The notes below the pieces were generated by a model. The model saw only the letters and a list, made by a program, of their open reading frames with translations. It searched no databases and was not told where the DNA came from. The translations under genes were made by a program, and so were the position numbers. Shown piece after piece: positions 1 to 55,691 of a stretch of 55,691 bases of DNA. The stretch's first letter is position 1, and each line of letters opens with the position of its first letter. Origin of the DNA: Bacilli bacterium (GTDB lineage: Bacteria; Bacillota_I; Bacilli_A; Izemoplasmatales; Izemoplasmataceae); assembly GCA_016936415.1 (NCBI GenBank), contig JAFGXW010000032.1, forward strand, positions 1 through 55,691, written 5' to 3'.

Positions 1-11
1 GAAGAAATAAA

Positions 12-40
12 AACAAGCTCGAAGTTTATTCGAGCTTGTT
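12..40. terminator. Bidirectional intrinsic terminator
   Basis: A perfect 12-bp inverted repeat (12-23 with 29-40) has a 5-nt loop and T-rich flanks on both sides. It overlaps the stop codon of the minus-strand gene ending at 26, and it can also end a plus-strand transcript entering from the left of the window. Confidence 0.8.
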
Positions 41-673
41 TCTTTTATTTAAAGTTTGTTCGATTAACAAATCATATTTTGATTTTACAACAGGTACTTC
101 CTCTGTAAAATTATGTCTCACATAATAATAGAAAATGATTGCAACAATATATCGTAACGACAGAAACAAATTCTCATTTAGGTTTCGATATACTTTAAAC
201 GATTGTTCTACCGTTTGCCCAATATAGTCAACGTAGTAAAAATTTGGAACATTTTTGATTAGGTATTGAACACCTAGAAATACTAAAAAGAACAAGGTAA
301 CAATGATTTTTTCTAGCATAGAAAATCTGAGTTTTTTAAATTGTAAGTCGCCTTTATCTTCATACGTGAGTAAAACAAAATTGAACACAAAATATGCAAA
401 AGTTCCGTTTAATGCAACATCAAAAGGTTTTGCTAATGGATGCAAGCTTGAGTAGATGATATAGAAAACAAGTAATGAGGATATCGTTAATAAGCCAAAA
501 TTTAATATTCTTGATCGATTAAGATGCTTTTTAATAATTGGATATAACGCAAGTACAATTAGTTGCACAAGAACCACAAGCGCAATGTAGATATATATTA
601 CAAATGTTAGTTCATAAAGTTTTCTTAGAAATACAAATAAAACAGCTAGAAAAAACATACGATTTACAGTCAT
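26..673 (-). CDS. Multi-pass membrane protein of unknown function
   Basis: I do not recognise this 215-residue protein. It is strongly hydrophobic, with about five or six membrane segments (roughly residues 5-20, 24-46, 58-75, 88-103, 123-140 and 172-188) and a short charged C-terminal tail. The ATG at 673 is preceded by a good ribosome site (TAGGAGAG, complement of 681-690). The gene lies downstream of the RNase J gene on the same strand. A terminator (713-740) separates the two, so it may be transcribed alone. No catalytic or binding motif is visible, and no function is proposed. Confidence 0.7.
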   Translation of the reverse strand: MTVNRMFFLAVLFVFLRKLYELTFVIYIYIALVVLVQLIVLALYPIIKKHLNRSRILNFGLLTISSLLVFYIIYSSLHPLAKPFDVALNGTFAYFVFNFVLLTYEDKGDLQFKKLRFSMLEKIIVTLFFLVFLGVQYLIKNVPNFYYVDYIGQTVEQSFKVYRNLNENLFLSLRYIVAIIFYYYVRHNFTEEVPVVKSKYDLLIEQTLNKRNKLE

Positions 674-712
674 GGCATCACTCTCCTATAGTATTATATC
701 ATAAAAAGTAAG

Positions 713-740
713 AAAAAAAATGTCGTTTTCGACATTTTTT
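713..740 (-). terminator. Terminator of the RNase J gene
   Basis: The stem pairs 715-725 with 730-740 around a TTTT loop and is followed on the minus strand by a T-run. It overlaps the stop codon of the RNase J gene. Confidence 0.75.
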
Positions 741-2433
741 ATTGTATATTTTGTTCAATAACCATAACCACAGGCATAATCATTGGACTGCGTTCAGTTT
801 TGCTATAAATATAATCTGTAAGCAGTTTTGTAATATCTTTTTTAATGAAATTAATATTGATTTTTTTCATGCTTTGAAGTTTTCTTACAACTGTTTCTTC
901 AACCATTTTAGCAATTTCATTTGTTAATTCTTCATGTTCTCTCATATAAATAAATCCTCGAGAGACTATGACAGGTTTTCCGATTAGTTGCATAGATGCT
1001 TCATCAATGGTGACAACGGCGTTTAAAAGACCGTCTTCACTTAACATTTTTCGATCTCGTATAACGACATTTCCAATGTCTCCAATACCTTTTCCATCAA
1101 TATAAACTGCACCTGATTGAACTTTTCCAGCCACGCGTGCAGAATTTTTAGTAACGGCAAGAACATCTCCGTTATCCAGTACAAATTCATTTCCCTTTTT
1201 GACGCCAGTCATAATTCCGATTTTAGAATGAATTTTAAGCATTCTGTATTCACCATGAATTGGCATGAAATATTTTGGTTTGATTAATTTTAACATCAGT
1301 TTCATTTCTTCTTGTCCAGCATGACCAGATGTATGAGTATCTGTCAAAGGTGAGTTGATGATTACATTTGCACCCCTGCGAAATAGCATATTTATGGTTT
1401 TACTAACACTTGCTTGATTCCCTGGAATTGGACTACTACTAAAGATAACAGTATCGCCTTGCATTATTTTGATTTGGCGATGCGTACCAGCAGCGATTCT
1501 GGAAAGAGCAGCGAGAGGTTCCCCTTGTGAACCTGTACAAACGATTGTGATTTGATTGGCTGAATATTTATTGATTAATTTAGAATCAATAAAAGTATCT
1601 TTTGGTGCTTTGATATAACCCATATCAACACCAACTTCAATGGTTCTAATCATGCTTCTTCCAAACACGGCAACTTTTCTGTTTGTGGCAATACTTGCCT
1701 CAACAATTTGTTGCACTCTGTGAATATTAGAAGCGAAGGTAGCAACAACAGCTCTGCCTTCTATTTTTGTAAAAATATCTTTGATGTTTTCAGATACAGT
1801 TGTTTCACTTTTTGTGAAAGCATTAAGTTCTGCATTTGTAGAGTCACTTAACAACAATAATACACCTTTTTGTCCTAAAGCGGCCATCTTTTGATAGTCG
1901 GCATCTGGACCTGTTGGGGTAAAGTCAAACTTAAAATCGCCAGTATGGACAATAATTCCTTGTGGCGTATGTACCACGATTCCAAATGAGTCAGGAATAG
2001 AGTGGTTGGTTCTAAAGAAGCTTACCGCTAGTTTACCAAAAACAATCTTTTCATATTCTTGATATTCTATAATGTTAGCTTTGAATCCGCGATGTTCTTC
2101 CATTTTGTTTTTAATAAGACCTACAGCTAGTCCACTAGCGTAAATCTTTGGTATTTTTACTTGGCGTAATAAATAAGGTATCGCACCAATATGATCTTCA
2201 TGACCATGTGTGATGATTAATGCCTTGATTTTTTCTTGATTTTCAAATAAGTAAGTATAATCGTTGATTACGTAATCAATCCCGAGTAATTGATCATCAG
2301 GAAAAAGAATACCAGAGTCAATTACTATCAACTCATCTTGGTACTCTACACAATACATATTTTTACCTACTTCACCAAGACCACCTAATGCAAAAACACC
2401 GACTTCGTTTTCATTTAAAAATTTATTTTGCAT
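739..2433 (-). CDS. rnj: Ribonuclease J
   Basis: RNase J is a zinc-dependent metallo-beta-lactamase-fold ribonuclease with endonuclease and 5'-to-3' exonuclease activity. It acts in mRNA decay and rRNA maturation in Firmicutes and related groups. The 564-residue product carries the metal-binding motif HGHEDH at residues 76-81, the beta-CASP domain in the middle, and a later PIHGEYRML segment typical of RNase J. Length is normal for the family. I start at the ATG at 2433 because a strong ribosome site (AGGAGGA, complement of 2444-2450) sits just upstream. A longer reading to 2478 would bypass that site and add 15 non-conserved residues. Only one rnj copy is in the window, so J1 versus J2 cannot be decided. 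Confidence 0.96.
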   Translation of the reverse strand: MQNKFLNENEVGVFALGGLGEVGKNMYCVEYQDELIVIDSGILFPDDQLLGIDYVINDYTYLFENQEKIKALIITHGHEDHIGAIPYLLRQVKIPKIYASGLAVGLIKNKMEEHRGFKANIIEYQEYEKIVFGKLAVSFFRTNHSIPDSFGIVVHTPQGIIVHTGDFKFDFTPTGPDADYQKMAALGQKGVLLLLSDSTNAELNAFTKSETTVSENIKDIFTKIEGRAVVATFASNIHRVQQIVEASIATNRKVAVFGRSMIRTIEVGVDMGYIKAPKDTFIDSKLINKYSANQITIVCTGSQGEPLAALSRIAAGTHRQIKIMQGDTVIFSSSPIPGNQASVSKTINMLFRRGANVIINSPLTDTHTSGHAGQEEMKLMLKLIKPKYFMPIHGEYRMLKIHSKIGIMTGVKKGNEFVLDNGDVLAVTKNSARVAGKVQSGAVYIDGKGIGDIGNVVIRDRKMLSEDGLLNAVVTIDEASMQLIGKPVIVSRGFIYMREHEELTNEIAKMVEETVVRKLQSMKKININFIKKDITKLLTDYIYSKTERSPMIMPVVMVIEQNIQ

Positions 2434-2746
2434 TATGAAATAGTCCTCCTTACATTGAATCGAGCTATCTATAATCATTATACTTTATTTTATATCTATA
2501 TGACAGTGAAATGTTTTGAAAAGCCTTTTCATTGTGAACAATTTGATTGTATTTGTATATGATATATCGTAATTGTCAGTTATGAGGTGGTGTTTTTTCA
2601 ATAATGTTATAAGTGATGATATATAGGAGGAGTGTTTGCATATAAAAATCACTTTTTTATAGCAACATAGTCATATTTATAATACATTTTTCGCTTCATA
2701 AAGCCATTTATCATTTTTCGTTGTTCGTTGTGAAAATTGTTCGGTA

Positions 2747-2774
2747 TTGTATCAAAAATCCATAGTGCTATAAT
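2747..2774 (+). promoter_or_regulatory. Promoter of the DUF5692-like gene
   Basis: TTGTAT at 2747-2752 and TATAAT at 2769-2774 are 16 bases apart, and the -10 is extended by TGC at 2766-2768. Transcription would start near 2781, giving a leader of about 56 nt. Confidence 0.65.
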
Positions 2775-2794
2775 GGAGATTGAAAAAAATACGG

Positions 2795-2836
2795 AAAGGA
2801 GTTATAACTAGAATTCACTAGTTATTCACTTACAAA
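2795..2836 (+). promoter_or_regulatory. Ribosome site split from start codon by a hairpin
   Basis: The only Shine-Dalgarno sequence (AAAGGAG, 2795-2801) lies 35 nt before the ATG at 2837, far outside normal spacing. Between them is a perfect 8-bp stem (ATAACTAG at 2804-2811, CTAGTTAT at 2818-2825) with a 6-nt loop. Folding leaves 2 + 11 nt, an effective spacing of 13. An in-frame TAG at 2819-2821 rules out an upstream start. The same arrangement recurs before the gene at 26724. Confidence 0.6.
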
Positions 2837-3763
2837 ATGTTCTTCTTTGAAAATTACACGGTAACAAATGTTTTTGTTTTTATTGCGGTAGTAGCAGGGT
2901 TATTATTAATTAATGAAATTACTAGAAGAAATAAAATTTTATCCATCATTTTTTATATCACGATTCCAGTTGTCTTTACATTTACGGTATGGAGAACTGC
3001 GGCAACTTCTGAAAACACAGAAGGAAATTGGTTTGCATGGGTAAAAACGTATTCTGCACTTGCAGGAGTAGTAGGGTTTATGGCATTACGTTATTTTAAA
3101 AAGTTAAGCACAAACAAATATATGTTGTTTTTCCCAGCATTTATCTTGTCGGTGAATATTTTAGAAGCGGTGTTTAGAGATTTTGAAGTCTCTCGTTTAA
3201 ATGGTGTAGTCGAAAATGGATTGTTCTTACAAGGTGGAGTATGGAATATTATAAATGGAATTGCTGGAATTATTAATATCATTACCATTACTGGTTGGGT
3301 AGGAATCAAGATTTCGAATAATAAAAGTCGTGACATGGTTTGGGCAGATCAACTTTGGTTCTGGATTATTGCTTATGGTATTTGGAATATGTCATATGTT
3401 TATAACTGTATTCCAGATAGAGCTTTTTATGCAGGGGTTTCATTAATTTTTGCATCCACTTTTGCTGCATTTGTGGGCACAAAAGGTGTTTGGTTACAAC
3501 ACCGAGCACAAACATTGGCGTTGTGGGCAATGTTTACTTTAACATTCCCTACATATTCAAATACAGAATATTTCAACATTGTTTCAACGCATGCAGATGC
3601 ACCAAAATTAGTGCTTAGTATTTTGGCGATTGTATTCAATATTGGGGTATTGGTTTATGAAATTAAAACCATTATGAAGTCGAAACGAAATCCTATAAAA
3701 GAAGAATTGTATGTCGATACAAAAGCATATAAAGATATTTTAGCAGCAAATAAATTATTGTAA
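2837..3763 (+). CDS. DUF5692-like integral membrane protein
   Basis: This 308-residue membrane protein has about eight or nine predicted segments and conserved-looking aromatic loops (for example NWFAWVKTYSALAGVVGF near residue 64 and WADQLWFWIIAYGIWNMSY near 170). From memory it resembles the uncharacterised family DUF5692, whose role is unknown. The C-terminal 35 residues are soluble and charged. It is a single-gene unit with its own promoter (2747-2774) and terminator (3904-3936). Its translation start is unusual because a hairpin separates the ribosome site from the ATG. No transport or catalytic motif is recognisable. Confidence 0.65.
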   Translation: MFFFENYTVTNVFVFIAVVAGLLLINEITRRNKILSIIFYITIPVVFTFTVWRTAATSENTEGNWFAWVKTYSALAGVVGFMALRYFKKLSTNKYMLFFPAFILSVNILEAVFRDFEVSRLNGVVENGLFLQGGVWNIINGIAGIINIITITGWVGIKISNNKSRDMVWADQLWFWIIAYGIWNMSYVYNCIPDRAFYAGVSLIFASTFAAFVGTKGVWLQHRAQTLALWAMFTLTFPTYSNTEYFNIVSTHADAPKLVLSILAIVFNIGVLVYEIKTIMKSKRNPIKEELYVDTKAYKDILAANKLL

Positions 3764-3903
3764 TGTGTAAAAAAAAGTAACTGTTTTAACATTTCGTCAA
3801 AACAATTTTTGTTTGAAAAGTGTGAACACAGTATTTGATCAATCAATGTGAATAGTATCAAAAAAATATCTATTGTTTCGTTTGGATTAAGATTACAACA
3901 ATG

Positions 3904-3936
3904 CACTTATAAGAGGTTCTCTTATGAGTGTTTTTT
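3904..3936 (+). terminator. Intrinsic terminator after the DUF5692-like gene
   Basis: A 12-bp stem (3904-3915 with 3919-3930, one G-T pair) has a 3-nt loop and is followed by six T residues. Confidence 0.85.
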
Positions 3937-3947
3937 CTATTAATATA

Positions 3948-3956
3948 TGGTATAAT
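3948..3956 (+). promoter_or_regulatory. Extended -10 promoter of the HAD phosphatase unit
   Basis: TGG plus TATAAT at 3948-3956 forms an extended -10 with no good -35. Transcription near 3963 would leave a leader of about 10 nt that includes GAGGTG just before the ATG at 3973. Confidence 0.55.
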
Positions 3957-3972
3957 TAGGTGAGGTGTTAAT

Positions 3973-4764
3973 ATGAACAACAAGAAGATCATTTTCTTTG
4001 ATATTGATCGAACATTATATGATCCAGATATCAAAGGCATTCCAGCATCAACCATTGAGGCTTTGAAAAGACTTCATGAGAATAAAGACATTGAAATTGC
4101 GATTGCAACTGGTCGTGCTTTTTATATGCTTCATATCATTGAAGAAATTAAGGAATATATCAATATATTTATTACGATAAATGGTCAAATCATTATTAAA
4201 GATGGTATGACTATATTTCGAAATCCCATTGACAAAGAGAAAGTAATCGCTGTTGTAAATCAATTAAATAAGCATAAAATGAAGTATGGTTTTTTAGGTG
4301 AATTTGATGAGACTTTAAATATTGTTGATGACAAAGGGAAAAAAGCATTTGAACTTGTCAGTATGAATTTACCAAGAATTGACCCTCATTTTTACCTCGA
4401 TAATGATATTTTTCAAATGTGGGCTTTTTGTGAAAGAAAACATCATCGTGAATATAAAGATTTGTTTCAAGATTTAGAAGTTGTTGCCTGGCTTGGAGAT
4501 GGGTTTGATATTTTAAGTAAGGGAATGAGTAAAAAAGAAGGGATAAAAAAGATTCTCGAGATGGAACAAATCCCTCTTGAAAATGCTTATGCTTTTGGGG
4601 ATGGAGATAATGACATTGAAATGCTTGATTTTATACCAAATAGTGTTGCAATGGGAAATGCAAGTAAAAAAGCCAAAAAACATGCGACATATATGACAGA
4701 TGATATTAAAAATGATGGAGTTCTAAAAGGGTTAGTTTCATTGGGATTATTACATGATTATTAA
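3973..4764 (+). CDS. HAD-superfamily phosphatase, Cof type
   Basis: Cof-type HAD (IIB) hydrolases remove phosphate from small metabolites such as sugar phosphates or flavin/pyridoxal phosphates in the cytoplasm. The substrate cannot be told from sequence. The 263-residue product has the nucleophile motif DIDRT (Asp10, Asp12) and the C-terminal motif GDGDND near residues 208-214. A large cap insertion lies between them. GAGGTG lies just before the ATG. Its last 11 bases overlap the next gene, the ATPase at 4754, so the two are translationally coupled. Confidence 0.88.
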   Translation: MNNKKIIFFDIDRTLYDPDIKGIPASTIEALKRLHENKDIEIAIATGRAFYMLHIIEEIKEYINIFITINGQIIIKDGMTIFRNPIDKEKVIAVVNQLNKHKMKYGFLGEFDETLNIVDDKGKKAFELVSMNLPRIDPHFYLDNDIFQMWAFCERKHHREYKDLFQDLEVVAWLGDGFDILSKGMSKKEGIKKILEMEQIPLENAYAFGDGDNDIEMLDFIPNSVAMGNASKKAKKHATYMTDDIKNDGVLKGLVSLGLLHDY

Positions 4765-5545
4765 GAACATTCATTTTCAAGATTTGACGCTGAGGGAATA
4801 TCCATTTAATCTTCCATCATTTCAACATTTAAGAACACTCGATCTAAATCAACCAATCACGATTTTTGTAGGTGATAATGGTAGTGGTAAAAGTACACTA
4901 TTAAAAGCAATTGCATATTATAATAACTCAATCAATGTTTCCAAAGAAAAATTAGAGTCTGATTATTATAATAATAGTAAGCGATTCAGTGAGAAAATGA
5001 AGATTCAATATTCTGTAAAAACAAGAAATGGATTCTTCTTTTCAGGAGAAGAATTTATTACATATATTAATAACCTAAAACAAATGAAAACTGAGTTGCT
5101 TGTTGATGAAACAGAACTGCTTGAAGAATACAAAAACAAATCAGAGTATGTTCGTAATTTGGCACTAGGTCCAGTTCGCAATCAGCTATATGAACTGCGT
5201 ACCAAATATGATGGTGAATTGAATACGAAATCACATGGAGAAGGTTTTTTGGATTTCTTTAAAGCAAGAATGCATTCAAAGGGTATCTATATATTGGATG
5301 AACCAGAAACACCATTGAGTGCGATGAATCAATATCAATTACTGGTTCTAATCACTGATTTGGTTAAGAATGGGTCACAAGTAATTATTGCAACACATAG
5401 CCCTATTTTGATGGCGTTGAAAGGTGCGAAAATTTATCATTTTTCAAATGAAACAATTGAAGAAATACAATATGATGATATTGAGAGTGTTGTTTTTACA
5501 AAACACTTTTTAAACAATAAGGATAATTTTTTAGACAGATTGTAG
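4754..5545 (+). CDS. ABC-type AAA ATPase (COG3910-like)
   Basis: This soluble 263-residue ATPase has a Walker A (GDNGSGKS) at residues 40-47, a signature-like SHGEGF segment near 157, a Walker B (GIYILDEPE) near 177 and a switch His (ATHSP) near 213. This is the SMC/ABC-like predicted ATPase family exemplified by COG3910. There is no membrane domain or transporter partner, so it is not a standard ABC transporter. Its cellular role is not established. It overlaps the HAD phosphatase by 11 bases and is followed 7 bases later by priA. Confidence 0.8.
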   Translation: MIIKNIHFQDLTLREYPFNLPSFQHLRTLDLNQPITIFVGDNGSGKSTLLKAIAYYNNSINVSKEKLESDYYNNSKRFSEKMKIQYSVKTRNGFFFSGEEFITYINNLKQMKTELLVDETELLEEYKNKSEYVRNLALGPVRNQLYELRTKYDGELNTKSHGEGFLDFFKARMHSKGIYILDEPETPLSAMNQYQLLVLITDLVKNGSQVIIATHSPILMALKGAKIYHFSNETIEEIQYDDIESVVFTKHFLNNKDNFLDRL

Positions 5546-5552
5546 GTGGACC

Positions 5553-7892
5553 ATGATAGCTTGTATTTTAGTCGATGTAAAAGCAAGAGAAGTTGATCGA
5601 ACCTTTGATTATTTGGTTCCAGCTGAATTAGAAGAAATCATTGAAATCGGACAAAGGGTAACAGTGCCTTTTGGACCGCGTTTAATTATGGGCTATGTGT
5701 TGGATTTAAAAGAGAATACTGAAATTGGAAAATTAAAAAGTATCAACAAAATTTTAGACATTACTCCTGTCTTAAATCAAGAACTACTTGAGTTAGGAAA
5801 AACGCTAAGTATGCAAAATACAAGTCCACTGGTGAGTATCTATCAAGCAATGCTTCCACAAGCTTTGAAATCAAAGTACAAGAAAACTTTGCGTGTGAAA
5901 GATTCAACCAAACTGTCTCTTGAATTAGCACTTAGATTTAATAAATTTGGACTTTTGACATATGATGATTCTCTTAAACCATATTTCAAAGAAATCAAAA
6001 AAGAAATGTTAGAAGGAAACATTGTTCTCAAGTATGAAGTGTCACAATTTAAAAATAAAAGTTACTTGAAAAAATTAAAATTAATCAATCCTGAGGTTAT
6101 GATTAGTGGGTCAAAACAAAAAGCTATTATTGAATATTTGAAAACCAATCAAGATGCATTAAAATCTGTTGTTATGAAAGACCTAAATACAACGGCATCA
6201 CCAATCAAAAGTTTGGTTGATAAAGGGATTGTTGAAGAATATAGTGAAGAAACGTATCGTGAAGTGAAAAGCATTTATGGGATTCGTAAAAAAGAAGTGG
6301 TCTTAAACCAAGAACAACAAGTTGTTTATGATGCCATTAAAAAACAACTCAACGAAGAGAAAGTTTTTCTACTTCATGGAATTACAGGAAGTGGTAAAAC
6401 GGAAATCTATTTGAATATCATTGAAGATGTATTGGCATCTGGAAAAGAAGCGATTATGCTTGTCCCAGAAATTAGTTTAACGCCAATGATGGTCTCAAGA
6501 TTCAAGGGGCGTTTTGGTGATCAAGTTGCTTTAATGCATAGTGGACTTAGCGCTGGAGAAAAATATGATGAATGGCGAAAGATTGTTCGTCAAGAAGTAA
6601 AGGTTGTTGTTGGAGCTAGAAGTGCTATTTTTGCTCCTTTTACCAATCTTGGAATTATCATTATAGATGAAGAACACACGAGTTCATATAAACAAGAAGA
6701 TTCTCCAATGTACCATGCCAAAGATGTTGCATTAGAGCGAATCAAACACTTTCGCATCCCATTGGTACTTGGAAGCGCTACACCGAGTGTGGAAAGTTAT
6801 TATAAAGCACTCTATCATGAATATGAGCTATTACAATTAACACATCGTGCCAATCATACGACATTACCAAACGTATACATTGAAGATATGCGTTTTGAGT
6901 TTCAAGGTGGTAATAGGAGTATCTTTTCAAAAAGACTCGCGGAATTGATCCAAGATCGATTGCATAAAAAAGAACAAATCTTATTGTTACTCAATCGTAG
7001 GGGTCATTCTACGTTCGTTATGTGTCGAAATTGTGGAGAGGTCATTATGTGTCCTAACTGTGATATTTCATTAACATACCACGAAAATAAAAACCGCTTG
7101 GTATGTCATTATTGTGGACATAACGAAAGTAATCCTACTATATGCCCTAGTTGTGGATCAACACACATTAGATATATGGGGATAGGTACAGAACGCGTAG
7201 AAGAATATATCAATGTAACTTTCCCAGAAGCAAAAGTCATTCGAATGGACACTGACACCACTAACTTCAAAGGAGCTCATGAAAAAATGTTGTTTGATTT
7301 TGAGCAAAATGGTGATATATTACTAGGTACACAAATGATTTCCAAAGGACTTGATTTTCCAAAGGTAACACTCGTTGGTGTCATAGCCGCAGATATGAGT
7401 TTGGGTCTTCCTGACTATAAAGCAATAGAGAGTACTTTTCAGTTACTGACACAAGTTTCAGGCCGTGCTGGAAGACACGACTTAGAAGGTGAAGTTGTGA
7501 TTCAAACATATAATCCAGATCACTACGCAATTAAACATGCTAAGCATCATGATTATGAAGCGTTTTATCATACTGAAATGGAAATTAGGAAGTTAGCAGG
7601 ATACACCCCATACTTTAATCTTGTGCAAATCATTTTAAGTGACAAAGATGTAAAATTGGTATTAAAGCATGGGTCAAAGTTGGTGCTTCATCTTCGTAAA
7701 ACACTAGAAGGTAATGTGACTGTTTTGGGACCAGTTTTACCAAAAATTGCGCGAATTAATAATTACTATCGTGCACAAATAATTATTAAGTATCAATCAT
7801 CAAACAATATGGATGAAGTTTTAAAAAATATATACAGTGAATATAGTGTGTTTTTGACAATTGCCATTGATAAAAACCCTAGTTTACTTTAG
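5553..7892 (+). CDS. priA: Primosomal protein N' (replication restart helicase PriA)
   Basis: PriA recognises stalled or repaired forks and reloads the replicative helicase, using 3'-to-5' DNA helicase activity. The 779-residue product shows the N-terminal 3'BD domain and a Walker A (GITGSGKT) near residues 276-283. The Walker B DEEH is near 372. A zinc-binding insertion of paired Cys motifs (CRNCG, CPNC, CHYCG, CPSCG) lies at about 490-530. The helicase C-terminal motifs QVSGRAGR and QTYNPDH follow. Length is normal for the family. AGGTGG precedes the ATG. It is followed by fmt, the usual Firmicutes order priA-fmt. Confidence 0.97.
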   Translation: MIACILVDVKAREVDRTFDYLVPAELEEIIEIGQRVTVPFGPRLIMGYVLDLKENTEIGKLKSINKILDITPVLNQELLELGKTLSMQNTSPLVSIYQAMLPQALKSKYKKTLRVKDSTKLSLELALRFNKFGLLTYDDSLKPYFKEIKKEMLEGNIVLKYEVSQFKNKSYLKKLKLINPEVMISGSKQKAIIEYLKTNQDALKSVVMKDLNTTASPIKSLVDKGIVEEYSEETYREVKSIYGIRKKEVVLNQEQQVVYDAIKKQLNEEKVFLLHGITGSGKTEIYLNIIEDVLASGKEAIMLVPEISLTPMMVSRFKGRFGDQVALMHSGLSAGEKYDEWRKIVRQEVKVVVGARSAIFAPFTNLGIIIIDEEHTSSYKQEDSPMYHAKDVALERIKHFRIPLVLGSATPSVESYYKALYHEYELLQLTHRANHTTLPNVYIEDMRFEFQGGNRSIFSKRLAELIQDRLHKKEQILLLLNRRGHSTFVMCRNCGEVIMCPNCDISLTYHENKNRLVCHYCGHNESNPTICPSCGSTHIRYMGIGTERVEEYINVTFPEAKVIRMDTDTTNFKGAHEKMLFDFEQNGDILLGTQMISKGLDFPKVTLVGVIAADMSLGLPDYKAIESTFQLLTQVSGRAGRHDLEGEVVIQTYNPDHYAIKHAKHHDYEAFYHTEMEIRKLAGYTPYFNLVQIILSDKDVKLVLKHGSKLVLHLRKTLEGNVTVLGPVLPKIARINNYYRAQIIIKYQSSNNMDEVLKNIYSEYSVFLTIAIDKNPSLL

Positions 7893-7902
7893 GAGTGAAA
7901 CA

Positions 7903-8850
7903 ATGAAAATAGTATTTATGGGTACACCCCAATTTAGTGTGAAAATTTTAACAGCCTTACATGAAATGTATGGCGTTTCTTTGGTCGTAACACAACCAGA
8001 TAAAGCAGTAGGAAGAAAAAAAGTAATGACATATAGTCCAGTCAAAGAAGAGGCGTTACGATTAGGGATTGAAGTATTTCAACCAACTGTGATTAAACAA
8101 GATTTTAATCGAATTTTAGAAATAAAACCAGACATCATCATTACCGCAGCATATGGACAGATTATTCCAAACGAAGTAATTGATTATCCAAAATATGGAT
8201 CACTCAATGTTCATGGTAGTTTGCTTCCTTTACTGCGTGGTGGAGCACCGATTCAACGCGCGATTATGAGAATGCATAACATCACTGGAATTACCATTAT
8301 GTATATGGCATATAAAATGGATAGTGGTGATATTATCTCACAAAAAAGTATTCCAATCTTACCATATGATACTTCTGAAACTTTATTTGATAAATTGAGT
8401 ATTTTAGGGAAAGATTTATTACTCGAAACATTGCCAGAAGTATTTGCTCAAACGAATAAAAGAATTCCTCAAGATCCACATTTGGTAACTTATGCATATA
8501 ATTTAAAACGTGAAGAAGAGCAAATAAATTGGGATCTATCTATGGAAGAAATCGATGCACATGTTCGTGCTTTTACCAAAGAACCAGGATGTTTTACAAC
8601 CCTTGAAGGTAAAATATTAAAGGTTTATCGTGTGGAGATGATGGCATGTGCTAACTTTGAAGATTTACATCAAAATGATGCCAACGGAACAATTTTAAAA
8701 ATCTTCAAAGATGCTATAGGCGTAAAATGTTCTAACGGCGTTATTAAAATAAAAGAAGTGCAATTAGAAGGTAAAAAACGACAATCAGTTGAGGTCTTTT
8801 TATCAGGTGCAGGTAGAAATATAATTGCCGAACATAAACAGTTTAAATAA
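7903..8850 (+). CDS. fmt: Methionyl-tRNA formyltransferase
   Basis: Fmt formylates the initiator Met-tRNA using 10-formyltetrahydrofolate. The 315-residue protein begins MKIVFMGTP, as in the family, and has the catalytic triad Asn102, His104 (NVHGSLLP) and Asp140 (MDSGD). These match E. coli Asn106, His108 and Asp144. The C-terminal OB-like domain is present. I chose the ATG at 7903, with AGGAGTG at 7891-7897. A longer frame starting at 7861 would overlap priA and add residues foreign to the family. The loop after the triad reads LPLLRGGAP rather than the common LPKYRGGAP. Confidence 0.96.
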   Translation: MKIVFMGTPQFSVKILTALHEMYGVSLVVTQPDKAVGRKKVMTYSPVKEEALRLGIEVFQPTVIKQDFNRILEIKPDIIITAAYGQIIPNEVIDYPKYGSLNVHGSLLPLLRGGAPIQRAIMRMHNITGITIMYMAYKMDSGDIISQKSIPILPYDTSETLFDKLSILGKDLLLETLPEVFAQTNKRIPQDPHLVTYAYNLKREEEQINWDLSMEEIDAHVRAFTKEPGCFTTLEGKILKVYRVEMMACANFEDLHQNDANGTILKIFKDAIGVKCSNGVIKIKEVQLEGKKRQSVEVFLSGAGRNIIAEHKQFK

Positions 8851-8860
8851 TTTGCAAATA

Positions 8861-8869
8861 TGTTATAAT
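8861..8869 (+). promoter_or_regulatory. Extended -10 promoter before pgpA
   Basis: TGT plus TATAAT at 8861-8869 lies between fmt and pgpA, about 20 nt before the ATG at 8891. It suggests an internal promoter for pgpA and the two genes after it. Confidence 0.5.
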
Positions 8870-8890
8870 AATATAAATAGAGGTGATTAT

Positions 8891-9454
8891 ATGGGAGCAA
8901 GAACATTGTTTTCACGAGAAGAAATGCTTGAGTTAAATATTAAAACATTAAAAGAACGAACTGTTACAGTAGAAGAAATTGCTGAAGTTGCCTATCGTCA
9001 ACAAGCAAAATGGAGTCCAGAAGCTTCAATGAAAGAAGCCATCGAGTCTGTAGAAAAAATATTATCATTAAGAGATACATTTCATCTATTACAACTTGGT
9101 GCTGAAATTGATCGTTTGACCGATACAAAAATGATACAAGGTCCGATCTATGACATTTTAAAATCTGATTTAGGAATGTTTGGAATTGATGAACTTTTTG
9201 GTCTTGAACTTGCTGGTCTTTATGGGACTATTGGTAAAACAAATTTTGGTGATATTGATGTCAATAAACCACTTGTTGTATCACGTTTAAATGACGTTGG
9301 AAAAGATGGAAATGGAATGTGTCATACTTTTATGGATGATATCGTGGGAGCTATTGCAGCAGCAGCCTCTACTCGTATTGCACAAATAATTAATGAAGAT
9401 GAGGCTAGAAAAGATCCTCATGTGAAAGCGATAAAACTTGATTTAGATCTATAG
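8891..9454 (+). CDS. pgpA: Phosphatidylglycerophosphatase A (YutG/LtrC type)
   Basis: This protein should dephosphorylate phosphatidylglycerol phosphate to phosphatidylglycerol. The 187-residue sequence closely resembles the soluble-looking Firmicutes PgpA form (B. subtilis YutG, Listeria LtrC). The diagnostic stretch is TFMDDIVGAIAAAASTRIA near residue 150, with LYGTIGKTNFG before it. The start is the ATG at 8891, which has AGAGGTGA directly upstream. A longer frame from 8825 runs through the end of fmt and through the promoter at 8861, so I rejected it. The gene downstream starts 10 bases later. Confidence 0.87.
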   Translation: MGARTLFSREEMLELNIKTLKERTVTVEEIAEVAYRQQAKWSPEASMKEAIESVEKILSLRDTFHLLQLGAEIDRLTDTKMIQGPIYDILKSDLGMFGIDELFGLELAGLYGTIGKTNFGDIDVNKPLVVSRLNDVGKDGNGMCHTFMDDIVGAIAAAASTRIAQIINEDEARKDPHVKAIKLDLDL

Positions 9455-9464
9455 AGGTGTTTAT

Positions 9465-11099
9465 ATGGCCAATAATCAAAAAAATATAGATGATTTTTTT
9501 CGTAAACCTATTGAAAAAGAGGAACCAGAACAACTAAAAAAATACATCAACGATTTGAACAAAGGAATTGATCCGAATAAAAAGACTTCTACAGATAAAA
9601 TCGCTGAATTTTTCAAAGGTTTGGTTGAAAAAGTAAAGGTATATTACCCTGGAAGAAAGAAAAAAGAGGAAAATGAAAAATCTTCCACTTTTCGTCGTAA
9701 AATCCGCATTTATTATAAAATAATCTTAAAAAAAATCGCAGATAAATTCAATTTTGAAGCAGGTGTTGATATTCTCGATGATACCTCAGTACTTTACCGT
9801 CGTAATCTTGTAAATAAAAACATCTTATTGGTTACGAATATTGTGTTTATTATTTTTACATTGATTGGTAATCAAAACCCTAATTATGCTGTTATTGCTG
9901 GATTTGGTATTATGATGCCAGTTATCAATACAACTTTAAAAAGAATCATCCATGAACAACCTAGAACACTTGTAAAACAACAACTTGCTATGTACATTGG
10001 TAGTGTGTATATTTTGTTTGCGAGTTTCGGCGTTTATATAAAATTGGTTGTCAGTGCAGTATCGCTAACGATTGGAGATGTGCTTACCAATGTCGGGTTA
10101 ACGACTGGAGAAATGCAAATTGAAATCATGAATCGTTCTATGAGTGCTTTAACCGATGCTTCAATTGCACAAGCAGGATATATCTTGATTTACTTTGCTT
10201 TGGTTGTAATTGCATTATACCAAGATCCTACATTACTTCGTGTTTTGTTTAAATGGGTTTTGGGATTGTTGACAATTACACACATTTTTATCATGTATCC
10301 ATTATACGAACATGCACATAGTATTAACGAATTGTATACTTATTTAGCAATTACAAATAATAATATTTTTATTGATATTGTGTTACGTACTATTTTATTG
10401 GTTGTATTCTTTATCGCATTATATTCATCAGTATCTATCGGTGAAATGATGAACAGTAAGCGTAAAGAAGAATTAATTAAAAGAAGAGATATGGAAATTG
10501 ATTTTAAGGCTGTCGTAGGTGATGTTTTTGATGTGATTGGCGTTTTTAATTCTAATACCATTAACCAATCAAAAGAAGATGCACATCGTGTTGCTGAACT
10601 TGCTAGTAGATTAGCAAGTGTACTTGGACTAAGTTCAAATGTTTGCACAGAGATCTATGACTACAGCGTCATTCATGTTGAAAAAGTAAATGCATTATCC
10701 ATACTAGAATATGAAGGAAAAGATGTTCTTAATGAAAGAGATTATCAAGTAATTCGTGAAAAAACGATTCTTGGATCTGTCATTATCAAGCGTCTTCAAT
10801 TGAATCAAAAAAGTGAAGATATTGTTAGAGCTCATTTCGAGAAAACTGTAGAACCAGGGTTCACTGAACGTATGAAACGTGTACAAAGAAGCCAAGAAGG
10901 GCAAATTATTTTATTGGCTGAAATGTATGATATTATTCGACAAAATCGTAATTATAAAAACCAACTAAAGCACAAAAGAGCCATTGATCTTTTGGAACTA
11001 GAGTTTAAGGAATATTTTGAACCTTACATCCTAGATCGTTTTATGAAGTACCAATTGGAATTTGAATCGTTTTATGAAAAATACAAGTATAAGAAATAG
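9465..11099 (+). CDS. Membrane protein with degenerate HD-GYP-like domain
   Basis: The 544-residue protein has a charged N-terminal cytoplasmic stretch (1-115) and five or six membrane segments (about 122-330). A C-terminal soluble domain (about 345-544) looks like an HD-GYP phosphodiesterase fold that has lost its active site. The helix DAHRVAELASRLASVLGLS (near 370) is followed by YSVIHVEKV where the family has LLHDIGKI. The HHE/GYP segment is replaced by AHFEKTVEPGF. The later GQIILLAEMYDIIRQNRNY keeps the family shape of VADVYDALT-RPY. It could be a ligand-binding or scaffold protein rather than an enzyme. It follows pgpA by 10 bases. Confidence 0.6.
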   Translation: MANNQKNIDDFFRKPIEKEEPEQLKKYINDLNKGIDPNKKTSTDKIAEFFKGLVEKVKVYYPGRKKKEENEKSSTFRRKIRIYYKIILKKIADKFNFEAGVDILDDTSVLYRRNLVNKNILLVTNIVFIIFTLIGNQNPNYAVIAGFGIMMPVINTTLKRIIHEQPRTLVKQQLAMYIGSVYILFASFGVYIKLVVSAVSLTIGDVLTNVGLTTGEMQIEIMNRSMSALTDASIAQAGYILIYFALVVIALYQDPTLLRVLFKWVLGLLTITHIFIMYPLYEHAHSINELYTYLAITNNNIFIDIVLRTILLVVFFIALYSSVSIGEMMNSKRKEELIKRRDMEIDFKAVVGDVFDVIGVFNSNTINQSKEDAHRVAELASRLASVLGLSSNVCTEIYDYSVIHVEKVNALSILEYEGKDVLNERDYQVIREKTILGSVIIKRLQLNQKSEDIVRAHFEKTVEPGFTERMKRVQRSQEGQIILLAEMYDIIRQNRNYKNQLKHKRAIDLLELEFKEYFEPYILDRFMKYQLEFESFYEKYKYKK

Positions 11100-11154
11100 T
11101 TTGAATAGATTCGAAAAGACCCCAAAAATCTAAATCAAAGTTAGGAGTGATTTC

Positions 11155-11634
11155 ATGAACTTATTTGTTGATTTTCTAATCATAATTGTCTTACTAATTG
11201 TCATTGGTTTGTTTATTATAAGATCACGTTTTCGCTTACTAAAACTTTGGAAAGAGGTTTCCATCAAAGAAGTGATTTTCCATAAATTACTGTCAGATAC
11301 TACAAATCTATTTTTCGAAAGTAAAGAGCTTTTTATTGGAGAAGATTATCAAGCCATCTTTAAAAAGCTAACGAAATACAAAAAGAAGAAGTTAAGACAT
11401 TTGTTATTAAAAGAACGTCAGGATTTATTTCAGCTGCTAAATAGTATGTACAATGAAATTGAAGATTTACCTGAGGAACAATACATACCTTTAAAGCAAA
11501 TGTTTAATGAGCTACAAAAAGCACGACGTATTTTTAATACAAAAGTACTTTTATACAATCAAACAATCAGTGTTTTTCCTACAAGATTTCTCGCAATAAA
11601 ATTGAATTTACAAATCAAAGAATATTTCGGTTAA
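11155..11634 (+). CDS. Small membrane-anchored LemA-like protein
   Basis: This 159-residue protein has one N-terminal membrane segment (about residues 4-23) and a helical, basic cytoplasmic or surface domain. The C-terminal third, ARRIFNTKVLLYNQTISVFP followed by TRFLAIKLNLQIKEYF, matches the end of LemA proteins (the RR-YN-xV-xYN-x-FP-x-A-x-F pattern). The middle is divergent and shorter than typical LemA (about 185 residues). The function of LemA is poorly known. TTAGGAGTG precedes the ATG, and a strong terminator follows at 11633-11660. Confidence 0.5.
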   Translation: MNLFVDFLIIIVLLIVIGLFIIRSRFRLLKLWKEVSIKEVIFHKLLSDTTNLFFESKELFIGEDYQAIFKKLTKYKKKKLRHLLLKERQDLFQLLNSMYNEIEDLPEEQYIPLKQMFNELQKARRIFNTKVLLYNQTISVFPTRFLAIKLNLQIKEYFG

Positions 11635-11660
11635 AACACTTCAATTTGAAGTGTTTTTTT
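11633..11660 (+). terminator. Intrinsic terminator after the LemA-like gene
   Basis: Stem 11633-11642 with 11648-11657 around a 5-nt loop, running into a long T tract. It overlaps the stop codon. Confidence 0.85.
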
Positions 11661-11678
11661 GTTTGTTTTTGTTTTTTT

Positions 11679-11692
11679 TACAAACGCTTACA
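11679..11692 (-). promoter_or_regulatory. cre-like site upstream of the glutamate fermentation operon
   Basis: Read on the minus strand, TGTAAGCGTTTGTA matches 12 of 14 positions of the Firmicutes CcpA consensus TGWNANCGNTNWCA. It lies about 20 bases before the promoter at 11711. Similar imperfect sites occur before the genes at 26724 and 46425. Binding is inferred only, and no CcpA gene is in the window. Confidence 0.3.
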
Positions 11693-11710
11693 AAAAAATC
11701 GGTAAAACAC

Positions 11711-11738
11711 TTGCTTTATGATATATTATATGTATAAT
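11711..11738 (+). promoter_or_regulatory. Promoter of the glutamate fermentation operon
   Basis: TTGCTT at 11711-11716 and TATAAT at 11733-11738 are spaced by 16 bases. The implied start near 11745 gives a leader of about 195 nt before the mutase gene at 11939, unusually long for this window. Confidence 0.55.
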
Positions 11739-11785
11739 ATTATATGTATTTAAAAATATATATTCACGATCAGAGGTCGAAGCAG

Positions 11786-11878
11786 ATGAAATTTGTATAT
11801 GCAAATGAAAAAAACGCTAATTTATTTCAAGCCGTTTTGGTTCAAAACGACCTTTGTTTTATATCATTAGAATTGTAA
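11786..11878 (+). CDS. Possible 30-residue leader peptide or small protein
   Basis: An ORF of 30 codons (ATG 11786, TAA 11876-11878) lies in the leader of the glutamate mutase operon. A ribosome-site-like AGAGG (11772-11776) sits 9 nt before the ATG. The peptide begins MKFVYANEKNANLFQ and ends in a hydrophobic stretch closing with SLEL. Its stop is 3 bases before a long hairpin (11882-11917) that sits directly in front of the mutase ribosome site. That layout resembles a leader peptide controlling the operon. No run of a single regulatory codon is obvious, so the control signal, if any, is unknown. It could also be chance. Confidence 0.35.
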   Translation: MKFVYANEKNANLFQAVLVQNDLCFISLEL

Positions 11879-11881
11879 TCA

Positions 11882-11917
11882 AAAAGGATATTTATCTATT
11901 GAGATATTTGTCCTTTT
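11882..11917 (+). promoter_or_regulatory. Leader hairpin before glutamate mutase
   Basis: Arms 11882-11896 and 11903-11917 can form a 15-bp stem with two mismatches and a 6-nt loop, followed by TATCATTTT. It lies between the possible leader ORF and the ribosome site GGGAGG (11926-11931), so it may be an attenuator or a translational control element. It is AU-rich and a weak terminator at best. Confidence 0.4.
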
Positions 11918-11938
11918 ATCATTTTGGGAGGATCACAA

Positions 11939-12343
11939 ATGAAGACAGTGATTATTGGCGTTATTGGAGCGGATGTACATGCAGTTGGAAACAAAATTAT
12001 TGATTATGTTTTATCACAAAATGGGTATAACGTTGTTAATATTGGAGTGCTTTCAACACAAGAAGATTTTATAAATGCGGCTATTGAAACAAGTGCTCAA
12101 GCGATTTTGATTTCTAGCTTATATGGTCACGGTGAAATGGACTGTCGTTATATGAGAGAAAAATGCGATGAAGCAGGACTTGAAAATATTAAACTATATG
12201 TTGGTGGAAACATTGTAGTTGGAAAACAAGATTTTACAGAAGTTGAAAAAAGATTTAAAGACATGGGATTTGATCGTGTCTATCCACCAGGGGTAAAAAT
12301 TGAAGATGCCCTTGCTCACCTGAAGGAGGATATCGGTATCTAA
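11939..12343 (+). CDS. glmS: Methylaspartate (glutamate) mutase, S subunit
   Basis: This is the adenosylcobalamin-binding small subunit of glutamate mutase (EC 5.4.99.1, also called MutS), which interconverts L-glutamate and threo-3-methylaspartate. The 134-residue protein has the base-off B12 motif DVHAVG, including the lower-ligand His, at about residues 11-16. The SSLYGHG and GGNIVVG segments of the cobalamin fold are also present. The start is the ATG at 11939, served by GGGAGG at 11926-11931. A TTG at 11924 is too close to that site. Its stop TAA shares one base with the ATG of the next gene (TAATG). The symbol glmS here is not glucosamine-phosphate synthase. Confidence 0.95.
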
Positions 12344-13737
12344 TGAAACCATACCTTTTAGTTGATTTTGGATCTACCTATACAAAACTGACTTGTGTTG
12401 ATTTAGAAAAGGAATACATTATTGGTACTTCTAAAGCAACCACAACAGTTACAACAAATGTCCTAGATGGTTACAATAAAGCTTTCGAAAGACTAATCAG
12501 AGACCATCCCGAAATCAAAGAAGAAGAGATTGTGGGTATTTTAGGATGCAGTAGTGCAGCTGGTGGTTTGAAAATGGCTGCAATAGGTCTTGTGGAAGAG
12601 TTAACTGTTGAAGCAGCGAAAAGAGCTTGTTTGGGTGCTGGAGCCATTGTGAATTTGGTTTTTTCACATCACATGACAAAGCGTGAAGTTAAACAATTAG
12701 TCGAAGCTGATATCGATATTATTTTGCTTGCTGGTGGTACAGATGGGGGAAATACAGAATGTATTATTCACAACGCCAAAAAATTGAAAGAGGCAGATAT
12801 TAAAGTACCGATTATTATTGCTGGGAACAAAGATGCAGTAGATGAAATTGAAGAGATGTATGAAGGTACAAATCTACAATATTATGTTGTCTCAAATGTA
12901 ATGCCTCAATTAAAAAAACTTGATGTAAAAGAAGCAAAAGATATTATCCGTAAAATCTTTATTGATAAAATCATTGAAGCAAAAGGAATTAAGAAAGCAG
13001 AAGAAAAAATAGGCCAACTCATTATGCCTACTCCTGAAGCTGTTTTACAAGCTGCGGAACTATTATCCAAAGGGTATGAAGAGGAAGAAGGTTACGGAGA
13101 CTTAATGGTAATTGACATTGGTGGTGCTACAACTGATGTTCATACGATTGGTGAAGGATTCCCAAAACGTACCGAAGTTATTATGAAAGGATTACAAGAA
13201 CCATTTTCAAAAAGAACGGTTGAAGGTGATCTTGGTATGAGATATAGTGCGAACGCACTACTGAGTTTGGTATCTGATTATGAGTTTAGAAAGTATTTTG
13301 ATGAAGATGATAAATGCAATCACAACATTACAAAATCACTAAATCGTCGTAAAGATAATGTTGATTTCATACCACAAACAAAAGACGAAGAAGAATTTGA
13401 TAAAGCAATCGCAAAAATATGTTGCGATGTATCCATGAGTCGACATGTTGGGCATGTTGAAGTAGTACATACACCACTTGGTGACATGTATTATCAAACA
13501 GGAAAAGACTTGTCAGGTATCAAATATGTGATTGGTACTGGTGGGGTTTTAATTTCGAATGTTGATGCAAAAAACATTTTGAAGCAAGTAAATAAAAAAT
13601 CAGATCGTATTTTGGAACTAAGACCAAATAACCCTAGTTTCTTAATCGATAAAAGTTATATTTTAGCATCAATGGGATTGTTATCACAAAAATATCCTCG
13701 ATTGGCGCTTAAGTTAATGAAACAATACTTATTATAA
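12343..13737 (+). CDS. glmL: Glutamate mutase reactivating ATPase (GlmL/MutL)
   Basis: GlmL-type proteins are ASKHA-fold ATPases thought to reactivate glutamate mutase by exchanging damaged cobalamin. In every methylaspartate cluster they sit between the S and E subunits, as here. The 464-residue product begins with a phosphate-1 motif ([12 protein letters not shown]). It has a central [11 protein letters not shown] loop near residue 128, and [11 protein letters not shown] near 258 as the second phosphate/adenosine motif. Length is normal. It overlaps glmS by one base and precedes glmE by 8 bases. Confidence 0.94.
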
Positions 13738-13745
13738 GGAGATGT

Positions 13746-15206
13746 ATGATGGTAAAAAATGTCAAAATACCTCTAGAGGAATTTTTAGAAATAAGAAAAG
13801 AAGTATTATTGCAATGGCCAACAGGAAGTCATCCAATGCTAGATTTGGAAGAGTCTGTGAAACGATTGAAAAGTGTACCTGCTCATAAAAACTTTGCACT
13901 GAAATTACGAGATGCAAAAGCAAAAGGGATTACATTGATTCAACCGCGTGCTGGTGTTGCAAGAATCAATGAGCATATTGAATTATTACAATATTTGGAA
14001 AAAGAAGGTCGTGCTGATTTTTTACCATCAACGATTGATTCATATACAAGACATAATCGTTATCAAAACGCAGAAGATGGTATCAATGAATCAGAAGCAA
14101 AAGGGAGATCACTATTAAATGGATTCCCTGCTGTTAATCATGGTGTTGATGGTTGTACGAAAGTATTTGAGAGTGTGAATTCTCCTCTTCAAGCACGTCA
14201 TGGGACACCCGATGCACGATTATTATCTGAAATCATTCATGCTTCTATGTGGACTTCAAATGAAGGTGGAGGTATTTCTTACAATATTCCATATGCGAAA
14301 AATATTAGCTTAGAAGATACCATCATCTATTGGCAATATGTTGATCGACTAGTGGGGTATTATCAAGAACAAGGTATTGAACTTAATCGTGAGCCATATG
14401 GTCCACTTACTGGAACATTGGTTCCGCCTTCGATATCAAACACAGTCGCTATTATTGAATCATTATTGGCAGCTGAACAAGGTGTAAAAAACATTACTGT
14501 TGGTTATGGTCAAGGTGGAAATCTTGTACAAGACGTAGCTGCTTTAAGAGCACTTGAAGAACAAACAAATAGCTATTTAAAACTGTTTGGATATGAAGAT
14601 GTTTTTGTTACGACTGTCTTCCATCAATGGATGGGTGGATTCCCAGAAAATGCTTCTGAAGCAATGGGTTTAATTGCCTACGCGAGTACTGTGGCTGCAC
14701 TAGGTAAAGCAACGAAAATGATTACAAAAACTTCACATGAATCTTTTGGTGTTCCGACAAAAGAAGCAAACGCAGAAGGATTGAGAACGTCAAAAATGGT
14801 TGTTAATTTATTACGCGATCAAAAGATGGCAGAATCAGAAGAATTGGAACGTGAAATTACTCAAATCAAAAAAGAAGTTGACAACTTAATTCACGCAGTG
14901 GTTCGAGTTGGAAAAGGCGATATTGCAAGTGGTATAGTAGCTGCGTTTAAAAATGGCTTAATTGATGTTCCATTTGCCCCAAGTGAATTAAATGCTGGTA
15001 AAATATTGCCGGCGAGGGACATTGAAGGTAAAATTAGAATCTTAGAATTTGGTAACTTAGCATTTGATGAAGAGGTAAGAGCATTCCATCTTCAAAAATT
15101 ACAAGAGCGTGCCGTTCAACAAAATAGAGAAATTTCAATTCAAATGACTATTGATGATATTTATGCTGTATCTGATGGATATTTAGTTGGAAAAAGCAAA
15201 CAATAA
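13746..15206 (+). CDS. glmE: Methylaspartate (glutamate) mutase, E subunit
   Basis: This is the catalytic TIM-barrel subunit of glutamate mutase, which with GlmS carries out the radical carbon-skeleton rearrangement of glutamate to 3-methylaspartate. The 486-residue length is typical (about 483-486). Family stretches include [15 protein letters not shown] near the N-terminus, [16 protein letters not shown] near residue 127, [10 protein letters not shown] near 152 and [13 protein letters not shown] near 255. AAGGAG at 13736-13741 precedes two adjacent ATGs (13746 and 13749). The second has the more usual spacing, so the protein may be one residue shorter. Confidence 0.96.
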
Positions 15207-15218
15207 AGGAGAAACACT

Positions 15219-16463
15219 ATGAAGATTACAAACGTCATCTGTTCACAATCACTAACAGGTTTTTATTTTGATGACCAAAAAGCGATAAAAGCAGGAGCAA
15301 CGCAAGATGGGTTTACATATAATGGTGAACCTGTAACACCGAAATTTAGTGCAATTAGACAAAAAGGTGAAGCGGTATCAATTATGTTCGTTCTAGAAGA
15401 TGGTCAAGTGGCCATCGGTGATGCGGCAGCTGTTCAATATAGTGGTACTGGAGGAAGAGACGATCTTTTTCTAAGTGAAGAAGGTATTCAAATTTTAGAA
15501 AATCATATCAAACCATTATTAATTGGGCAAGATATATCAAAATTTAGACCAATGGCTGAAAAAATTGATTCATTACGCATTGACGGAAAGTTAATTCACA
15601 CTGCATTACGATATGGATTATCTCAAGCTTTGTTGGATGCAGCAGCAAAAGCCAACAAATTGACAATGGCAGAAATCGTACGTAAAGAATATCATTTATC
15701 AAATGAAGAGTATCATCGTATTCCAATGTTTGCACAAACTGGTGATGACCGATATAATAATGTTGATAAGATGATCATTAAAGAAGTTGAGGTTATGCCT
15801 CATGCTTTAATCAATAATATTGAGAAGAAATTAGGATTTCATGGTGAAATCTTAAAAGAATATGTTGCTTGGTTACGTGGAAGAGTATTACAACTGCGCA
15901 CTAGACAAGATTACTCACCTATTTTTCACATAGATGTTTATGGAACCATTGGGACTATTTTTGACAATGATTTCCAAAAAATCTATGGATATGTAAAAGA
16001 ATTAGAAGAATTAGCTGCTCCATTCACGCTTCGTATTGAAGGACCTGTAGATGCTGGTAATAGACATGATACAATGGTTGCATTACGAGAAATTACTCGT
16101 TTGATTGATCAAAATCACTCAAACGTAGAAATTGTTGCTGATGAGTGGTGTAATACACTTGATGATGTAAAATATTTTGCTGATAACAAAGCAGGACATA
16201 TGTTACAAGTTAAAACACCAGACTTAGGTGGGGTTAATAATGTGATTGAAGCATTAATTTATTGTAAAGAAAAAAATATTGGTGCTTATAGCGGTGGAAC
16301 ATGCAATGAAACAAATATTAGTGCTGAAGTAACTACAAACATCGCTATTGCTTGCGAAGCAAAACAATGTTTGGCAAAACCAGGAATGGGTACTGATGAA
16401 GGAATCATGATTGTCAATAATGTCATGAATCGTACACTTGCATTAATTGCGAATAGAAAATAA
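15219..16463 (+). CDS. mal: Methylaspartate ammonia-lyase
   Basis: The enzyme (EC 4.3.1.2) removes ammonia from threo-3-methylaspartate to give mesaconate. It belongs to the enolase superfamily and uses Mg2+. The 414-residue length equals the characterised clostridial enzymes. Visible family features are the N-terminal capping domain and the barrel segments FHIDVYGTIG, RIEGPVDAG and VADEWCNTLDD (metal-binding acidic residues). QVKTPDLGG contains the catalytic Lys, and SGGTCNETNIS lies near the C-terminus. It sits between glmE and the lyase genes, which gives the expected pathway order. Confidence 0.95.
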   Translation: MKITNVICSQSLTGFYFDDQKAIKAGATQDGFTYNGEPVTPKFSAIRQKGEAVSIMFVLEDGQVAIGDAAAVQYSGTGGRDDLFLSEEGIQILENHIKPLLIGQDISKFRPMAEKIDSLRIDGKLIHTALRYGLSQALLDAAAKANKLTMAEIVRKEYHLSNEEYHRIPMFAQTGDDRYNNVDKMIIKEVEVMPHALINNIEKKLGFHGEILKEYVAWLRGRVLQLRTRQDYSPIFHIDVYGTIGTIFDNDFQKIYGYVKELEELAAPFTLRIEGPVDAGNRHDTMVALREITRLIDQNHSNVEIVADEWCNTLDDVKYFADNKAGHMLQVKTPDLGGVNNVIEALIYCKEKNIGAYSGGTCNETNISAEVTTNIAIACEAKQCLAKPGMGTDEGIMIVNNVMNRTLALIANRK

Positions 16464-16480
16464 AGTTACGAGGTGATAAT

Positions 16481-16738
16481 ATGAAAGTAACAGCTGGATC
16501 ATTGGAGTCGAGTGATTGTTTCATTACAATATCAAAATCAGACACATTGGTAATTGACATTGAAAGTGTTGTTTTTGAACAATTTGGAGATGACATTTTA
16601 AAGGTGATTTCAGACACGTTAAATTCTCATAAAATTACCAAACTACATGTCCTTTGTCAGGACAAAGGAGCACTGGACTATACGGTTAAATCACGACTAG
16701 AAACAGCGATTAAAAGGATGGGTGAAAATCATGAGTAG
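16481..16738 (+). CDS. citD: Citrate/citramalate lyase acyl carrier protein
   Basis: This 85-residue acyl carrier subunit holds the phosphoribosyl-dephospho-CoA arm of citrate-lyase-type enzymes. The N-terminal AGSLESSD motif contains the modified Ser (residue 9 or 10). VFEQFGDDI and CQDKGALDYTVKSRLETA are family signatures. Its place directly after methylaspartate ammonia-lyase points to citramalate lyase (EC 4.1.3.22) rather than citrate lyase. Sequence alone cannot separate the two. It ends inside the start of citE. Confidence 0.9.
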   Translation: MKVTAGSLESSDCFITISKSDTLVIDIESVVFEQFGDDILKVISDTLNSHKITKLHVLCQDKGALDYTVKSRLETAIKRMGENHE

Positions 16739-17546
16739 AAGCTATTTGTTTATACCTGGAAATACCCCAAACATGATTCAAAATCTTGATGTTTTTGAAA
16801 GTGATGCAGTGATTATTGATTTTGAAGATTCTGTGATGAGTTATGATAAAGATGCTGCGCGTATTTTAATCAAAAACTTTTTACAAAAATTTCACGAACA
16901 AGTTGGAAATATATACATTCGTATCAACGATGTTGAAAATAGCAATTTTGAATCAGATGTGAATGATACAAAAGATCTTCATATTGCTGGATATGTATTA
17001 CCTAAAGCATCTGTAGAAGCAGTGAACACCTTATATAAAATATGCAATGGACTTGATATAATTCCGATTATTGAATCACCTCTTGCGCTATTAGAATCAC
17101 AAAAGATTGCTGCATCAAAAGGTGTGGTTGGTCTTTTATTTGGTGCAGAAGATTTTACCAAAGAGATGGGAATAGAACGTACATTAGAAGCAAAAGAGTT
17201 GCTCTACCCTAGAAGTCATATTGCAGTTGTTTGTAAAGCATATAACATCGAAGCAATCGATACTCCATATACTGCAAAGGACGATGAAACTGGATTGGAA
17301 CAAGATGCCATTGCTGCAAAACAATTGGGATTTACTGCCAAAGCACTGATTCATCCAAATCAAGTGGATGCAATTAATCGAATATTTGCACCATCACCTG
17401 AAGAAATCTTACAAGCAAAGAGAATCATCAAAAAGAGTGAAGAATCTCAAAAAGGTGCGTTTAGTTTAGATGGAAAAATGATTGATTTACCAATTATAGA
17501 AAAAGCTAAAAAAGTGTTAGAAAAGGCCCAAAAATACGGTTTGTAG
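16731..17546 (+). CDS. citE: Citrate/citramalate lyase beta subunit
   Basis: The beta subunit cleaves the ACP-bound (3S)-citryl or citramalyl thioester into acetyl-ACP and a 2-oxoacid (pyruvate for citramalate). The 271-residue TIM-barrel protein has the family opening SRSYLFIPGN, the acidic IDFEDSV motif near residue 30, PIIESPLAL near 105 and LLFGAEDFTKEMG near 130. I start at the ATG at 16731. An in-frame GTG at 16722 is possible but adds three residues not usual in the family. It overlaps citD by 8 bases. Confidence 0.92.
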   Translation: MSRSYLFIPGNTPNMIQNLDVFESDAVIIDFEDSVMSYDKDAARILIKNFLQKFHEQVGNIYIRINDVENSNFESDVNDTKDLHIAGYVLPKASVEAVNTLYKICNGLDIIPIIESPLALLESQKIAASKGVVGLLFGAEDFTKEMGIERTLEAKELLYPRSHIAVVCKAYNIEAIDTPYTAKDDETGLEQDAIAAKQLGFTAKALIHPNQVDAINRIFAPSPEEILQAKRIIKKSEESQKGAFSLDGKMIDLPIIEKAKKVLEKAQKYGL

Positions 17547-17554
17547 GTGATAAA

Positions 17555-18976
17555 ATGGGACAAAATATTAGCATAACAAAACCGCTCATCAATAGTATTG
17601 ATGAACTTTTTGGGTTCATTGATATGAATGAAAATAAGAATCTATCTTTTCATCACCATTTACGTAATGGAGATGGCGTAATTAACTATGTTTTACAACA
17701 CTATATTACAAAAGGAATAACTGGATTAAACTTATACCCAAGTAGTATTTTTCCAGCTTATACATCTATATTGACTTTATTGAAGAACCAACAAATAAAC
17801 AATATTACGACAAACTATTGTAATGGCAGTGTAGCAACGTATATTTCTGAAAATGGACTACCTGGAACATTTACCATGCAAACACATGGGGGTAGAGCTA
17901 GAAGTATACAAGAAGGATTGTCAAAAATTGACATTGCCTTTATTGCTGCGCCTTATGTGAATATATATGGTGATGCCATTGGTTATGATGGAAAGAATTG
18001 TTTTGGTAGTATGGGGTATGCTGTTGTAGACTCTGAGTATGCTAAAATTACAGTTCTAGTCACAGATACGATTGTTGATGAACCCATTTCAAATCCTGAA
18101 ATATTAGGTAAAAATGTTGATTATATTTTGAAGGTGGACTCCATTGGAGACAACAGTGGTATTGTTTCTGGAACCACGGAAATTACCAAAAATCCGATTG
18201 GCGTAAAAATCGCCAAAAACACGTCTAGACTGCTTCATGAACTTGGGTTGATTAAGAATGGGTTTAGTTTCCAAAGTGGAGCTGGTGGTGTTAGCTTGCG
18301 TGTGACGAAAGATGTCAAAGAAATCATGAAAGAACAACATATTAAAGCTAGTTTCTTTAGTGGTGGAATTACAAAATATCATGTTGATATGTTAGAAGAA
18401 GGTTTGGTGGATGAATTATTTGACGTGCAATGCTTTGACTTAGAGGCTGCACATTCATTGAAAAGAAATAAAAACCATCATGCCATAAGTGCTTCAACAT
18501 ATGCCAATCCAACAAATCCCGCTCAAGTAATTAAAGATTTGGATGTTGTTATATTGGGCGCAACTGAAATTGATTTGAATTTTAACGTCAATGTCACCAC
18601 GGATTCTCATCAAACCATCATCGGTGGTAGTGGAGGACATAGTGATACTGCTTCTGAAGCGAAAGTATCTGTGATTGTATCCCCACTCATTAAAGGAAGA
18701 CTTTGTGTCATTAAAGAACGCGTCACAACAATTACTACCTTAGGGAAAAATGTTGACTGTTTGGTGACAGAAAGAGGAATTGCAATCAATCCTCTTCGTC
18801 AGGATTTAATAGAAAAATTGAAAGATTCAAAATTAAAGATTTGTACGATAGAAGAGTTGTTAGAAAAAGCATATCATTATACAAATAAACCGAAAAACAT
18901 GATAAAAAGGGAACAAATTATTGGTGAAATCGAAGATAGAACACACGATATTATTGATTATTTATATCAAAAATAA
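17555..18976 (+). CDS. citF: Citrate/citramalate lyase alpha subunit
   Basis: The alpha subunit is the CoA-transferase-like part of the lyase. It swaps the acetyl group on the carrier protein for citrate or, in this setting, citramalate. At 473 residues it is a little shorter than many CitF proteins (about 500). Family stretches include FHHHLRNGDGVINYV near residue 32, THGGRARSIQ near 112 and FQSGAGGVSLRVTKD near 237. GGSGGHSDTASEAK near 352 and the C-terminal TERGIAINPLR are also present. It lies between citE and citC with 8- and 11-base gaps. Confidence 0.94.
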   Translation: MGQNISITKPLINSIDELFGFIDMNENKNLSFHHHLRNGDGVINYVLQHYITKGITGLNLYPSSIFPAYTSILTLLKNQQINNITTNYCNGSVATYISENGLPGTFTMQTHGGRARSIQEGLSKIDIAFIAAPYVNIYGDAIGYDGKNCFGSMGYAVVDSEYAKITVLVTDTIVDEPISNPEILGKNVDYILKVDSIGDNSGIVSGTTEITKNPIGVKIAKNTSRLLHELGLIKNGFSFQSGAGGVSLRVTKDVKEIMKEQHIKASFFSGGITKYHVDMLEEGLVDELFDVQCFDLEAAHSLKRNKNHHAISASTYANPTNPAQVIKDLDVVILGATEIDLNFNVNVTTDSHQTIIGGSGGHSDTASEAKVSVIVSPLIKGRLCVIKERVTTITTLGKNVDCLVTERGIAINPLRQDLIEKLKDSKLKICTIEELLEKAYHYTNKPKNMIKREQIIGEIEDRTHDIIDYLYQK

Positions 18977-18987
18977 GGAGTGATTTT

Positions 18988-20007
18988 ATGTTTCAAATTA
19001 GGGAAGTAATCTTAGAAGAAGAACGTGAATTATTAATCAAATTTTTACTCAAAAACAGTTTAGACTATGATTCTGATATTGATTATTCTATTCTTGTTTA
19101 CGATGGAGAAAAATTAGTGGGGACATCTTCTTTAGCAAACAATGTTATGAAGTGTATTTTGGTTTCTCCAGAATATACCATGCAAAATATCACAGGACTA
19201 ATGTTCTCCCATTTGGTTCATTATTTGTCAGAAAAAGGTGTAAACCATTATTTTGTTTTTACAACACCAGCAAACGAACCTATTTTTCTTAGTTTAAATA
19301 TGAAAAAAATTGTGGAAACGATGAACACAGTTTTGCTTGAAGGTGGAGAATATATTGATACTGTTTTGGCTAATTTAAAAGCACAGTATCATGTTAGCTC
19401 AAAACGAAAAGCTTGTGTGATAATTAATGCGAATCCCATGACATTAGGTCATCTATATTTAATAGAAACAGCGGCAAGTGAAAATGAAGAAGTACTGGTC
19501 TTTGTTGTCAGTGAAGATCTTTCGAGTTTTCCATTTGCCGATCGATTTGAGATCATAAAAAAAGCAACAAGTCATCTGAAAAACGTGATAGTGCTACCTA
19601 CACTTTCCTATTTGGTTTCAAAAATTACGTTTCCAAAATATTTTTTAAAGGAAGATCAACTAATTAATGATGAACAAACATTAGTAGATGTTTTGGTTTA
19701 TAAAGAATATTATGCAAAAGTATTTCATATAAATAAACGATATTTAGGAGAAGAACCTTTTTCGTTTAACACCAATAAATATAATCACGTTTTAAAAGAT
19801 TATTTAGGAGATCACATCAAAATTATTGCACGTAAAAAACAAGGTAGCAATGTAATAAGCGCTTCGCTTGTTAGAAAATACATAAAAGCCAATAAATTAG
19901 ATGAAATCAAAAAATATGTTCCACTTGCAACATATGATTATTTACGATCTGAAAAGGGACAAAAAGTGATTCATGCCATCCAAGAAAAACAACTAGGGAG
20001 ACACTAA
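18988..20007 (+). CDS. citC: Citrate/citramalate lyase ligase
   Basis: This enzyme acetylates the thiol of the lyase prosthetic group with acetate and ATP (EC 6.2.1.22 for citrate lyase), which switches the lyase on. The 339-residue protein has an N-terminal GNAT-like part and a nucleotidyltransferase domain with the HxGH-type motif NANPMTLGHLYLIE near residue 148. The downstream RKKQGSNVISASLVRKYI supplies the second ATP motif (IS-ASxVR). It abuts the next gene exactly. Confidence 0.93.
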   Translation: MFQIREVILEEERELLIKFLLKNSLDYDSDIDYSILVYDGEKLVGTSSLANNVMKCILVSPEYTMQNITGLMFSHLVHYLSEKGVNHYFVFTTPANEPIFLSLNMKKIVETMNTVLLEGGEYIDTVLANLKAQYHVSSKRKACVIINANPMTLGHLYLIETAASENEEVLVFVVSEDLSSFPFADRFEIIKKATSHLKNVIVLPTLSYLVSKITFPKYFLKEDQLINDEQTLVDVLVYKEYYAKVFHINKRYLGEEPFSFNTNKYNHVLKDYLGDHIKIIARKKQGSNVISASLVRKYIKANKLDEIKKYVPLATYDYLRSEKGQKVIHAIQEKQLGRH

Positions 20008-21288
20008 ATGGACATTTTAACTGCACGAGAGACAAGAGCGCATCACATTGAAAAAATCATGAAAGAGCATGTTCATAAAACCATTATTGTTATGAAGGCA
20101 AATGTTCCAGGAATAGATAAGAATCCGAAAAGAATGGTTTTTGTGTGTCGATTTTTTCACAAATTATTAATTGACACATTTGGTAATCAAATTCTTGAAT
20201 ATCATTTTGTAAAATCGATTGATGGTGATTATACATATTATGTTGTTGAAGAAAAAGGAACCATTGTTAAAGAAAAGACAATTGTAATAGAAGAAGAAAA
20301 TGTTTTAGGTAAATTAATTGATTTAGATGTTTACGATGAGAAAGCCATTACTCGTAGCGACTTAGAATGTGAAATGCGACAATGTTTGATATGTGATAAT
20401 TACGCTCATGTTTGTGTGCGTAATAGGACACATCCACAAACAGAAGTAATTGGCAAAGTAAATGTAATCGTGAATGATTTTTTAACAGAATTAATCCTTT
20501 CAAAAACAATCAAATGTATTTATTATGAGCTGGAACTTTACCCTAAATTTGGTCTAGTATCAAGTAGGAATAATGGAAGTCATTCTGATATGTCTTTTGA
20601 AACTTTCGTTCAAAGTATTTTTGCAATCAAACCTTTTATTCGTGACTTTATACTATATGGTATTAATGATTTAGATAATCCGTTAATATTAAAAGAAATT
20701 GGGATTCGTGCGGAAAAAGCAATGTTCGAAGCGACCAATGGTATTAATACGCACAAAGGCTTAATTTTCTTACTAGGAATCTTTTTACCCGTATTTACAA
20801 AAGCAATCATTCAGCAAGAGACTCCGCAATCCATAAAGAAACAAATTAAAATCTTGTCAAATGAAATTATTGGGAAATATTATGATGGAATCAACAATAA
20901 GAGTAATTTATCCCATGGTGATAAAATCTTTCAAACACACGGATTAAAAGGCATCAGAGGACAAGCATTAAGTGGAATGAATCTTGTCTTTGAGTGCCCT
21001 GATTATCAAGAAAAACCAAGTGAGTATGTATATCATGAGTACCTATTGTACTTTATGAGTCGCTTAGATGATACTACCATCATTCATAAGAATGATTTAG
21101 AGACACTACAAGAAGTGAAAAAAACCGCCGCATCTATTGTGGAAAGAGGTGGGTATTCTAATCATATTTCAGAAGTGAATCTCATTAGTGAACAGTATCT
21201 AAAACGTAACATTTCTCCAGGTGGTAGTGCGGATTTACTGGTTATAAAGATTATTTTTGAAGAGATGAAATATCTACTGAAAAATTAA
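20008..21288 (+). CDS. citXG: CitX-CitG fusion for lyase prosthetic group synthesis
   Basis: Two activities are joined. The N-terminal part (about 1-165) resembles CitX, which attaches the phosphoribosyl-dephospho-CoA group to the carrier protein (motif RQCLICDNYAHVCVRNRTH near residue 124). The C-terminal part (about 170-426) resembles CitG, which makes the triphosphoribosyl-dephospho-CoA precursor (YPKFGLVSSRNNGSHSDMSF near 179, ATNGINTHKG near 240, SPGGSADLL near 409). Fused CitXG is known in other bacteria such as Haemophilus. It is the last gene of the fermentation operon, with a terminator right after. Confidence 0.9.
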   Translation: MDILTARETRAHHIEKIMKEHVHKTIIVMKANVPGIDKNPKRMVFVCRFFHKLLIDTFGNQILEYHFVKSIDGDYTYYVVEEKGTIVKEKTIVIEEENVLGKLIDLDVYDEKAITRSDLECEMRQCLICDNYAHVCVRNRTHPQTEVIGKVNVIVNDFLTELILSKTIKCIYYELELYPKFGLVSSRNNGSHSDMSFETFVQSIFAIKPFIRDFILYGINDLDNPLILKEIGIRAEKAMFEATNGINTHKGLIFLLGIFLPVFTKAIIQQETPQSIKKQIKILSNEIIGKYYDGINNKSNLSHGDKIFQTHGLKGIRGQALSGMNLVFECPDYQEKPSEYVYHEYLLYFMSRLDDTTIIHKNDLETLQEVKKTAASIVERGGYSNHISEVNLISEQYLKRNISPGGSADLLVIKIIFEEMKYLLKN

Positions 21289-21311
21289 TAATCATTTCAA
21301 AATGATAAAAT

Positions 21312-21336
21312 AAAAATCGACTATCCGTCGATTTTT
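21312..21336. terminator. Terminator shared by convergent genes
   Basis: A 10-bp stem (21312-21321 with 21327-21336) with a 5-nt loop has T-rich sequence on its plus side and A/T-rich sequence on the other. It lies between citXG and the minus-strand radical SAM gene, overlapping the stop of the latter. Confidence 0.75.
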
Positions 21337-22262
21337 TTATATTTATTACCTTGATATGAATTTCTTTTACGGAGTTCTTTGTCAATTTCATTCATGACAA
21401 CAAATTTCTTTAAACTCCACAAAGGTGCAATTAATAAATCTTTTGGTGCATCTCCTGTTAGGCGGTGAATGATAATGTTTGGATTTAATATTTCCAGTTG
21501 ATCACAGGTAATTTGAACATATTCTTCTAATGTGAGAACGGGAAAAGGTTCTTCTTCATATAATTTTCCTAATTTTGTATGTTTCATAATATGTAATAAA
21601 TGGATTTTTATACCTTGTATGTCTAATGTATTTAAATGCATTACGGTTTGCATCATCATGCTTGGGGTTTCGATATGAAAACCATTGATGATATGGACAA
21701 CTACATCAATATTTCTTTTTCGAAGTTCTTTCACGGCATTATCAAAACATGCTAAATCATGTCCTCGGTTCATAAAATCACTGGTAGCGGGGTGAATAGA
21801 CTGTAGACCTAATTCTACTTGGAGGTAAGTTATTTGATTGATTTCCTCTAGTAAATCATAGATGTCATCACTTAGTGCATCACAACGAGTAGCGATGCTT
21901 AATCCAACAATTTTATCATCAAGTTTTAACGCATCATAGTATAATTTTCGAAGTGAAGTAACATCACTATATGTGTTTGTATTTGCTTGAAAATAGGATA
22001 TATATAATCCATCATTCCATTTTTCTTCCATCATATTTTTTACGACATTGAACTGTGCTTGTAACGATAATGATTTATCTCCTGCAAAGTCACCACTTCC
22101 GAGTTCTGTGCAATAGATGCAACCACCATATCCACTTTTTCCATCTTTATTGGGACATGTAAAATTCCCGTTTAAAGATATTTTAAAAACCTTTTTACCA
22201 AATTTTTCTCTGTAAAAAGCATTCAGTGTATTAAAACGTTTTTCTGATGTCATTAAATTCAT
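21321..22262 (-). CDS. Radical SAM protein, TIGR01212 (YtqA/YhcC) family
   Basis: A 313-residue radical SAM enzyme. The iron-sulfur cluster Cys are at 36, 48 and 51 (C-x11-C-x2-C, within a CPNKDG-GYGGC-YC pattern). The SAM-binding strands follow in ISYFQANTNTY and LSIATRCDALSDD, and ELGLQS lies near 140. This spacing marks the TIGR01212 family (B. subtilis YtqA, E. coli YhcC), whose substrate is not firmly established as far as I know. The start at 22262 has AGGTGA (complement of 22269-22274) upstream. It stands alone on the minus strand. Confidence 0.87.
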   Translation of the reverse strand: MNLMTSEKRFNTLNAFYREKFGKKVFKISLNGNFTCPNKDGKSGYGGCIYCTELGSGDFAGDKSLSLQAQFNVVKNMMEEKWNDGLYISYFQANTNTYSDVTSLRKLYYDALKLDDKIVGLSIATRCDALSDDIYDLLEEINQITYLQVELGLQSIHPATSDFMNRGHDLACFDNAVKELRKRNIDVVVHIINGFHIETPSMMMQTVMHLNTLDIQGIKIHLLHIMKHTKLGKLYEEEPFPVLTLEEYVQITCDQLEILNPNIIIHRLTGDAPKDLLIAPLWSLKKFVVMNEIDKELRKRNSYQGNKYKKIDG

Positions 22263-22313
22263 ATTATCACCTGAATTTATTTTAACACATTTTTATAAAA
22301 AATAATTGTTATA

Positions 22314-22322
22314 TGTTATAAT
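22314..22322 (+). promoter_or_regulatory. Extended -10 promoter of the DUF1189 gene
   Basis: TGT plus TATAAT at 22314-22322, about 17 bases before the ATG at 22339, predicts a leader of about 10 nt. Confidence 0.55.
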
Positions 22323-22338
22323 GACAAAAGGTGATAGT

Positions 22339-23151
22339 ATGTTTGGTCGAGTGAGAGATGGCTTGGTTTATCCAAAAGAATTGTTGAAATATCGAAAAGA
22401 CAAATTGATATATGTGTTTTTATATATATTATTTTTTGCTGTACTATTGAGTACAACATCAATTGTTTATATGATTACATTTGACGGCTTAACATATACC
22501 GAAAAAGAGACGATTCAAAATGATTTTGCACCTATCTCTAGTAATTGTCAGATGAGTAATGAGATATTGGAATGTACGAATGAATCGAGCACATTGGTAT
22601 ATGAAAATGGATATACAAGATTTTATCTAAATTCTTACGATGAACTCGATAGCAGTCTATATCAAAGTGATTTATTTACTGTGGTTGTTCACGGTGATTC
22701 TGTTAATTTTATGATGTCTGGTACTACGATTTCTAAGGTTAAAGTTTCTGAATTACCAACTGCTTTTCATAATTTAGACTTTACCCTTCAACAAAGTGAT
22801 CCTGAACTATTTTACAGCACATTATTTGAAGGGGTAGATGAAGTGTTATCCAATACAATTATTTACTGGGGAACGCTCTCGATTCTGATTAGTACTGTTT
22901 CAGCAATGTTGATGTATAGTTTCTTTATATTTATTAGTGCATACTTTATGAAAAAGCGTTTTGTCATTATTCCGTTTAAACAATTGTTTGTTTTAACGAC
23001 ATATGCAAGTACAGGATTATTTGTTATATTAATCTTTAATAGTTTGATTGGTTTGGATTTGTTCTTGATAATTATATTGTTGATATTTGCATTTAGACAA
23101 AACAGTATTTTGAACCTTGAAATTGAGCGTAGATTACGAAATAAGTCTTGA
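22339..23151 (+). CDS. DUF1189-like membrane protein
   Basis: The 270-residue protein has a membrane segment near residues 25-45 and an extracellular domain of about 130 residues rich in Ser, Asp and Tyr. Three or four membrane segments lie in the C-terminal part (about 175-265). This layout and the N-terminal GLVYPKELLKYRKDKLIYVFLY resemble DUF1189 proteins of Firmicutes, whose role is unknown. I start at the ATG at 22339 with AAAGGTGA before it. An in-frame start at 22306 would lie upstream of the -10 box. It stops with TGA, overlapping the -35 of the leuS promoter. Confidence 0.65.
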   Translation: MFGRVRDGLVYPKELLKYRKDKLIYVFLYILFFAVLLSTTSIVYMITFDGLTYTEKETIQNDFAPISSNCQMSNEILECTNESSTLVYENGYTRFYLNSYDELDSSLYQSDLFTVVVHGDSVNFMMSGTTISKVKVSELPTAFHNLDFTLQQSDPELFYSTLFEGVDEVLSNTIIYWGTLSILISTVSAMLMYSFFIFISAYFMKKRFVIIPFKQLFVLTTYASTGLFVILIFNSLIGLDLFLIIILLIFAFRQNSILNLEIERRLRNKS

Positions 23152-23176
23152 TTAAAGAATGGCCATATGTTATCAT
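23148..23176 (+). promoter_or_regulatory. Promoter of the leuS T-box transcript
   Basis: TTGATT at 23148-23153 and TATCAT at 23171-23176 are 17 bases apart, with TGT before the -10. The -35 overlaps the stop codon of the preceding gene. Confidence 0.6.
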
Positions 23177-23182
23177 ACATGT

Positions 23183-23413
23183 AGAAAAACGAGGAACTAG
23201 AGGTAGTAAATTTTCATTTATTGATAGAGACCTAATGGTTGGTGTAAATTAGGAATAAATGTTTATTGAATTAGTCTAGGGAGTTACTTAAATGCAACCC
23301 GTGAGTTTAAGTCGTTGCTCGGCGTTAACGAGAAAAGTGCTAGGTAACTAGAACAAAGGTGGTACCGCGGAAAATTGATTTCGTCCTTATTTTTAAGGGC
23401 GATTTTTTTATTA
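23183..23413 (+). promoter_or_regulatory. T-box riboswitch controlling leuS
   Basis: This leader senses uncharged tRNA-Leu. Stem I can be traced: base pairs CTAGA/TCTAG, an AGTA loop-E element (23205-23208), helix CATTTATT/AATAAATG, and a distal loop closed by CCTAA/TTAGG. The specifier loop on the 3' side reads GAA-TTA-G, giving a UUA Leu specifier at 23271-23273. The conserved T-box (AAAGGTGGTACCGCGG, 23355-23370) is followed by a terminator (23381-23389 with 23394-23402, then seven T). Uncharged tRNA pairing with the T-box should favour the antiterminator and leuS expression. Confidence 0.93.
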
Positions 23414-23429
23414 TAAAAGGAGTGAAAAT

Positions 23430-25829
23430 ATGGAATACAATCACAAAGAAATTGAAAAGAAATGGCAGGATCATTGGTTTAACAACAAACGTTTTGAAGC
23501 GGTTGATTTTAGTGAGAAACCTAAATATTATAATCTAGTAGAATTCCCATATCCATCTGGTGAAGGAATGCATGTGGGTCATATTCGAGCATATTCTAGT
23601 TTGGAAATTGTTTCAAGAAAACGTCGTATGGAGGGTTATAATGTGTTGTTTCCTATCGGATTTGATGCATTTGGACTACCTACTGAAAACTATGCAATTA
23701 AGAAAAAAGTTCATCCAAGAATTGTCACAGATAAAAATATTGAGATTTTTCTAAATCAATTAAAAACAGGTGGGTATAGCTTTGATTATGACCGAGTCAT
23801 TGATACCACACAAGAAGATTATTATCGTTGGACACAATGGATCTTTGTTCAATTATTCAAAAAAGGGATGGCTTTTAGAGACCGTACTTTTGTCAACTAT
23901 TGTCCAAGTTGTAAGGTTGTATTATCAAATGAAGATTCACAAGGTGGTAAATGTGACCGTTGTGATACCGCAGTTGTACAAAAAGAAAAAGATGTTTGGT
24001 TTTTACGAATTACAAAACATGCGGAAAGATTACTAGAGGGGTTAAACGAATTAGATACCTTGCCACGTATTCGAATTGAACAAGAAAATTGGATTGGTAA
24101 ATCAACAGGAGCTCATGTTGATTTTAAAGTTAAAGATACTGATGAAGTACTTCAAGTTTATACAACAAGACCAGATACATTATACGGGGCAACCTTTATG
24201 GTTATTGCGCCAGAACATCATTTGTTGAAAAGACAACACGATAAAATCAAAAATATGGATGCTGTTCATCGCTATCAAGAAGAAGCAAAACTGAAAACTG
24301 AATTTGAACGAGTTGAACTTGCAAAAGATAAAACAGGTGTAAAACTAGATGGTATTGTTGCCATAAATCCATTAAATCAAAAAGAAATTCCAATTTTTGT
24401 TGCTGATTATGTCATGATTGGATACGGGACTGGAGCAATCATGGCAGTTCCTGCACATGATTCTAGAGATTATGAATTTGCGAAAAAATTTGATTGTGAA
24501 ATAGTTGAAGTTATCTCTGGTGGGAATGTTGAAGAAGAAGCATACCTAGCTACTGATGAAGGTATTTTAGTAAATAGTGGAATGATAAATGGGTTAACTG
24601 TACAAGAAGCAAAAGAAAAAATCATAGCTTATTTGGAAGAAAAAAATATAGGTACCAAAGCCACCAATTATAAAATGAAAGATTGGGCGTTTAATCGACA
24701 ACGTTACTGGGGAGAACCAATTCCCGTGATTCATTGTGATGTTTGTGGGATGGTTCCAGTACCAGAAGAAGATTTACCGGTGGTATTGCCAGAAGTAGAT
24801 GATTTTCAGCCTGGTGAAGGTGGCGAAAGTCCACTTGCCTCGATAGAAGAATTTGTAAATACAACTTGTCCTGTTTGCGGACAACCAGCAAAAAGAGAAA
24901 CCGATACGATGCCACAGTGGGCTGGATCTAGTTGGTATTTCCTTCGTTATACAGACCCTAGAAACACAAAAGTACTTGCTGACTATAAAAAGTTAGAATA
25001 CTGGATGCCAGTAGATTGGTACAACGGTGGAATGGAACACGTTACAAGACACGTAATTTATTCTCGTTTCTGGCATCAATTTCTATTTGACATTGGGGTA
25101 GTCCCTACGGCAGAACCTTATAAAAAAAGAACAGTTCAAGGGTTGATTTTGGGTCCTGATGGCGATAAGATGAGCAAAACAAAAGGTAATGTTGTTAACC
25201 CACTTACGATTATTGAAGAGTATGGTGCTGATACACTTAGGGTATACACATTGTTCATTGGAGATTATGAACAATCAACTCCTTGGAATGATAATGGTGT
25301 AAAAGGAGCGAGAAGATTTTTAGAAAAATTGGCTAGATTAGAAACTAAAGTAAGTGATGAAGAAAACCAAAGTTATCAAACCATTTTACATAAAACAATA
25401 AAAATGGTTGATGAAGATATTGAAAGCTTGAAATTTAATACTGCAATTGCAAAATTAATGACACTGGTAAATGAAATGGGAAAAGCAGAACATATTTGTA
25501 AAACTGATTTCGAGATTGTTCTTAAATTGGTTTATCCGTTTGCTCCTCACATTTGTGAAGAACTATGGAATGGTTTGGGACATACAGAAGACATGGTCTA
25601 TGTCTCATGGCCAACTTATGACCCTGCAAAGATTGTGGAAACAGTGCTGGAAATGGTAGTTAGTGTAAATGGAAAAGTTCGAGATAAAATCCAAATCACT
25701 GCGGAAATGAGTGAATCTGAGATTGTTGAATTGGCAAAATCTTCTGAGCGAATTTTAGAATTAACCGAAGGTAAAGCGATTCGAAAAGTAATTGTTGTAC
25801 CAAATAAATTAGTAAATATAGTTGTATAG
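23430..25829 (+). CDS. leuS: Leucyl-tRNA synthetase
   Basis: This class Ia synthetase charges tRNA-Leu. The 799-residue protein has the HIGH-type motif HVGH near residue 48 (PSGEGMHVGHIRAY) and the KMSKS motif as DKMSKTKGN near 577. The editing domain CP1 holds TTRPDTLYGATF, and paired-Cys zinc motifs lie near 155-180 and 435-490. The C-terminal anticodon-binding domain ends in VNGKVRDKIQ. Length is normal. AAAGGAG precedes the ATG. The gene is controlled by the T-box leader directly upstream. Confidence 0.98.
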   Translation: MEYNHKEIEKKWQDHWFNNKRFEAVDFSEKPKYYNLVEFPYPSGEGMHVGHIRAYSSLEIVSRKRRMEGYNVLFPIGFDAFGLPTENYAIKKKVHPRIVTDKNIEIFLNQLKTGGYSFDYDRVIDTTQEDYYRWTQWIFVQLFKKGMAFRDRTFVNYCPSCKVVLSNEDSQGGKCDRCDTAVVQKEKDVWFLRITKHAERLLEGLNELDTLPRIRIEQENWIGKSTGAHVDFKVKDTDEVLQVYTTRPDTLYGATFMVIAPEHHLLKRQHDKIKNMDAVHRYQEEAKLKTEFERVELAKDKTGVKLDGIVAINPLNQKEIPIFVADYVMIGYGTGAIMAVPAHDSRDYEFAKKFDCEIVEVISGGNVEEEAYLATDEGILVNSGMINGLTVQEAKEKIIAYLEEKNIGTKATNYKMKDWAFNRQRYWGEPIPVIHCDVCGMVPVPEEDLPVVLPEVDDFQPGEGGESPLASIEEFVNTTCPVCGQPAKRETDTMPQWAGSSWYFLRYTDPRNTKVLADYKKLEYWMPVDWYNGGMEHVTRHVIYSRFWHQFLFDIGVVPTAEPYKKRTVQGLILGPDGDKMSKTKGNVVNPLTIIEEYGADTLRVYTLFIGDYEQSTPWNDNGVKGARRFLEKLARLETKVSDEENQSYQTILHKTIKMVDEDIESLKFNTAIAKLMTLVNEMGKAEHICKTDFEIVLKLVYPFAPHICEELWNGLGHTEDMVYVSWPTYDPAKIVETVLEMVVSVNGKVRDKIQITAEMSESEIVELAKSSERILELTEGKAIRKVIVVPNKLVNIVV

Positions 25830-25854
25830 AAAGCACCTTTTGGTGCTTTTTTTT
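25830..25854 (+). terminator. Intrinsic terminator after leuS
   Basis: Stem 25830-25837 with 25842-25849, loop TTTT, followed by a T-run. It starts at the leuS stop codon. Confidence 0.85.
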
Positions 25855-25887
25855 CTTTATTACGCTGTAATTATATTATGAAACTTA

Positions 25888-25896
25888 TGATATAAT
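25888..25896 (+). promoter_or_regulatory. Extended -10 promoter of the Pr6Pr-like gene
   Basis: TGA plus TATAAT at 25888-25896. The inferred start near 25903 leaves a leader of about 10 nt. Confidence 0.55.
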
Positions 25897-25912
25897 TAGA
25901 TTGGGTGATATG

Positions 25913-26524
25913 ATGAAAAATAAATTTAGAGTAACTATTTTTATGTTAGCCGTTTTAGGAATTAGTTTAACACTTTTTGACTATATGTTTTTGTCTGGGG
26001 CAAGTCATCCGTTACTAGAAGGTATTTATACGTTTCGATATTTCACGATTCAAAGTAATTTCATTGTTGCTTTATATTTTGGAATGAGCTGTTCTGATAA
26101 GTGGTCTAACCATCAAAAATTTGAATCAATGCTAGGTGGAGTTGCTATTTATATCACAATTACATTCCTTGTTTTTATGACAATATTAGACCCAATCTAT
26201 GATCCACAAGGATTAAATTTAATTGGGAGTACTTTTTCGCATTACATTGTTCCGATTTTGGTGATCATCTACATGGTTGTTTATCGAGATGAAATACATT
26301 TTGAGAAGAAAGACATTCTATATTGGATTTCATATCCTGTTTGCTATCTAATTTTTTTAATCACATATGGTATCTTAACTGGTGATTATTTGTATCCTTT
26401 TTTCCAAGTGAATGAAGTTGGTATTATTGGATTGATTGTTGTAACTATTATGATGGTTTTATTCTTTTTACTTGTGTCGTTTTTATTAGTGAAAATACTT
26501 TCAAAAAAAGAAAATGCAAAATAA
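25913..26524 (+). CDS. Pr6Pr-like membrane protein
   Basis: A 203-residue protein with six predicted membrane segments. FRYFTIQSNFIVALYF (near residue 45) and FSHYIVPILVIIYMVVY (near 110) match the pattern of the Pr6Pr family of six-helix membrane proteins, which have no assigned bacterial function that I know of. Two adjacent ATGs are present (25910 and 25913). I chose 25913 because GGGTGA (25903-25908) is too close to the first. A TTG at 25901 lies before the ribosome site. It has its own promoter and terminator. Confidence 0.6.
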   Translation: MKNKFRVTIFMLAVLGISLTLFDYMFLSGASHPLLEGIYTFRYFTIQSNFIVALYFGMSCSDKWSNHQKFESMLGGVAIYITITFLVFMTILDPIYDPQGLNLIGSTFSHYIVPILVIIYMVVYRDEIHFEKKDILYWISYPVCYLIFLITYGILTGDYLYPFFQVNEVGIIGLIVVTIMMVLFFLLVSFLLVKILSKKENAK

Positions 26525-26552
26525 TAAAACGGCCTTACTAGGTCGTTTTATT
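26523..26552 (+). terminator. Intrinsic terminator after the Pr6Pr-like gene
   Basis: A 12-bp stem (26523-26534 with 26541-26552, one G-T pair) and a 6-nt loop. The right arm ends GTTTTATT. Confidence 0.75.
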
Positions 26553-26611
26553 ATGAAAATAAATGTAAGAAGTTTGTTTATAATTTATTTAAAAAAAATT
26601 GCCCCTAAAAG

Positions 26612-26640
26612 TTGATTATCGAAATGTTAAGTGTTATAAT
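26612..26640 (+). promoter_or_regulatory. Promoter of the 2-oxoacid oxidoreductase operon
   Basis: TTGATT (26612-26617) and TATAAT (26635-26640) are spaced by 17 bases, with TGT before the -10. It gives a leader of about 77 nt. Confidence 0.7.
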
Positions 26641-26648
26641 GTTTTTGG

Positions 26649-26663
26649 TGTAAAACGCTTTCA
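26649..26663 (+). promoter_or_regulatory. cre-like site at the start of the oxidoreductase transcript
   Basis: On the minus strand the sequence reads TGAAAGCG then TTTTACA. That is a perfect CcpA left half followed by a right half one base too far away. It lies just after the promoter, where CcpA usually represses. The insertion makes this a weak candidate. Confidence 0.25.
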
Positions 26664-26684
26664 TTTTAATGCATTTCATAAAGT

Positions 26685-26723
26685 GAGGAGGAAAATTATC
26701 TTTTTGGATAATTAAAACCAATT
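26685..26723 (+). promoter_or_regulatory. Ribosome site split from start codon by a hairpin
   Basis: The strong GAGGAGG (26685-26691) ends 32 nt before the ATG at 26724. Between them is a 7-bp stem (AATTATC 26694-26700, GATAATT 26707-26713) with a 6-nt loop. Folding leaves 2 + 10 nt, an effective spacing of 12. An in-frame TAA at 26709-26711 excludes an earlier start. The geometry nearly duplicates that at 2795-2836. Confidence 0.6.
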
Positions 26724-27377
26724 ATGAAAAGAATTACGATTATCTGTGGGCACTATGGAAGTGGAAAAAGTGAGATTAGTGTAAATTTGGCTTTAAAATA
26801 TAAAATTAACTATTTGATTGATTTAGATATTATTAATCCATATTTTCGCTCAAGAAGTTTATCTGTCATGTTAGAAGAAAATAATATCCATTTGGTTGAA
26901 TCAACGATCAAAAATATGACAGGTAGTGATTTACCGTATGTGAGTGGTGAAGGAGTCGTACCTTTTGTGAATCCTAATATTACGGCCATCTATGATTTGG
27001 GTGGTACGGAAAATGGGGCAAGAGTGTTGGTTCAATTTTTGGATCGAATGAAAGATATGAATGAAGTTGACTTACTTTGCAGTGTGAATATTTTTCGGCC
27101 AGAAACTCATGATGTGAAAAGTATTCTTAAAACCATTGCAATGTATGAAGCAGAAACACAGTTAAGAGTTACTGGCTTGATTAATAATACCAACCTTATC
27201 AATGATACGGTTGAAGAAGATTTGATCCGTGGTGAAGAAATATTATTAGAAGTTAGCAAAATACTTAATATTCCAATTAAGTATACTGTTATAGAAGAGT
27301 CAAGAATGAATTTTAATCACGAATTCCAAGGCGAAAGAATTGACTTAATTCGACATGTCGCCAAGAAATTCTTATAG
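26724..27377 (+). CDS. P-loop ATPase of the oxidoreductase operon
   Basis: A 217-residue P-loop NTPase with a Walker A (GHYGSGKSE) at residues 9-17, DLDIINPYFRSR near 33 (MinD/ParA-like switch I) and AIYDLGGTENGAR near 90 (Walker B). Related ATP-binding proteins often precede 2-oxoacid:ferredoxin oxidoreductase genes in Clostridia. Their job is unproven, and assembly or regulation of the iron-sulfur enzyme is only a guess. Translation starts in the hairpin context described at 26685-26723. The ferredoxin-like subunit follows 11 bases later. Confidence 0.75.
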   Translation: MKRITIICGHYGSGKSEISVNLALKYKINYLIDLDIINPYFRSRSLSVMLEENNIHLVESTIKNMTGSDLPYVSGEGVVPFVNPNITAIYDLGGTENGARVLVQFLDRMKDMNEVDLLCSVNIFRPETHDVKSILKTIAMYEAETQLRVTGLINNTNLINDTVEEDLIRGEEILLEVSKILNIPIKYTVIEESRMNFNHEFQGERIDLIRHVAKKFL

Positions 27378-27388
27378 GAGGAAAGCAA

Positions 27389-27625
27389 ATGGCAAAAGGT
27401 AGAATTATAATTGATATTGACAGGTGTAAAGGGTGCGCATTGTGCACAAATTATTGTCCTGTTCATATTTTAAAGCTGGATGATGAACATACAAATAGTA
27501 GAGGTTATACCCCATTGATGGTTACTGATCCAGACAAATGTATCGCTTGCGCGTTTTGTGCTATTATGTGTCCTGATAGTGTAATTACAGTGGAAAAATT
27601 TATCAAGGAGGTAAACAATGGCTAA
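27389..27625 (+). CDS. 2-oxoacid:ferredoxin oxidoreductase, ferredoxin-like delta subunit
   Basis: This 78-residue subunit passes electrons from the thiamine-diphosphate site to ferredoxin. Two complete 4Fe-4S motifs are visible: CKGCALCTNYCP (near residues 13-24) and CIACAFCAIMCP (near 51-62). A strong GGAGG precedes the ATG. It overlaps the alpha subunit by 8 bases, indicating coupled translation. It belongs to the VorD/KorD type found in four-subunit enzymes. Confidence 0.92.
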   Translation: MAKGRIIIDIDRCKGCALCTNYCPVHILKLDDEHTNSRGYTPLMVTDPDKCIACAFCAIMCPDSVITVEKFIKEVNNG

Positions 27626-28688
27626 AGTGTTGATGAAAGGTAACGAAGCGATGGCACTTGCAGCAATTTATGCTGGATGTGAAGCATTTTATGGTTACCC
27701 AATTACTCCTCAAAATGAATTACCTGAATATTTATCGAAACATATGGCTTTACATGGAAAAGCTTTTGTACAGTCTGAAAGCGAAGTTGCAGCAATTAAT
27801 ATGGTATATGGAGCAGCAGGTGCAGGGGCAAGAGTCATGACTTCCTCTTCAAGTCCTGGTATCGCATTGAAACAAGAAGGAATCACTTATATAGCAGGAG
27901 CAGAATTACCAGCTGTTATCATTAATGTTATGCGTGGTGGCCCAGGATTGGGTGGAATTCAACCATCACAAGGTGACTATAAACAAATTACTAGAGGTGG
28001 TGGAAATGGAGATTATTATTTATATTCTCTAGCACCAGAATCATTACAAGAAGCAGTTGATTTAATCAAAGAATCATTTGACATAGCAGACTATTTCCGT
28101 AATCCAGTTATGATTGCAGTCGATGGATTGATTGGACAAATGATGGAGCCTGTGGATTTTGATCGCGAAGTTCCTAAATGGGATTTATTACCAAAAACTT
28201 GGGCTGCAGATGGTAATCCTCAAGGAAGAGAAAAAAACATTATCAATAGTTTATACTTGGATCCTTTGGTATTAGAACAACACAATTTAAAATTAAAAGC
28301 AAAATATGATGAAATGAGAAAAAATCATCAACGTTATGAGTTAATTAATATGAAAGATGCCGATATTGTCATTGTTGCTTACGGAAGTGTTGCACGTATT
28401 GCAAGAACGGCTGTTGAGATGCTTACTGAAAAAGGTGTAAAATGTGGAATTTTAAAACCAATTACCATTTTCCCTTATCCGGATCAAGCATTCGCAGAAT
28501 TACCAGATTCAGTTCGTAATCTATTGGTCGTAGAAATGAGTACTGGTCAAATGTTGGATGATGTTAAGATTGCCAACGAAGGAAAACTCCCAATACATTT
28601 CTATGGTCGTGTTGGTGGCGTTGTACCTGAGGCAGAGGAAATTGTGCAGGCAGTATTAAAAATAGTGGGTGGTGAAAACAATGGATAA
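27618..28688 (+). CDS. 2-oxoacid:ferredoxin oxidoreductase, alpha subunit (VorB/KorA type)
   Basis: This alpha subunit carries the pyrimidine-binding and CoA-region domains of an enzyme that decarboxylates 2-oxoacids to acyl-CoA while reducing ferredoxin. The 356-residue protein has GNEAMALAAIYAGCEAFYGY, PITPQNELPEYLS, ESEVAAINMVYGAAGAG and SSSSPGIALKQEG near the N-terminus. These are typical of subunits annotated as 3-methyl-2-oxobutanoate dehydrogenase VorB. KorA and VorB are closely related, so the substrate is inferred. The adjacent ptb-buk genes favour branched-chain 2-oxoacids. Confidence 0.9.
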   Translation: MAKVLMKGNEAMALAAIYAGCEAFYGYPITPQNELPEYLSKHMALHGKAFVQSESEVAAINMVYGAAGAGARVMTSSSSPGIALKQEGITYIAGAELPAVIINVMRGGPGLGGIQPSQGDYKQITRGGGNGDYYLYSLAPESLQEAVDLIKESFDIADYFRNPVMIAVDGLIGQMMEPVDFDREVPKWDLLPKTWAADGNPQGREKNIINSLYLDPLVLEQHNLKLKAKYDEMRKNHQRYELINMKDADIVIVAYGSVARIARTAVEMLTEKGVKCGILKPITIFPYPDQAFAELPDSVRNLLVVEMSTGQMLDDVKIANEGKLPIHFYGRVGGVVPEAEEIVQAVLKIVGGENNG

Positions 28689-29442
28689 TGTCAAAACGAT
28701 ATATAAAAAATCAGAAGGATTGAGTGATTTTAATTTAAGTTATTGTCCTGGTTGTACTCACGGTATCATTCATAAATTGGTTGCCGAAACACTTGTAGAA
28801 CTCGACGTTTTGGATCGTTCGATTGGAATCAGCAGTGTTGGTTGTAGCGCATTAAATTATGATTTCTTTAGTTGTGATATGGTGCAAGCTGCTCATGGGA
28901 GAGCTCCAGCGGTTGCTACAGGAATCAAAAGAGTAAAACCAAATACAATCATCTTTACATACCAAGGTGATGGAGATTTAGCAAGTATTGGTATCGCAGA
29001 AGCAATTCATGCAGCTCATCGTAGTGAAAACATTACTATCGTGTTTGTAAATAATGCAATCTACGGAATGACTGGTGGGCAAATGGCACCAACTACTTTA
29101 ATTGGTCAAAAGACAACAACTTCGCAAGGTGGACGTGATGCTCATATTCACGGGTTACCACTTCGAATATCTGAAATGATGGCTACCATTCCGGGAGCTA
29201 CTTATATTGAACGTGTGAGTGTACATAATCCTCAACATGTTCAAAAAGCAAAAAAAGCACTGAAAAAAGCCTTTACCATTCAAAAAGAAAACAAAGGCTT
29301 TACACTGATAGAATTTATTTCAACTTGTCCTGTAAACTGGGGGTTAACTCCTAAAGATGCTATCGATTGGGCAGTTGAAAATATGATTCCTTATTATCCA
29401 CTTGGAGTTTATAAAGACAAGACAGTTGGTGAAGAATCATGA
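28681..29442 (+). CDS. 2-oxoacid:ferredoxin oxidoreductase, beta (TPP-binding) subunit
   Basis: The beta subunit binds thiamine diphosphate through the GDGDLASIG...NNAIYGMTGGQ motif (near residues 100-135). It also has YCPGCTHGI near 22, whose Cys residues belong to the conserved N-terminal pattern. The 253-residue length is normal. I start at the ATG at 28681. A GTG at 28669 is in frame but adds four residues with no better ribosome site. It overlaps the alpha gene by 8 bases and its TGA shares the ATGA of the gamma gene. Confidence 0.92.
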   Translation: MDNVKTIYKKSEGLSDFNLSYCPGCTHGIIHKLVAETLVELDVLDRSIGISSVGCSALNYDFFSCDMVQAAHGRAPAVATGIKRVKPNTIIFTYQGDGDLASIGIAEAIHAAHRSENITIVFVNNAIYGMTGGQMAPTTLIGQKTTTSQGGRDAHIHGLPLRISEMMATIPGATYIERVSVHNPQHVQKAKKALKKAFTIQKENKGFTLIEFISTCPVNWGLTPKDAIDWAVENMIPYYPLGVYKDKTVGEES

Positions 29443-29978
29443 TTAACGAAAAAGTAATTATTGCAGGTTTTGGTGGACAAGGTGTTATGTTAATGGGACA
29501 ACTATTAAGCTATGCAGCTACAGAGAAAAAAATCAATACATTATGGTTCCCATCTTATGGTCCTGAAACCAGAGGTGGAACAGCAAACTGTAGTGTAACA
29601 ATTAGTGACTCGTATGTGAATAGCCCAGTTATATCAACTCCAGATTCAATCATCATCATGAATAAACCTTCTTTGGCAAAATTTCAACCGAAATTGAAAG
29701 CGGGAGGACATCTATTTTTAAACACGTCACTTGTGACTGATGTTGAATGTCGTGAAGATGTAATTGTTCATGAAATTCCAGCAAATGAAATTGCTGCCGA
29801 ACTAGGAAATGTAAAAGTGTCAAATATGGTTGTATTAGGAGCATATTTAGCAATTACAAAATTATTTACTGAAGAAGAAGTTTTGGATATTTTGAAAAAG
29901 AAATTTACCGGATCAAAAGCCAATCTTATTGAAGTAAATAGAAAAGCTTTAGAAGCGGGAAGAAAAGCTGTTTTGTAA
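29439..29978 (+). CDS. 2-oxoacid:ferredoxin oxidoreductase, gamma subunit
   Basis: The gamma subunit completes the four-subunit enzyme. The 179-residue protein has the family opening IIAGFGGQGVMLMGQLL (residues 7-23) and PSYGPETRGGTANCSV near 38, which is diagnostic of KorC/VorA/PorG gamma domains. ATGA overlap with the beta gene shows coupling. Phosphate butyryltransferase follows 12 bases later, placing acyl-CoA use directly after acyl-CoA production. Confidence 0.92.
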   Translation: MINEKVIIAGFGGQGVMLMGQLLSYAATEKKINTLWFPSYGPETRGGTANCSVTISDSYVNSPVISTPDSIIIMNKPSLAKFQPKLKAGGHLFLNTSLVTDVECREDVIVHEIPANEIAAELGNVKVSNMVVLGAYLAITKLFTEEEVLDILKKKFTGSKANLIEVNRKALEAGRKAVL

Positions 29979-29990
29979 GGAGAGATATCA

Positions 29991-30890
29991 ATGTTTAGGA
30001 ACTTTACGCAAGTAGTTGACTATGCTAGAAAATTAGAAACAAAGGATTTAATTGTTGCAAACCCAGAAGATCGTTCGATATTAATTGCCATTAATGATGC
30101 TTTTCAAATGGGGTTAATTCGACCTGTTTTAGTTGGCGATAAAAAGAAAATTCTTGATTTACTAATGGAACTAGGTATCCGAAAAAATGGTTATGAAATA
30201 TACAATGCAGTTGATTCAAAAGATGCTGCATTGGTTAGTGTTAAATTGGTGAGTAAACATTCAAATGCCATTTTAATGAAGGGACATCTTCAATCGAATA
30301 TTTTACTTCATGAAGTGTTGGATAAAGAACATGGATTAAAGATGGACTCTTTATTAAGTCATATTGGTGTTTTAGATATTCCGAATTATCATAAATTGAT
30401 TTTTATTGCAGACGCAGTCATGAATATTCTTCCAAGTGAGAAAGAGAAAATGGAAATCATTGATAATACATTTAAATTTGTCAATAGTTTGGGTATATAC
30501 AAACCTAAAATCGCATTAATTAGCGCAGTAGAAGTTGTGAATGAAAATATTCGTTCAACAGTCGAAGCGAGAAACATTGTAGAAAAATTGAAAGATAGTG
30601 ATGATTTTTACATAGGTGGACCATTTTCTGTAGATATTGCTGTTAGTCATGAATCAGCAAAAACAAAAGGAATTAATCATGTTGTTGCTGGAGATTCAGA
30701 TATCTTGGTTTTCCCAAATATTGAGGCAGCAAATACATTTTATAAATCCACTACTTTTCTTGCAAACTCTACAGCAGCAGGGTTGTTATTAGGGGCATCA
30801 AATCCGATTGTTTTGACAAGCAGAGCTGACTCATATAAATCAAAACTTTACTCAATTGCTTTGGCAGTAGTTAGTACGGATATCTTATGA
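29991..30890 (+). CDS. ptb: Phosphate butyryltransferase
   Basis: Ptb converts butyryl-CoA or branched acyl-CoA plus phosphate to the acyl phosphate and CoA (EC 2.3.1.19). The 299-residue protein matches the phosphotransacylase fold of Ptb. AILMKGHLQSNILLH lies near residue 94, FIADAVMNILP near 138, and ALISAVEVVNE near 177. The C-terminal GASNPIVLTSRADSYKSKLYSIALA is also present. Length is typical for Ptb rather than the longer Pta. AAGGAGAG precedes the ATG. Its TGA overlaps the start of buk. Confidence 0.93.
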   Translation: MFRNFTQVVDYARKLETKDLIVANPEDRSILIAINDAFQMGLIRPVLVGDKKKILDLLMELGIRKNGYEIYNAVDSKDAALVSVKLVSKHSNAILMKGHLQSNILLHEVLDKEHGLKMDSLLSHIGVLDIPNYHKLIFIADAVMNILPSEKEKMEIIDNTFKFVNSLGIYKPKIALISAVEVVNENIRSTVEARNIVEKLKDSDDFYIGGPFSVDIAVSHESAKTKGINHVVAGDSDILVFPNIEAANTFYKSTTFLANSTAAGLLLGASNPIVLTSRADSYKSKLYSIALAVVSTDIL

Positions 30891-31948
30891 TAATTTTAAC
30901 AATCAACCCAGGTTCGACTTCAACTAAAATTGCACTATTTCAAGATTTAGAATGCATTAGTCATGAAACAATTCGACATTCTGAAGCTACACTTAGGGAG
31001 TTTGAAACATTAAAAGATCAAATTCCTATGCGCACAGAATTGATTATGGAATTCTTAAAAAAACAAAGTATGGAACTATCTGAGATTTCAGGCTTCATCG
31101 CTCGTGGTGGTTTGGTAAAACCAGTGAAGAGTGGAATATTTGAAGTGAATCAAGAAATGTTAGATGACTTAAGAAATAACCGATTTGGTGAACACGCAAG
31201 TAATTTAGGTGCAATTATTGCCTATGAACTTGCTTCTATGGTTCAAAAAAAAGCATATATCGCAGATCCTGTTGTCGTCGATGAAATGAGTTCAGTTGCA
31301 AAAATTTCAGGATTAAATGGTATTAGTAGAAAGCCTATTTGGCATGCATTAAATCAAAAAGCAGTAGGTAGGAAATACGCTCAAAAACTAGGATGTAAGT
31401 ATGAGGAACTAAATTTAATTATTGCCCATTTGGGCGGTGGAATTAGTGTCGGTCTTCATAAAAGAGGACGTGTGACAGATGTCAACAACGCTCTAGACGG
31501 GGATGGGCCATTTAGCCCAGAACGTACTGGAAGTTTGCCTGTTGGAGCAGTTTATGAGCTTGCATTTTCAGGACAATATACATTAGAGCAAATCAAAAAA
31601 TTAAATCATGGATTTGGGGGACTTGTATCATATTTAAACAGCAACGATGCAGAAGAAATTGCTGAGATGATTAGTCAAGGACATGTCTTTGCAAAACAAG
31701 TCTTAAAAGCAATGGTATATCAAATTGCCAAGGAGATAGGCTCCTTATATGCTGTTACACGTGGTAATTTAGATGCCATTATTATTACAGGCGGTTTGGC
31801 TTATAATCAAGCAGTTTTACAACCATTATTGGAATACTTAGATCATTTAGGTGAAATTGTAGTATACCCTGGGGAAGATGAACTTGAGGCCTTGGCATAT
31901 AACATGTATTTATGCTTAACAAACGAAATTGAACCAACAGAATATTAA
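30887..31948 (+). CDS. buk: Butyrate kinase
   Basis: Buk makes ATP by transferring phosphate from butyryl or branched acyl phosphate to ADP (EC 2.7.2.7). The 353-residue ASKHA kinase begins ILTINPGSTSTKIALF, the acetokinase-family signature. It has GFIARGGLVKPV near residue 66, LIIAHLGGGISVG near 182 and IIITGGLAYN near 300. With Ptb it recovers the energy of acyl-CoA made by the upstream oxidoreductase. It ends the operon with a terminator at 31951-31979. Confidence 0.94.
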   Translation: MIILTINPGSTSTKIALFQDLECISHETIRHSEATLREFETLKDQIPMRTELIMEFLKKQSMELSEISGFIARGGLVKPVKSGIFEVNQEMLDDLRNNRFGEHASNLGAIIAYELASMVQKKAYIADPVVVDEMSSVAKISGLNGISRKPIWHALNQKAVGRKYAQKLGCKYEELNLIIAHLGGGISVGLHKRGRVTDVNNALDGDGPFSPERTGSLPVGAVYELAFSGQYTLEQIKKLNHGFGGLVSYLNSNDAEEIAEMISQGHVFAKQVLKAMVYQIAKEIGSLYAVTRGNLDAIIITGGLAYNQAVLQPLLEYLDHLGEIVVYPGEDELEALAYNMYLCLTNEIEPTEY

Positions 31949-31950
31949 AA

Positions 31951-31979
31951 AAAACAACTATTCAATAGTTGTTTTATTT
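31951..31979. terminator. Terminator between convergent genes
   Basis: A 10-bp stem (31951-31960 with 31966-31975) has an A-rich left flank and T-rich right flank, so it can serve both buk and the minus-strand gene ending at 31974. Confidence 0.8.
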
Positions 31980-32180
31980 TTTGCTTGATAAAATATTTTT
32001 GTCAGGTACGACAAGATAAACAATGAGTCCGATAATATTTCCAACCAATAAAAGTATTACCCAAAATATTTTTGAGTTATCGTTTATATTTGGATCTTGA
32101 ATCACCTTTATAATAAGATAAACATAAAAAATTAAAATTGGAATTACAATAAGAAAAGGCACAAACAATAAAACACTCAT
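31974..32180 (-). CDS. Small membrane protein, PLDc_N-like, copy 2
   Basis: A 68-residue protein with two membrane segments separated by a loop containing DPNINDNSKIFW. This is the PLDc_N domain pattern (short two-helix domain with an Asn-Lys-x2-W core and G-x-IxYL in the second helix) found alone in many small Gram-positive proteins. The start is the ATG at 32180, which has AGGGGAG on the minus strand. A longer frame to 32234 would run into the neighbouring gene. It is a recent tandem copy of the gene at 32194. Confidence 0.65.
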   Translation of the reverse strand: MSVLLFVPFLIVIPILIFYVYLIIKVIQDPNINDNSKIFWVILLLVGNIIGLIVYLVVPDKNILSSKK

Positions 32181-32193
32181 AGATTTCACTCCC

Positions 32194-32412
32194 CTATTTA
32201 TGATTTGATAAAATGTTTTTATCTTGGACAACAAGATAAATAATTAGTCCAACAATATTACCAATTAACAACAGAACAACCCAAAATATTTTTGAGTTAT
32301 CGTTGATACTTGGATCTTGAATAATCTTTACAATGAGATAGACATAAAGTACTAAAACTGCTAATCCAATCAAAAAAGGTATTATCATATAAAACGAAAA
32401 TAATAGTCCCAC
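32194..32412 (-). CDS. Small membrane protein, PLDc_N-like, copy 1
   Basis: A 72-residue two-helix membrane protein with the same DPSINDNSKIFW core and VGLIIYLVV second helix as its neighbour, from which it differs at about a third of positions. The start is a GTG at 32412 with GGAG nine bases upstream. The next in-frame ATG is eight codons later. It is separated from copy 2 by 13 bases. A TATGAT (complement of 32437-32442) may be its -10. Function is unknown. Confidence 0.62.
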   Translation of the reverse strand: MGLLFSFYMIIPFLIGLAVLVLYVYLIVKIIQDPSINDNSKIFWVVLLLIGNIVGLIIYLVVQDKNILSNHK

Positions 32413-32455
32413 ATTTCATCACTCCATGATTATTATATCATATGAGTAATATTTG

Positions 32456-32464
32456 TGCTATAAT
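32456..32464 (+). promoter_or_regulatory. Extended -10 promoter of the DnaQ-type gene
   Basis: TGC plus TATAAT at 32456-32464, divergent from the promoter of the small membrane genes, about 36 bases before the ATG at 32500. Confidence 0.55.
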
Positions 32465-32499
32465 ATTTTCGATAACGAAGAATTTACGAGGTGAAAAAA

Positions 32500-33003
32500 A
32501 TGGAATATGTCGTTTTTGATATTGAAACTACTGGGTTAAATACATCGGAAGACCGTATTATTGAAATTGGTGCTATTAAGGTAAGAGATGGCATTATCGT
32601 TGATGAATTCAATCGATTAATCAATCCAGGATTTCTCATAACGGATGAAATCACCAATATAAATGGTATAACGAATGAAATGTTAGAACATGAAAACTAT
32701 CCTGGAGTCGTACTGGCTGAGTTTAATCGATTTATTGGTGAAGCTACATTTTTGATTGGGCATAATGCAATTCGATTTGACTATCCTTTTGTACAAAGTG
32801 AATTTAAGAGAAACTATATAAAACACACGCCAGTTCATTGCCGCGATACTGTATGGATTGCAAGACAAAAAATCAAGGGATTACGTAGTTATTCGTTAAA
32901 AAATTTGACGGAGTATTTTGGAATTGTGAACGAAACAGCACATCGTGCGTTAAGTGATGTATACGCAACATATCAATTATTATTAAAACTAGATGAAATG
33001 TAA
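32500..33003 (+). CDS. DnaQ-family 3'-5' exonuclease
   Basis: A 167-residue DEDDh exonuclease like the proofreading epsilon subunit or PolC exonuclease domain. All motifs are present: Exo I FDIETTG (Asp7, Glu9), Exo II IGHNAIRFD near residue 87 and Exo III HRALSDVYA near 147. It is a stand-alone domain, so the partner polymerase or RNA substrate is unknown. I start at the ATG at 32500 with GAGGTG at 32489-32494. An in-frame GTG at 32491 lies inside that site. Confidence 0.85.
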   Translation: MEYVVFDIETTGLNTSEDRIIEIGAIKVRDGIIVDEFNRLINPGFLITDEITNINGITNEMLEHENYPGVVLAEFNRFIGEATFLIGHNAIRFDYPFVQSEFKRNYIKHTPVHCRDTVWIARQKIKGLRSYSLKNLTEYFGIVNETAHRALSDVYATYQLLLKLDEM

Positions 33004-33008
33004 AATTG

Positions 33009-33043
33009 ACACCTCAACAGTATTATAAGGTTGAGGTGTTTTT
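33009..33043 (+). terminator. Terminator whose 3' arm carries the next ribosome site
   Basis: A perfect 10-bp stem (33009-33018 with 33030-33039) ends in five T residues directly before the ATG at 33044. GAGGTG (33033-33038), the only ribosome site of that gene, lies within the right arm. Folding would therefore both stop transcription and hide the site. Confidence 0.75.
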
Positions 33044-33448
33044 ATGTTATTGTGTAAACTTTGTGGAAAATCATTATACGAGAAAATGAATTTTACTATC
33101 CTTTTCAAAAAAGGATTACAATGCCATAATGATTGTATAAAAAAACTCGATTTCGATCATGAATCAAGCTTAATCCCAATCGACTATAATATGATTATTT
33201 ACGATTGTTTATTGGCAAAAGAATTTCATTACTTAAATGAACCATTTTTAGTGTTGAACTATTTTGGTGTTTTAATGCAAAAATATTTGGAAGCTACAAA
33301 ACAGTCGATGATGTTATATTTAGACGAAGAATTAGAACAATATATTATGACTCAAAATCTTGAAGTTGTATTTAAATTGTCAAACAATCCAATTATTTTG
33401 CTATCAATATTGGAAGTAGATTATCACATTTTTGAAAAATGTTCGTGA
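33044..33448 (+). CDS. Truncated ComFC-like zinc-finger protein
   Basis: A 134-residue protein whose first 80 residues align by eye with the N-terminus of the competence protein ComFC. Cys4, Cys7, Cys27 and Cys31 are spaced like the first zinc ribbon (C-x2-C ... LF ... C-x3-C ... KL). DYNMIIYDCLLAKEFHYL parallels the YNDMMKETLSRFKF segment. The second zinc ribbon and the whole phosphoribosyltransferase domain (PIP, DD-TTG motifs) are missing. It sits before hpf-secA-prfB, where many Firmicutes carry comFA-comFC, so it is probably a reduced remnant. Its ribosome site is inside the preceding terminator. Confidence 0.5.
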   Translation: MLLCKLCGKSLYEKMNFTILFKKGLQCHNDCIKKLDFDHESSLIPIDYNMIIYDCLLAKEFHYLNEPFLVLNYFGVLMQKYLEATKQSMMLYLDEELEQYIMTQNLEVVFKLSNNPIILLSILEVDYHIFEKCS

Positions 33449-33485
33449 AATTTGAAAGTATTTACTTAAACATTTTATAGATATG

Positions 33486-33494
33486 TGTTATAAT
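33486..33494 (+). promoter_or_regulatory. Extended -10 promoter of hpf
   Basis: TGT plus TATAAT at 33486-33494 with only a weak -35, about 31 bases before the ATG. GGGAG (33511-33515) is the ribosome site. Confidence 0.6.
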
Positions 33495-33524
33495 TAAGTA
33501 TCAAAAAAAAGGGAGATGATTTAA

Positions 33525-34064
33525 ATGGAAGTACAAGTTCGTGGAAAAAATGGATTTGAGGTTACAGATGCAATTAAGACTTATGCAGGGCACAAACTAG
33601 AAAAAATAGAGCGTTATTTCAAAGAAGAATTAGATGCGTTTGTTGTCTGTAAAATCTATAAAGATCATCACAAAGTCGAAATTACAATCCCTACGAAATA
33701 CTATACAATGCGTGTAGAAGTTGGCAACAGTGACATGTATGCCGCTATTGATATTGCGATTGATAAACTGGAATCACAAATTCGAAAACACAAAACCAAA
33801 ATCACTCGAAGTTTGCAAAAGAAAGAAGGCGTAAGCGAGTTATTTGCTGAAGATCTAAATTTAGAAGCATTAGAAAGAGAATTGGTTCATGTACCAGTGA
33901 AGAAAAAGAATATTGTTTTGGAACGTTTGGATGTTGAGGAAGCAATCACAGCAATGGAAATGTTAGGACATGATTTCTTCATATTTAGAAATGATCAAAC
34001 AGAAAAAGTGAATGTAGCATACTTAAGAAACGACGGAAAATATGGAGTTATTGAAACTGAATAA
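33525..34064 (+). CDS. hpf: Ribosome hibernation promoting factor, long form
   Basis: Long HPF joins 70S ribosomes into inactive 100S dimers in stationary phase or stress. The 179-residue protein has the N-terminal S30AE/YfiA domain (about 1-100: VRGKNGFEVTDAIKTYA, VEITIPTKYYTMRVE). It also has the C-terminal dimerisation domain (about 120-179: AITAMEMLGHDFFIF then VNVAYLRNDGKYGVIE). This matches the Firmicutes form, not the short HPF of enterobacteria. It has its own promoter and terminator and precedes secA, a conserved order. Confidence 0.95.
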   Translation: MEVQVRGKNGFEVTDAIKTYAGHKLEKIERYFKEELDAFVVCKIYKDHHKVEITIPTKYYTMRVEVGNSDMYAAIDIAIDKLESQIRKHKTKITRSLQKKEGVSELFAEDLNLEALERELVHVPVKKKNIVLERLDVEEAITAMEMLGHDFFIFRNDQTEKVNVAYLRNDGKYGVIETE

Positions 34065-34067
34065 TTT

Positions 34068-34093
34068 AAAATGCGCCTAGGCGCATTTTTTTT
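34068..34093 (+). terminator. Intrinsic terminator after hpf
   Basis: A GC-rich palindrome (34068-34077 with 34080-34089, effective loop CTAG) is followed by a T-run. Confidence 0.88.
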
Positions 34094-34126
34094 GTTTGAA
34101 GAAGATATATTATATATGTAAAATAA

Positions 34127-34156
34127 TTGTTAAAAATAACGGATTTGTGATATGAT
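34127..34156 (+). promoter_or_regulatory. Promoter of the secA operon
   Basis: TTGTTA (34127-34132) and TATGAT (34151-34156) are 18 bases apart, with TGA extending the -10. It probably drives secA and the close-packed genes through glgDA. Confidence 0.55.
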
Positions 34157-34183
34157 ATATATGACTATAAAGAGGTGAATATT

Positions 34184-36685
34184 ATGTTTAAAAAATTATT
34201 TGATCCTGCTAGAAAAGACCATAAAAGACTAGGGTCTATCGCGGACAAAGTAATAGAATTAGAGACTGTATATCAAAAGTATTCAGATGAAGAATTACAA
34301 AATATGGTATCAATTTTTAAGGATAGATTCTCAAACGGAGAAACACTAGATCAAATGTTAGTTGAAGCATTTGCGGTTGTTAGAGAATCCTCGACAAGAG
34401 TACTAGGGTTAACGCCTTTTCGCGTTCAAATTATGGGGGCAGCTGCCATTCATCAAGGGAACATAGCGGAAATGAAAACTGGTGAAGGAAAAACATTAAC
34501 AGCGGTTATGCCTGCTTATTTAAATGCTATTGGTGGTGGCGGTGTACATATCGTTACGGTTAATGAGTATTTGGCTAGTCGTGAAGCGGAAGGCGAAATT
34601 GGAAACTTATTTCGTTGGCTAGGATTAACGGTTGGACTAAACCATAGAGAATTGACAAAAGAAGAAAAAAGAGAAGCATATTTATGTGATATTCTTTATT
34701 CGACAAACAATGAACTTGGGTTTGATTATTTAAGAGATCACATGGTTATCTATAAGGAACAAATTGTTCAAAGACCTTTGAATTATGCGATTATCGATGA
34801 GGTTGACTCGATTTTGATTGATGAAGCAAGAACGCCATTAATCATTTCAGGAGGGTCGAAAAATACAGCTAGTTTGTACTTGCAAGCACAAGCTTTCGCA
34901 AGAGGACTAAATCCTGAGGATTATGACATTGATATTAAGTTAAAAACTGTAACTTTGACAGAATCAGGAATGGAACGTGCTGAACGATATTTTGCTGTTG
35001 AAAATTTATATGATTTAGAAAATGTAGGATTGCTACATAGTATTACCAATGCACTAAAAGCAAATTATACAATGGACTTGGATGTGGATTATGTCGTTCA
35101 AGACAATACAGTTATTATTGTAGACAGCTTTACAGGTCGTTTAATGCATGGTCGTCAATTCAGTGAAGGATTGCACCAAGCATTAGAAGCAAAAGAAGGC
35201 GTTGAAATTAAAAAAGAAACGACAACTCTTGCCACCATTACATTCCAAAACTTCTTTAGAATGTATAAAAAGCTTTCAGGGATGACTGGGACTGCCAAAA
35301 CCGAAGAAGAAGAATTTATGAACATTTATAACATGTTGGTTATCGAAATTCCGACCAATCAACCTGTTATTCGTGAGGATGCAAACGATTTAATTTTTGC
35401 AACAATGAATGCTAAATACAATGCAATTGCAGAAGAAATCGCAAAAAGAAATAAAATTGGACAACCTATGCTCGTCGGGACTATTTCAATCGAAACTTCA
35501 GAGTTGCTTTCAAAACTATTAAAAAGAAAAGGTATCAAACATGATGTTTTAAATGCTAAACAACATGAGCGTGAAGCAGAAATTGTTGCAAATGCAGGTC
35601 AAAAATATGCAGTTACAATTGCAACGAATATGGCTGGTCGTGGGACAGATATTAAACTTGGTGAAGGTGTAGTAGAACTAGGTGGACTTGCTGTTCTTGG
35701 TACAGAACGTCATGAATCAAGACGTATAGATAATCAATTACGTGGTCGTTCAGGACGACAAGGGGACCCTGGATATTCTAGATTCTTCTTATCAGGTGAC
35801 GATGAGTTAATGAGACGATTTGGTGGAGAAAGATTTAAAAACCAAATTGAAATGTTAACGAGAAATCGCGATTCAAAAGATGAGTCACCAATAGACTATG
35901 GAATCTTTAGTAGAATGGTTGAACGTGCTCAAAAGCAAATTGAGGGAAATAACTTTGACCGCCGTAAAACAGTTCTTCAATATGATGAGGTTTTGCGTAA
36001 ACAAAGAGAAGTAATTTATAATCAAAGACGATCTATTTTATTTGAAGATACTATCATTGATATTGTAAAAGATATGATTGATCGTGCTGTAACAAGAGTT
36101 GTAAACAAACATGTTAATTATGAAGTGAAACCAGAAGTGGTGAATCATAAAGAGTTGTTTAGAGTATTAAATGGAAAATATTTTGCTCCTGAGATTGTTG
36201 AAGAGCAACGACTTCAAGGTAGTTTAGAAGAAGTTCTTGAATATGTAAAAGAACTTGTGAAAATGGATATTGAAGATAAAATTGGAAGATTTACAGAAGA
36301 AAAATTTAATGAATTTTTAAAAGTTGTAGTATTAAGAGTTGTTGATACATATTGGGTACAACATATTGATCAAATGAGTGAATTAAGACAAGGAATAGGA
36401 TTACAGTCTTATGCCCAAAGAAATCCTCTTAGAGAATATCAAGAAGTTGGATTTGCAATGTTTGAAGAGTTGGTTTCTTCGATTGAAGACGACTCAACTC
36501 GTTATGTATTAAGAGCGGTGATCAGAGATAATTTACAACGCGTGCAAGTTGCGAAACCAACTAGTACAAGTTCAGGAAAAGATGAGGAAATCAAGCGTAA
36601 ACCACGTGTTTCGAATAAAGTCGGACGAAATGATCCTTGTCCATGTGGGTCAGGTAAGAAATACAAACAGTGCCACGGAAAATAG
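34184..36685 (+). CDS. secA: Protein translocase ATPase SecA
   Basis: SecA drives secretory proteins through the SecYEG channel with ATP. The 833-residue protein has a Walker A (MKTGEGKT) at residues 97-104 and [19 protein letters not shown] near 205. [19 protein letters not shown] and the [10 protein letters not shown] motif follow. The C-terminal zinc motif [14 protein letters not shown] supports SecB/phospholipid-type interactions. The start is the ATG at 34184 with AGAGGTGA before it. A GTG at 34175 overlaps that site. Length is usual for Firmicutes. Confidence 0.98.
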
Positions 36686-36692
36686 AAAACTG

Positions 36693-36712
36693 ACTCAAGA
36701 GAAATCTTGAGT
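36693..36712 (+). other. Stem-loop between secA and prfB
   Basis: A perfect 8-bp stem (36693-36700 with 36705-36712) is capped by a GAAA tetraloop and followed by CTTTCT, a poor T-run. It may give partial termination or an RNA processing or stability point that lowers prfB and downstream expression relative to secA. Confidence 0.5.
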
Positions 36713-36731
36713 CTTTCTGCAGGTGATGAAA

Positions 36732-37841
36732 ATGCAAGATAATGAAATTAAACAAGAATTATTTAATGTTACAAAAATTTATGAAGATGTACAATCAATG
36801 ATTGACTTAGAACCATTGAAAGCAAGAGTAGATGAACTTGATCGTTTAACATACGTTCAAGGCTTTTGGGATGACTTCGAAAAAGCCAATAAAATCGTCA
36901 AAGAATTAAAAAATTTAAAACAAAAATACAAGAAAATCAGTGGATTTTTCGAGTTGTATGAAGAAATAAAAATGGTTTCTGATTTGATGTTGATGGGTGA
37001 AGACATGAAAACAGAATATTTAGATTTGATTGCTGATTTTACGACAAAATCAGAACTTCTAAGTGTAGAACTATTATTGAAAGATGATAACGATAAGTTA
37101 GATGCTGTCATAGAAATTCATCCTGGTGCAGGAGGTACAGAGTCTCAGGATTGGGCTGAAATGCTATTTCGAATGTATAAACGTTATGGGGAAAATCACG
37201 AACTAGAATTTGAGTTATTAGACTATCAAAATGGAGAAGAAGCAGGAATTAAAAGTGTTACTTTTTCATTACGAGGAGATAATAGTTATGGCTATTTGAA
37301 GACGGAATCTGGTGTGCATCGTCTTGTCAGAATCAGTCCTTTTGATAGTGGTGGGAGAAGACACACTAGTTTTGCTAGTGTAAATGTTTATCCCGAAATC
37401 GATGATTCAATTGATATTGAAATAAATGAAGCAGATTTAAAAATTGATACATTCCGTTCAGGAGGAGCTGGTGGACAAAGTGTTAATACAACAGATTCAG
37501 CAGTTCGTATTACACATTTACCAACTAAATTAGTGGTTAATGTTCAAAATGAACGTTCTCAAATCAAAAATCGTGCAAAAGCATTACAAATTTTAAAAGG
37601 TAAAATATACCAATTAGAATTACAAAAGCAGCAAGAAGAGTTACTAAAGAATCATCAAGCAAATGTTTCTAATTCATTTGGATCACAAATAAGAAGTTAT
37701 GTGATGCATCCGTATTCTATGGTGAAAGATCATCGTACAAATATTGAAACAGGAAATGTTGCAAAGGTCATGGATGGCGATGTTGATTTGTTCATCAATG
37801 GATATTTGAAGATGTTAGCAAGAGGTGAATTAGATGAATAA
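36732..37841 (+). CDS. prfB: Peptide chain release factor 2
   Basis: RF2 releases peptides at UGA and UAA. The 369-residue protein has the stop-recognition SPF at residues 202-204 and the GGQ at 247-249. Ser follows GGQ, where many RF2 proteins have His. The programmed +1 frameshift that controls most prfB genes is absent. At the homologous place (codons 23-25) the frame runs through ATG ATT GAC with no CTTTGA. I start at the ATG at 36732, with AGGTGA at 36721-36726. GTG 36723 and ATG 36726 overlap that site. It overlaps the next gene by 8 bases. Confidence 0.96.
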   Translation: MQDNEIKQELFNVTKIYEDVQSMIDLEPLKARVDELDRLTYVQGFWDDFEKANKIVKELKNLKQKYKKISGFFELYEEIKMVSDLMLMGEDMKTEYLDLIADFTTKSELLSVELLLKDDNDKLDAVIEIHPGAGGTESQDWAEMLFRMYKRYGENHELEFELLDYQNGEEAGIKSVTFSLRGDNSYGYLKTESGVHRLVRISPFDSGGRRHTSFASVNVYPEIDDSIDIEINEADLKIDTFRSGGAGGQSVNTTDSAVRITHLPTKLVVNVQNERSQIKNRAKALQILKGKIYQLELQKQQEELLKNHQANVSNSFGSQIRSYVMHPYSMVKDHRTNIETGNVAKVMDGDVDLFINGYLKMLARGELDE

Positions 37842-38709
37842 AAAATTGAAAGTTGTATCAAGAATAGAACGTTACTTTATGATTTCATTGGGAATTATTT
37901 TGATGGTAGCTGGCTTTTACTATTTCATTTTACCTGCAGAATTGGTCGTAGGAGGAGTAACTGGTTTAGGACTTGTAATCTATGAATTATATGGTTTTTC
38001 GATTAGTCTGACAGTTTTTTTCTTAAATGCTTTTTTGTTGTTTCTAGGATTGATTTTATTAGGAAAAAGAATTTTCTTAAGAAGTATTTATGGTTCGTTA
38101 CTATTCCCACTGGTTTTGTTTATTATGGAAGAATTCTTACCGCTAATTAATTATCAAAATGATAATTTGATTACGGTCATGTTTGGTGGGTTTTTCCTTG
38201 GTCTAGGTTTTGGACTAGTAATCAAATATGGTGGTACAAGTGGTGGAACCGATATTCCTATACGAATATTAAATAAGAAATTTAAAATACCACTAAGTAT
38301 TTCAATATACAGCGTTGATGGCATTATTATATTACTTGGAGTTATCGTGTTTTATTCGCAATATGGGATTAATACTGGATTATATGCTCTAATGATTATG
38401 TTTATTAGTGGAAAAGTAGCAGACATGGTAATTGTGGGTAGTGATACCAAAAAAGCAGTTCAAATCATCACAGAAAAACCACAAGAAATTAAAGAAGCAA
38501 TTTATAAATTAGTTGATCGTGGAATTACAGAAGTTGAAATAAAAGGTGGATATTCTAAAATCATTAAAACAATGCTGATAACAGTTATCACGAAACAAGA
38601 GTATTACTTTATTCGTAATACGATTGCTGGTATTGATGAAAATGCCTTTGTTTATGTTACACCTGCGACAGAGATTCACGGTGACTTTGAAGAAAGTGAG
38701 AATGAATAA
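37834..38709 (+). CDS. YitT-family membrane protein
   Basis: The 291-residue protein has five or six membrane segments in the first 200 residues (ISLGIILMVAGFYYFILPAE and VVGGVTGLGLVIYELYG near the start, KYGGTSGGTDI near 131). A cytoplasmic DUF2179 domain follows in the last 80 residues (ITEVEIKGGYSKIIKTMLITVITKQE). This is the YitT/YqfU/YpjC family of B. subtilis, whose role is not settled. It overlaps prfB by 8 bases and the next gene starts 1 base after it, so it is clearly in the operon. Confidence 0.88.
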   Translation: MNKKLKVVSRIERYFMISLGIILMVAGFYYFILPAELVVGGVTGLGLVIYELYGFSISLTVFFLNAFLLFLGLILLGKRIFLRSIYGSLLFPLVLFIMEEFLPLINYQNDNLITVMFGGFFLGLGFGLVIKYGGTSGGTDIPIRILNKKFKIPLSISIYSVDGIIILLGVIVFYSQYGINTGLYALMIMFISGKVADMVIVGSDTKKAVQIITEKPQEIKEAIYKLVDRGITEVEIKGGYSKIIKTMLITVITKQEYYFIRNTIAGIDENAFVYVTPATEIHGDFEESENE

Positions 38710-38710
38710 T

Positions 38711-40159
38711 ATGGGAAAAAGAGTGGTAATGGTATTGACATTTGTAGTAGCCCTTTTCGCAAGCTTTTCCATTGGATATATGATAAATCCAACGATAGAA
38801 CCTGCGGTAAATATAGATAATATGGATGAAACTTTTACTGAAGTCATGAATGAGTTGATGGAGAATCATTACAAACAACCGAGTAGAGACTTATTGATTG
38901 AAGGTGCAATCGAAGGTATGATTACAATTCTAGATGATCCCTTTACGACGTATTTTGATGCTGAAGAAGCACAATCATATATTTCTGGGTTTGGTGAATC
39001 ATACGTTGGAATTGGTGTTTTAGCAGAATTTATTGAAGGACGTATTGTTATTAAATCTGTTGTGAATGGTGGTCCTGCTGATTTTGCTGGAATTAGACCA
39101 AATGATATTATTTCATCGGTCGATGGGATTTCAACTGAAGGTGCACCATTTTATGAAACAATTGGAAAAATTCTTGGAGAAGAAAACACAGAAGTTACGA
39201 TTGGTGTCATTCGTGCTGGTGTTGAAGATGAAATTATTTTGTCTATGACACGAGCAAGTATCGATAATCCGACGGTTACCTATGAAATGTTTGAACGCTC
39301 AGGACAATCAATTGGGTATATTAAAGTTAATACATTTGGTTCCGAAACAGCGCAATTGTTTCATGAAGCGATTGTAGATTTAGAACAAACTGGAATGGAT
39401 TCACTCATCATTGATTTGAGGGTGAATGGTGGTGGGTTCCTTTCTGCGGTTACGAGTATGTTGAGAGAATTTTTAATCGATGATGGAAATCCAATGTTTT
39501 CGATTGAATCATATCATAATGGCGAGTTTTCTCGTCAAGAATTCATGGCGACTTTAACAGAAAAGAAATCATACAACATTGTTACACTTGTGAATGAAAA
39601 TAGTGCATCTGCGAGTGAAGTTTTTTCAAGTGCAATGCAAGAACAAGGTGGTTACACAGTGATTGGAATGACTACATATGGTAAAGGTACAATGCAAACA
39701 GAATATTCAATCTCTGCTTCACTTGGAGATAGTTTACATATCACAATTGGAAAATGGTTTACTTCAGATGACAATTGGGTTCATTATGATGGAGGAACTG
39801 ATGGTGTAACGCCTGACATCGAGGTAGATATCAGTGTTTATGAGAGAGCATATAAAGTGTTCTTATTAAATGGAGAAGAACTTCAATTTGACACAGTAGA
39901 TTCAAGAGTAGCGAATATTCAAGTCATCTTAAATACAATGGGATACTTAGTTCGCATGGATGGATATTATGATCAAGCAACACAAGCTGCCGTGATTGCA
40001 ATTCAATCAGCGAATGGATTACCGACAACTGGAAATATTGATAGTGATACTGCATCAATCATCAATGATGCAATTCAAAATTATCTAGCTGATAAACAAA
40101 ATGATCTTCAGTTAGAAACAACAATAGAGTATTTGCTTCTTCATCCAACAAATGATTGA
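38711..40159 (+). CDS. C-terminal processing peptidase, S41 family (CtpA-like)
   Basis: A 482-residue envelope serine protease. An N-terminal signal or membrane anchor (about 5-22) is followed by a PDZ domain (about 95-175: GESYVGIGVLAEF, GGPADFAGIRPNDII). The S41 protease domain has the Ser in NENSASASE near residue 300 and Lys in TYGKGTMQ near 325. A C-terminal peptidoglycan-binding type 1 domain (about 395-460) follows. This is the B. subtilis CtpA/CtpB layout. The start is the ATG at 38711. A longer frame from 38624 would run through the end of yitT. It overlaps recX by 8 bases. Confidence 0.9.
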   Translation: MGKRVVMVLTFVVALFASFSIGYMINPTIEPAVNIDNMDETFTEVMNELMENHYKQPSRDLLIEGAIEGMITILDDPFTTYFDAEEAQSYISGFGESYVGIGVLAEFIEGRIVIKSVVNGGPADFAGIRPNDIISSVDGISTEGAPFYETIGKILGEENTEVTIGVIRAGVEDEIILSMTRASIDNPTVTYEMFERSGQSIGYIKVNTFGSETAQLFHEAIVDLEQTGMDSLIIDLRVNGGGFLSAVTSMLREFLIDDGNPMFSIESYHNGEFSRQEFMATLTEKKSYNIVTLVNENSASASEVFSSAMQEQGGYTVIGMTTYGKGTMQTEYSISASLGDSLHITIGKWFTSDDNWVHYDGGTDGVTPDIEVDISVYERAYKVFLLNGEELQFDTVDSRVANIQVILNTMGYLVRMDGYYDQATQAAVIAIQSANGLPTTGNIDSDTASIINDAIQNYLADKQNDLQLETTIEYLLLHPTND

Positions 40160-40937
40160 AGTTACCCAAATAATTGCTATCAACCATCAATATAAAGTTG
40201 TCATTATGCAAGACGATAAAGAAGAAACAATTACGGTGCCAGAGAGTGTATTAACGAGGTTAAATATTTTTTCACCACGTGTTATTTCGCTATCAGAATA
40301 TCATCAAATCACAAAAGAGTTAGATGAAGATATTTTATATGAGAAAGAACTACATTTTATCGATTATAAAATGCGCACAATTTCTGAAGTGAAAAAACAT
40401 CTTCAGAAAAGTACAAAAGACGAAGAAGTAATCAATAAAATCATTACAAGATTGAAGAAAAATCAATATGTTAATGATGATTTATACGTAAAAACATATA
40501 TCTCAGAAAAGATAGACTTTGATCTAGTAGGTCCTGCGTATATCAAACAAAAACTGATTTTAAAGGGAATTCATTATGATTTAATTGATCAAAATATCAT
40601 ATCTTTTTCAGATGAAATGCAATTTGATAAAGTGTTTGAGTTAATTAAAAAAGAGACAAAATATTCAATCAAAAGTCCTTTTAAAAAAGCATATGTTTCA
40701 ATCAAATCTAAATTAATCAAAAAAGGGTTTGGTCTTCATATTGTCGAGTCTGCGATGCTTTCAAACATTGATTTAATCAAAAGTGTGATTGATGAGGAAC
40801 AACTTCTTGAAAAAGAGATTCGAGATATTAAGAAAAGAACTTCATTGGAAACATGGGAAGAAAAAGACAAGGTAATTCAAAAATTATTGTACAAAGGCTA
40901 TGATTACGAATTAATTAAAAAACTGTTGAAAGGGTGA
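40152..40937 (+). CDS. recX: Regulatory protein RecX
   Basis: RecX modulates RecA filament growth in DNA repair. The 261-residue protein is built of the repeated three-helix RecX modules: RTISEVKKHLQKSTKDEEVINKIITRLKKNQYVNDDLYVK is the first conserved block (about 75-115). IKQKLILKGIHYDLI and KSKLIKKGFGLHIVE repeat the pattern, and RKLLYKGYDYELIK-like sequence ends it. The long form resembles Bacillus RecX (about 264 residues). It ends with TGA, four bases before glgB, an unusual neighbour. Confidence 0.85.
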   Translation: MIEVTQIIAINHQYKVVIMQDDKEETITVPESVLTRLNIFSPRVISLSEYHQITKELDEDILYEKELHFIDYKMRTISEVKKHLQKSTKDEEVINKIITRLKKNQYVNDDLYVKTYISEKIDFDLVGPAYIKQKLILKGIHYDLIDQNIISFSDEMQFDKVFELIKKETKYSIKSPFKKAYVSIKSKLIKKGFGLHIVESAMLSNIDLIKSVIDEEQLLEKEIRDIKKRTSLETWEEKDKVIQKLLYKGYDYELIKKLLKG

Positions 40938-40941
40938 TACT

Positions 40942-42804
40942 ATGAAAGTGATTCATCAAGATGATTTATACTTTTTTAACCAAGGTAAGTTATATGATGC
41001 TTATCGTATTTTTGGTGCTCATTTATTAAAGAATGATGAATTTAAGGTAGTTGGAACGAGATTTACAGTTTGGGCTCCTCATGCCAAAGAAGTAAATGTC
41101 ATGGGAGAATTTAATGATTTTCAAGCCTGGGTTCACAACTTAGAAAAAGTTGATGAAAAAGGAATTTGGAGTATCACAATCCCTGGAGCAAACGTATGGA
41201 ATATGTATAAATATGAAATAAAAACGTTTGATGGTAGAACTCTTTATAAGAGTGACCCATACGCTTTCTTTAGCAGCGAAAGACCCGATACGTTATCAAA
41301 AGTATATGATTTATCTGGATATTTGTGGAATGATGATGATTTCATGAATCAAAGAAATCAGATTTTACCATATGAATCTCAAGTATCCATTTATGAATTA
41401 CATCTTGGTAGTTGGATGATAAAACCAGATGGAACATTCCATAAATACAATGAATTGGTTGATTTATTAATTCCCTATTTACTTGAAAATGGGTTTAATT
41501 TTCTTGAATTAATGCCAATCACAGAACATCCCTTGGATCAGTCTTGGGGATACCAAGGAACAGGATATTATAGCGCTACATCAAGATATGGTGTTCCACA
41601 AGATTTAATGTACCTGGTTGATCAATGCCACCAACACGGTATTGGTGTAATTTTGGATTGGGTTCCTGGACATATTTGTAAGGATGCTCATGGGTTATAT
41701 ATGTTTGATGGTGAACCGTTATATGAATATAGTGAAGAATGGAAACGTGAAAATATTGTTTGGGGAACGGCTAATCTTGATTTGGGAAGAGGAGAAGTAC
41801 AAAGTTTTCTCATTTCAAATGCGCTATTTTGGATGAAATTTTTCCATGTGGATGGGTTTCGAATTGATGCTGTTTCTAATTTGATTTATTATTTAGGAGA
41901 TTCATCAAAAGGAACAAATCAGGGTGCGATTTCGTTCTTACAAAATTTAAGTCGTCAAGTATTCAAGGAATTTGGAAATGCTTTGCTCATCGCAGAAGAT
42001 TCAACTGCTTATCCAAAAGTAACGCATCCTGTTCACGAAGGTGGACTTGGATTTAATTATAAATGGAATATGGGTTGGATGAATGATACATTAGAATATT
42101 TTGAAAAAGATCCGATTTATCGTAAATATCATCATGATAATATTACTTTTGGATTAACATACGCATTCAGTGAAAACTATGTATTGCCTTTATCTCACGA
42201 TGAAGTGGTCCATGGGAAACACTCGTTGGTAGATAAAATGCCTGGAGATTATTGGCAAAAGTTTGCCAACTATCGCGCTTTAATGGGACTATTTTTTACA
42301 CACCCAGGTAAAACGTTGTTATTTATGGGGGGAGAATTTGCCCAAATGCATGAATGGAAAGATTACACAGAGTTAGATTGGAATCTGCTTTCCTATCCTA
42401 TGCATCTTTCTGCGCAGCGATTTGTACGTGATATGAATCTGGTAGTAAAAGCAAATAAAGCGCTATATGAATTGGACCATCAATACAATGGTTTTCAATG
42501 GATTGATGCGAATAATAGAGATGATTCTATTTTTTCATTTGTTCGCTTTGCCAAAGATTCTAGTGATTTTGTCATTGTCGTTTTAAATCTTACGCCAAAG
42601 GTTCATCATAATTTTGAGCTTGGTGTTCCTGAAGCAGGAACTTATCTTGAATTAATCAATAGTGATAATGAAGTATATGGTGGTTCTAATCAATTTAATG
42701 GAGAGCCCATTCAATCTTTTCAAGCTGAAAAAAACGGATTTGAAAATGCTGTTCAAATCCTGTTGAGTCCATTATCCATAACAATTCTTAAGCGTGGTGA
42801 ATAA
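40942..42804 (+). CDS. glgB: 1,4-alpha-glucan branching enzyme
   Basis: GlgB adds alpha-1,6 branches to glycogen (GH13). The 620-residue protein has an N-terminal carbohydrate-binding domain (FTVWAPHAKEVNVMGEFNDF near residue 33). Catalytic regions follow: DWVPGHI near 236, the nucleophile Asp in DGFRIDAV near 305, the acid Glu in LIAEDST near 349 and LSHDEVVHGK near 415. The C-terminal beta domain is present. Length is normal for Firmicutes. The gene begins four bases after recX and two bases before glgC. Confidence 0.96.
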   Translation: MKVIHQDDLYFFNQGKLYDAYRIFGAHLLKNDEFKVVGTRFTVWAPHAKEVNVMGEFNDFQAWVHNLEKVDEKGIWSITIPGANVWNMYKYEIKTFDGRTLYKSDPYAFFSSERPDTLSKVYDLSGYLWNDDDFMNQRNQILPYESQVSIYELHLGSWMIKPDGTFHKYNELVDLLIPYLLENGFNFLELMPITEHPLDQSWGYQGTGYYSATSRYGVPQDLMYLVDQCHQHGIGVILDWVPGHICKDAHGLYMFDGEPLYEYSEEWKRENIVWGTANLDLGRGEVQSFLISNALFWMKFFHVDGFRIDAVSNLIYYLGDSSKGTNQGAISFLQNLSRQVFKEFGNALLIAEDSTAYPKVTHPVHEGGLGFNYKWNMGWMNDTLEYFEKDPIYRKYHHDNITFGLTYAFSENYVLPLSHDEVVHGKHSLVDKMPGDYWQKFANYRALMGLFFTHPGKTLLFMGGEFAQMHEWKDYTELDWNLLSYPMHLSAQRFVRDMNLVVKANKALYELDHQYNGFQWIDANNRDDSIFSFVRFAKDSSDFVIVVLNLTPKVHHNFELGVPEAGTYLELINSDNEVYGGSNQFNGEPIQSFQAEKNGFENAVQILLSPLSITILKRGE

Positions 42805-42806
42805 AA

Positions 42807-43937
42807 ATGAAAAAACAAATAGTCGCAATGGTTTTAGTTGGAGGAAGAGGTTCGAGACTTGGAAATATCACAAAACAAACTGCCAAACCAGCAGTTTCTT
42901 TTGGTGGAAAATACAAGTTAATTGATTTTGTCTTAAGTAGTTTATCCAATTCCTCGATTTCAACGGTTGGGATTATTACACAGTATGAACCATATGAATT
43001 GTTGAGTTATATTGAACATGGTAGCACATGGGATTTAGATGTGAATGAGGGAGGAATTTCTTTTTTAACACCATATACATCCGCAAATGGAGAATTATGG
43101 CAAAAAGGGACGGCTCATTCTGTTTATCAACACTTGCGATTTGTGGATCAATATAATCCGGACTTTGTGTTGATTTTATCAGGAGATCATGTCTATAAAA
43201 TGGACTATAATTTAATGATAAATGAGCATATTAAAAACAAAGCTGATATTACCATATCTACTTTTAAAGTGCATGATAATCCTTCCAGATATGGCATACT
43301 TGAACTAAATGAGTTAGACCAAGTTGTCAGTTTTGAAGAAAAACCAATTGCGCCAAAAAGTGATTTGGCATCAATGGGAATCTATGTTTTTAACACAAAG
43401 ATATTACACCAATTATTAGAAACAAAAGAAGAAAAAATATATGATTTTGGAAATGACATTATCCCTTTAGCGATTAAAAAAGAGCTTTCTATTTTCGGAT
43501 ATCGATTTGAAGGTTATTTTCGTGATGTTGGAACTGTGGAGAGTTTATATCAAGCAAATATGGATTTAATCGATAATCCACATTATTTGAAAATTCATGA
43601 TTATACTGATTTTCCGATTCTAACGAAATCATCGAATTTACCACCACATCATATTGTGCATAGTAAAAAAATAAATAGTTCTCTAATCAGTGATGGTTGT
43701 TTAATATACGGCGAGATTCATCATTCTATTTTATCGAGTGGCGTATTGGTGAGCGATCAATGTATTATCAAAGATTCTATCATCCATGCCAATGTAAAAA
43801 TTGGCAAAAACTGTCATATAGAAAATGCGATTATTGTCGAGGATTCTGTTATTTTAGCCAATACCGTTCTCCAATTTGATGAGATTACTGTAGTAGATAA
43901 CGAGTACTTGTGGAAGATGGGTGAACAAAATGAATAA
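42807..43937 (+). CDS. glgC: Glucose-1-phosphate adenylyltransferase, catalytic subunit
   Basis: GlgC makes ADP-glucose, the glycogen precursor, from ATP and glucose-1-phosphate. The 376-residue protein keeps the nucleotide loop GGRGSRLGNIT (residues 11-21) and Lys in AKPAVSFGGKYKLIDF. SGDHVYKMDY (near 123), EEKPIAPKS and the C-terminal left-handed beta-helix repeats are also present. It overlaps the following GlgD-GlgA gene by 8 bases, as GlgC and GlgD subunits form one heterotetramer in Firmicutes. Confidence 0.95.
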   Translation: MKKQIVAMVLVGGRGSRLGNITKQTAKPAVSFGGKYKLIDFVLSSLSNSSISTVGIITQYEPYELLSYIEHGSTWDLDVNEGGISFLTPYTSANGELWQKGTAHSVYQHLRFVDQYNPDFVLILSGDHVYKMDYNLMINEHIKNKADITISTFKVHDNPSRYGILELNELDQVVSFEEKPIAPKSDLASMGIYVFNTKILHQLLETKEEKIYDFGNDIIPLAIKKELSIFGYRFEGYFRDVGTVESLYQANMDLIDNPHYLKIHDYTDFPILTKSSNLPPHHIVHSKKINSSLISDGCLIYGEIHHSILSSGVLVSDQCIIKDSIIHANVKIGKNCHIENAIIVEDSVILANTVLQFDEITVVDNEYLWKMGEQNE

Positions 43938-46344
43938 GCAAATGTTTGCGATAGTTGATGCCACATTCAAAGAAAATTTGGAACAACTTACATTACATCG
44001 TATGCCTGGAGCTCTACCATTTTCAGGTAAATACCGTTTGATTGATTTTACGTTATCCAACCTGCGTAACTCCCGTATTATCAACGTTGCTATTTTTCCA
44101 TATGGAAACTATCGATCATTACAAGACCATGTTGGTAGCGGTAAACGTTGGGATTTGGATCGTCGTCGAGATGGGCTCTTTATTTTGCCACCTAAAAACT
44201 TGTATATACCACCAGATGAGATGATCACCTTTCAACGTTTGTTTGAACACATCGAGTTTTTACGACGTTCTACACAAGACTATGCCGTAATCACTGGTGC
44301 AAACATTGTTTGGAACATAGATTATAATGACTGTTTGGAAGAACATATTAATAAGAATGCGGATATCACTGAAATTATGTATCAACAAATTCGTTTAAAA
44401 ACATTCATTATTTCTAAGAAGTTACTGCTTGAATACATTGAAACATACGATTCACTTGAATATAAAACGTTGTTAGATTTGGTAGAAAAAGCACCAAATC
44501 TGAATGTGAATATTTATAAACACAAAAACTATACAAGAACCATTAATGATACATTTAATTATTTGAAATCAAATCTTGATATGTTGAGATTTGACATTGG
44601 TATGACGATATTTAGAGAAGACCGTCCGGTATACTCAAAGGAAAAAACGGCACCTCCTGCAAAATATTTGAATCATGCTAGTATTGACAACTCAATGATA
44701 TCAAGTGGATGCATTGTTGATGGCCAAATTCACAATAGTATGATTGGCCGTGATGTGATCATCAAAAAAGGCGCAATTGTAGAAAATAGTTTTATTATGA
44801 GTAACTGTGTGATAGAAGAAAATGCCCATTTAAATTATACAATATTAGATAAACAGACTGTGGTTAAGCAAAACACGGTTCTTGAAGGAACACTGCGTAT
44901 TCCTTACGTATCGCAAAAAGAACAAATTATTTCTCCATTCAATGGAATTCGGGTGTTACTCGTTGCGAGTGAATCATACCCATTCATTAAGACTGGAGGA
45001 CTGGCTGATGTTATCGGTTCACTTTCTAGGAATTTGGCTAGACAAGGAATTGATACAACAGTAATCATTCCACTATATAAAAAAATTCGAGACAGCTTTG
45101 GAGAAAGCTTGAAAATTGAGTTCACGAAAACAATTATTTATGGTGAAAAAAGATACAAAGTAAGTATATATGGTTATTTATATAAAAAAGTGAAATACTA
45201 CTTTGTCGATAACTTTGATTTCTTTGATTATGAGGGAATATATGGACTAGAAAATGATACAGACCGTTTTGCTTTCTTTAACAAAACAGTGGTGGATTTA
45301 TTGGATGATTTAGATCCATATGACCTAATCCATATTCATGATTGGCATACTTCGCTTATACCAATTTTAATCGATAATTCCTCACACAAAGGCGTTAATA
45401 CACTGTTGACAATTCACAATATTGATTATCAAGGAATTGCCAAAAATGAAATCATTAACAAACTAGGAATTAAACATTTTGTCTTTAAGGAGGAACACAT
45501 CAACTTTTTAGACATTGGAATTAATACTGCAACCAAGTTGTCTACCGTATCTCCAACATATAAAGAAGAACTAAAATATGAGTATTATGGTAAAAACTTA
45601 ACACATTCTTTGATGAGAAGAGAACGTGATTTTTACGGGATATTAAACGGTATTTCTTCGTCATTTAATCCTGAGACAGACAAAAGCTTGAAAGTGAATT
45701 ATTCCAAAGAGACCATTGCTTTAAAACTCGATAACAAAATATATTTACAGGAAAAAATGTCTTTACCACAGAATAAAAACACATTTGTGATTGGAATGGT
45801 TTCACGCTTGGTGGAACAAAAAGGATTTGATTTAATCCTTCAAGTACTAGAAGATATATTGAGAGATCGTGATATTCAGTTTGTATTGTTAGGTGCTGGA
45901 GATGAATATTATGTCAATGAGTTTACCAAAATTGCAGAACGTTTCCCAAATCAAGTCAAATTGAATATTGGATACGATGCAGCTAATCCAAATATTATTT
46001 ATGGAGGGGCAGATGTTTTTCTAATGCCTTCAAGATTTGAACCTTGTGGGTTAGGGCAAATGATTGCATTGCGTTATGGAACACTTCCAATTGTTCGAAA
46101 AACAGGTGGACTTGGAGATACTGTTTTTAAATATGATCCGTTAACTGAAAAAGGAAATGGATTTACATTTAACAACTATGATTCTCATGAAATGAAGCAT
46201 GTTATACTGGGTGCTTATGAAATTTATAAACACAATCAATTGGTTTGGAACAGTCTTATCGTTCGAGCAATGAAGTCTGATAATAGCTTAGTTAAATCTA
46301 CACAAAAATACATCGAGTTATACAAAGTAATCAAAGAAACATAA
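43930..46344 (+). CDS. glgDA: GlgD-GlgA fusion: ADP-glucose pyrophosphorylase regulatory subunit joined to glycogen synthase
   Basis: One 804-residue ORF with no internal stop joins two proteins. Residues 1-335 are GlgD-like: the sugar-nucleotidyltransferase fold with GKYRLIDFTLSNLRNSR, but without the GGxGxRL catalytic loop seen in GlgC. Beta-helix repeats end near IPYVSQ. From about residue 340 it is a full GT5 glycogen synthase (about 465 residues), beginning IRVLLVASESYPFIKTGGLADV with the KTGGL ADP-glucose motif. It ends with SRFEPCGLGQM and RKTGGLGDTV. The start is the ATG at 43930 with GGGTGA before it. These are normally separate genes. Confidence 0.9.
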   Translation: MNKQMFAIVDATFKENLEQLTLHRMPGALPFSGKYRLIDFTLSNLRNSRIINVAIFPYGNYRSLQDHVGSGKRWDLDRRRDGLFILPPKNLYIPPDEMITFQRLFEHIEFLRRSTQDYAVITGANIVWNIDYNDCLEEHINKNADITEIMYQQIRLKTFIISKKLLLEYIETYDSLEYKTLLDLVEKAPNLNVNIYKHKNYTRTINDTFNYLKSNLDMLRFDIGMTIFREDRPVYSKEKTAPPAKYLNHASIDNSMISSGCIVDGQIHNSMIGRDVIIKKGAIVENSFIMSNCVIEENAHLNYTILDKQTVVKQNTVLEGTLRIPYVSQKEQIISPFNGIRVLLVASESYPFIKTGGLADVIGSLSRNLARQGIDTTVIIPLYKKIRDSFGESLKIEFTKTIIYGEKRYKVSIYGYLYKKVKYYFVDNFDFFDYEGIYGLENDTDRFAFFNKTVVDLLDDLDPYDLIHIHDWHTSLIPILIDNSSHKGVNTLLTIHNIDYQGIAKNEIINKLGIKHFVFKEEHINFLDIGINTATKLSTVSPTYKEELKYEYYGKNLTHSLMRRERDFYGILNGISSSFNPETDKSLKVNYSKETIALKLDNKIYLQEKMSLPQNKNTFVIGMVSRLVEQKGFDLILQVLEDILRDRDIQFVLLGAGDEYYVNEFTKIAERFPNQVKLNIGYDAANPNIIYGGADVFLMPSRFEPCGLGQMIALRYGTLPIVRKTGGLGDTVFKYDPLTEKGNGFTFNNYDSHEMKHVILGAYEIYKHNQLVWNSLIVRAMKSDNSLVKSTQKYIELYKVIKET

Positions 46345-46347
46345 TAA

Positions 46348-46360
46348 GGTAACGGTTTCA
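46348..46360 (-). promoter_or_regulatory. cre-like site before glgP
   Basis: On the minus strand TGAAACCGTTACC (then T) matches the TGNAANCGNNNNCA form of the CcpA site except at the last base. It lies just after the glgDA stop and touches the terminator stem. It may be chance. Confidence 0.25.
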
Positions 46361-46395
46361 TTCGGGAAATGTAATACTATTTCCCGAATGTTTGT
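46359..46395 (+). terminator. Intrinsic terminator after glgDA
   Basis: A perfect 12-bp stem (46359-46370 with 46379-46390) and an 8-nt loop, followed by TTTGTT. It separates glgP from the long upstream operon. Confidence 0.78.
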
Positions 46396-46401
46396 TATAA
46401 T
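46393..46401 (+). promoter_or_regulatory. Extended -10 promoter of glgP
   Basis: TGT plus TATAAT at 46393-46401, 24 bases before the ATG at 46425. AAGGAG provides the ribosome site. Confidence 0.6.
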
Positions 46402-46424
46402 GGAATCAATAAAGGAGTGTTATT

Positions 46425-48821
46425 ATGACTAATTATTTTAAAGATGAAATTACCTTTTTATCCGAATTTAAGAATCGGATTGAAAAGCGCTATATTGTCC
46501 ATATAAAAGATGCGAGCATCCGTCAGAAATACAATGTTTTAGGTGAAATGGTAAGTGAAGTTATTGCTGTGAACTGGTTAGAAACAAAAGAAAAACTAGC
46601 GGAGAACAATTTAAAGGAAGTATACTATTTTTCAATGGAATTTTTAATGGGACGTCTCATTACCAATAACATTATGAATTTGGGACTTCACGATGTTGTA
46701 AAAAAAGGCTTGGCTTTGGAAAATATGGATATCAATGAAATTGAAAATTATGAAGCAGATGCAGGACTTGGAAATGGTGGCTTGGGAAGACTTGCTGCTT
46801 GTTTCTTAGACTCCATGGCAAGTTTGAACTTACCAGGATTTGGAAATGGAATTCGATATCGTTATGGATTATTTGAACAACGTATCTTGGATGGTTATCA
46901 AATTGAAAAACCGGATGATTGGTTAAAAGATGGATATGTTTGGGAAGTGAGAATGGAAGAAGAAAGTTTGGATATTCCATTTGGTGGATTCGTTAGTTTT
47001 GAAGAAGGTAAAGCAATTTATCATCCAAATGAGATGATTAAAGCGATTCCTTATGATGTTCCGATTGTTGGGAATGATAATGGAATCGTAACTAGTTTAC
47101 GTTTATGGAATGCAGAACCTACGAACCAAAAACCGGATGATATTAATGGGTTTGAGTATGATTCATCAATTCGTAAAATTAGTGGGTTTTTATATCCCGA
47201 TGATGCGACTAGAGAAGGTAAAGTATTACGCTTAAAACAACAATATTTCTTTAGTGCCGCAGGGGTAAGAAGTGTGTTGATAAAACACCTCGATAAATAC
47301 CATACATTCACCAATGTTCCTGATAAATTGGTATTTCAAATCAACGATACTCATCCTTCATTAATTGTAGCTGAGATGATGCGATTATTAGTTGATGATT
47401 ATCATTTAGAGTGGGATGAGGCATGGGATATTACGAATCGTTCATGTGCTTATACAAATCATACAATATTATCTGAGGCGCTTGAAAAATGGCCAGTTGA
47501 TATTTTTCAACCAGTATTACCGAGAATCTATCAAATTATCGAAGAAATCAATCGTCGTTTTTGTTTGATGTTAATTGAAAAGAAGTATTCACAAGAAATC
47601 ATCAATAAATTAGCCATTATATCAAATGGAAGAATTCATATGGCACATCTTGCAATCGTTGGTTCATTTAGTGTGAATGGTGTTGCTGCATTACACACAG
47701 ATATTTTAAAGAATATAGAAATGAAAGATTTCAATGAACTGTATCCTACAAAATTCAATAATAAAACAAATGGGATTACACACCGTAGATGGTTGCTTCA
47801 TTCAAACCCTATTTTAGCAAGTATAGTAGATGAAGTTGCTCCTGGTTGGGTGAAAAACCCTGATCTTCTTGAAAAATTATGGGTTAAAGCTGGAACTAAA
47901 AAATACCAAGAGAAGATTTCAAAAATGAAGTTGTCGATGAAAATCGCCCTTGCTGAACGAATTGAAAAAGAACAAGGAATCGAGTTGAATCCAAAATCAA
48001 TTTTTGATATTCAAGTAAAAAGAATGCACGAATATAAACGTCAGTTGATGAATGCTCTACATATTATGTATGTGTATAATCGCTTGAAAACAGACTCTGA
48101 TTTTAAAGCAAGTTATTACCCACATAGTTTTATTTTTGGTGCAAAAGCTGCTTCAGGATACTATTACGCAAAAAAAATTATTAAACTAATCAATACCATT
48201 GCTGAAAAAGTGAACAATGATCCAGATACTTCCGATTTACTTAAAGTTGTATTTGTTGAAAACTATAATGTCACTTACGCAGAACAAATTATGCCTGCTT
48301 GTGATATTTCAGAACAAATTTCTACGGCCTCTAAAGAAGCCAGTGGAACAGGTAATATGAAATTCATGATGAATGGTGCTCTTACACTAGGTACATTAGA
48401 TGGTGCTAACGTGGAAATTGCAGAATTAGTCACAGAAGATAATATCTTTATTTTTGGATTGACAAGTGATGAAGTGAATGAGTACTATAAAAATGGAACG
48501 TATAGACCAAAGGATTTTTATGAAAGCAATCCACATTTAAAAGAAGTAATTGATCAATTAACAAATGGGTTTTTTGAAGATGTTTCTAAAGAAGAGTTTG
48601 CTGAGATTAAAAACAAATTATTAGAAAGAGATCATTATTTTGTATTGCAAGATTTTGAAGGATATCGTCTTGCACATGAACAAGCCAATGAACTTTATAA
48701 AAATCAACCGAAATGGTTGGAGGCAAGTATTAAAAACATTGCAAAAAGTGGTTATTTTTCAAGTGATAGAACAATCGCTCAATATGCAAATGAGATTTGG
48801 GATTTAAAGAAATTAATTTGA
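46425..48821 (+). CDS. glgP: Glycogen phosphorylase
   Basis: GlgP releases glucose-1-phosphate from glycogen with pyridoxal phosphate. The 798-residue GT35 protein has DAGLGNGGLGRLAACFLDS near residue 110, FQINDTHPSL near 303, QVKRMHEYKRQ near 530 and the PLP-lysine segment EASGTGNMKFMMNGALTLGT near 640. Length is typical. It has its own promoter and terminator, so breakdown can be controlled apart from synthesis (glgB, glgC, glgDA), which sits in the upstream operon. Confidence 0.97.
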   Translation: MTNYFKDEITFLSEFKNRIEKRYIVHIKDASIRQKYNVLGEMVSEVIAVNWLETKEKLAENNLKEVYYFSMEFLMGRLITNNIMNLGLHDVVKKGLALENMDINEIENYEADAGLGNGGLGRLAACFLDSMASLNLPGFGNGIRYRYGLFEQRILDGYQIEKPDDWLKDGYVWEVRMEEESLDIPFGGFVSFEEGKAIYHPNEMIKAIPYDVPIVGNDNGIVTSLRLWNAEPTNQKPDDINGFEYDSSIRKISGFLYPDDATREGKVLRLKQQYFFSAAGVRSVLIKHLDKYHTFTNVPDKLVFQINDTHPSLIVAEMMRLLVDDYHLEWDEAWDITNRSCAYTNHTILSEALEKWPVDIFQPVLPRIYQIIEEINRRFCLMLIEKKYSQEIINKLAIISNGRIHMAHLAIVGSFSVNGVAALHTDILKNIEMKDFNELYPTKFNNKTNGITHRRWLLHSNPILASIVDEVAPGWVKNPDLLEKLWVKAGTKKYQEKISKMKLSMKIALAERIEKEQGIELNPKSIFDIQVKRMHEYKRQLMNALHIMYVYNRLKTDSDFKASYYPHSFIFGAKAASGYYYAKKIIKLINTIAEKVNNDPDTSDLLKVVFVENYNVTYAEQIMPACDISEQISTASKEASGTGNMKFMMNGALTLGTLDGANVEIAELVTEDNIFIFGLTSDEVNEYYKNGTYRPKDFYESNPHLKEVIDQLTNGFFEDVSKEEFAEIKNKLLERDHYFVLQDFEGYRLAHEQANELYKNQPKWLEASIKNIAKSGYFSSDRTIAQYANEIWDLKKLI

Positions 48822-48824
48822 TAG

Positions 48825-48857
48825 AGATGGCTAAATATAGCCATCTTTATTTTTTTT
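48825..48857 (+). terminator. Intrinsic terminator after glgP
   Basis: A 9-bp stem (48825-48833 with 48838-48846), loop AATA, and a long T-run. Confidence 0.9.
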
Positions 48858-48890
48858 AAAAAAACACTTTTCAAATGCAAAGTGATATTG

Positions 48891-48896
48891 TATAAT
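48891..48896 (+). promoter_or_regulatory. -10 box of the DUF4259 gene
   Basis: TATAAT at 48891-48896, 41 bases before the ATG at 48937. No convincing -35 or TGN extension is seen. Confidence 0.4.
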
Positions 48897-48936
48897 GTTT
48901 TTAAATTATAATTATATTTACATGAGGAGGACAATG

Positions 48937-49347
48937 ATGGGAACATGGGGTATAAAACCTTTTGAAAATGATACTGCGTTGGATTTTCTTGCAGAATTTG
49001 AAGAAAATAAGACATTTTCATTTTTAAGAAGAGCAGTTGAAGTTGTCATTACTGATGACTATTTGGAATCAGGTATTGTCATCGAAGCAATTGCTGCATT
49101 AGAAATCATCGCTGCAATAAAGGGAAATGCAACAGATGATTTTCCGGATATGGAAACGTTGACTTTAGATGAATTAGAAGAAAAATATAATTCGAAAATA
49201 TCAAATTATTTAATGGATTTATGTGAAGATGCCATTGGTATCATCACGCGTTCAGAAGATAATGAAATGGTAGATTTACTGGAAGAGGCAGATGCACTTG
49301 AGGAGTGGATTGAAGTTATTGAAGATTTAAATGAAAGACTATTTTAA
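48937..49347 (+). CDS. DUF4259 domain protein
   Basis: A 136-residue acidic, helical cytoplasmic protein. The opening MGTWGIKPFENDTALDFLAEFEE is characteristic of DUF4259 (usually MGTWG-x-F-x-NDxAxDW). A conserved-looking AIAALEIIAA helix and a C-terminal EEWIEVIEDLNERL also occur. Function is unknown. Two adjacent ATGs follow AGGAGG (48925-48930). I chose 48937 because its 6-base spacing is better. It is a single-gene unit with a -10 box and a terminator. Confidence 0.75.
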   Translation: MGTWGIKPFENDTALDFLAEFEENKTFSFLRRAVEVVITDDYLESGIVIEAIAALEIIAAIKGNATDDFPDMETLTLDELEEKYNSKISNYLMDLCEDAIGIITRSEDNEMVDLLEEADALEEWIEVIEDLNERLF

Positions 49348-49369
49348 AAAGTGCTCTCGCACTTTTTTT
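49346..49369 (+). terminator. Intrinsic terminator after the DUF4259 gene
   Basis: Stem 49346-49354 with 49359-49367, loop TCTC, then T residues. It overlaps the stop codon. Confidence 0.87.
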
Positions 49370-49394
49370 AATTCACAAAACTTTCTCTAATATA

Positions 49395-49423
49395 TTGACA
49401 ATGTATAATAATTAACATATAAT
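49395..49423 (+). promoter_or_regulatory. Consensus promoter of the ribU transcript
   Basis: Perfect TTGACA (49395-49400), a 17-base spacer and perfect TATAAT (49418-49423). It is the strongest-looking promoter in the window, as expected for a gene controlled mainly by a riboswitch. Confidence 0.9.
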
Positions 49424-49432
49424 ACGGTTGAA

Positions 49433-49548
49433 TTAATCTTCAGGGCAGGGTGCAATTCCCGACCGGCGGTATAGTCCGCGAGCGTGATAAAGACGCATGA
49501 ACAGGTGTAACTCCTGTACCGATAGTATAGTCTAGATGAAAGAAGATA
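49433..49548 (+). promoter_or_regulatory. FMN riboswitch (RFN element)
   Basis: All conserved blocks are present: ATCTTC-AGGGCAGGGTG, AATTCCCGACCGGCGGT, AGTCCGCGAGC, a variable helix, CCGATAGTATAGTCTAGATG, and GAAGAT closing the P1 helix. Binding of flavin mononucleotide should favour the terminator at 49583-49613 and shut off the riboflavin transporter gene ribU. Confidence 0.96.
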
Positions 49549-49582
49549 TTGTCAATTTAAGATATCCCTTTTTTGAACGAGC

Positions 49583-49613
49583 CTAACGAAGATTTAATTC
49601 GTTAGTTTTTTTT
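49583..49613 (+). terminator. Riboswitch-controlled terminator before ribU
   Basis: Stem 49583-49590 with 49598-49605, a 7-nt loop and eight T residues, between the FMN aptamer and the ribU ribosome site. Confidence 0.88.
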
Positions 49614-49630
49614 ATTCTAAAGGAGGAATT

Positions 49631-50221
49631 ATGATGGATTCAAAAACAAAAAAAATGGTAACATTAGGAATTTTGTCTGCACTTGGGGCAATCTTAATGA
49701 TTATCGAAATTCCGTACCCTTTTGTACCATTCTTAATGATTGACTTAAGCGATGTTGTAATTTTAGTGGTATTTGCTTTTTATGGTTGGAGAGAAGCTGC
49801 GCTAGTAGGGTTGCTGAAAACAGTAATTCATGCTCTAACAAAAGGTGCTGTTGGTCCAATCTATATTGGTCAAATTACTGCGTTTATTGCTAGTATGTCA
49901 TACGTTCTTGGAATGTACATATCAACTAACAAATTAAATCTAAATCGTTTATTCAGTGCCGTTTTCTCTGTTCTTGTTGTTACGACGATATTAACAGTAG
50001 GAAACTACTATTTCATCACACCGATATGGTTTGGTGAGTTAACGTTTTTAGACATAAAAGACTGGGTAACACCAGAAACTTTTGGTCTAAATCTTAGTGG
50101 TGGGTATTTGTTTACGATTTTAATGATTTACGTTCCATTTAATTTGTTAAAAGGGGCAATCGTCACTTCGGTTTATTTTTTGGTTTACAAATCAATTCAT
50201 TATTTAAAACCAGTTAATTAG
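49631..50221 (+). CDS. ribU: Riboflavin ECF transporter, S component
   Basis: RibU is the riboflavin-binding membrane subunit that works with the shared EcfA-EcfA'-EcfT energising module (not in this window). The 196-residue protein has about six membrane helices, and PFVPFLMIDLSDVVILVV and LLKTVIHALTKGAVGPIYIGQ are RibU signatures. Control by an FMN riboswitch supports the substrate. AGGAGG precedes adjacent ATGs at 49631 and 49634. The second has slightly better spacing. Confidence 0.93.
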   Translation: MMDSKTKKMVTLGILSALGAILMIIEIPYPFVPFLMIDLSDVVILVVFAFYGWREAALVGLLKTVIHALTKGAVGPIYIGQITAFIASMSYVLGMYISTNKLNLNRLFSAVFSVLVVTTILTVGNYYFITPIWFGELTFLDIKDWVTPETFGLNLSGGYLFTILMIYVPFNLLKGAIVTSVYFLVYKSIHYLKPVN

Positions 50222-50226
50222 GTAAA

Positions 50227-50252
50227 AAAACACTTCGTATGAAGTGTTTTTT
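50227..50252 (+). terminator. Intrinsic terminator after ribU
   Basis: A 10-bp stem (50227-50236 with 50241-50250), loop GTAT, with T residues following. Confidence 0.88.
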
Positions 50253-50254
50253 AA

Positions 50255-50263
50255 TGGTATAAT
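50255..50263 (+). promoter_or_regulatory. Extended -10 promoter of the purine nucleoside phosphorylase gene
   Basis: TGG plus TATAAT at 50255-50263, placed directly after the ribU terminator and about 18 bases before the ATG. Confidence 0.6.
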
Positions 50264-50280
50264 ATGGAAGAGGTGATATC

Positions 50281-51096
50281 ATGTATAGTCAAGCATTGGC
50301 AGCGAAAGAATTTATTGAAACGAAATATTCAGGGTCTCCAAGTACTGCAATTGTTCTTGGAAGTGGTCTTACAAGTATCATGGATGAATTGACAAATAAA
50401 GTAGAGATATTATATGAGGATATTCCAAATTTTAAAGTGTCTACAGTGAAAGGTCACACATCAAAACTAATCTACGGAAAGTTAAATGGAACAGAAGTGT
50501 TATTGATGAGTGGGAGATTTCATTTTTATGAAGGCTATACGATGAAAGAGTTAACGTTTCCTATTTTTGTCTTTAAATTATTGGGCATCAAGAATTTAAT
50601 CTTAACAAACTCTTGTGGTGGAATCAATACTGATAAAGTATCCCCAGGGAGTATAATGGTGATCAATGATTTTATTAATCTTATGCCAGGAAACCCATTA
50701 ATTGGTGAAAATGATGAAAGATTTGGACCAAGATTTCCAGATATGACAGAACCGTATTCTCTTTTACTTAGACAGATTGCAAAAGACAAAGCAACATTAT
50801 TAGATATTCCGTATGTAGAGGGAATATACGCAGGATTTAGTGGGCCATATTATGAAACCAAAGCAGAAATAGAAATGATAAGAAGGATGGGTAGCGATGC
50901 CGTTGGAATGTCTACTGTACCTGAGACAATTGTAAGTAATTATTTGGGATTACAAACGCTTGCTTTTGCAACAATCACCAATATGGCTACGGGTATTCAA
51001 AAAACGAAACACTCTCACGATAATGTTGTGAAAATGGCGAACGAAGCTAGCCAGAAATTAGCAAATTGGATTAAAGAAATCGTTTCTGAAATATAA
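50281..51096 (+). CDS. punA: Purine nucleoside phosphorylase
   Basis: The enzyme cleaves (deoxy)inosine and guanosine with phosphate to base plus ribose-1-phosphate (EC 2.4.2.1). The 271-residue protein belongs to the trimeric, PunA-type family. AIVLGSGLTSIMDEL (phosphate loop) lies near residue 23, STVKGHTSKLIYG near 58, GRFHFYEGY near 79, and NSCGGIN near 110. GMSTVPETI near 214 and the later ITNMATG complete the set. AGAGGTGA precedes the ATG. It is a single-gene unit. Confidence 0.94.
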   Translation: MYSQALAAKEFIETKYSGSPSTAIVLGSGLTSIMDELTNKVEILYEDIPNFKVSTVKGHTSKLIYGKLNGTEVLLMSGRFHFYEGYTMKELTFPIFVFKLLGIKNLILTNSCGGINTDKVSPGSIMVINDFINLMPGNPLIGENDERFGPRFPDMTEPYSLLLRQIAKDKATLLDIPYVEGIYAGFSGPYYETKAEIEMIRRMGSDAVGMSTVPETIVSNYLGLQTLAFATITNMATGIQKTKHSHDNVVKMANEASQKLANWIKEIVSEI

Positions 51097-51099
51097 ATG

Positions 51100-51127
51100 A
51101 ACAATGCATATTTGCATTGTTTTTTCT
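51100..51127 (+). terminator. Intrinsic terminator after punA
   Basis: A 9-bp stem (51100-51108 with 51113-51121), loop TATT, and a T-run. Confidence 0.85.
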
Positions 51128-51132
51128 TTCTC

Positions 51133-51162
51133 TTGACATATTGACACCCTGTCAATTATAAT
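51133..51162 (+). promoter_or_regulatory. Promoter of the RND exporter operon
   Basis: TTGACA (51133-51138) and TATAAT (51157-51162) are 18 bases apart. One operator lies in the spacer and the other over the expected start site. Confidence 0.78.
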
Positions 51163-51178
51163 GAATGACAGGGTGTCA
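51142..51178 (+). promoter_or_regulatory. Paired TetR-type operators
   Basis: Two 13-bp palindromes flank the -10 box: TGACACCCTGTCA (51142-51154) and its reverse complement TGACAGGGTGTCA (51166-51178). Together they form a 14-bp inverted repeat with an 11-nt centre, dyad-symmetric around the -10. A TetR-family regulator is the last gene of the operon they control, so autorepression by that protein is the likely arrangement. Confidence 0.8.
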
Positions 51179-51212
51179 ATTGACAAATCAGTTTACCTAG
51201 AAGGAGTACTAT

Positions 51213-53387
51213 ATGAACAAATACACTTTATTTATTTTTAAGCATAAAAAAGCATTGATAATTCTTCTAATGTTACTCAATGTTATGGCAATTATTGGGA
51301 TTACAAAAATAAGATTAAATACAGACTTTTCAATGTTTTCACCTGATGTTTCCATCTATCAAGAAAGACTTGATGAACTAGAAAATACATTTGGAGAACT
51401 GAGTCAAATCATTGTTCTAGTAGAACACGATACGTTTACAAATGATGTGATTTATGATTTGAGAGAAATTCAATCAAATCTAGAAATGAATGAACATATT
51501 GTTTATGTGCAAGGGGTTGCACCTGAATCACTCTTGATCAATCATGTTTCAACAAGCATACTGGATATTCCAGCAAATGAAATTCTAACTTATTATGAAG
51601 CATTTGGGGACTTTTCACCATTGAAAGAAGCAGATGGTGTATATTATTCAACCTTTACAGTCTTTTTGCGTGCTGAATTTAATAAGACCGATGTTCGTGA
51701 TATTGAGGAGATGCTTGGTGATTATCAATACAGTAGCTATGTGTCGGGGGATTCATATAATCAATTGAAAATAAGTGACTATATTATTCGAATATTATTA
51801 ATGTTGCCTCCACTTACAATTTTGACTATATTACTCGTATTTAGATGGCAAATGGGATCATTTAAACCTACTTTTTTAAGTGTGCTTCCTGCGGCAATTG
51901 GTTCACTTTGGACATTCGGATTAATAGGGTGGATTGGGAATGAAGTTTCAATATTAACGGCAGTAGTACCAATCTTTATCATTGTCATTGGTAGCGCAGA
52001 TGGGTTGCATTTTATGTCGCATTACCAAGATTCAAGAAGAGAAGGAAAAGATGTTCAAACCGGGTTAAACAGCACATTAAGATTGGTTGGAATTCCAATG
52101 ATTGTAACGACATTAACATCAATGGTAGGTTTCATTAGTCTTTTAACCATGAATACTTCAAGTATCTTTGATCTTGCCGTATTCAGCGCTTTAGGAATAT
52201 TGTTGGCAGGTGTTGCAACGTGGTATGTTCTTCCTCTTGTGTTATCTTCTGGAATCAATGTTCTACCCAAAAATACTGATAAAAAGCATTTTGATCTTTC
52301 GATATATGTCAAAAAAATTTGGGGAATACCAAGTTTGGTTATCATATTAATCATTTTGATTGGATCATACATTGCAATTCCATACATAAATAATGAATTT
52401 AATATGTTAATGATCTATAAAGATAGCACAATAGTTAGTGTTAACGCAGATAAAGTTCAAGAAGTAAATGGTGGAAGTATTCCGATTTATGTCACAATTG
52501 AGCTTGATGATTCGCCGATTACGCTTGCGTCATTATCAAAAGTCAATGCTTTGGTTAATGAGTTGAACAATTTAAGTGAGGTTAGTAAAATCATTAACCC
52601 ATATCAGTTGATGACGATTGTATATAACATGAATACACCTGGAGATATACCAAATGATATGGTGCTTAATATGGTTTATTCCAATATCAGTAATGATTCA
52701 AATAGCACCATCCATAGTATGATTTCTGTCGATAAAAATATGGTAAGATTATTGGTGTTCCCAACTGATTTGACAAATGACACATTAATTACAATTGAAG
52801 AAACTGCCACTAATCATGCAGATAATGTCTTTGTTACAGGCGTACAATATCTCATGAAAGACCTCAATGTAAACATATCTTCTATGCAAATCAAAAGTAT
52901 TATGGTAGCGTTAGCTGCAGTACTGTTGATGTTGATTGTGACATTGAAGAGCGTGAAAATAGCGTTTTATAGTATTTTGCCTATTTTAATAACTGTTGTT
53001 GCAGTATATGGGTTCTTAGGGCTTACGGGAATACCGCTAAACATTACTACAGTTATCATTTTCAGCATAACAATAGGGGTAGGTATTGATTATGCAGTCC
53101 ATTTTAGTAGTGTATATAAATACTACTTAAAAGAGACAAATGACAATCAACTTGCTATTGGAAAAGCATATAAAAATTCATCTCGACCAATAATTACAAA
53201 TGCACTTGGTATCTCACTTGGACTTAGCATATTAATGCTTTCGCCATTAACCATTCATTTTAATGTAGCGACACTGATGTGGATTAGTATGGTTGTAAGT
53301 GTAATTATTACTTTAACATTATTACCATTCATTTTTTCTTTACGAAAAGACAAGGAGGGTTCCAATGCCAAAACAAATGTTCTTTAA
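51213..53387 (+). CDS. RND-superfamily exporter (MMPL/HpnN type)
   Basis: A 724-residue membrane transporter with the RND repeat layout. One helix (about 13-32), an outer loop domain (33-190) and five or six helices (190-355) are followed by the same arrangement again (helix near 373, loop 395-560, helices to 712). VVPIFIIVIGSADGLHFMSHYQD (near 253) and IFSISIGVGIDYAVHFSSVYKY-like sequence (near 620) are the paired proton-relay helix-4 type motifs. The substrate is unknown: lipids or drugs are typical. TetR-operator control suggests induction by a small molecule. Confidence 0.87.
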   Translation: MNKYTLFIFKHKKALIILLMLLNVMAIIGITKIRLNTDFSMFSPDVSIYQERLDELENTFGELSQIIVLVEHDTFTNDVIYDLREIQSNLEMNEHIVYVQGVAPESLLINHVSTSILDIPANEILTYYEAFGDFSPLKEADGVYYSTFTVFLRAEFNKTDVRDIEEMLGDYQYSSYVSGDSYNQLKISDYIIRILLMLPPLTILTILLVFRWQMGSFKPTFLSVLPAAIGSLWTFGLIGWIGNEVSILTAVVPIFIIVIGSADGLHFMSHYQDSRREGKDVQTGLNSTLRLVGIPMIVTTLTSMVGFISLLTMNTSSIFDLAVFSALGILLAGVATWYVLPLVLSSGINVLPKNTDKKHFDLSIYVKKIWGIPSLVIILIILIGSYIAIPYINNEFNMLMIYKDSTIVSVNADKVQEVNGGSIPIYVTIELDDSPITLASLSKVNALVNELNNLSEVSKIINPYQLMTIVYNMNTPGDIPNDMVLNMVYSNISNDSNSTIHSMISVDKNMVRLLVFPTDLTNDTLITIEETATNHADNVFVTGVQYLMKDLNVNISSMQIKSIMVALAAVLLMLIVTLKSVKIAFYSILPILITVVAVYGFLGLTGIPLNITTVIIFSITIGVGIDYAVHFSSVYKYYLKETNDNQLAIGKAYKNSSRPIITNALGISLGLSILMLSPLTIHFNVATLMWISMVVSVIITLTLLPFIFSLRKDKEGSNAKTNVL

Positions 53388-53985
53388 TATTTCACCAGCA
53401 AAGCAAAAGATGTTTTTGAATGTAGCGATAGAGGAATTTACAACAAAATCTTTTGAGTTGGTTAGTGTTAATTCAATTATAAAGAAAGCAAACATATCAA
53501 GGGGTTCTTTTTATACCTACTTCACAGATTTAGATGAGTTGTTTAATTATATTATTGAAGAAGTGAAAAAAGAACGATTGAAATATATGATGATTATACT
53601 AGAAACATCAAAAGGCGATTTTTTTGAGTTCGTAAAAAATCTATTTGCTTACGATTTTGATCAGTTTCAAAGTGAACATCGATACTCACTATTTAGAAAT
53701 TACATCTACTATATTCAAATGTCACAAAAAGGTTCAATCAAAGACACAATAATTAAAGGGATTTTTGAGACATTACAAAGCGTAGGATTCTCACCTGAAC
53801 AAATCTTTGATTTGACAAAATACAACATTTCCATAGAAGAAATCTTAGATGTTGCTGAAATGATTATGTTAATTTCTGTGAACACATTTATGTTATCAGA
53901 ATCATGTGATTATACAAAAGAAGAGATTCTTTCTATATTTGAAAGACGCTTAAATATATTTCAATACGGTGTTCTAAAAAGATAG
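53365..53985 (+). CDS. TetR-family transcriptional regulator
   Basis: A 206-residue one-component repressor. The N-terminal helix-turn-helix (about 12-58) reads NVAIEEFTTKSFELVSVNSI then ISRGSFYTYFTDLDELF, the standard TetR pattern. The C-terminal ligand domain is not assignable. It overlaps the exporter gene by 23 bases, so it is co-translated with it. It probably binds the two palindromes at 51142-51178 and represses its own operon. No terminator follows before the next promoter. Confidence 0.92.
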   Translation: MPKQMFFNISPAKQKMFLNVAIEEFTTKSFELVSVNSIIKKANISRGSFYTYFTDLDELFNYIIEEVKKERLKYMMIILETSKGDFFEFVKNLFAYDFDQFQSEHRYSLFRNYIYYIQMSQKGSIKDTIIKGIFETLQSVGFSPEQIFDLTKYNISIEEILDVAEMIMLISVNTFMLSESCDYTKEEILSIFERRLNIFQYGVLKR

Positions 53986-54015
53986 TATAAGAGGTGCCAA
54001 TAGAGTAATTAATTG

Positions 54016-54043
54016 TTGCATAATTATAACAATAAGGTATAAT
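54016..54043 (+). promoter_or_regulatory. Promoter of the antiporter transcript
   Basis: TTGCAT (54016-54021) and TATAAT (54038-54043), 16-base spacer. Transcription would begin near 54050, at the 5' edge of the riboswitch. Confidence 0.6.
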
Positions 54044-54047
54044 TATT

Positions 54048-54149
54048 TTTAGGGAATGATGTTCTCCCTTAGTATTTTACTTAAACCGCTATTAAAGCTG
54101 ATGACTTCTACGTTCTTTTTTTGGCGTAGCCATCAGCTTTTATTTTTTT
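54048..54149 (+). promoter_or_regulatory. Probable fluoride riboswitch (crcB motif) with terminator
   Basis: The leader matches the fluoride aptamer by eye. A GGGA/TCCC helix encloses ATGATGTTC (54052-54067). AACCGCT (54084-54090) follows after a linker, and then the conserved AGCTGATGACTTCTACG block (54096-54112). The terminator takes over that 3' block: 54094-54103 pairs with 54131-54140 and 54108-54112 with 54125-54129, followed by seven T. Fluoride binding should hold the aptamer, block the terminator and turn on the antiporter. Confidence 0.82.
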
Positions 54150-54162
54150 AGGAGGAAAATCT

Positions 54163-55344
54163 ATGTTACTAAGTTTAGGACTTATATTTACAGTTGGTTT
54201 GGTATTAGGAGAAATATTTGGTAAAGTAAAATTGCCAAGATTCATTGGAATGATAGTGACTGGGATTTTACTTGGTCCTTTTGTCTTAAATCTTATTGGT
54301 ATAGAGATATTGAATTTATCTACTGAGCTAAGAACAATCGCATTAGTAGTGATTTTACTTAGAGCTGGATTAAGTTTAGATATTACCGATTTAAAACAGA
54401 TTGGTAGACCCGCAATATTAATGTCTTTTATACCGGCAACTTTGGAGATTGTTGCCGTTATTATATTTGCCCCAATGCTGTTTGGAATTGGTTATTTAGA
54501 AGCAGCGATTTTAGGAAGTGTATTGTCTGCTGTTAGTCCTGCTGTTGTAGTGCCAAAGATGATTCATTTAATGAGTGAAAAATATGGTTATAAAAAGCGT
54601 ATTCCTCATTTAATAATGGCGGGTGCAAGTGTTGATGACATTTATGTGATTGTCTTATTTACTTCATTTTTGGCAATGTATAATACGGGTAACACAAGTT
54701 TAAGTTCTATACTTTTGGTTCCTGTTGCGATATTTATTGGTGTTTTAGTTGGATTTGTAATTGGTTATCTTCTAAGTGTCTTTTTTGAAAAATTTAGAGT
54801 TAGAGATACGATTAAAGTATTAATTATATTAGCGACCTCTTTCTTTGTGCTTTCATTTGGTGATTGGATTAATGAATATATTCCAATGAGCGCATTGCTC
54901 AGTGTTATGGTGATTGGAATTACTTTTTTAAACCGAAGTGAAATTAGAGCTTTGAGATTGAGAGAGAAATTTGATAAAGTCTGGGTGTTTGCTGAACTAG
55001 TATTATTTGTTTTAGTTGGAGCAGCAGTTGATATACGTATCGCATTTGGTGCTGGGCTACTTGCATTGGCATTACTTGCTATAGAGTTAATATTTAGATT
55101 TGCTGGTGTTCAATTGAGTTTGATCAAAACAAATTTAAACACAAAAGAGAGAATCTTCACAGGAATTAGTTATTTGCCAAAAGCAACTGTTCAAGCTGCT
55201 ATTGGAGCAATACCACTTGCTGCAGGAGTTGAATCTGGTGAATTGATTTTAGCACTTGCAGTTCTTGTAATTATCATTACAGCACCTCTTGGAGCGATTG
55301 GGATAGATGCCACTTATAAGAAGTTCTTGCAATGTGACGAGTAG
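54163..55344 (+). CDS. Cation/proton antiporter (CPA superfamily)
   Basis: A 393-residue membrane exchanger with about 12 helices. The Na+/H+ exchanger domain is visible from FGKVKLPRFIGMIVTGILLGP (near residue 20) through ILLRAGLSLD (near 66), LGSVLSAVSPAVV (near 120), and the ion-site motif GASVDDI (near 164). A paired Asp-Asp is the form usual in electrogenic members. There is no regulatory C-terminal domain. AGGAGG serves the ATG. Fluoride riboswitch control links it to fluoride stress, where such antiporters are one of the known gene classes. Whether it moves fluoride itself is unknown. Confidence 0.88.
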   Translation: MLLSLGLIFTVGLVLGEIFGKVKLPRFIGMIVTGILLGPFVLNLIGIEILNLSTELRTIALVVILLRAGLSLDITDLKQIGRPAILMSFIPATLEIVAVIIFAPMLFGIGYLEAAILGSVLSAVSPAVVVPKMIHLMSEKYGYKKRIPHLIMAGASVDDIYVIVLFTSFLAMYNTGNTSLSSILLVPVAIFIGVLVGFVIGYLLSVFFEKFRVRDTIKVLIILATSFFVLSFGDWINEYIPMSALLSVMVIGITFLNRSEIRALRLREKFDKVWVFAELVLFVLVGAAVDIRIAFGAGLLALALLAIELIFRFAGVQLSLIKTNLNTKERIFTGISYLPKATVQAAIGAIPLAAGVESGELILALAVLVIIITAPLGAIGIDATYKKFLQCDE

Positions 55345-55396
55345 TCTAAGAATCATGTAAATTCATTGGAATAATTAATGTAAAATAATAATTCAT

Positions 55397-55411
55397 ATTA
55401 TTTGAAATAAT
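55397..55411. promoter_or_regulatory. Candidate Fur/PerR-type operator before the peroxiredoxin gene
   Basis: ATTATTTGAAATAAT is a perfect 7-1-7 palindrome, the geometry of Fur-family boxes, and overlaps the -35 of the peroxiredoxin promoter. Its bases differ from the PerR consensus (TTATAATNATTATAA), and AT-rich palindromes arise by chance, so this is tentative. Confidence 0.3.
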
Positions 55412-55430
55412 TATGATTTTAGCTTAAAAT
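55402..55430 (+). promoter_or_regulatory. Promoter of the peroxiredoxin gene
   Basis: TTGAAA (55402-55407) and TAAAAT (55425-55430) with a 17-base spacer, 34 bases before the ATG at 55465. Confidence 0.5.
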
Positions 55431-55464
55431 ATGCATGTTAGATAAAATAAGGAGGAATGAATTT

Positions 55465-55691
55465 ATGAAGTATGAAAATGATTTTTATGTTACAGCAGCA
55501 AAAGTTGGAAAACAAGCTCCTCGATTTGAAATGGAAGCAGTTATGCCTGAGGGGGATTTTTTAGACCGTTTTGGTAAAGTAAACTTAGATGAATTATTAG
55601 AACAAGGGAAATGGGTAGTTCTTTATTTTTATCCATTAGATTTTACTTTTGTGTGTCCTACTGAAATCAAAAGATTTAATGCATTAACTGA
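55465..55691 (+). CDS. Peroxiredoxin (AhpC/Prx type), cut by the window end
   Basis: The first 75 codons of a typical peroxiredoxin, which reduces peroxides with an active-site Cys. The sequence shows [15 protein letters not shown] near residue 14 and the peroxidatic motif [16 protein letters not shown] near 53 (Cys at about 64). AAGGAGG (55449-55455) precedes the ATG at 55465. The rest, including any resolving Cys, lies outside the window, so 1-Cys versus 2-Cys class cannot be decided. The opening residues differ from classic AhpC and look more like stand-alone Prx proteins. Confidence 0.88.

Follow-up and report, generated by a model that had tools for sequence, protein, structure and literature searches.

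A probable hairpin-bridged ribosome-binding site ahead of a P-loop ATPase gene of the Izemoplasmatales, conserved by geometry rather than by sequence

How might a ribosome initiate at a start codon whose Shine-Dalgarno sequence (SD) lies 32 nt upstream, with an inverted repeat in between? This arrangement precedes the first gene (gene 1) of an operon in the stretch of DNA analyzed here, a 55,691-nt window from a 1.49-Mb assembly of the order Izemoplasmatales (148 contigs, 89% complete). A preliminary description had read positions 26685-26726 as GAGGAGG, 2 nt, a 7-bp stem with a 6-nt loop, 10 nt and ATG, and had noted an in-frame TAA; on re-reading, the layout proved exact and the TAA present. 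We consider it likely that gene 1 has a hairpin-bridged split ribosome-binding site, conserved by geometry rather than sequence; we infer that the hairpin folds in vivo and is needed for translation of gene 1.

The leader and operon of gene 1

The locus comprises the following features:

26612..26640, + strand: promoter-like TTGATT-17-TATAAT, the likely start of the leader transcript (consensus match only)
26649..26663, + strand: cre-like site TGTAAAACGCTTTCA, of the catabolite repression operator type (consensus match)
26685..26691, + strand: distal SD GAGGAGG, 32 nt ahead of the start codon (direct read)
26694..26713, + strand: candidate bridging hairpin AATTATC / GATAATT with loop TTTTTG (direct read, folding, orthologues)
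26714..26723, + strand: A/T-rich 10-nt spacer AAAACCAATT from the hairpin to the start codon (direct read)
26724..27377, + strand: gene for a 217-aa P-loop ATPase (GxxGSGKS motif), the operon's first
27389..31948, + strand: remaining operon (ferredoxin-like ORF, vorB, beta and gamma subunits, ptb-like gene, buk)

The ATPase found no match in Pfam, NCBIfam or the PDB sequences. Downstream of it, the 78-aa ORF is called ferredoxin-like solely by its Cys motif; the beta and gamma subunits after vorB are those of a 2-oxoacid:acceptor oxidoreductase (VOR), the ptb-like gene encodes a phosphate butyryltransferase-like protein and buk a butyrate kinase. Elsewhere, the window also holds a T-box (23183-23391) ahead of a leucine--tRNA ligase gene, an FMN riboswitch (49432-49551) and a fluoride riboswitch (54043-54117).

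Two A residues separate the SD from the stem, which is formed by AATTATC (26694-26700) and GATAATT (26707-26713) around the loop TTTTTG (26701-26706); the ATG follows at 26724, and the leader has no proximal SD before it. A T.G closing pair lengthens the stem to 8 bp and leaves a 4-nt loop, at a folding energy of -5.6 kcal/mol. When the region from -100 to +45 is folded, the hairpin pairs have a mean probability of 0.84; the minimum-energy fold of 26640-26780 (141 nt) uses other pairs and lacks this hairpin. The latter fold gave rise to the idea of a bistable switch involving the 3' arm and the start codon, which was dropped upon finding no excess of such pairing over shuffled spacers in the 26 leaders described below (Wilcoxon p 0.86). 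Since about 5% of the dinucleotide shuffles of the interval fold equally well (p 0.05), the window's own leader is barely unusual by itself; taken alone it is weak evidence, and the case for more than chance rests on the orthologues.

As to the surrounding elements, the promoter-like sequence is one match found against 1.4 expected in shuffles. The cre-like call relies on a consensus that we take to be the standard one, and sites matching it at 12-13 of 14 positions are present in all 29 of the orthologous leaders considered below that are separate from an upstream ORF. Five leaders of family f3 (L149, L151, L156, L158 and L094) additionally show a second stem-loop, TTTTCCA-TGGAAAA, upstream of the SD, which overlaps the end of the cre-like site and lies close to the presumed transcript start. 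The 16S end CACCTCCTTTCT, complementary to the SD, was recovered from three of five genomes of the order searched; it was not found in the window's own, incomplete assembly or in G016.

Spacing and stem sequence among orthologous leaders

Orthologues of the ATPase were found in 70 of 120 relatives; within the Izemoplasmatales, 65 of 90 genomes have one. After dropping G037, where the contig begins inside the gene, 64 of these 65 had readable starts, and they fall into two arrangements. In 35, the ATPase start abuts or overlaps the stop of an upstream ORF (-4 to +3 nt), and none of these has an SD within the last 18 nt; initiation behind the other ORF presumably proceeds by stop-start coupling. 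This upstream ORF was at one point regarded as a butyrate kinase, a candidate abandoned because all five copies scanned match the amino-acid dehydrogenase model NF035922, albeit below its cutoff. The remaining 29 orthologues have a leader of their own, and 26 of these repeat the order SD-hairpin-ATG across eight genera and two families, where a distal SD is defined by a gap of at least 18 nt to the start codon. The other three lack a distal SD and were left out of the statistics on the 26 leaders: in G028 and G031 the SD is near, and G023 (L010) has its own leader and a cre-like site, yet no recognizable SD near or far. Among the 26, G054 additionally carries GGTGA close to its ATG.

Across the 26 leaders, the linear SD-ATG gap ranges from 28 to 50 nt (mean 39.3, sd 5.4), and this stretch folded alone gives a single hairpin in nearly all of them. 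Subtracting the predicted hairpin leaves 3-13 nt (mean 9.6, sd 2.5), as against a residual sd that averages 7.7 and never falls below 3.9 in 300 sets of shuffled gaps. Thus, the residual distance is maintained while the stems lengthen and shorten, which is what bridging predicts. It exceeds by about 2 nt the spacing of ordinary SDs in the genome of the window (7.2, sd 1.6; 128 ORFs).

The stems are AT-rich, with energies of -5.2 to -12.2 kcal/mol, and the shuffle p of individual leaders varies from 0.001 to 0.25. Combined over all 26, p is 7e-19; taking one median per genus for the eight genera, it is 5e-7, and the latter is the safest figure because leaders of one genus are related and do not constitute independent trials. 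A joint criterion with thresholds set post hoc (single hairpin, SD-to-stem distance of at most 4 nt, stem-to-ATG distance of 6-11 nt, dG of at most -5.5) is satisfied by 23 of the 26 leaders. In 300 sets of shuffles, 0.7 leaders per set pass on average and never more than 4; of 688 matched intervals preceding ORF starts 15 pass, and of 5000 random intervals 114.

The stem sequences themselves are mostly unlike between genera. Because MAFFT aligned the arms poorly across groups, we used arm swapping and lists of paired positions in place of an alignment. Arms paired with their own partners give a summed duplex energy of -243.5, compared with -115.7 for permuted partners (sd 12.4, minimum -174.5; 10,000 permutations), with the cut point between the arms taken from each native fold and hence favoring native pairs; the magnitude of the contrast and the shuffle tests nevertheless point the same way. 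The pair lists were matched by order from the outside, which is safe for leaders with identical flanks alone, and were therefore applied to just G056 and G052, which belong to one genus and share the same flanks: three of the outer seven pairs are changed on both sides and all remain paired. The leaders of genus g20 share an inner stem resembling ATCACTTT/AAAGTGAT; in several leaders the remaining pairs belong to an outer stem beyond an internal loop. Together, the recurrence in 26 of the 29 separate leaders and the covariation of the arms bear out the preliminary view that the layout is no accident, including the covariation in relatives whose absence would have counted against it: arms pair with their own partners and the changes between G056 and G052 are compensated.

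The predicted folds are not uniformly strong. Nine of the 26 leaders have a hairpin pair probability under 0.4 when whole leaders are folded in longer context, and local folds put it under 0.3 in G002, G003, G004, G012 and G017. Between SD and ATG, 18 of the 26 carry an in-frame stop, which precludes an upstream start; one (G012) has an in-frame start 4-14 nt past the SD.

These regularities suggest a mechanism. In extended form, an SD 32 nt from the AUG would be beyond the reach of one ribosome using both. Folding of the hairpin in the mRNA would remove its 20 nt from the path and leave about 12 nt, so that the 30S subunit could hold SD and AUG together. Selection would then act on the geometry and not on the letters of the stem.

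A further case in the window and the frequency of the layout

A similar layout had been pointed out at 2795-2839, ahead of a DUF5692 gene (gene 2), and is as described:

2795..2801, + strand: distal SD AAAGGAG (direct read)
2804..2825, + strand: hairpin ATAACTAG-AATTCA-CTAGTTAT (direct read; one copy per genome)
2837..3763, + strand: DUF5692 gene, started from this hairpin leader

Here, TT follows the SD, the arms ATAACTAG (2804-2811) and CTAGTTAT (2818-2825) enclose AATTCA, and 11 nt lead to the ATG at 2837. This leader is confined to three genomes, G000, G016 and G017, which have the core TAACTAG/CTAGTTA in common and 34-35 nt in total from SD to ATG (counted by eye); the other gene 2 relatives shown have ordinary SDs or unclear starts. 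Hence, of the proposal of two matching cases, the layouts stand and the likeness does not: gene 1 keeps its geometry but not its sequence, whereas gene 2 keeps its stem sequence in three genomes. The gene 2 hairpin may serve in bridging or may be a local operator.

The preliminary description had further suggested a regular initiation mode of this organism. That suggestion fails, as just 3 of 343 ORFs match in each of two scans of a sample of its genome (424,342 bases, 28.5% of the assembly). Both scans pick up the two window genes, and each adds one doubtful ORF, a different one in each scan; by chance, 0.37 and 0.85 matches were expected. In 400 kb of G014, from another genus, 1 of 360 ORFs matches, namely the ATPase orthologue, in a deliberately included stretch; in G056, 2 of 326 ORFs match. 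The counts are somewhat low, since the scan missed the known ATPase orthologue of G056, whose start reads ATGATG. Each genome may have a few genes with the SD-hairpin-ATG layout.

One of the two matches in G056 lies before a YhbY-like gene (Pfam CRS1_YhbY; L237:14036-14069) and reads AAGGAG, 1 nt, a 7-bp stem, 9 nt and ATG; it is possibly a second hairpin-bridged gene. A separate observation concerns L064:16174-16206, where GGGGAGAGGTGACTCTCCCC stands ahead of an acetyl-CoA hydrolase/transferase gene; its SD-like sequence is enclosed in a strong hairpin, and the start may be regulated.

Alternative readings and known systems

The hairpin could instead be a regulatory element, switched between open and closed by temperature, a protein or a ligand so as to set translation of the first gene, with bridging merely its folded state. 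Such a role would suit the leader of a fermentation operon that carries a cre-like site, the near-absence of an ordinary SD at the ATPase start throughout the 64 genomes, and the weaker of the AT-rich stems (range -5.2 to -12.2 kcal/mol), which could melt. We nevertheless regard it as unlikely: a protein or ligand site would need conservation, but stem and loop letters vary between genera; no Rfam family was detected in the gene 1 leaders searched; and the 3' arm is not predicted to pair with the start codon more than expected by chance (the Wilcoxon p of 0.86 given above). More precisely, the Rfam covariance models yielded no match at gathering score in the gene 1 leaders of the loci searched, and in the window's own leader gave sub-threshold matches alone, located outside the element. 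Since 5' stem-loops often stabilize mRNAs, the hairpin might also protect the transcript or form an RNase site, its placement between SD and AUG being incidental. Stability would, however, require neither a fixed position nor the loss of a proximal SD, and the position is tightly fixed, with 23 of 26 hairpins at most 4 nt from the SD and 6-11 nt from the ATG, making this account very improbable.

That the repeat acts as DNA, as an inverted repeat bound by a repressor, is plausible for gene 2 alone, where the core TAACTAG/CTAGTTA is conserved in G000, G016 and G017; even there the single copy per genome argues against a regulon site, and the gene 1 repeat varies between genera. For neither gene is an inverted repeat conserved at several sites, and for gene 1 we give an operator hardly any credence. 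Equally hard to credit is that the SD belongs to a different start, such as that of a short leader ORF, from which the ATG is reached by coupling: an out-of-frame start lies 4-14 nt past the SD in 9 of the 26 leaders, but the other 17 have none and the encoded peptides are unrelated. Likewise, no conserved leader ORF of the kind expected of a leader-peptide attenuator follows the SD in the 26 leaders. The hairpin-bridged split site thus remains our preferred reading of gene 1. Going beyond it, we tentatively raise the possibility, rather doubtful as it stands, that the ATPase gene avoids an ordinary SD order-wide, initiating across a hairpin-bridged SD or, behind another ORF, at a stop-start overlap that lacks one, and that selection maintains the hairpin purely as a spring that is sequence-free and length-absorbing; its stability would set, or sense, how fast the ATPase is translated relative to the oxidoreductase encoded on the same mRNA. 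If true, bacteria would possess a class of cis element invisible to sequence-based searches and to Rfam.

Hairpin-bridged ribosome sites are, to our knowledge, known chiefly from two genes of phage T4, and we found no case on a bacterial chromosome in the portions of the open-licence literature at hand. An order-wide case, with stems rewritten and spacing held, would amount to natural mutational evidence for initiation across a folded spacer, and the 26 natural leader variants offer material for determining the length of RNA that can be looped out. Such starts would probably score poorly in gene callers that seek an SD within about 15 nt.

RNA thermometers and other SD-sequestering hairpins resemble gene 1 in placing a small hairpin at the translation start, but in these the SD lies inside the stem. 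In gene 1-type leaders it lies outside, with a mean predicted SD pairing of 0.29 across the 26 leaders; G002 and G003 (0.92 in each) are the exceptions to the absence of a paired SD in the closed state. In E. coli thrS, the hairpin sits upstream of the SD, unlike that of gene 1, which lies between SD and AUG. The likeness is that thrS has a split site in which the ribosome accommodates the folded hairpin (PMC3936740), as is proposed for gene 1.

The closest parallel is with T4 genes 38 and 25, where, according to PMC3014915, a hairpin cuts the SD-AUG gap (22 to 5 nt in gene 38, 27 to 11 nt in gene 25) and destabilizing it lowers initiation. As proposed for gene 1, an over-distant SD is brought back to a working distance by an intervening hairpin. 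The features of such sites recur here: a strong distal SD without a proximal one in 26 of the 29 separate leaders, a hairpin that by predicted fold gives a working gap (weakly in some leaders), and a structure kept in relatives. On this likeness, we provisionally file the gene 1 leader as working in the manner of the T4 split sites. The differences are that the T4 sites belong to phage genes and were tested by mutation and DMS, whereas gene 1 heads a bacterial operon and is known from predicted folds; that the gaps of its leaders, at 28-50 nt, are longer than those of T4 genes 25 and 38; and that T4 gene 25 retains one stem among close T-even phages, whereas the stems of gene 1 have been replaced between genera.

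Follow-up and report, generated by a model that had tools for sequence, protein, structure and literature searches.

The glycogen operon of this Bacilli bacterium contains a gene, glgDA, in which the ADP-glucose pyrophosphorylase subunit GlgD and the glycogen synthase GlgA form a single protein. We consider it probable that glgDA is a working gene that arose by one ancient fusion, and that its GlgD half assembles with the catalytic subunit GlgC, which would place the synthase next to where ADP-glucose is made. The GlgD-GlgA fusion modifies a system that is already known and does not found another.

A fusion gene in a glycogen operon

Within the window, i.e., the whole stretch of 55,691 nucleotides that was analyzed, the glycogen operon consists of four consecutive genes, glgB, glgC, glgDA and glgP. 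These genes and the relevant parts of the fusion are as follows.

40942..42804, + strand: glgB, encoding the branching enzyme; it precedes glgC in the operon
42807..43937, + strand: glgC, 376 aa, the catalytic subunit of ADP-glucose pyrophosphorylase, with its catalytic motifs intact
43930..46344, + strand: glgDA, GlgD-GlgA fusion, 804 aa (the open reading frame opens at GTG 43921 and has 807 aa)
43978..44373, + strand: GlgD half, domain resembling nucleotidyltransferases that lacks the catalytic motifs (Pfam, residues 20-151)
44383..44388, + strand: site at which 31 residues, GlgC residues 156-186, are missing; in the 807-aa frame it falls between residues 155 and 156
44656..44880, + strand: GlgD half, left-handed beta-helix (Pfam, residues 246-320; strands in the structure model)
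44917..44964, + strand: joint from the GlgD tail (K330) to the GlgA start (V345), numbered as in the 804-aa protein, with 14 residues between them
44950..45612, + strand: GlgA half, starch synthase catalytic domain (Glyco_transf_5)
45760..46209, + strand: GlgA half, Glycos_transf_1 domain
46425..48821, + strand: glgP, glycogen phosphorylase, operon gene downstream of the fusion

The initial annotation had placed GlgD and GlgA in one 804-residue frame, directly after glgC and overlapping it, and our analysis agrees on both points. The frame has no internal stop, from either GTG 43921 (807 aa) or ATG 43930 (804 aa) to the stop at 46344, and the ATG overlaps the end of glgC (43937) by 8 nt. Pfam assigns NTP_transferase to residues 20-151, a left-handed beta-helix to residues 246-320, Glyco_transf_5 to residues 344-564 and Glycos_transf_1 to residues 614-763, so the three domains that the initial annotation had named for a domain search are all present on the 804-residue protein. 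The same protein exceeds the curated NCBIfam cut-offs of both glgD (TIGR02092, 288.6 bits against 236.6) and glgA (TIGR02095, 487.8 bits against 328.45). Its predicted structure has a mean pLDDT of 90.4 and a pTM of 0.76. A Foldseek search with this model returns bacterial glycogen synthases first and ADP-glucose pyrophosphorylases second.

Occurrence of the fusion and its genomic context

The window lies in contig 49 of a fragmented 1.49-Mb draft genome in 148 contigs, whose named close relatives are Candidatus Izemoplasma/Izimaplasma, e.g., Izimaplasma HR2 (78% identity). Such fragmentation could raise the suspicion that the fusion is an artefact of assembly or annotation, in which a stop was lost or a frameshift introduced. 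We give this explanation practically no chance, because relatives refute it: the identical joint is shared by dozens of independently assembled genomes, some of them a single contig (G014, G028, G040, G044, G071 and G082; G and L numbers are genome and locus codes of this analysis, and f10, f14, f15 and f18 are coded family labels). The region near 44900-44950, for which the initial annotation had advised a check of the reads, thus has the same uninterrupted architecture in all of these genomes. Internal stops appeared at first sight in the matches of G042, G057, G053 and G039; these stops lie outside the genes, whose open reading frames of 807-809 residues are intact.

A search for the same architecture across genomes, also suggested in the initial annotation, found the fusion to be widespread in the lineage. 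In a whole-protein search, both halves fell into one match in 51 of 61 searched genomes of the window's order, and contig ends cut the match in two more. A further 9 genomes, from two other families (3 in f10 and 6 in f14), came from a sample of 395 genomes of the class. In all other GlgD-bearing families that we looked at, glgD and glgA are two genes. No independent fusion was seen in our class and phylum samples, which overlap heavily and mostly represent one class. The plasmid matches that we inspected (Anoxybacillus, a Bacillus-like operon, Acetoanaerobium and Subdoligranulum) likewise have separate glgD and glgA genes and no fusion. We found no description of a GlgD-GlgA fusion in the open-access literature that we searched. 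The initial annotation's remark that none is described therefore stands for that literature, though publicly available genomes of the lineage commonly carry the gene.

Three further observations concern gene arrangements in other families. A near-complete f10 genome (G109, L118:5723-7908) has the fused operon plus a separate glgC and short glgD, with no adjoining glgA. At two f18 loci (L074:1489-4044 and L076:1468-3999), the stop of a long glgD directly abuts the ATG of glgA in the same frame, so that a single change would create an independent fusion. Finally, a second GlgA in f15 (G225:C34, G332:C12, G390:C13, G352:C2 and G357:C1) lies in stop-free frames of 641-839 codons, which exceed GlgA alone; this is possibly another fusion, or merely an open frame.

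The context of glgDA is strongly conserved. The order glgB, glgC, glgDA, glgP is present in 55 of 59 fused loci, a count in which some loci represent one genome taken twice, and the remaining 4 lose their upstream part to contig ends. In every locus that reaches that far, glgC is directly upstream of glgDA, mostly overlapping it. The catalytic residues of the separate GlgC (42807-43937 in the window) are invariant in 28 sequences. This conserved, mostly overlapping pair makes a GlgC/GlgD partnership likely here.

The window's genome has a second, unfused glgA-glgC pair (G000:C92, L001:1411-3692), which is present in most relatives; its GlgA and the fused one are not sister groups. Some small genomes retain the GlgA of this second locus with a fused operon that has decayed or is absent. 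For example, a relative with a 1.0-Mb genome (G032, L072:2800-8650) has a decayed operon in which glgB is split and both glgC and glgDA are fragmented, while its second GlgA is intact. Given the second locus and the loss of the operon in reduced genomes, the fused system is useful without being essential.

Catalytic motifs of the two halves

The initial annotation described the GlgA half as intact from its KTGGL motif, and alignment of 43 sequences upholds this description. The residues K354, G356, G357, L358, H468, D471, R626, K631, E704 and C706, which belong to the motifs KTGGL, HDWH, R....K and EPCG, are invariant. The GlgA half also has the GT5 fold, with Foldseek matches to 1rzu and 2qzs at TM-scores by target of 0.87-0.89.

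The GlgD half, in contrast to GlgC, has lost its catalytic motifs. As the initial annotation had noted, the GGxGxRL loop is absent, though sequence comparison shows this loss to be common to the ordinary free GlgD compared here and not peculiar to the fusion. The loop glycines of GlgC and its residues D127, K179 and D240 are replaced or deleted in fused GlgD halves; D127 and D240 are replaced in nearly all. We take D127 and D240 to be E. coli D142 and D276, and K179 to be E. coli K195, which binds glucose-1-phosphate. In addition, the stretch corresponding to GlgC residues 156-186 is absent from all 41 fused proteins and from both unfused short GlgD, and present in all 33 long free GlgD; it takes in E178 and K179 of the FEEKP motif of GlgC. 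With all catalytic motifs of GlgC and this 31-residue stretch gone, it is very unlikely that the GlgD half is a pyrophosphorylase.

We also considered whether the deletion is a hallmark of the fusion, and ruled this out; the GlgD of the unfused f14 g83 system has the deletion, and Bacillaceae GlgD is equally short. Despite its losses the GlgD half remains recognizable as a member of its family. It groups with GlgD in a tree of GlgD and GlgC, in which the split between the two has support of 100/100, and it retains the family's beta-helix and fold according to Pfam, the structure model and Foldseek.

The joint between the halves

The joint was delimited by K330, an invariant lysine close to where the GlgD half ends, and V345, which lies in the first strand of GlgA. 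The spacing between them is 14 residues in all 43 fused proteins, at identities down to 40%, while the letters vary. In the unfused f14 g83 system, the GlgD tail extends 9 residues past the matching lysine and GlgA begins 5 residues before the matching strand position. The sum of tail and lead implies that the proteins were fused end to end, with no loss and no added linker. Judging from these alignments, this looks like a fixed joint rather than a flexible tether, for which variable length would be expected. In the structure model, pLDDT dips to about 69 at the joint, and this dip together with the pTM means that the relative placing of the two halves is uncertain. Production of a separate GlgA from an internal start was considered and rejected, since a start codon and a Shine-Dalgarno-like site are present at the joint in just 1 of 43 sequences.

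A simpler possibility is that the fusion merely sets the ratio and co-production of its two halves, with GlgD modulating GlgC, GlgA acting as usual and no functional coupling between them. Such a fusion needs little change: most unfused operons have glgD and glgA side by side with hardly a gap, and in f14 g83 (TAA, then ATG directly, in frame) and f18 an in-frame ATG comes immediately after the stop. The tolerance of small genomes to the loss of the fused operon also suits this explanation. However, co-production alone leaves unexplained why the joint has equal length down to 40% identity, or why GlgD slowed after fusion relative to both GlgA and GlgC (see below). We therefore regard it as unlikely, though as an explanation to be taken seriously.

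Evolutionary constraint on the parts

In unfused systems, conservation by identity decreases from GlgC to GlgA to GlgD. Fused systems put the GlgD half first: of 110 within-family pairs, it is more conserved than the GlgA half in 109 and than GlgC in 80; these pairs were compared over common columns and share history, so they are not independent. Tree lengths show the same reversal. The ratio of GlgD to GlgC is 1.43-1.58 in unfused systems versus 0.71-0.83 in fused systems, and that of GlgD to GlgA is 0.95-1.04 versus 0.66-0.85. Because the ratio of GlgA to GlgC also falls, from 1.40-1.66 to about 1.0, part of the reversal is owed to a faster GlgC and not to a slower GlgD. Short GlgD that is not fused (Bacillaceae and f14 g83) remains the least conserved member of its set, which indicates that the change in constraint tracks the fusion and not the deletion. 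Values of dN/dS are mostly saturated; in the only pair free of saturation, the two halves have values of 0.04 and 0.05. That a half without catalytic motifs is nevertheless the slowest-evolving part suggests that it is retained for a non-chemical role.

One such role would lie outside the pyrophosphorylase altogether, if the GlgD half has left that enzyme and serves GlgA alone as an oligomerization, effector-sensing or glycogen-holding domain. A changed role is suggested by residues 61-110 of the GlgD half, whose mean column conservation is 0.80 in fused proteins versus 0.48 in free GlgD and 0.62 in GlgC, and the relatively faster evolution of GlgC in fused operons points the same way. However, glgC is invariably found directly upstream where the locus reaches that far, mostly overlapping glgDA, and the beta-helix and family fold are retained. 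On balance, we consider such a departure from the pyrophosphorylase improbable.

Origin of the fusion

In a careful tree of GlgA, the fused GlgA halves lie on one side of a branch with support of 99/96, apart from free GlgA and from the second GlgA that these genomes encode. In the corresponding GlgD tree, the fused halves group with support of 94/98, inside a clade of short GlgD with Bacillaceae and f14 g83 (98/97); adding the separate short GlgD of an f10 genome drops the support for the fused group to 73/78. The simplest account of these trees, which do not tell vertical descent from transfer, is one ancient fusion in a glgBCDAP operon of the Bacillaceae type, for which GlgA gives good support and GlgD less. 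The f14 g83 system itself is unsupported as the direct ancestor of the fusion, since its GlgA groups with Bacillaceae GlgA (99/98).

Proposed function and comparison with known systems

Our preferred explanation is the GlgC-GlgDA complex introduced at the outset. The GlgD half, which very probably makes no ADP-glucose itself, most likely still joins the GlgC of its operon as free GlgD does. Each GlgDA would then bring a synthase domain to the pyrophosphorylase core via the short joint of fixed length, and the resulting hetero-oligomers would carry synthase domains held close to the beta-helix end of that core. ADP-glucose would be made beside its user, and the amount and position of the synthase would be tied to the pyrophosphorylase. 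The conserved operon, the constant length of the joint and the unusual constraint on the GlgD half all fit such a complex, a possibility that the initial annotation had raised. Counting against coupling, GlgA in other bacteria works on diffusing ADP-glucose without a tether. A more elaborate possibility, which we offer only tentatively, is a glycogen-building machine in which the dead subunit is a scaffold that docks the synthase rigidly on GlgC and ADP-glucose is handed straight from the enzyme that makes it to the enzyme that uses it.

Several known systems offer comparisons. Heterotetramers of GlgC and GlgD are established in Firmicutes, where inactive GlgD joins GlgC and modulates its activity (PMC9093745). 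These pyrophosphorylases (Geobacillus, Streptococcus and Ruminococcus) combine catalytic GlgC with inactive GlgD, as here, but in our case GlgD is the N-terminal half of a glycogen synthase. The Bacillaceae glgBCDAP operon (e.g., on an Anoxybacillus amylolyticus plasmid, L114) shares the gene order, a separate catalytic GlgC and a short GlgD of about 341 aa; however, its glgD and glgA are separate and its GlgD ranks last of the three in conservation. GT5 synthases (E. coli 2qzs and A. tumefaciens 1rzu) share the fold and active-site motifs of the fused GlgA, whereas in the fusion a GlgD domain of about 340 residues precedes the synthase. A loose parallel is found in cereal starch-synthesis complexes with SSIIIa and AGPase, in which the maker of ADP-glucose is physically associated with a starch synthase (PMC7230733), but these form from separate proteins, while the link in the fusion is covalent. 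The GlgA-GlgB fusion of Criblamydiaceae and Waddliaceae likewise joins a glycogen synthase gene to a pathway neighbor (PMC11046441). There, however, the partner is another one and the pathway is broken, whereas in the present case the motifs are intact and subject to selection.

With its covalent link, the fusion is a natural system in which to ask whether the two committed steps of bacterial glycogen synthesis act as a unit. Moreover, a non-catalytic subunit has, since the fusion, become the most constrained member of its set, and the purpose of GlgD is thereby directly testable.
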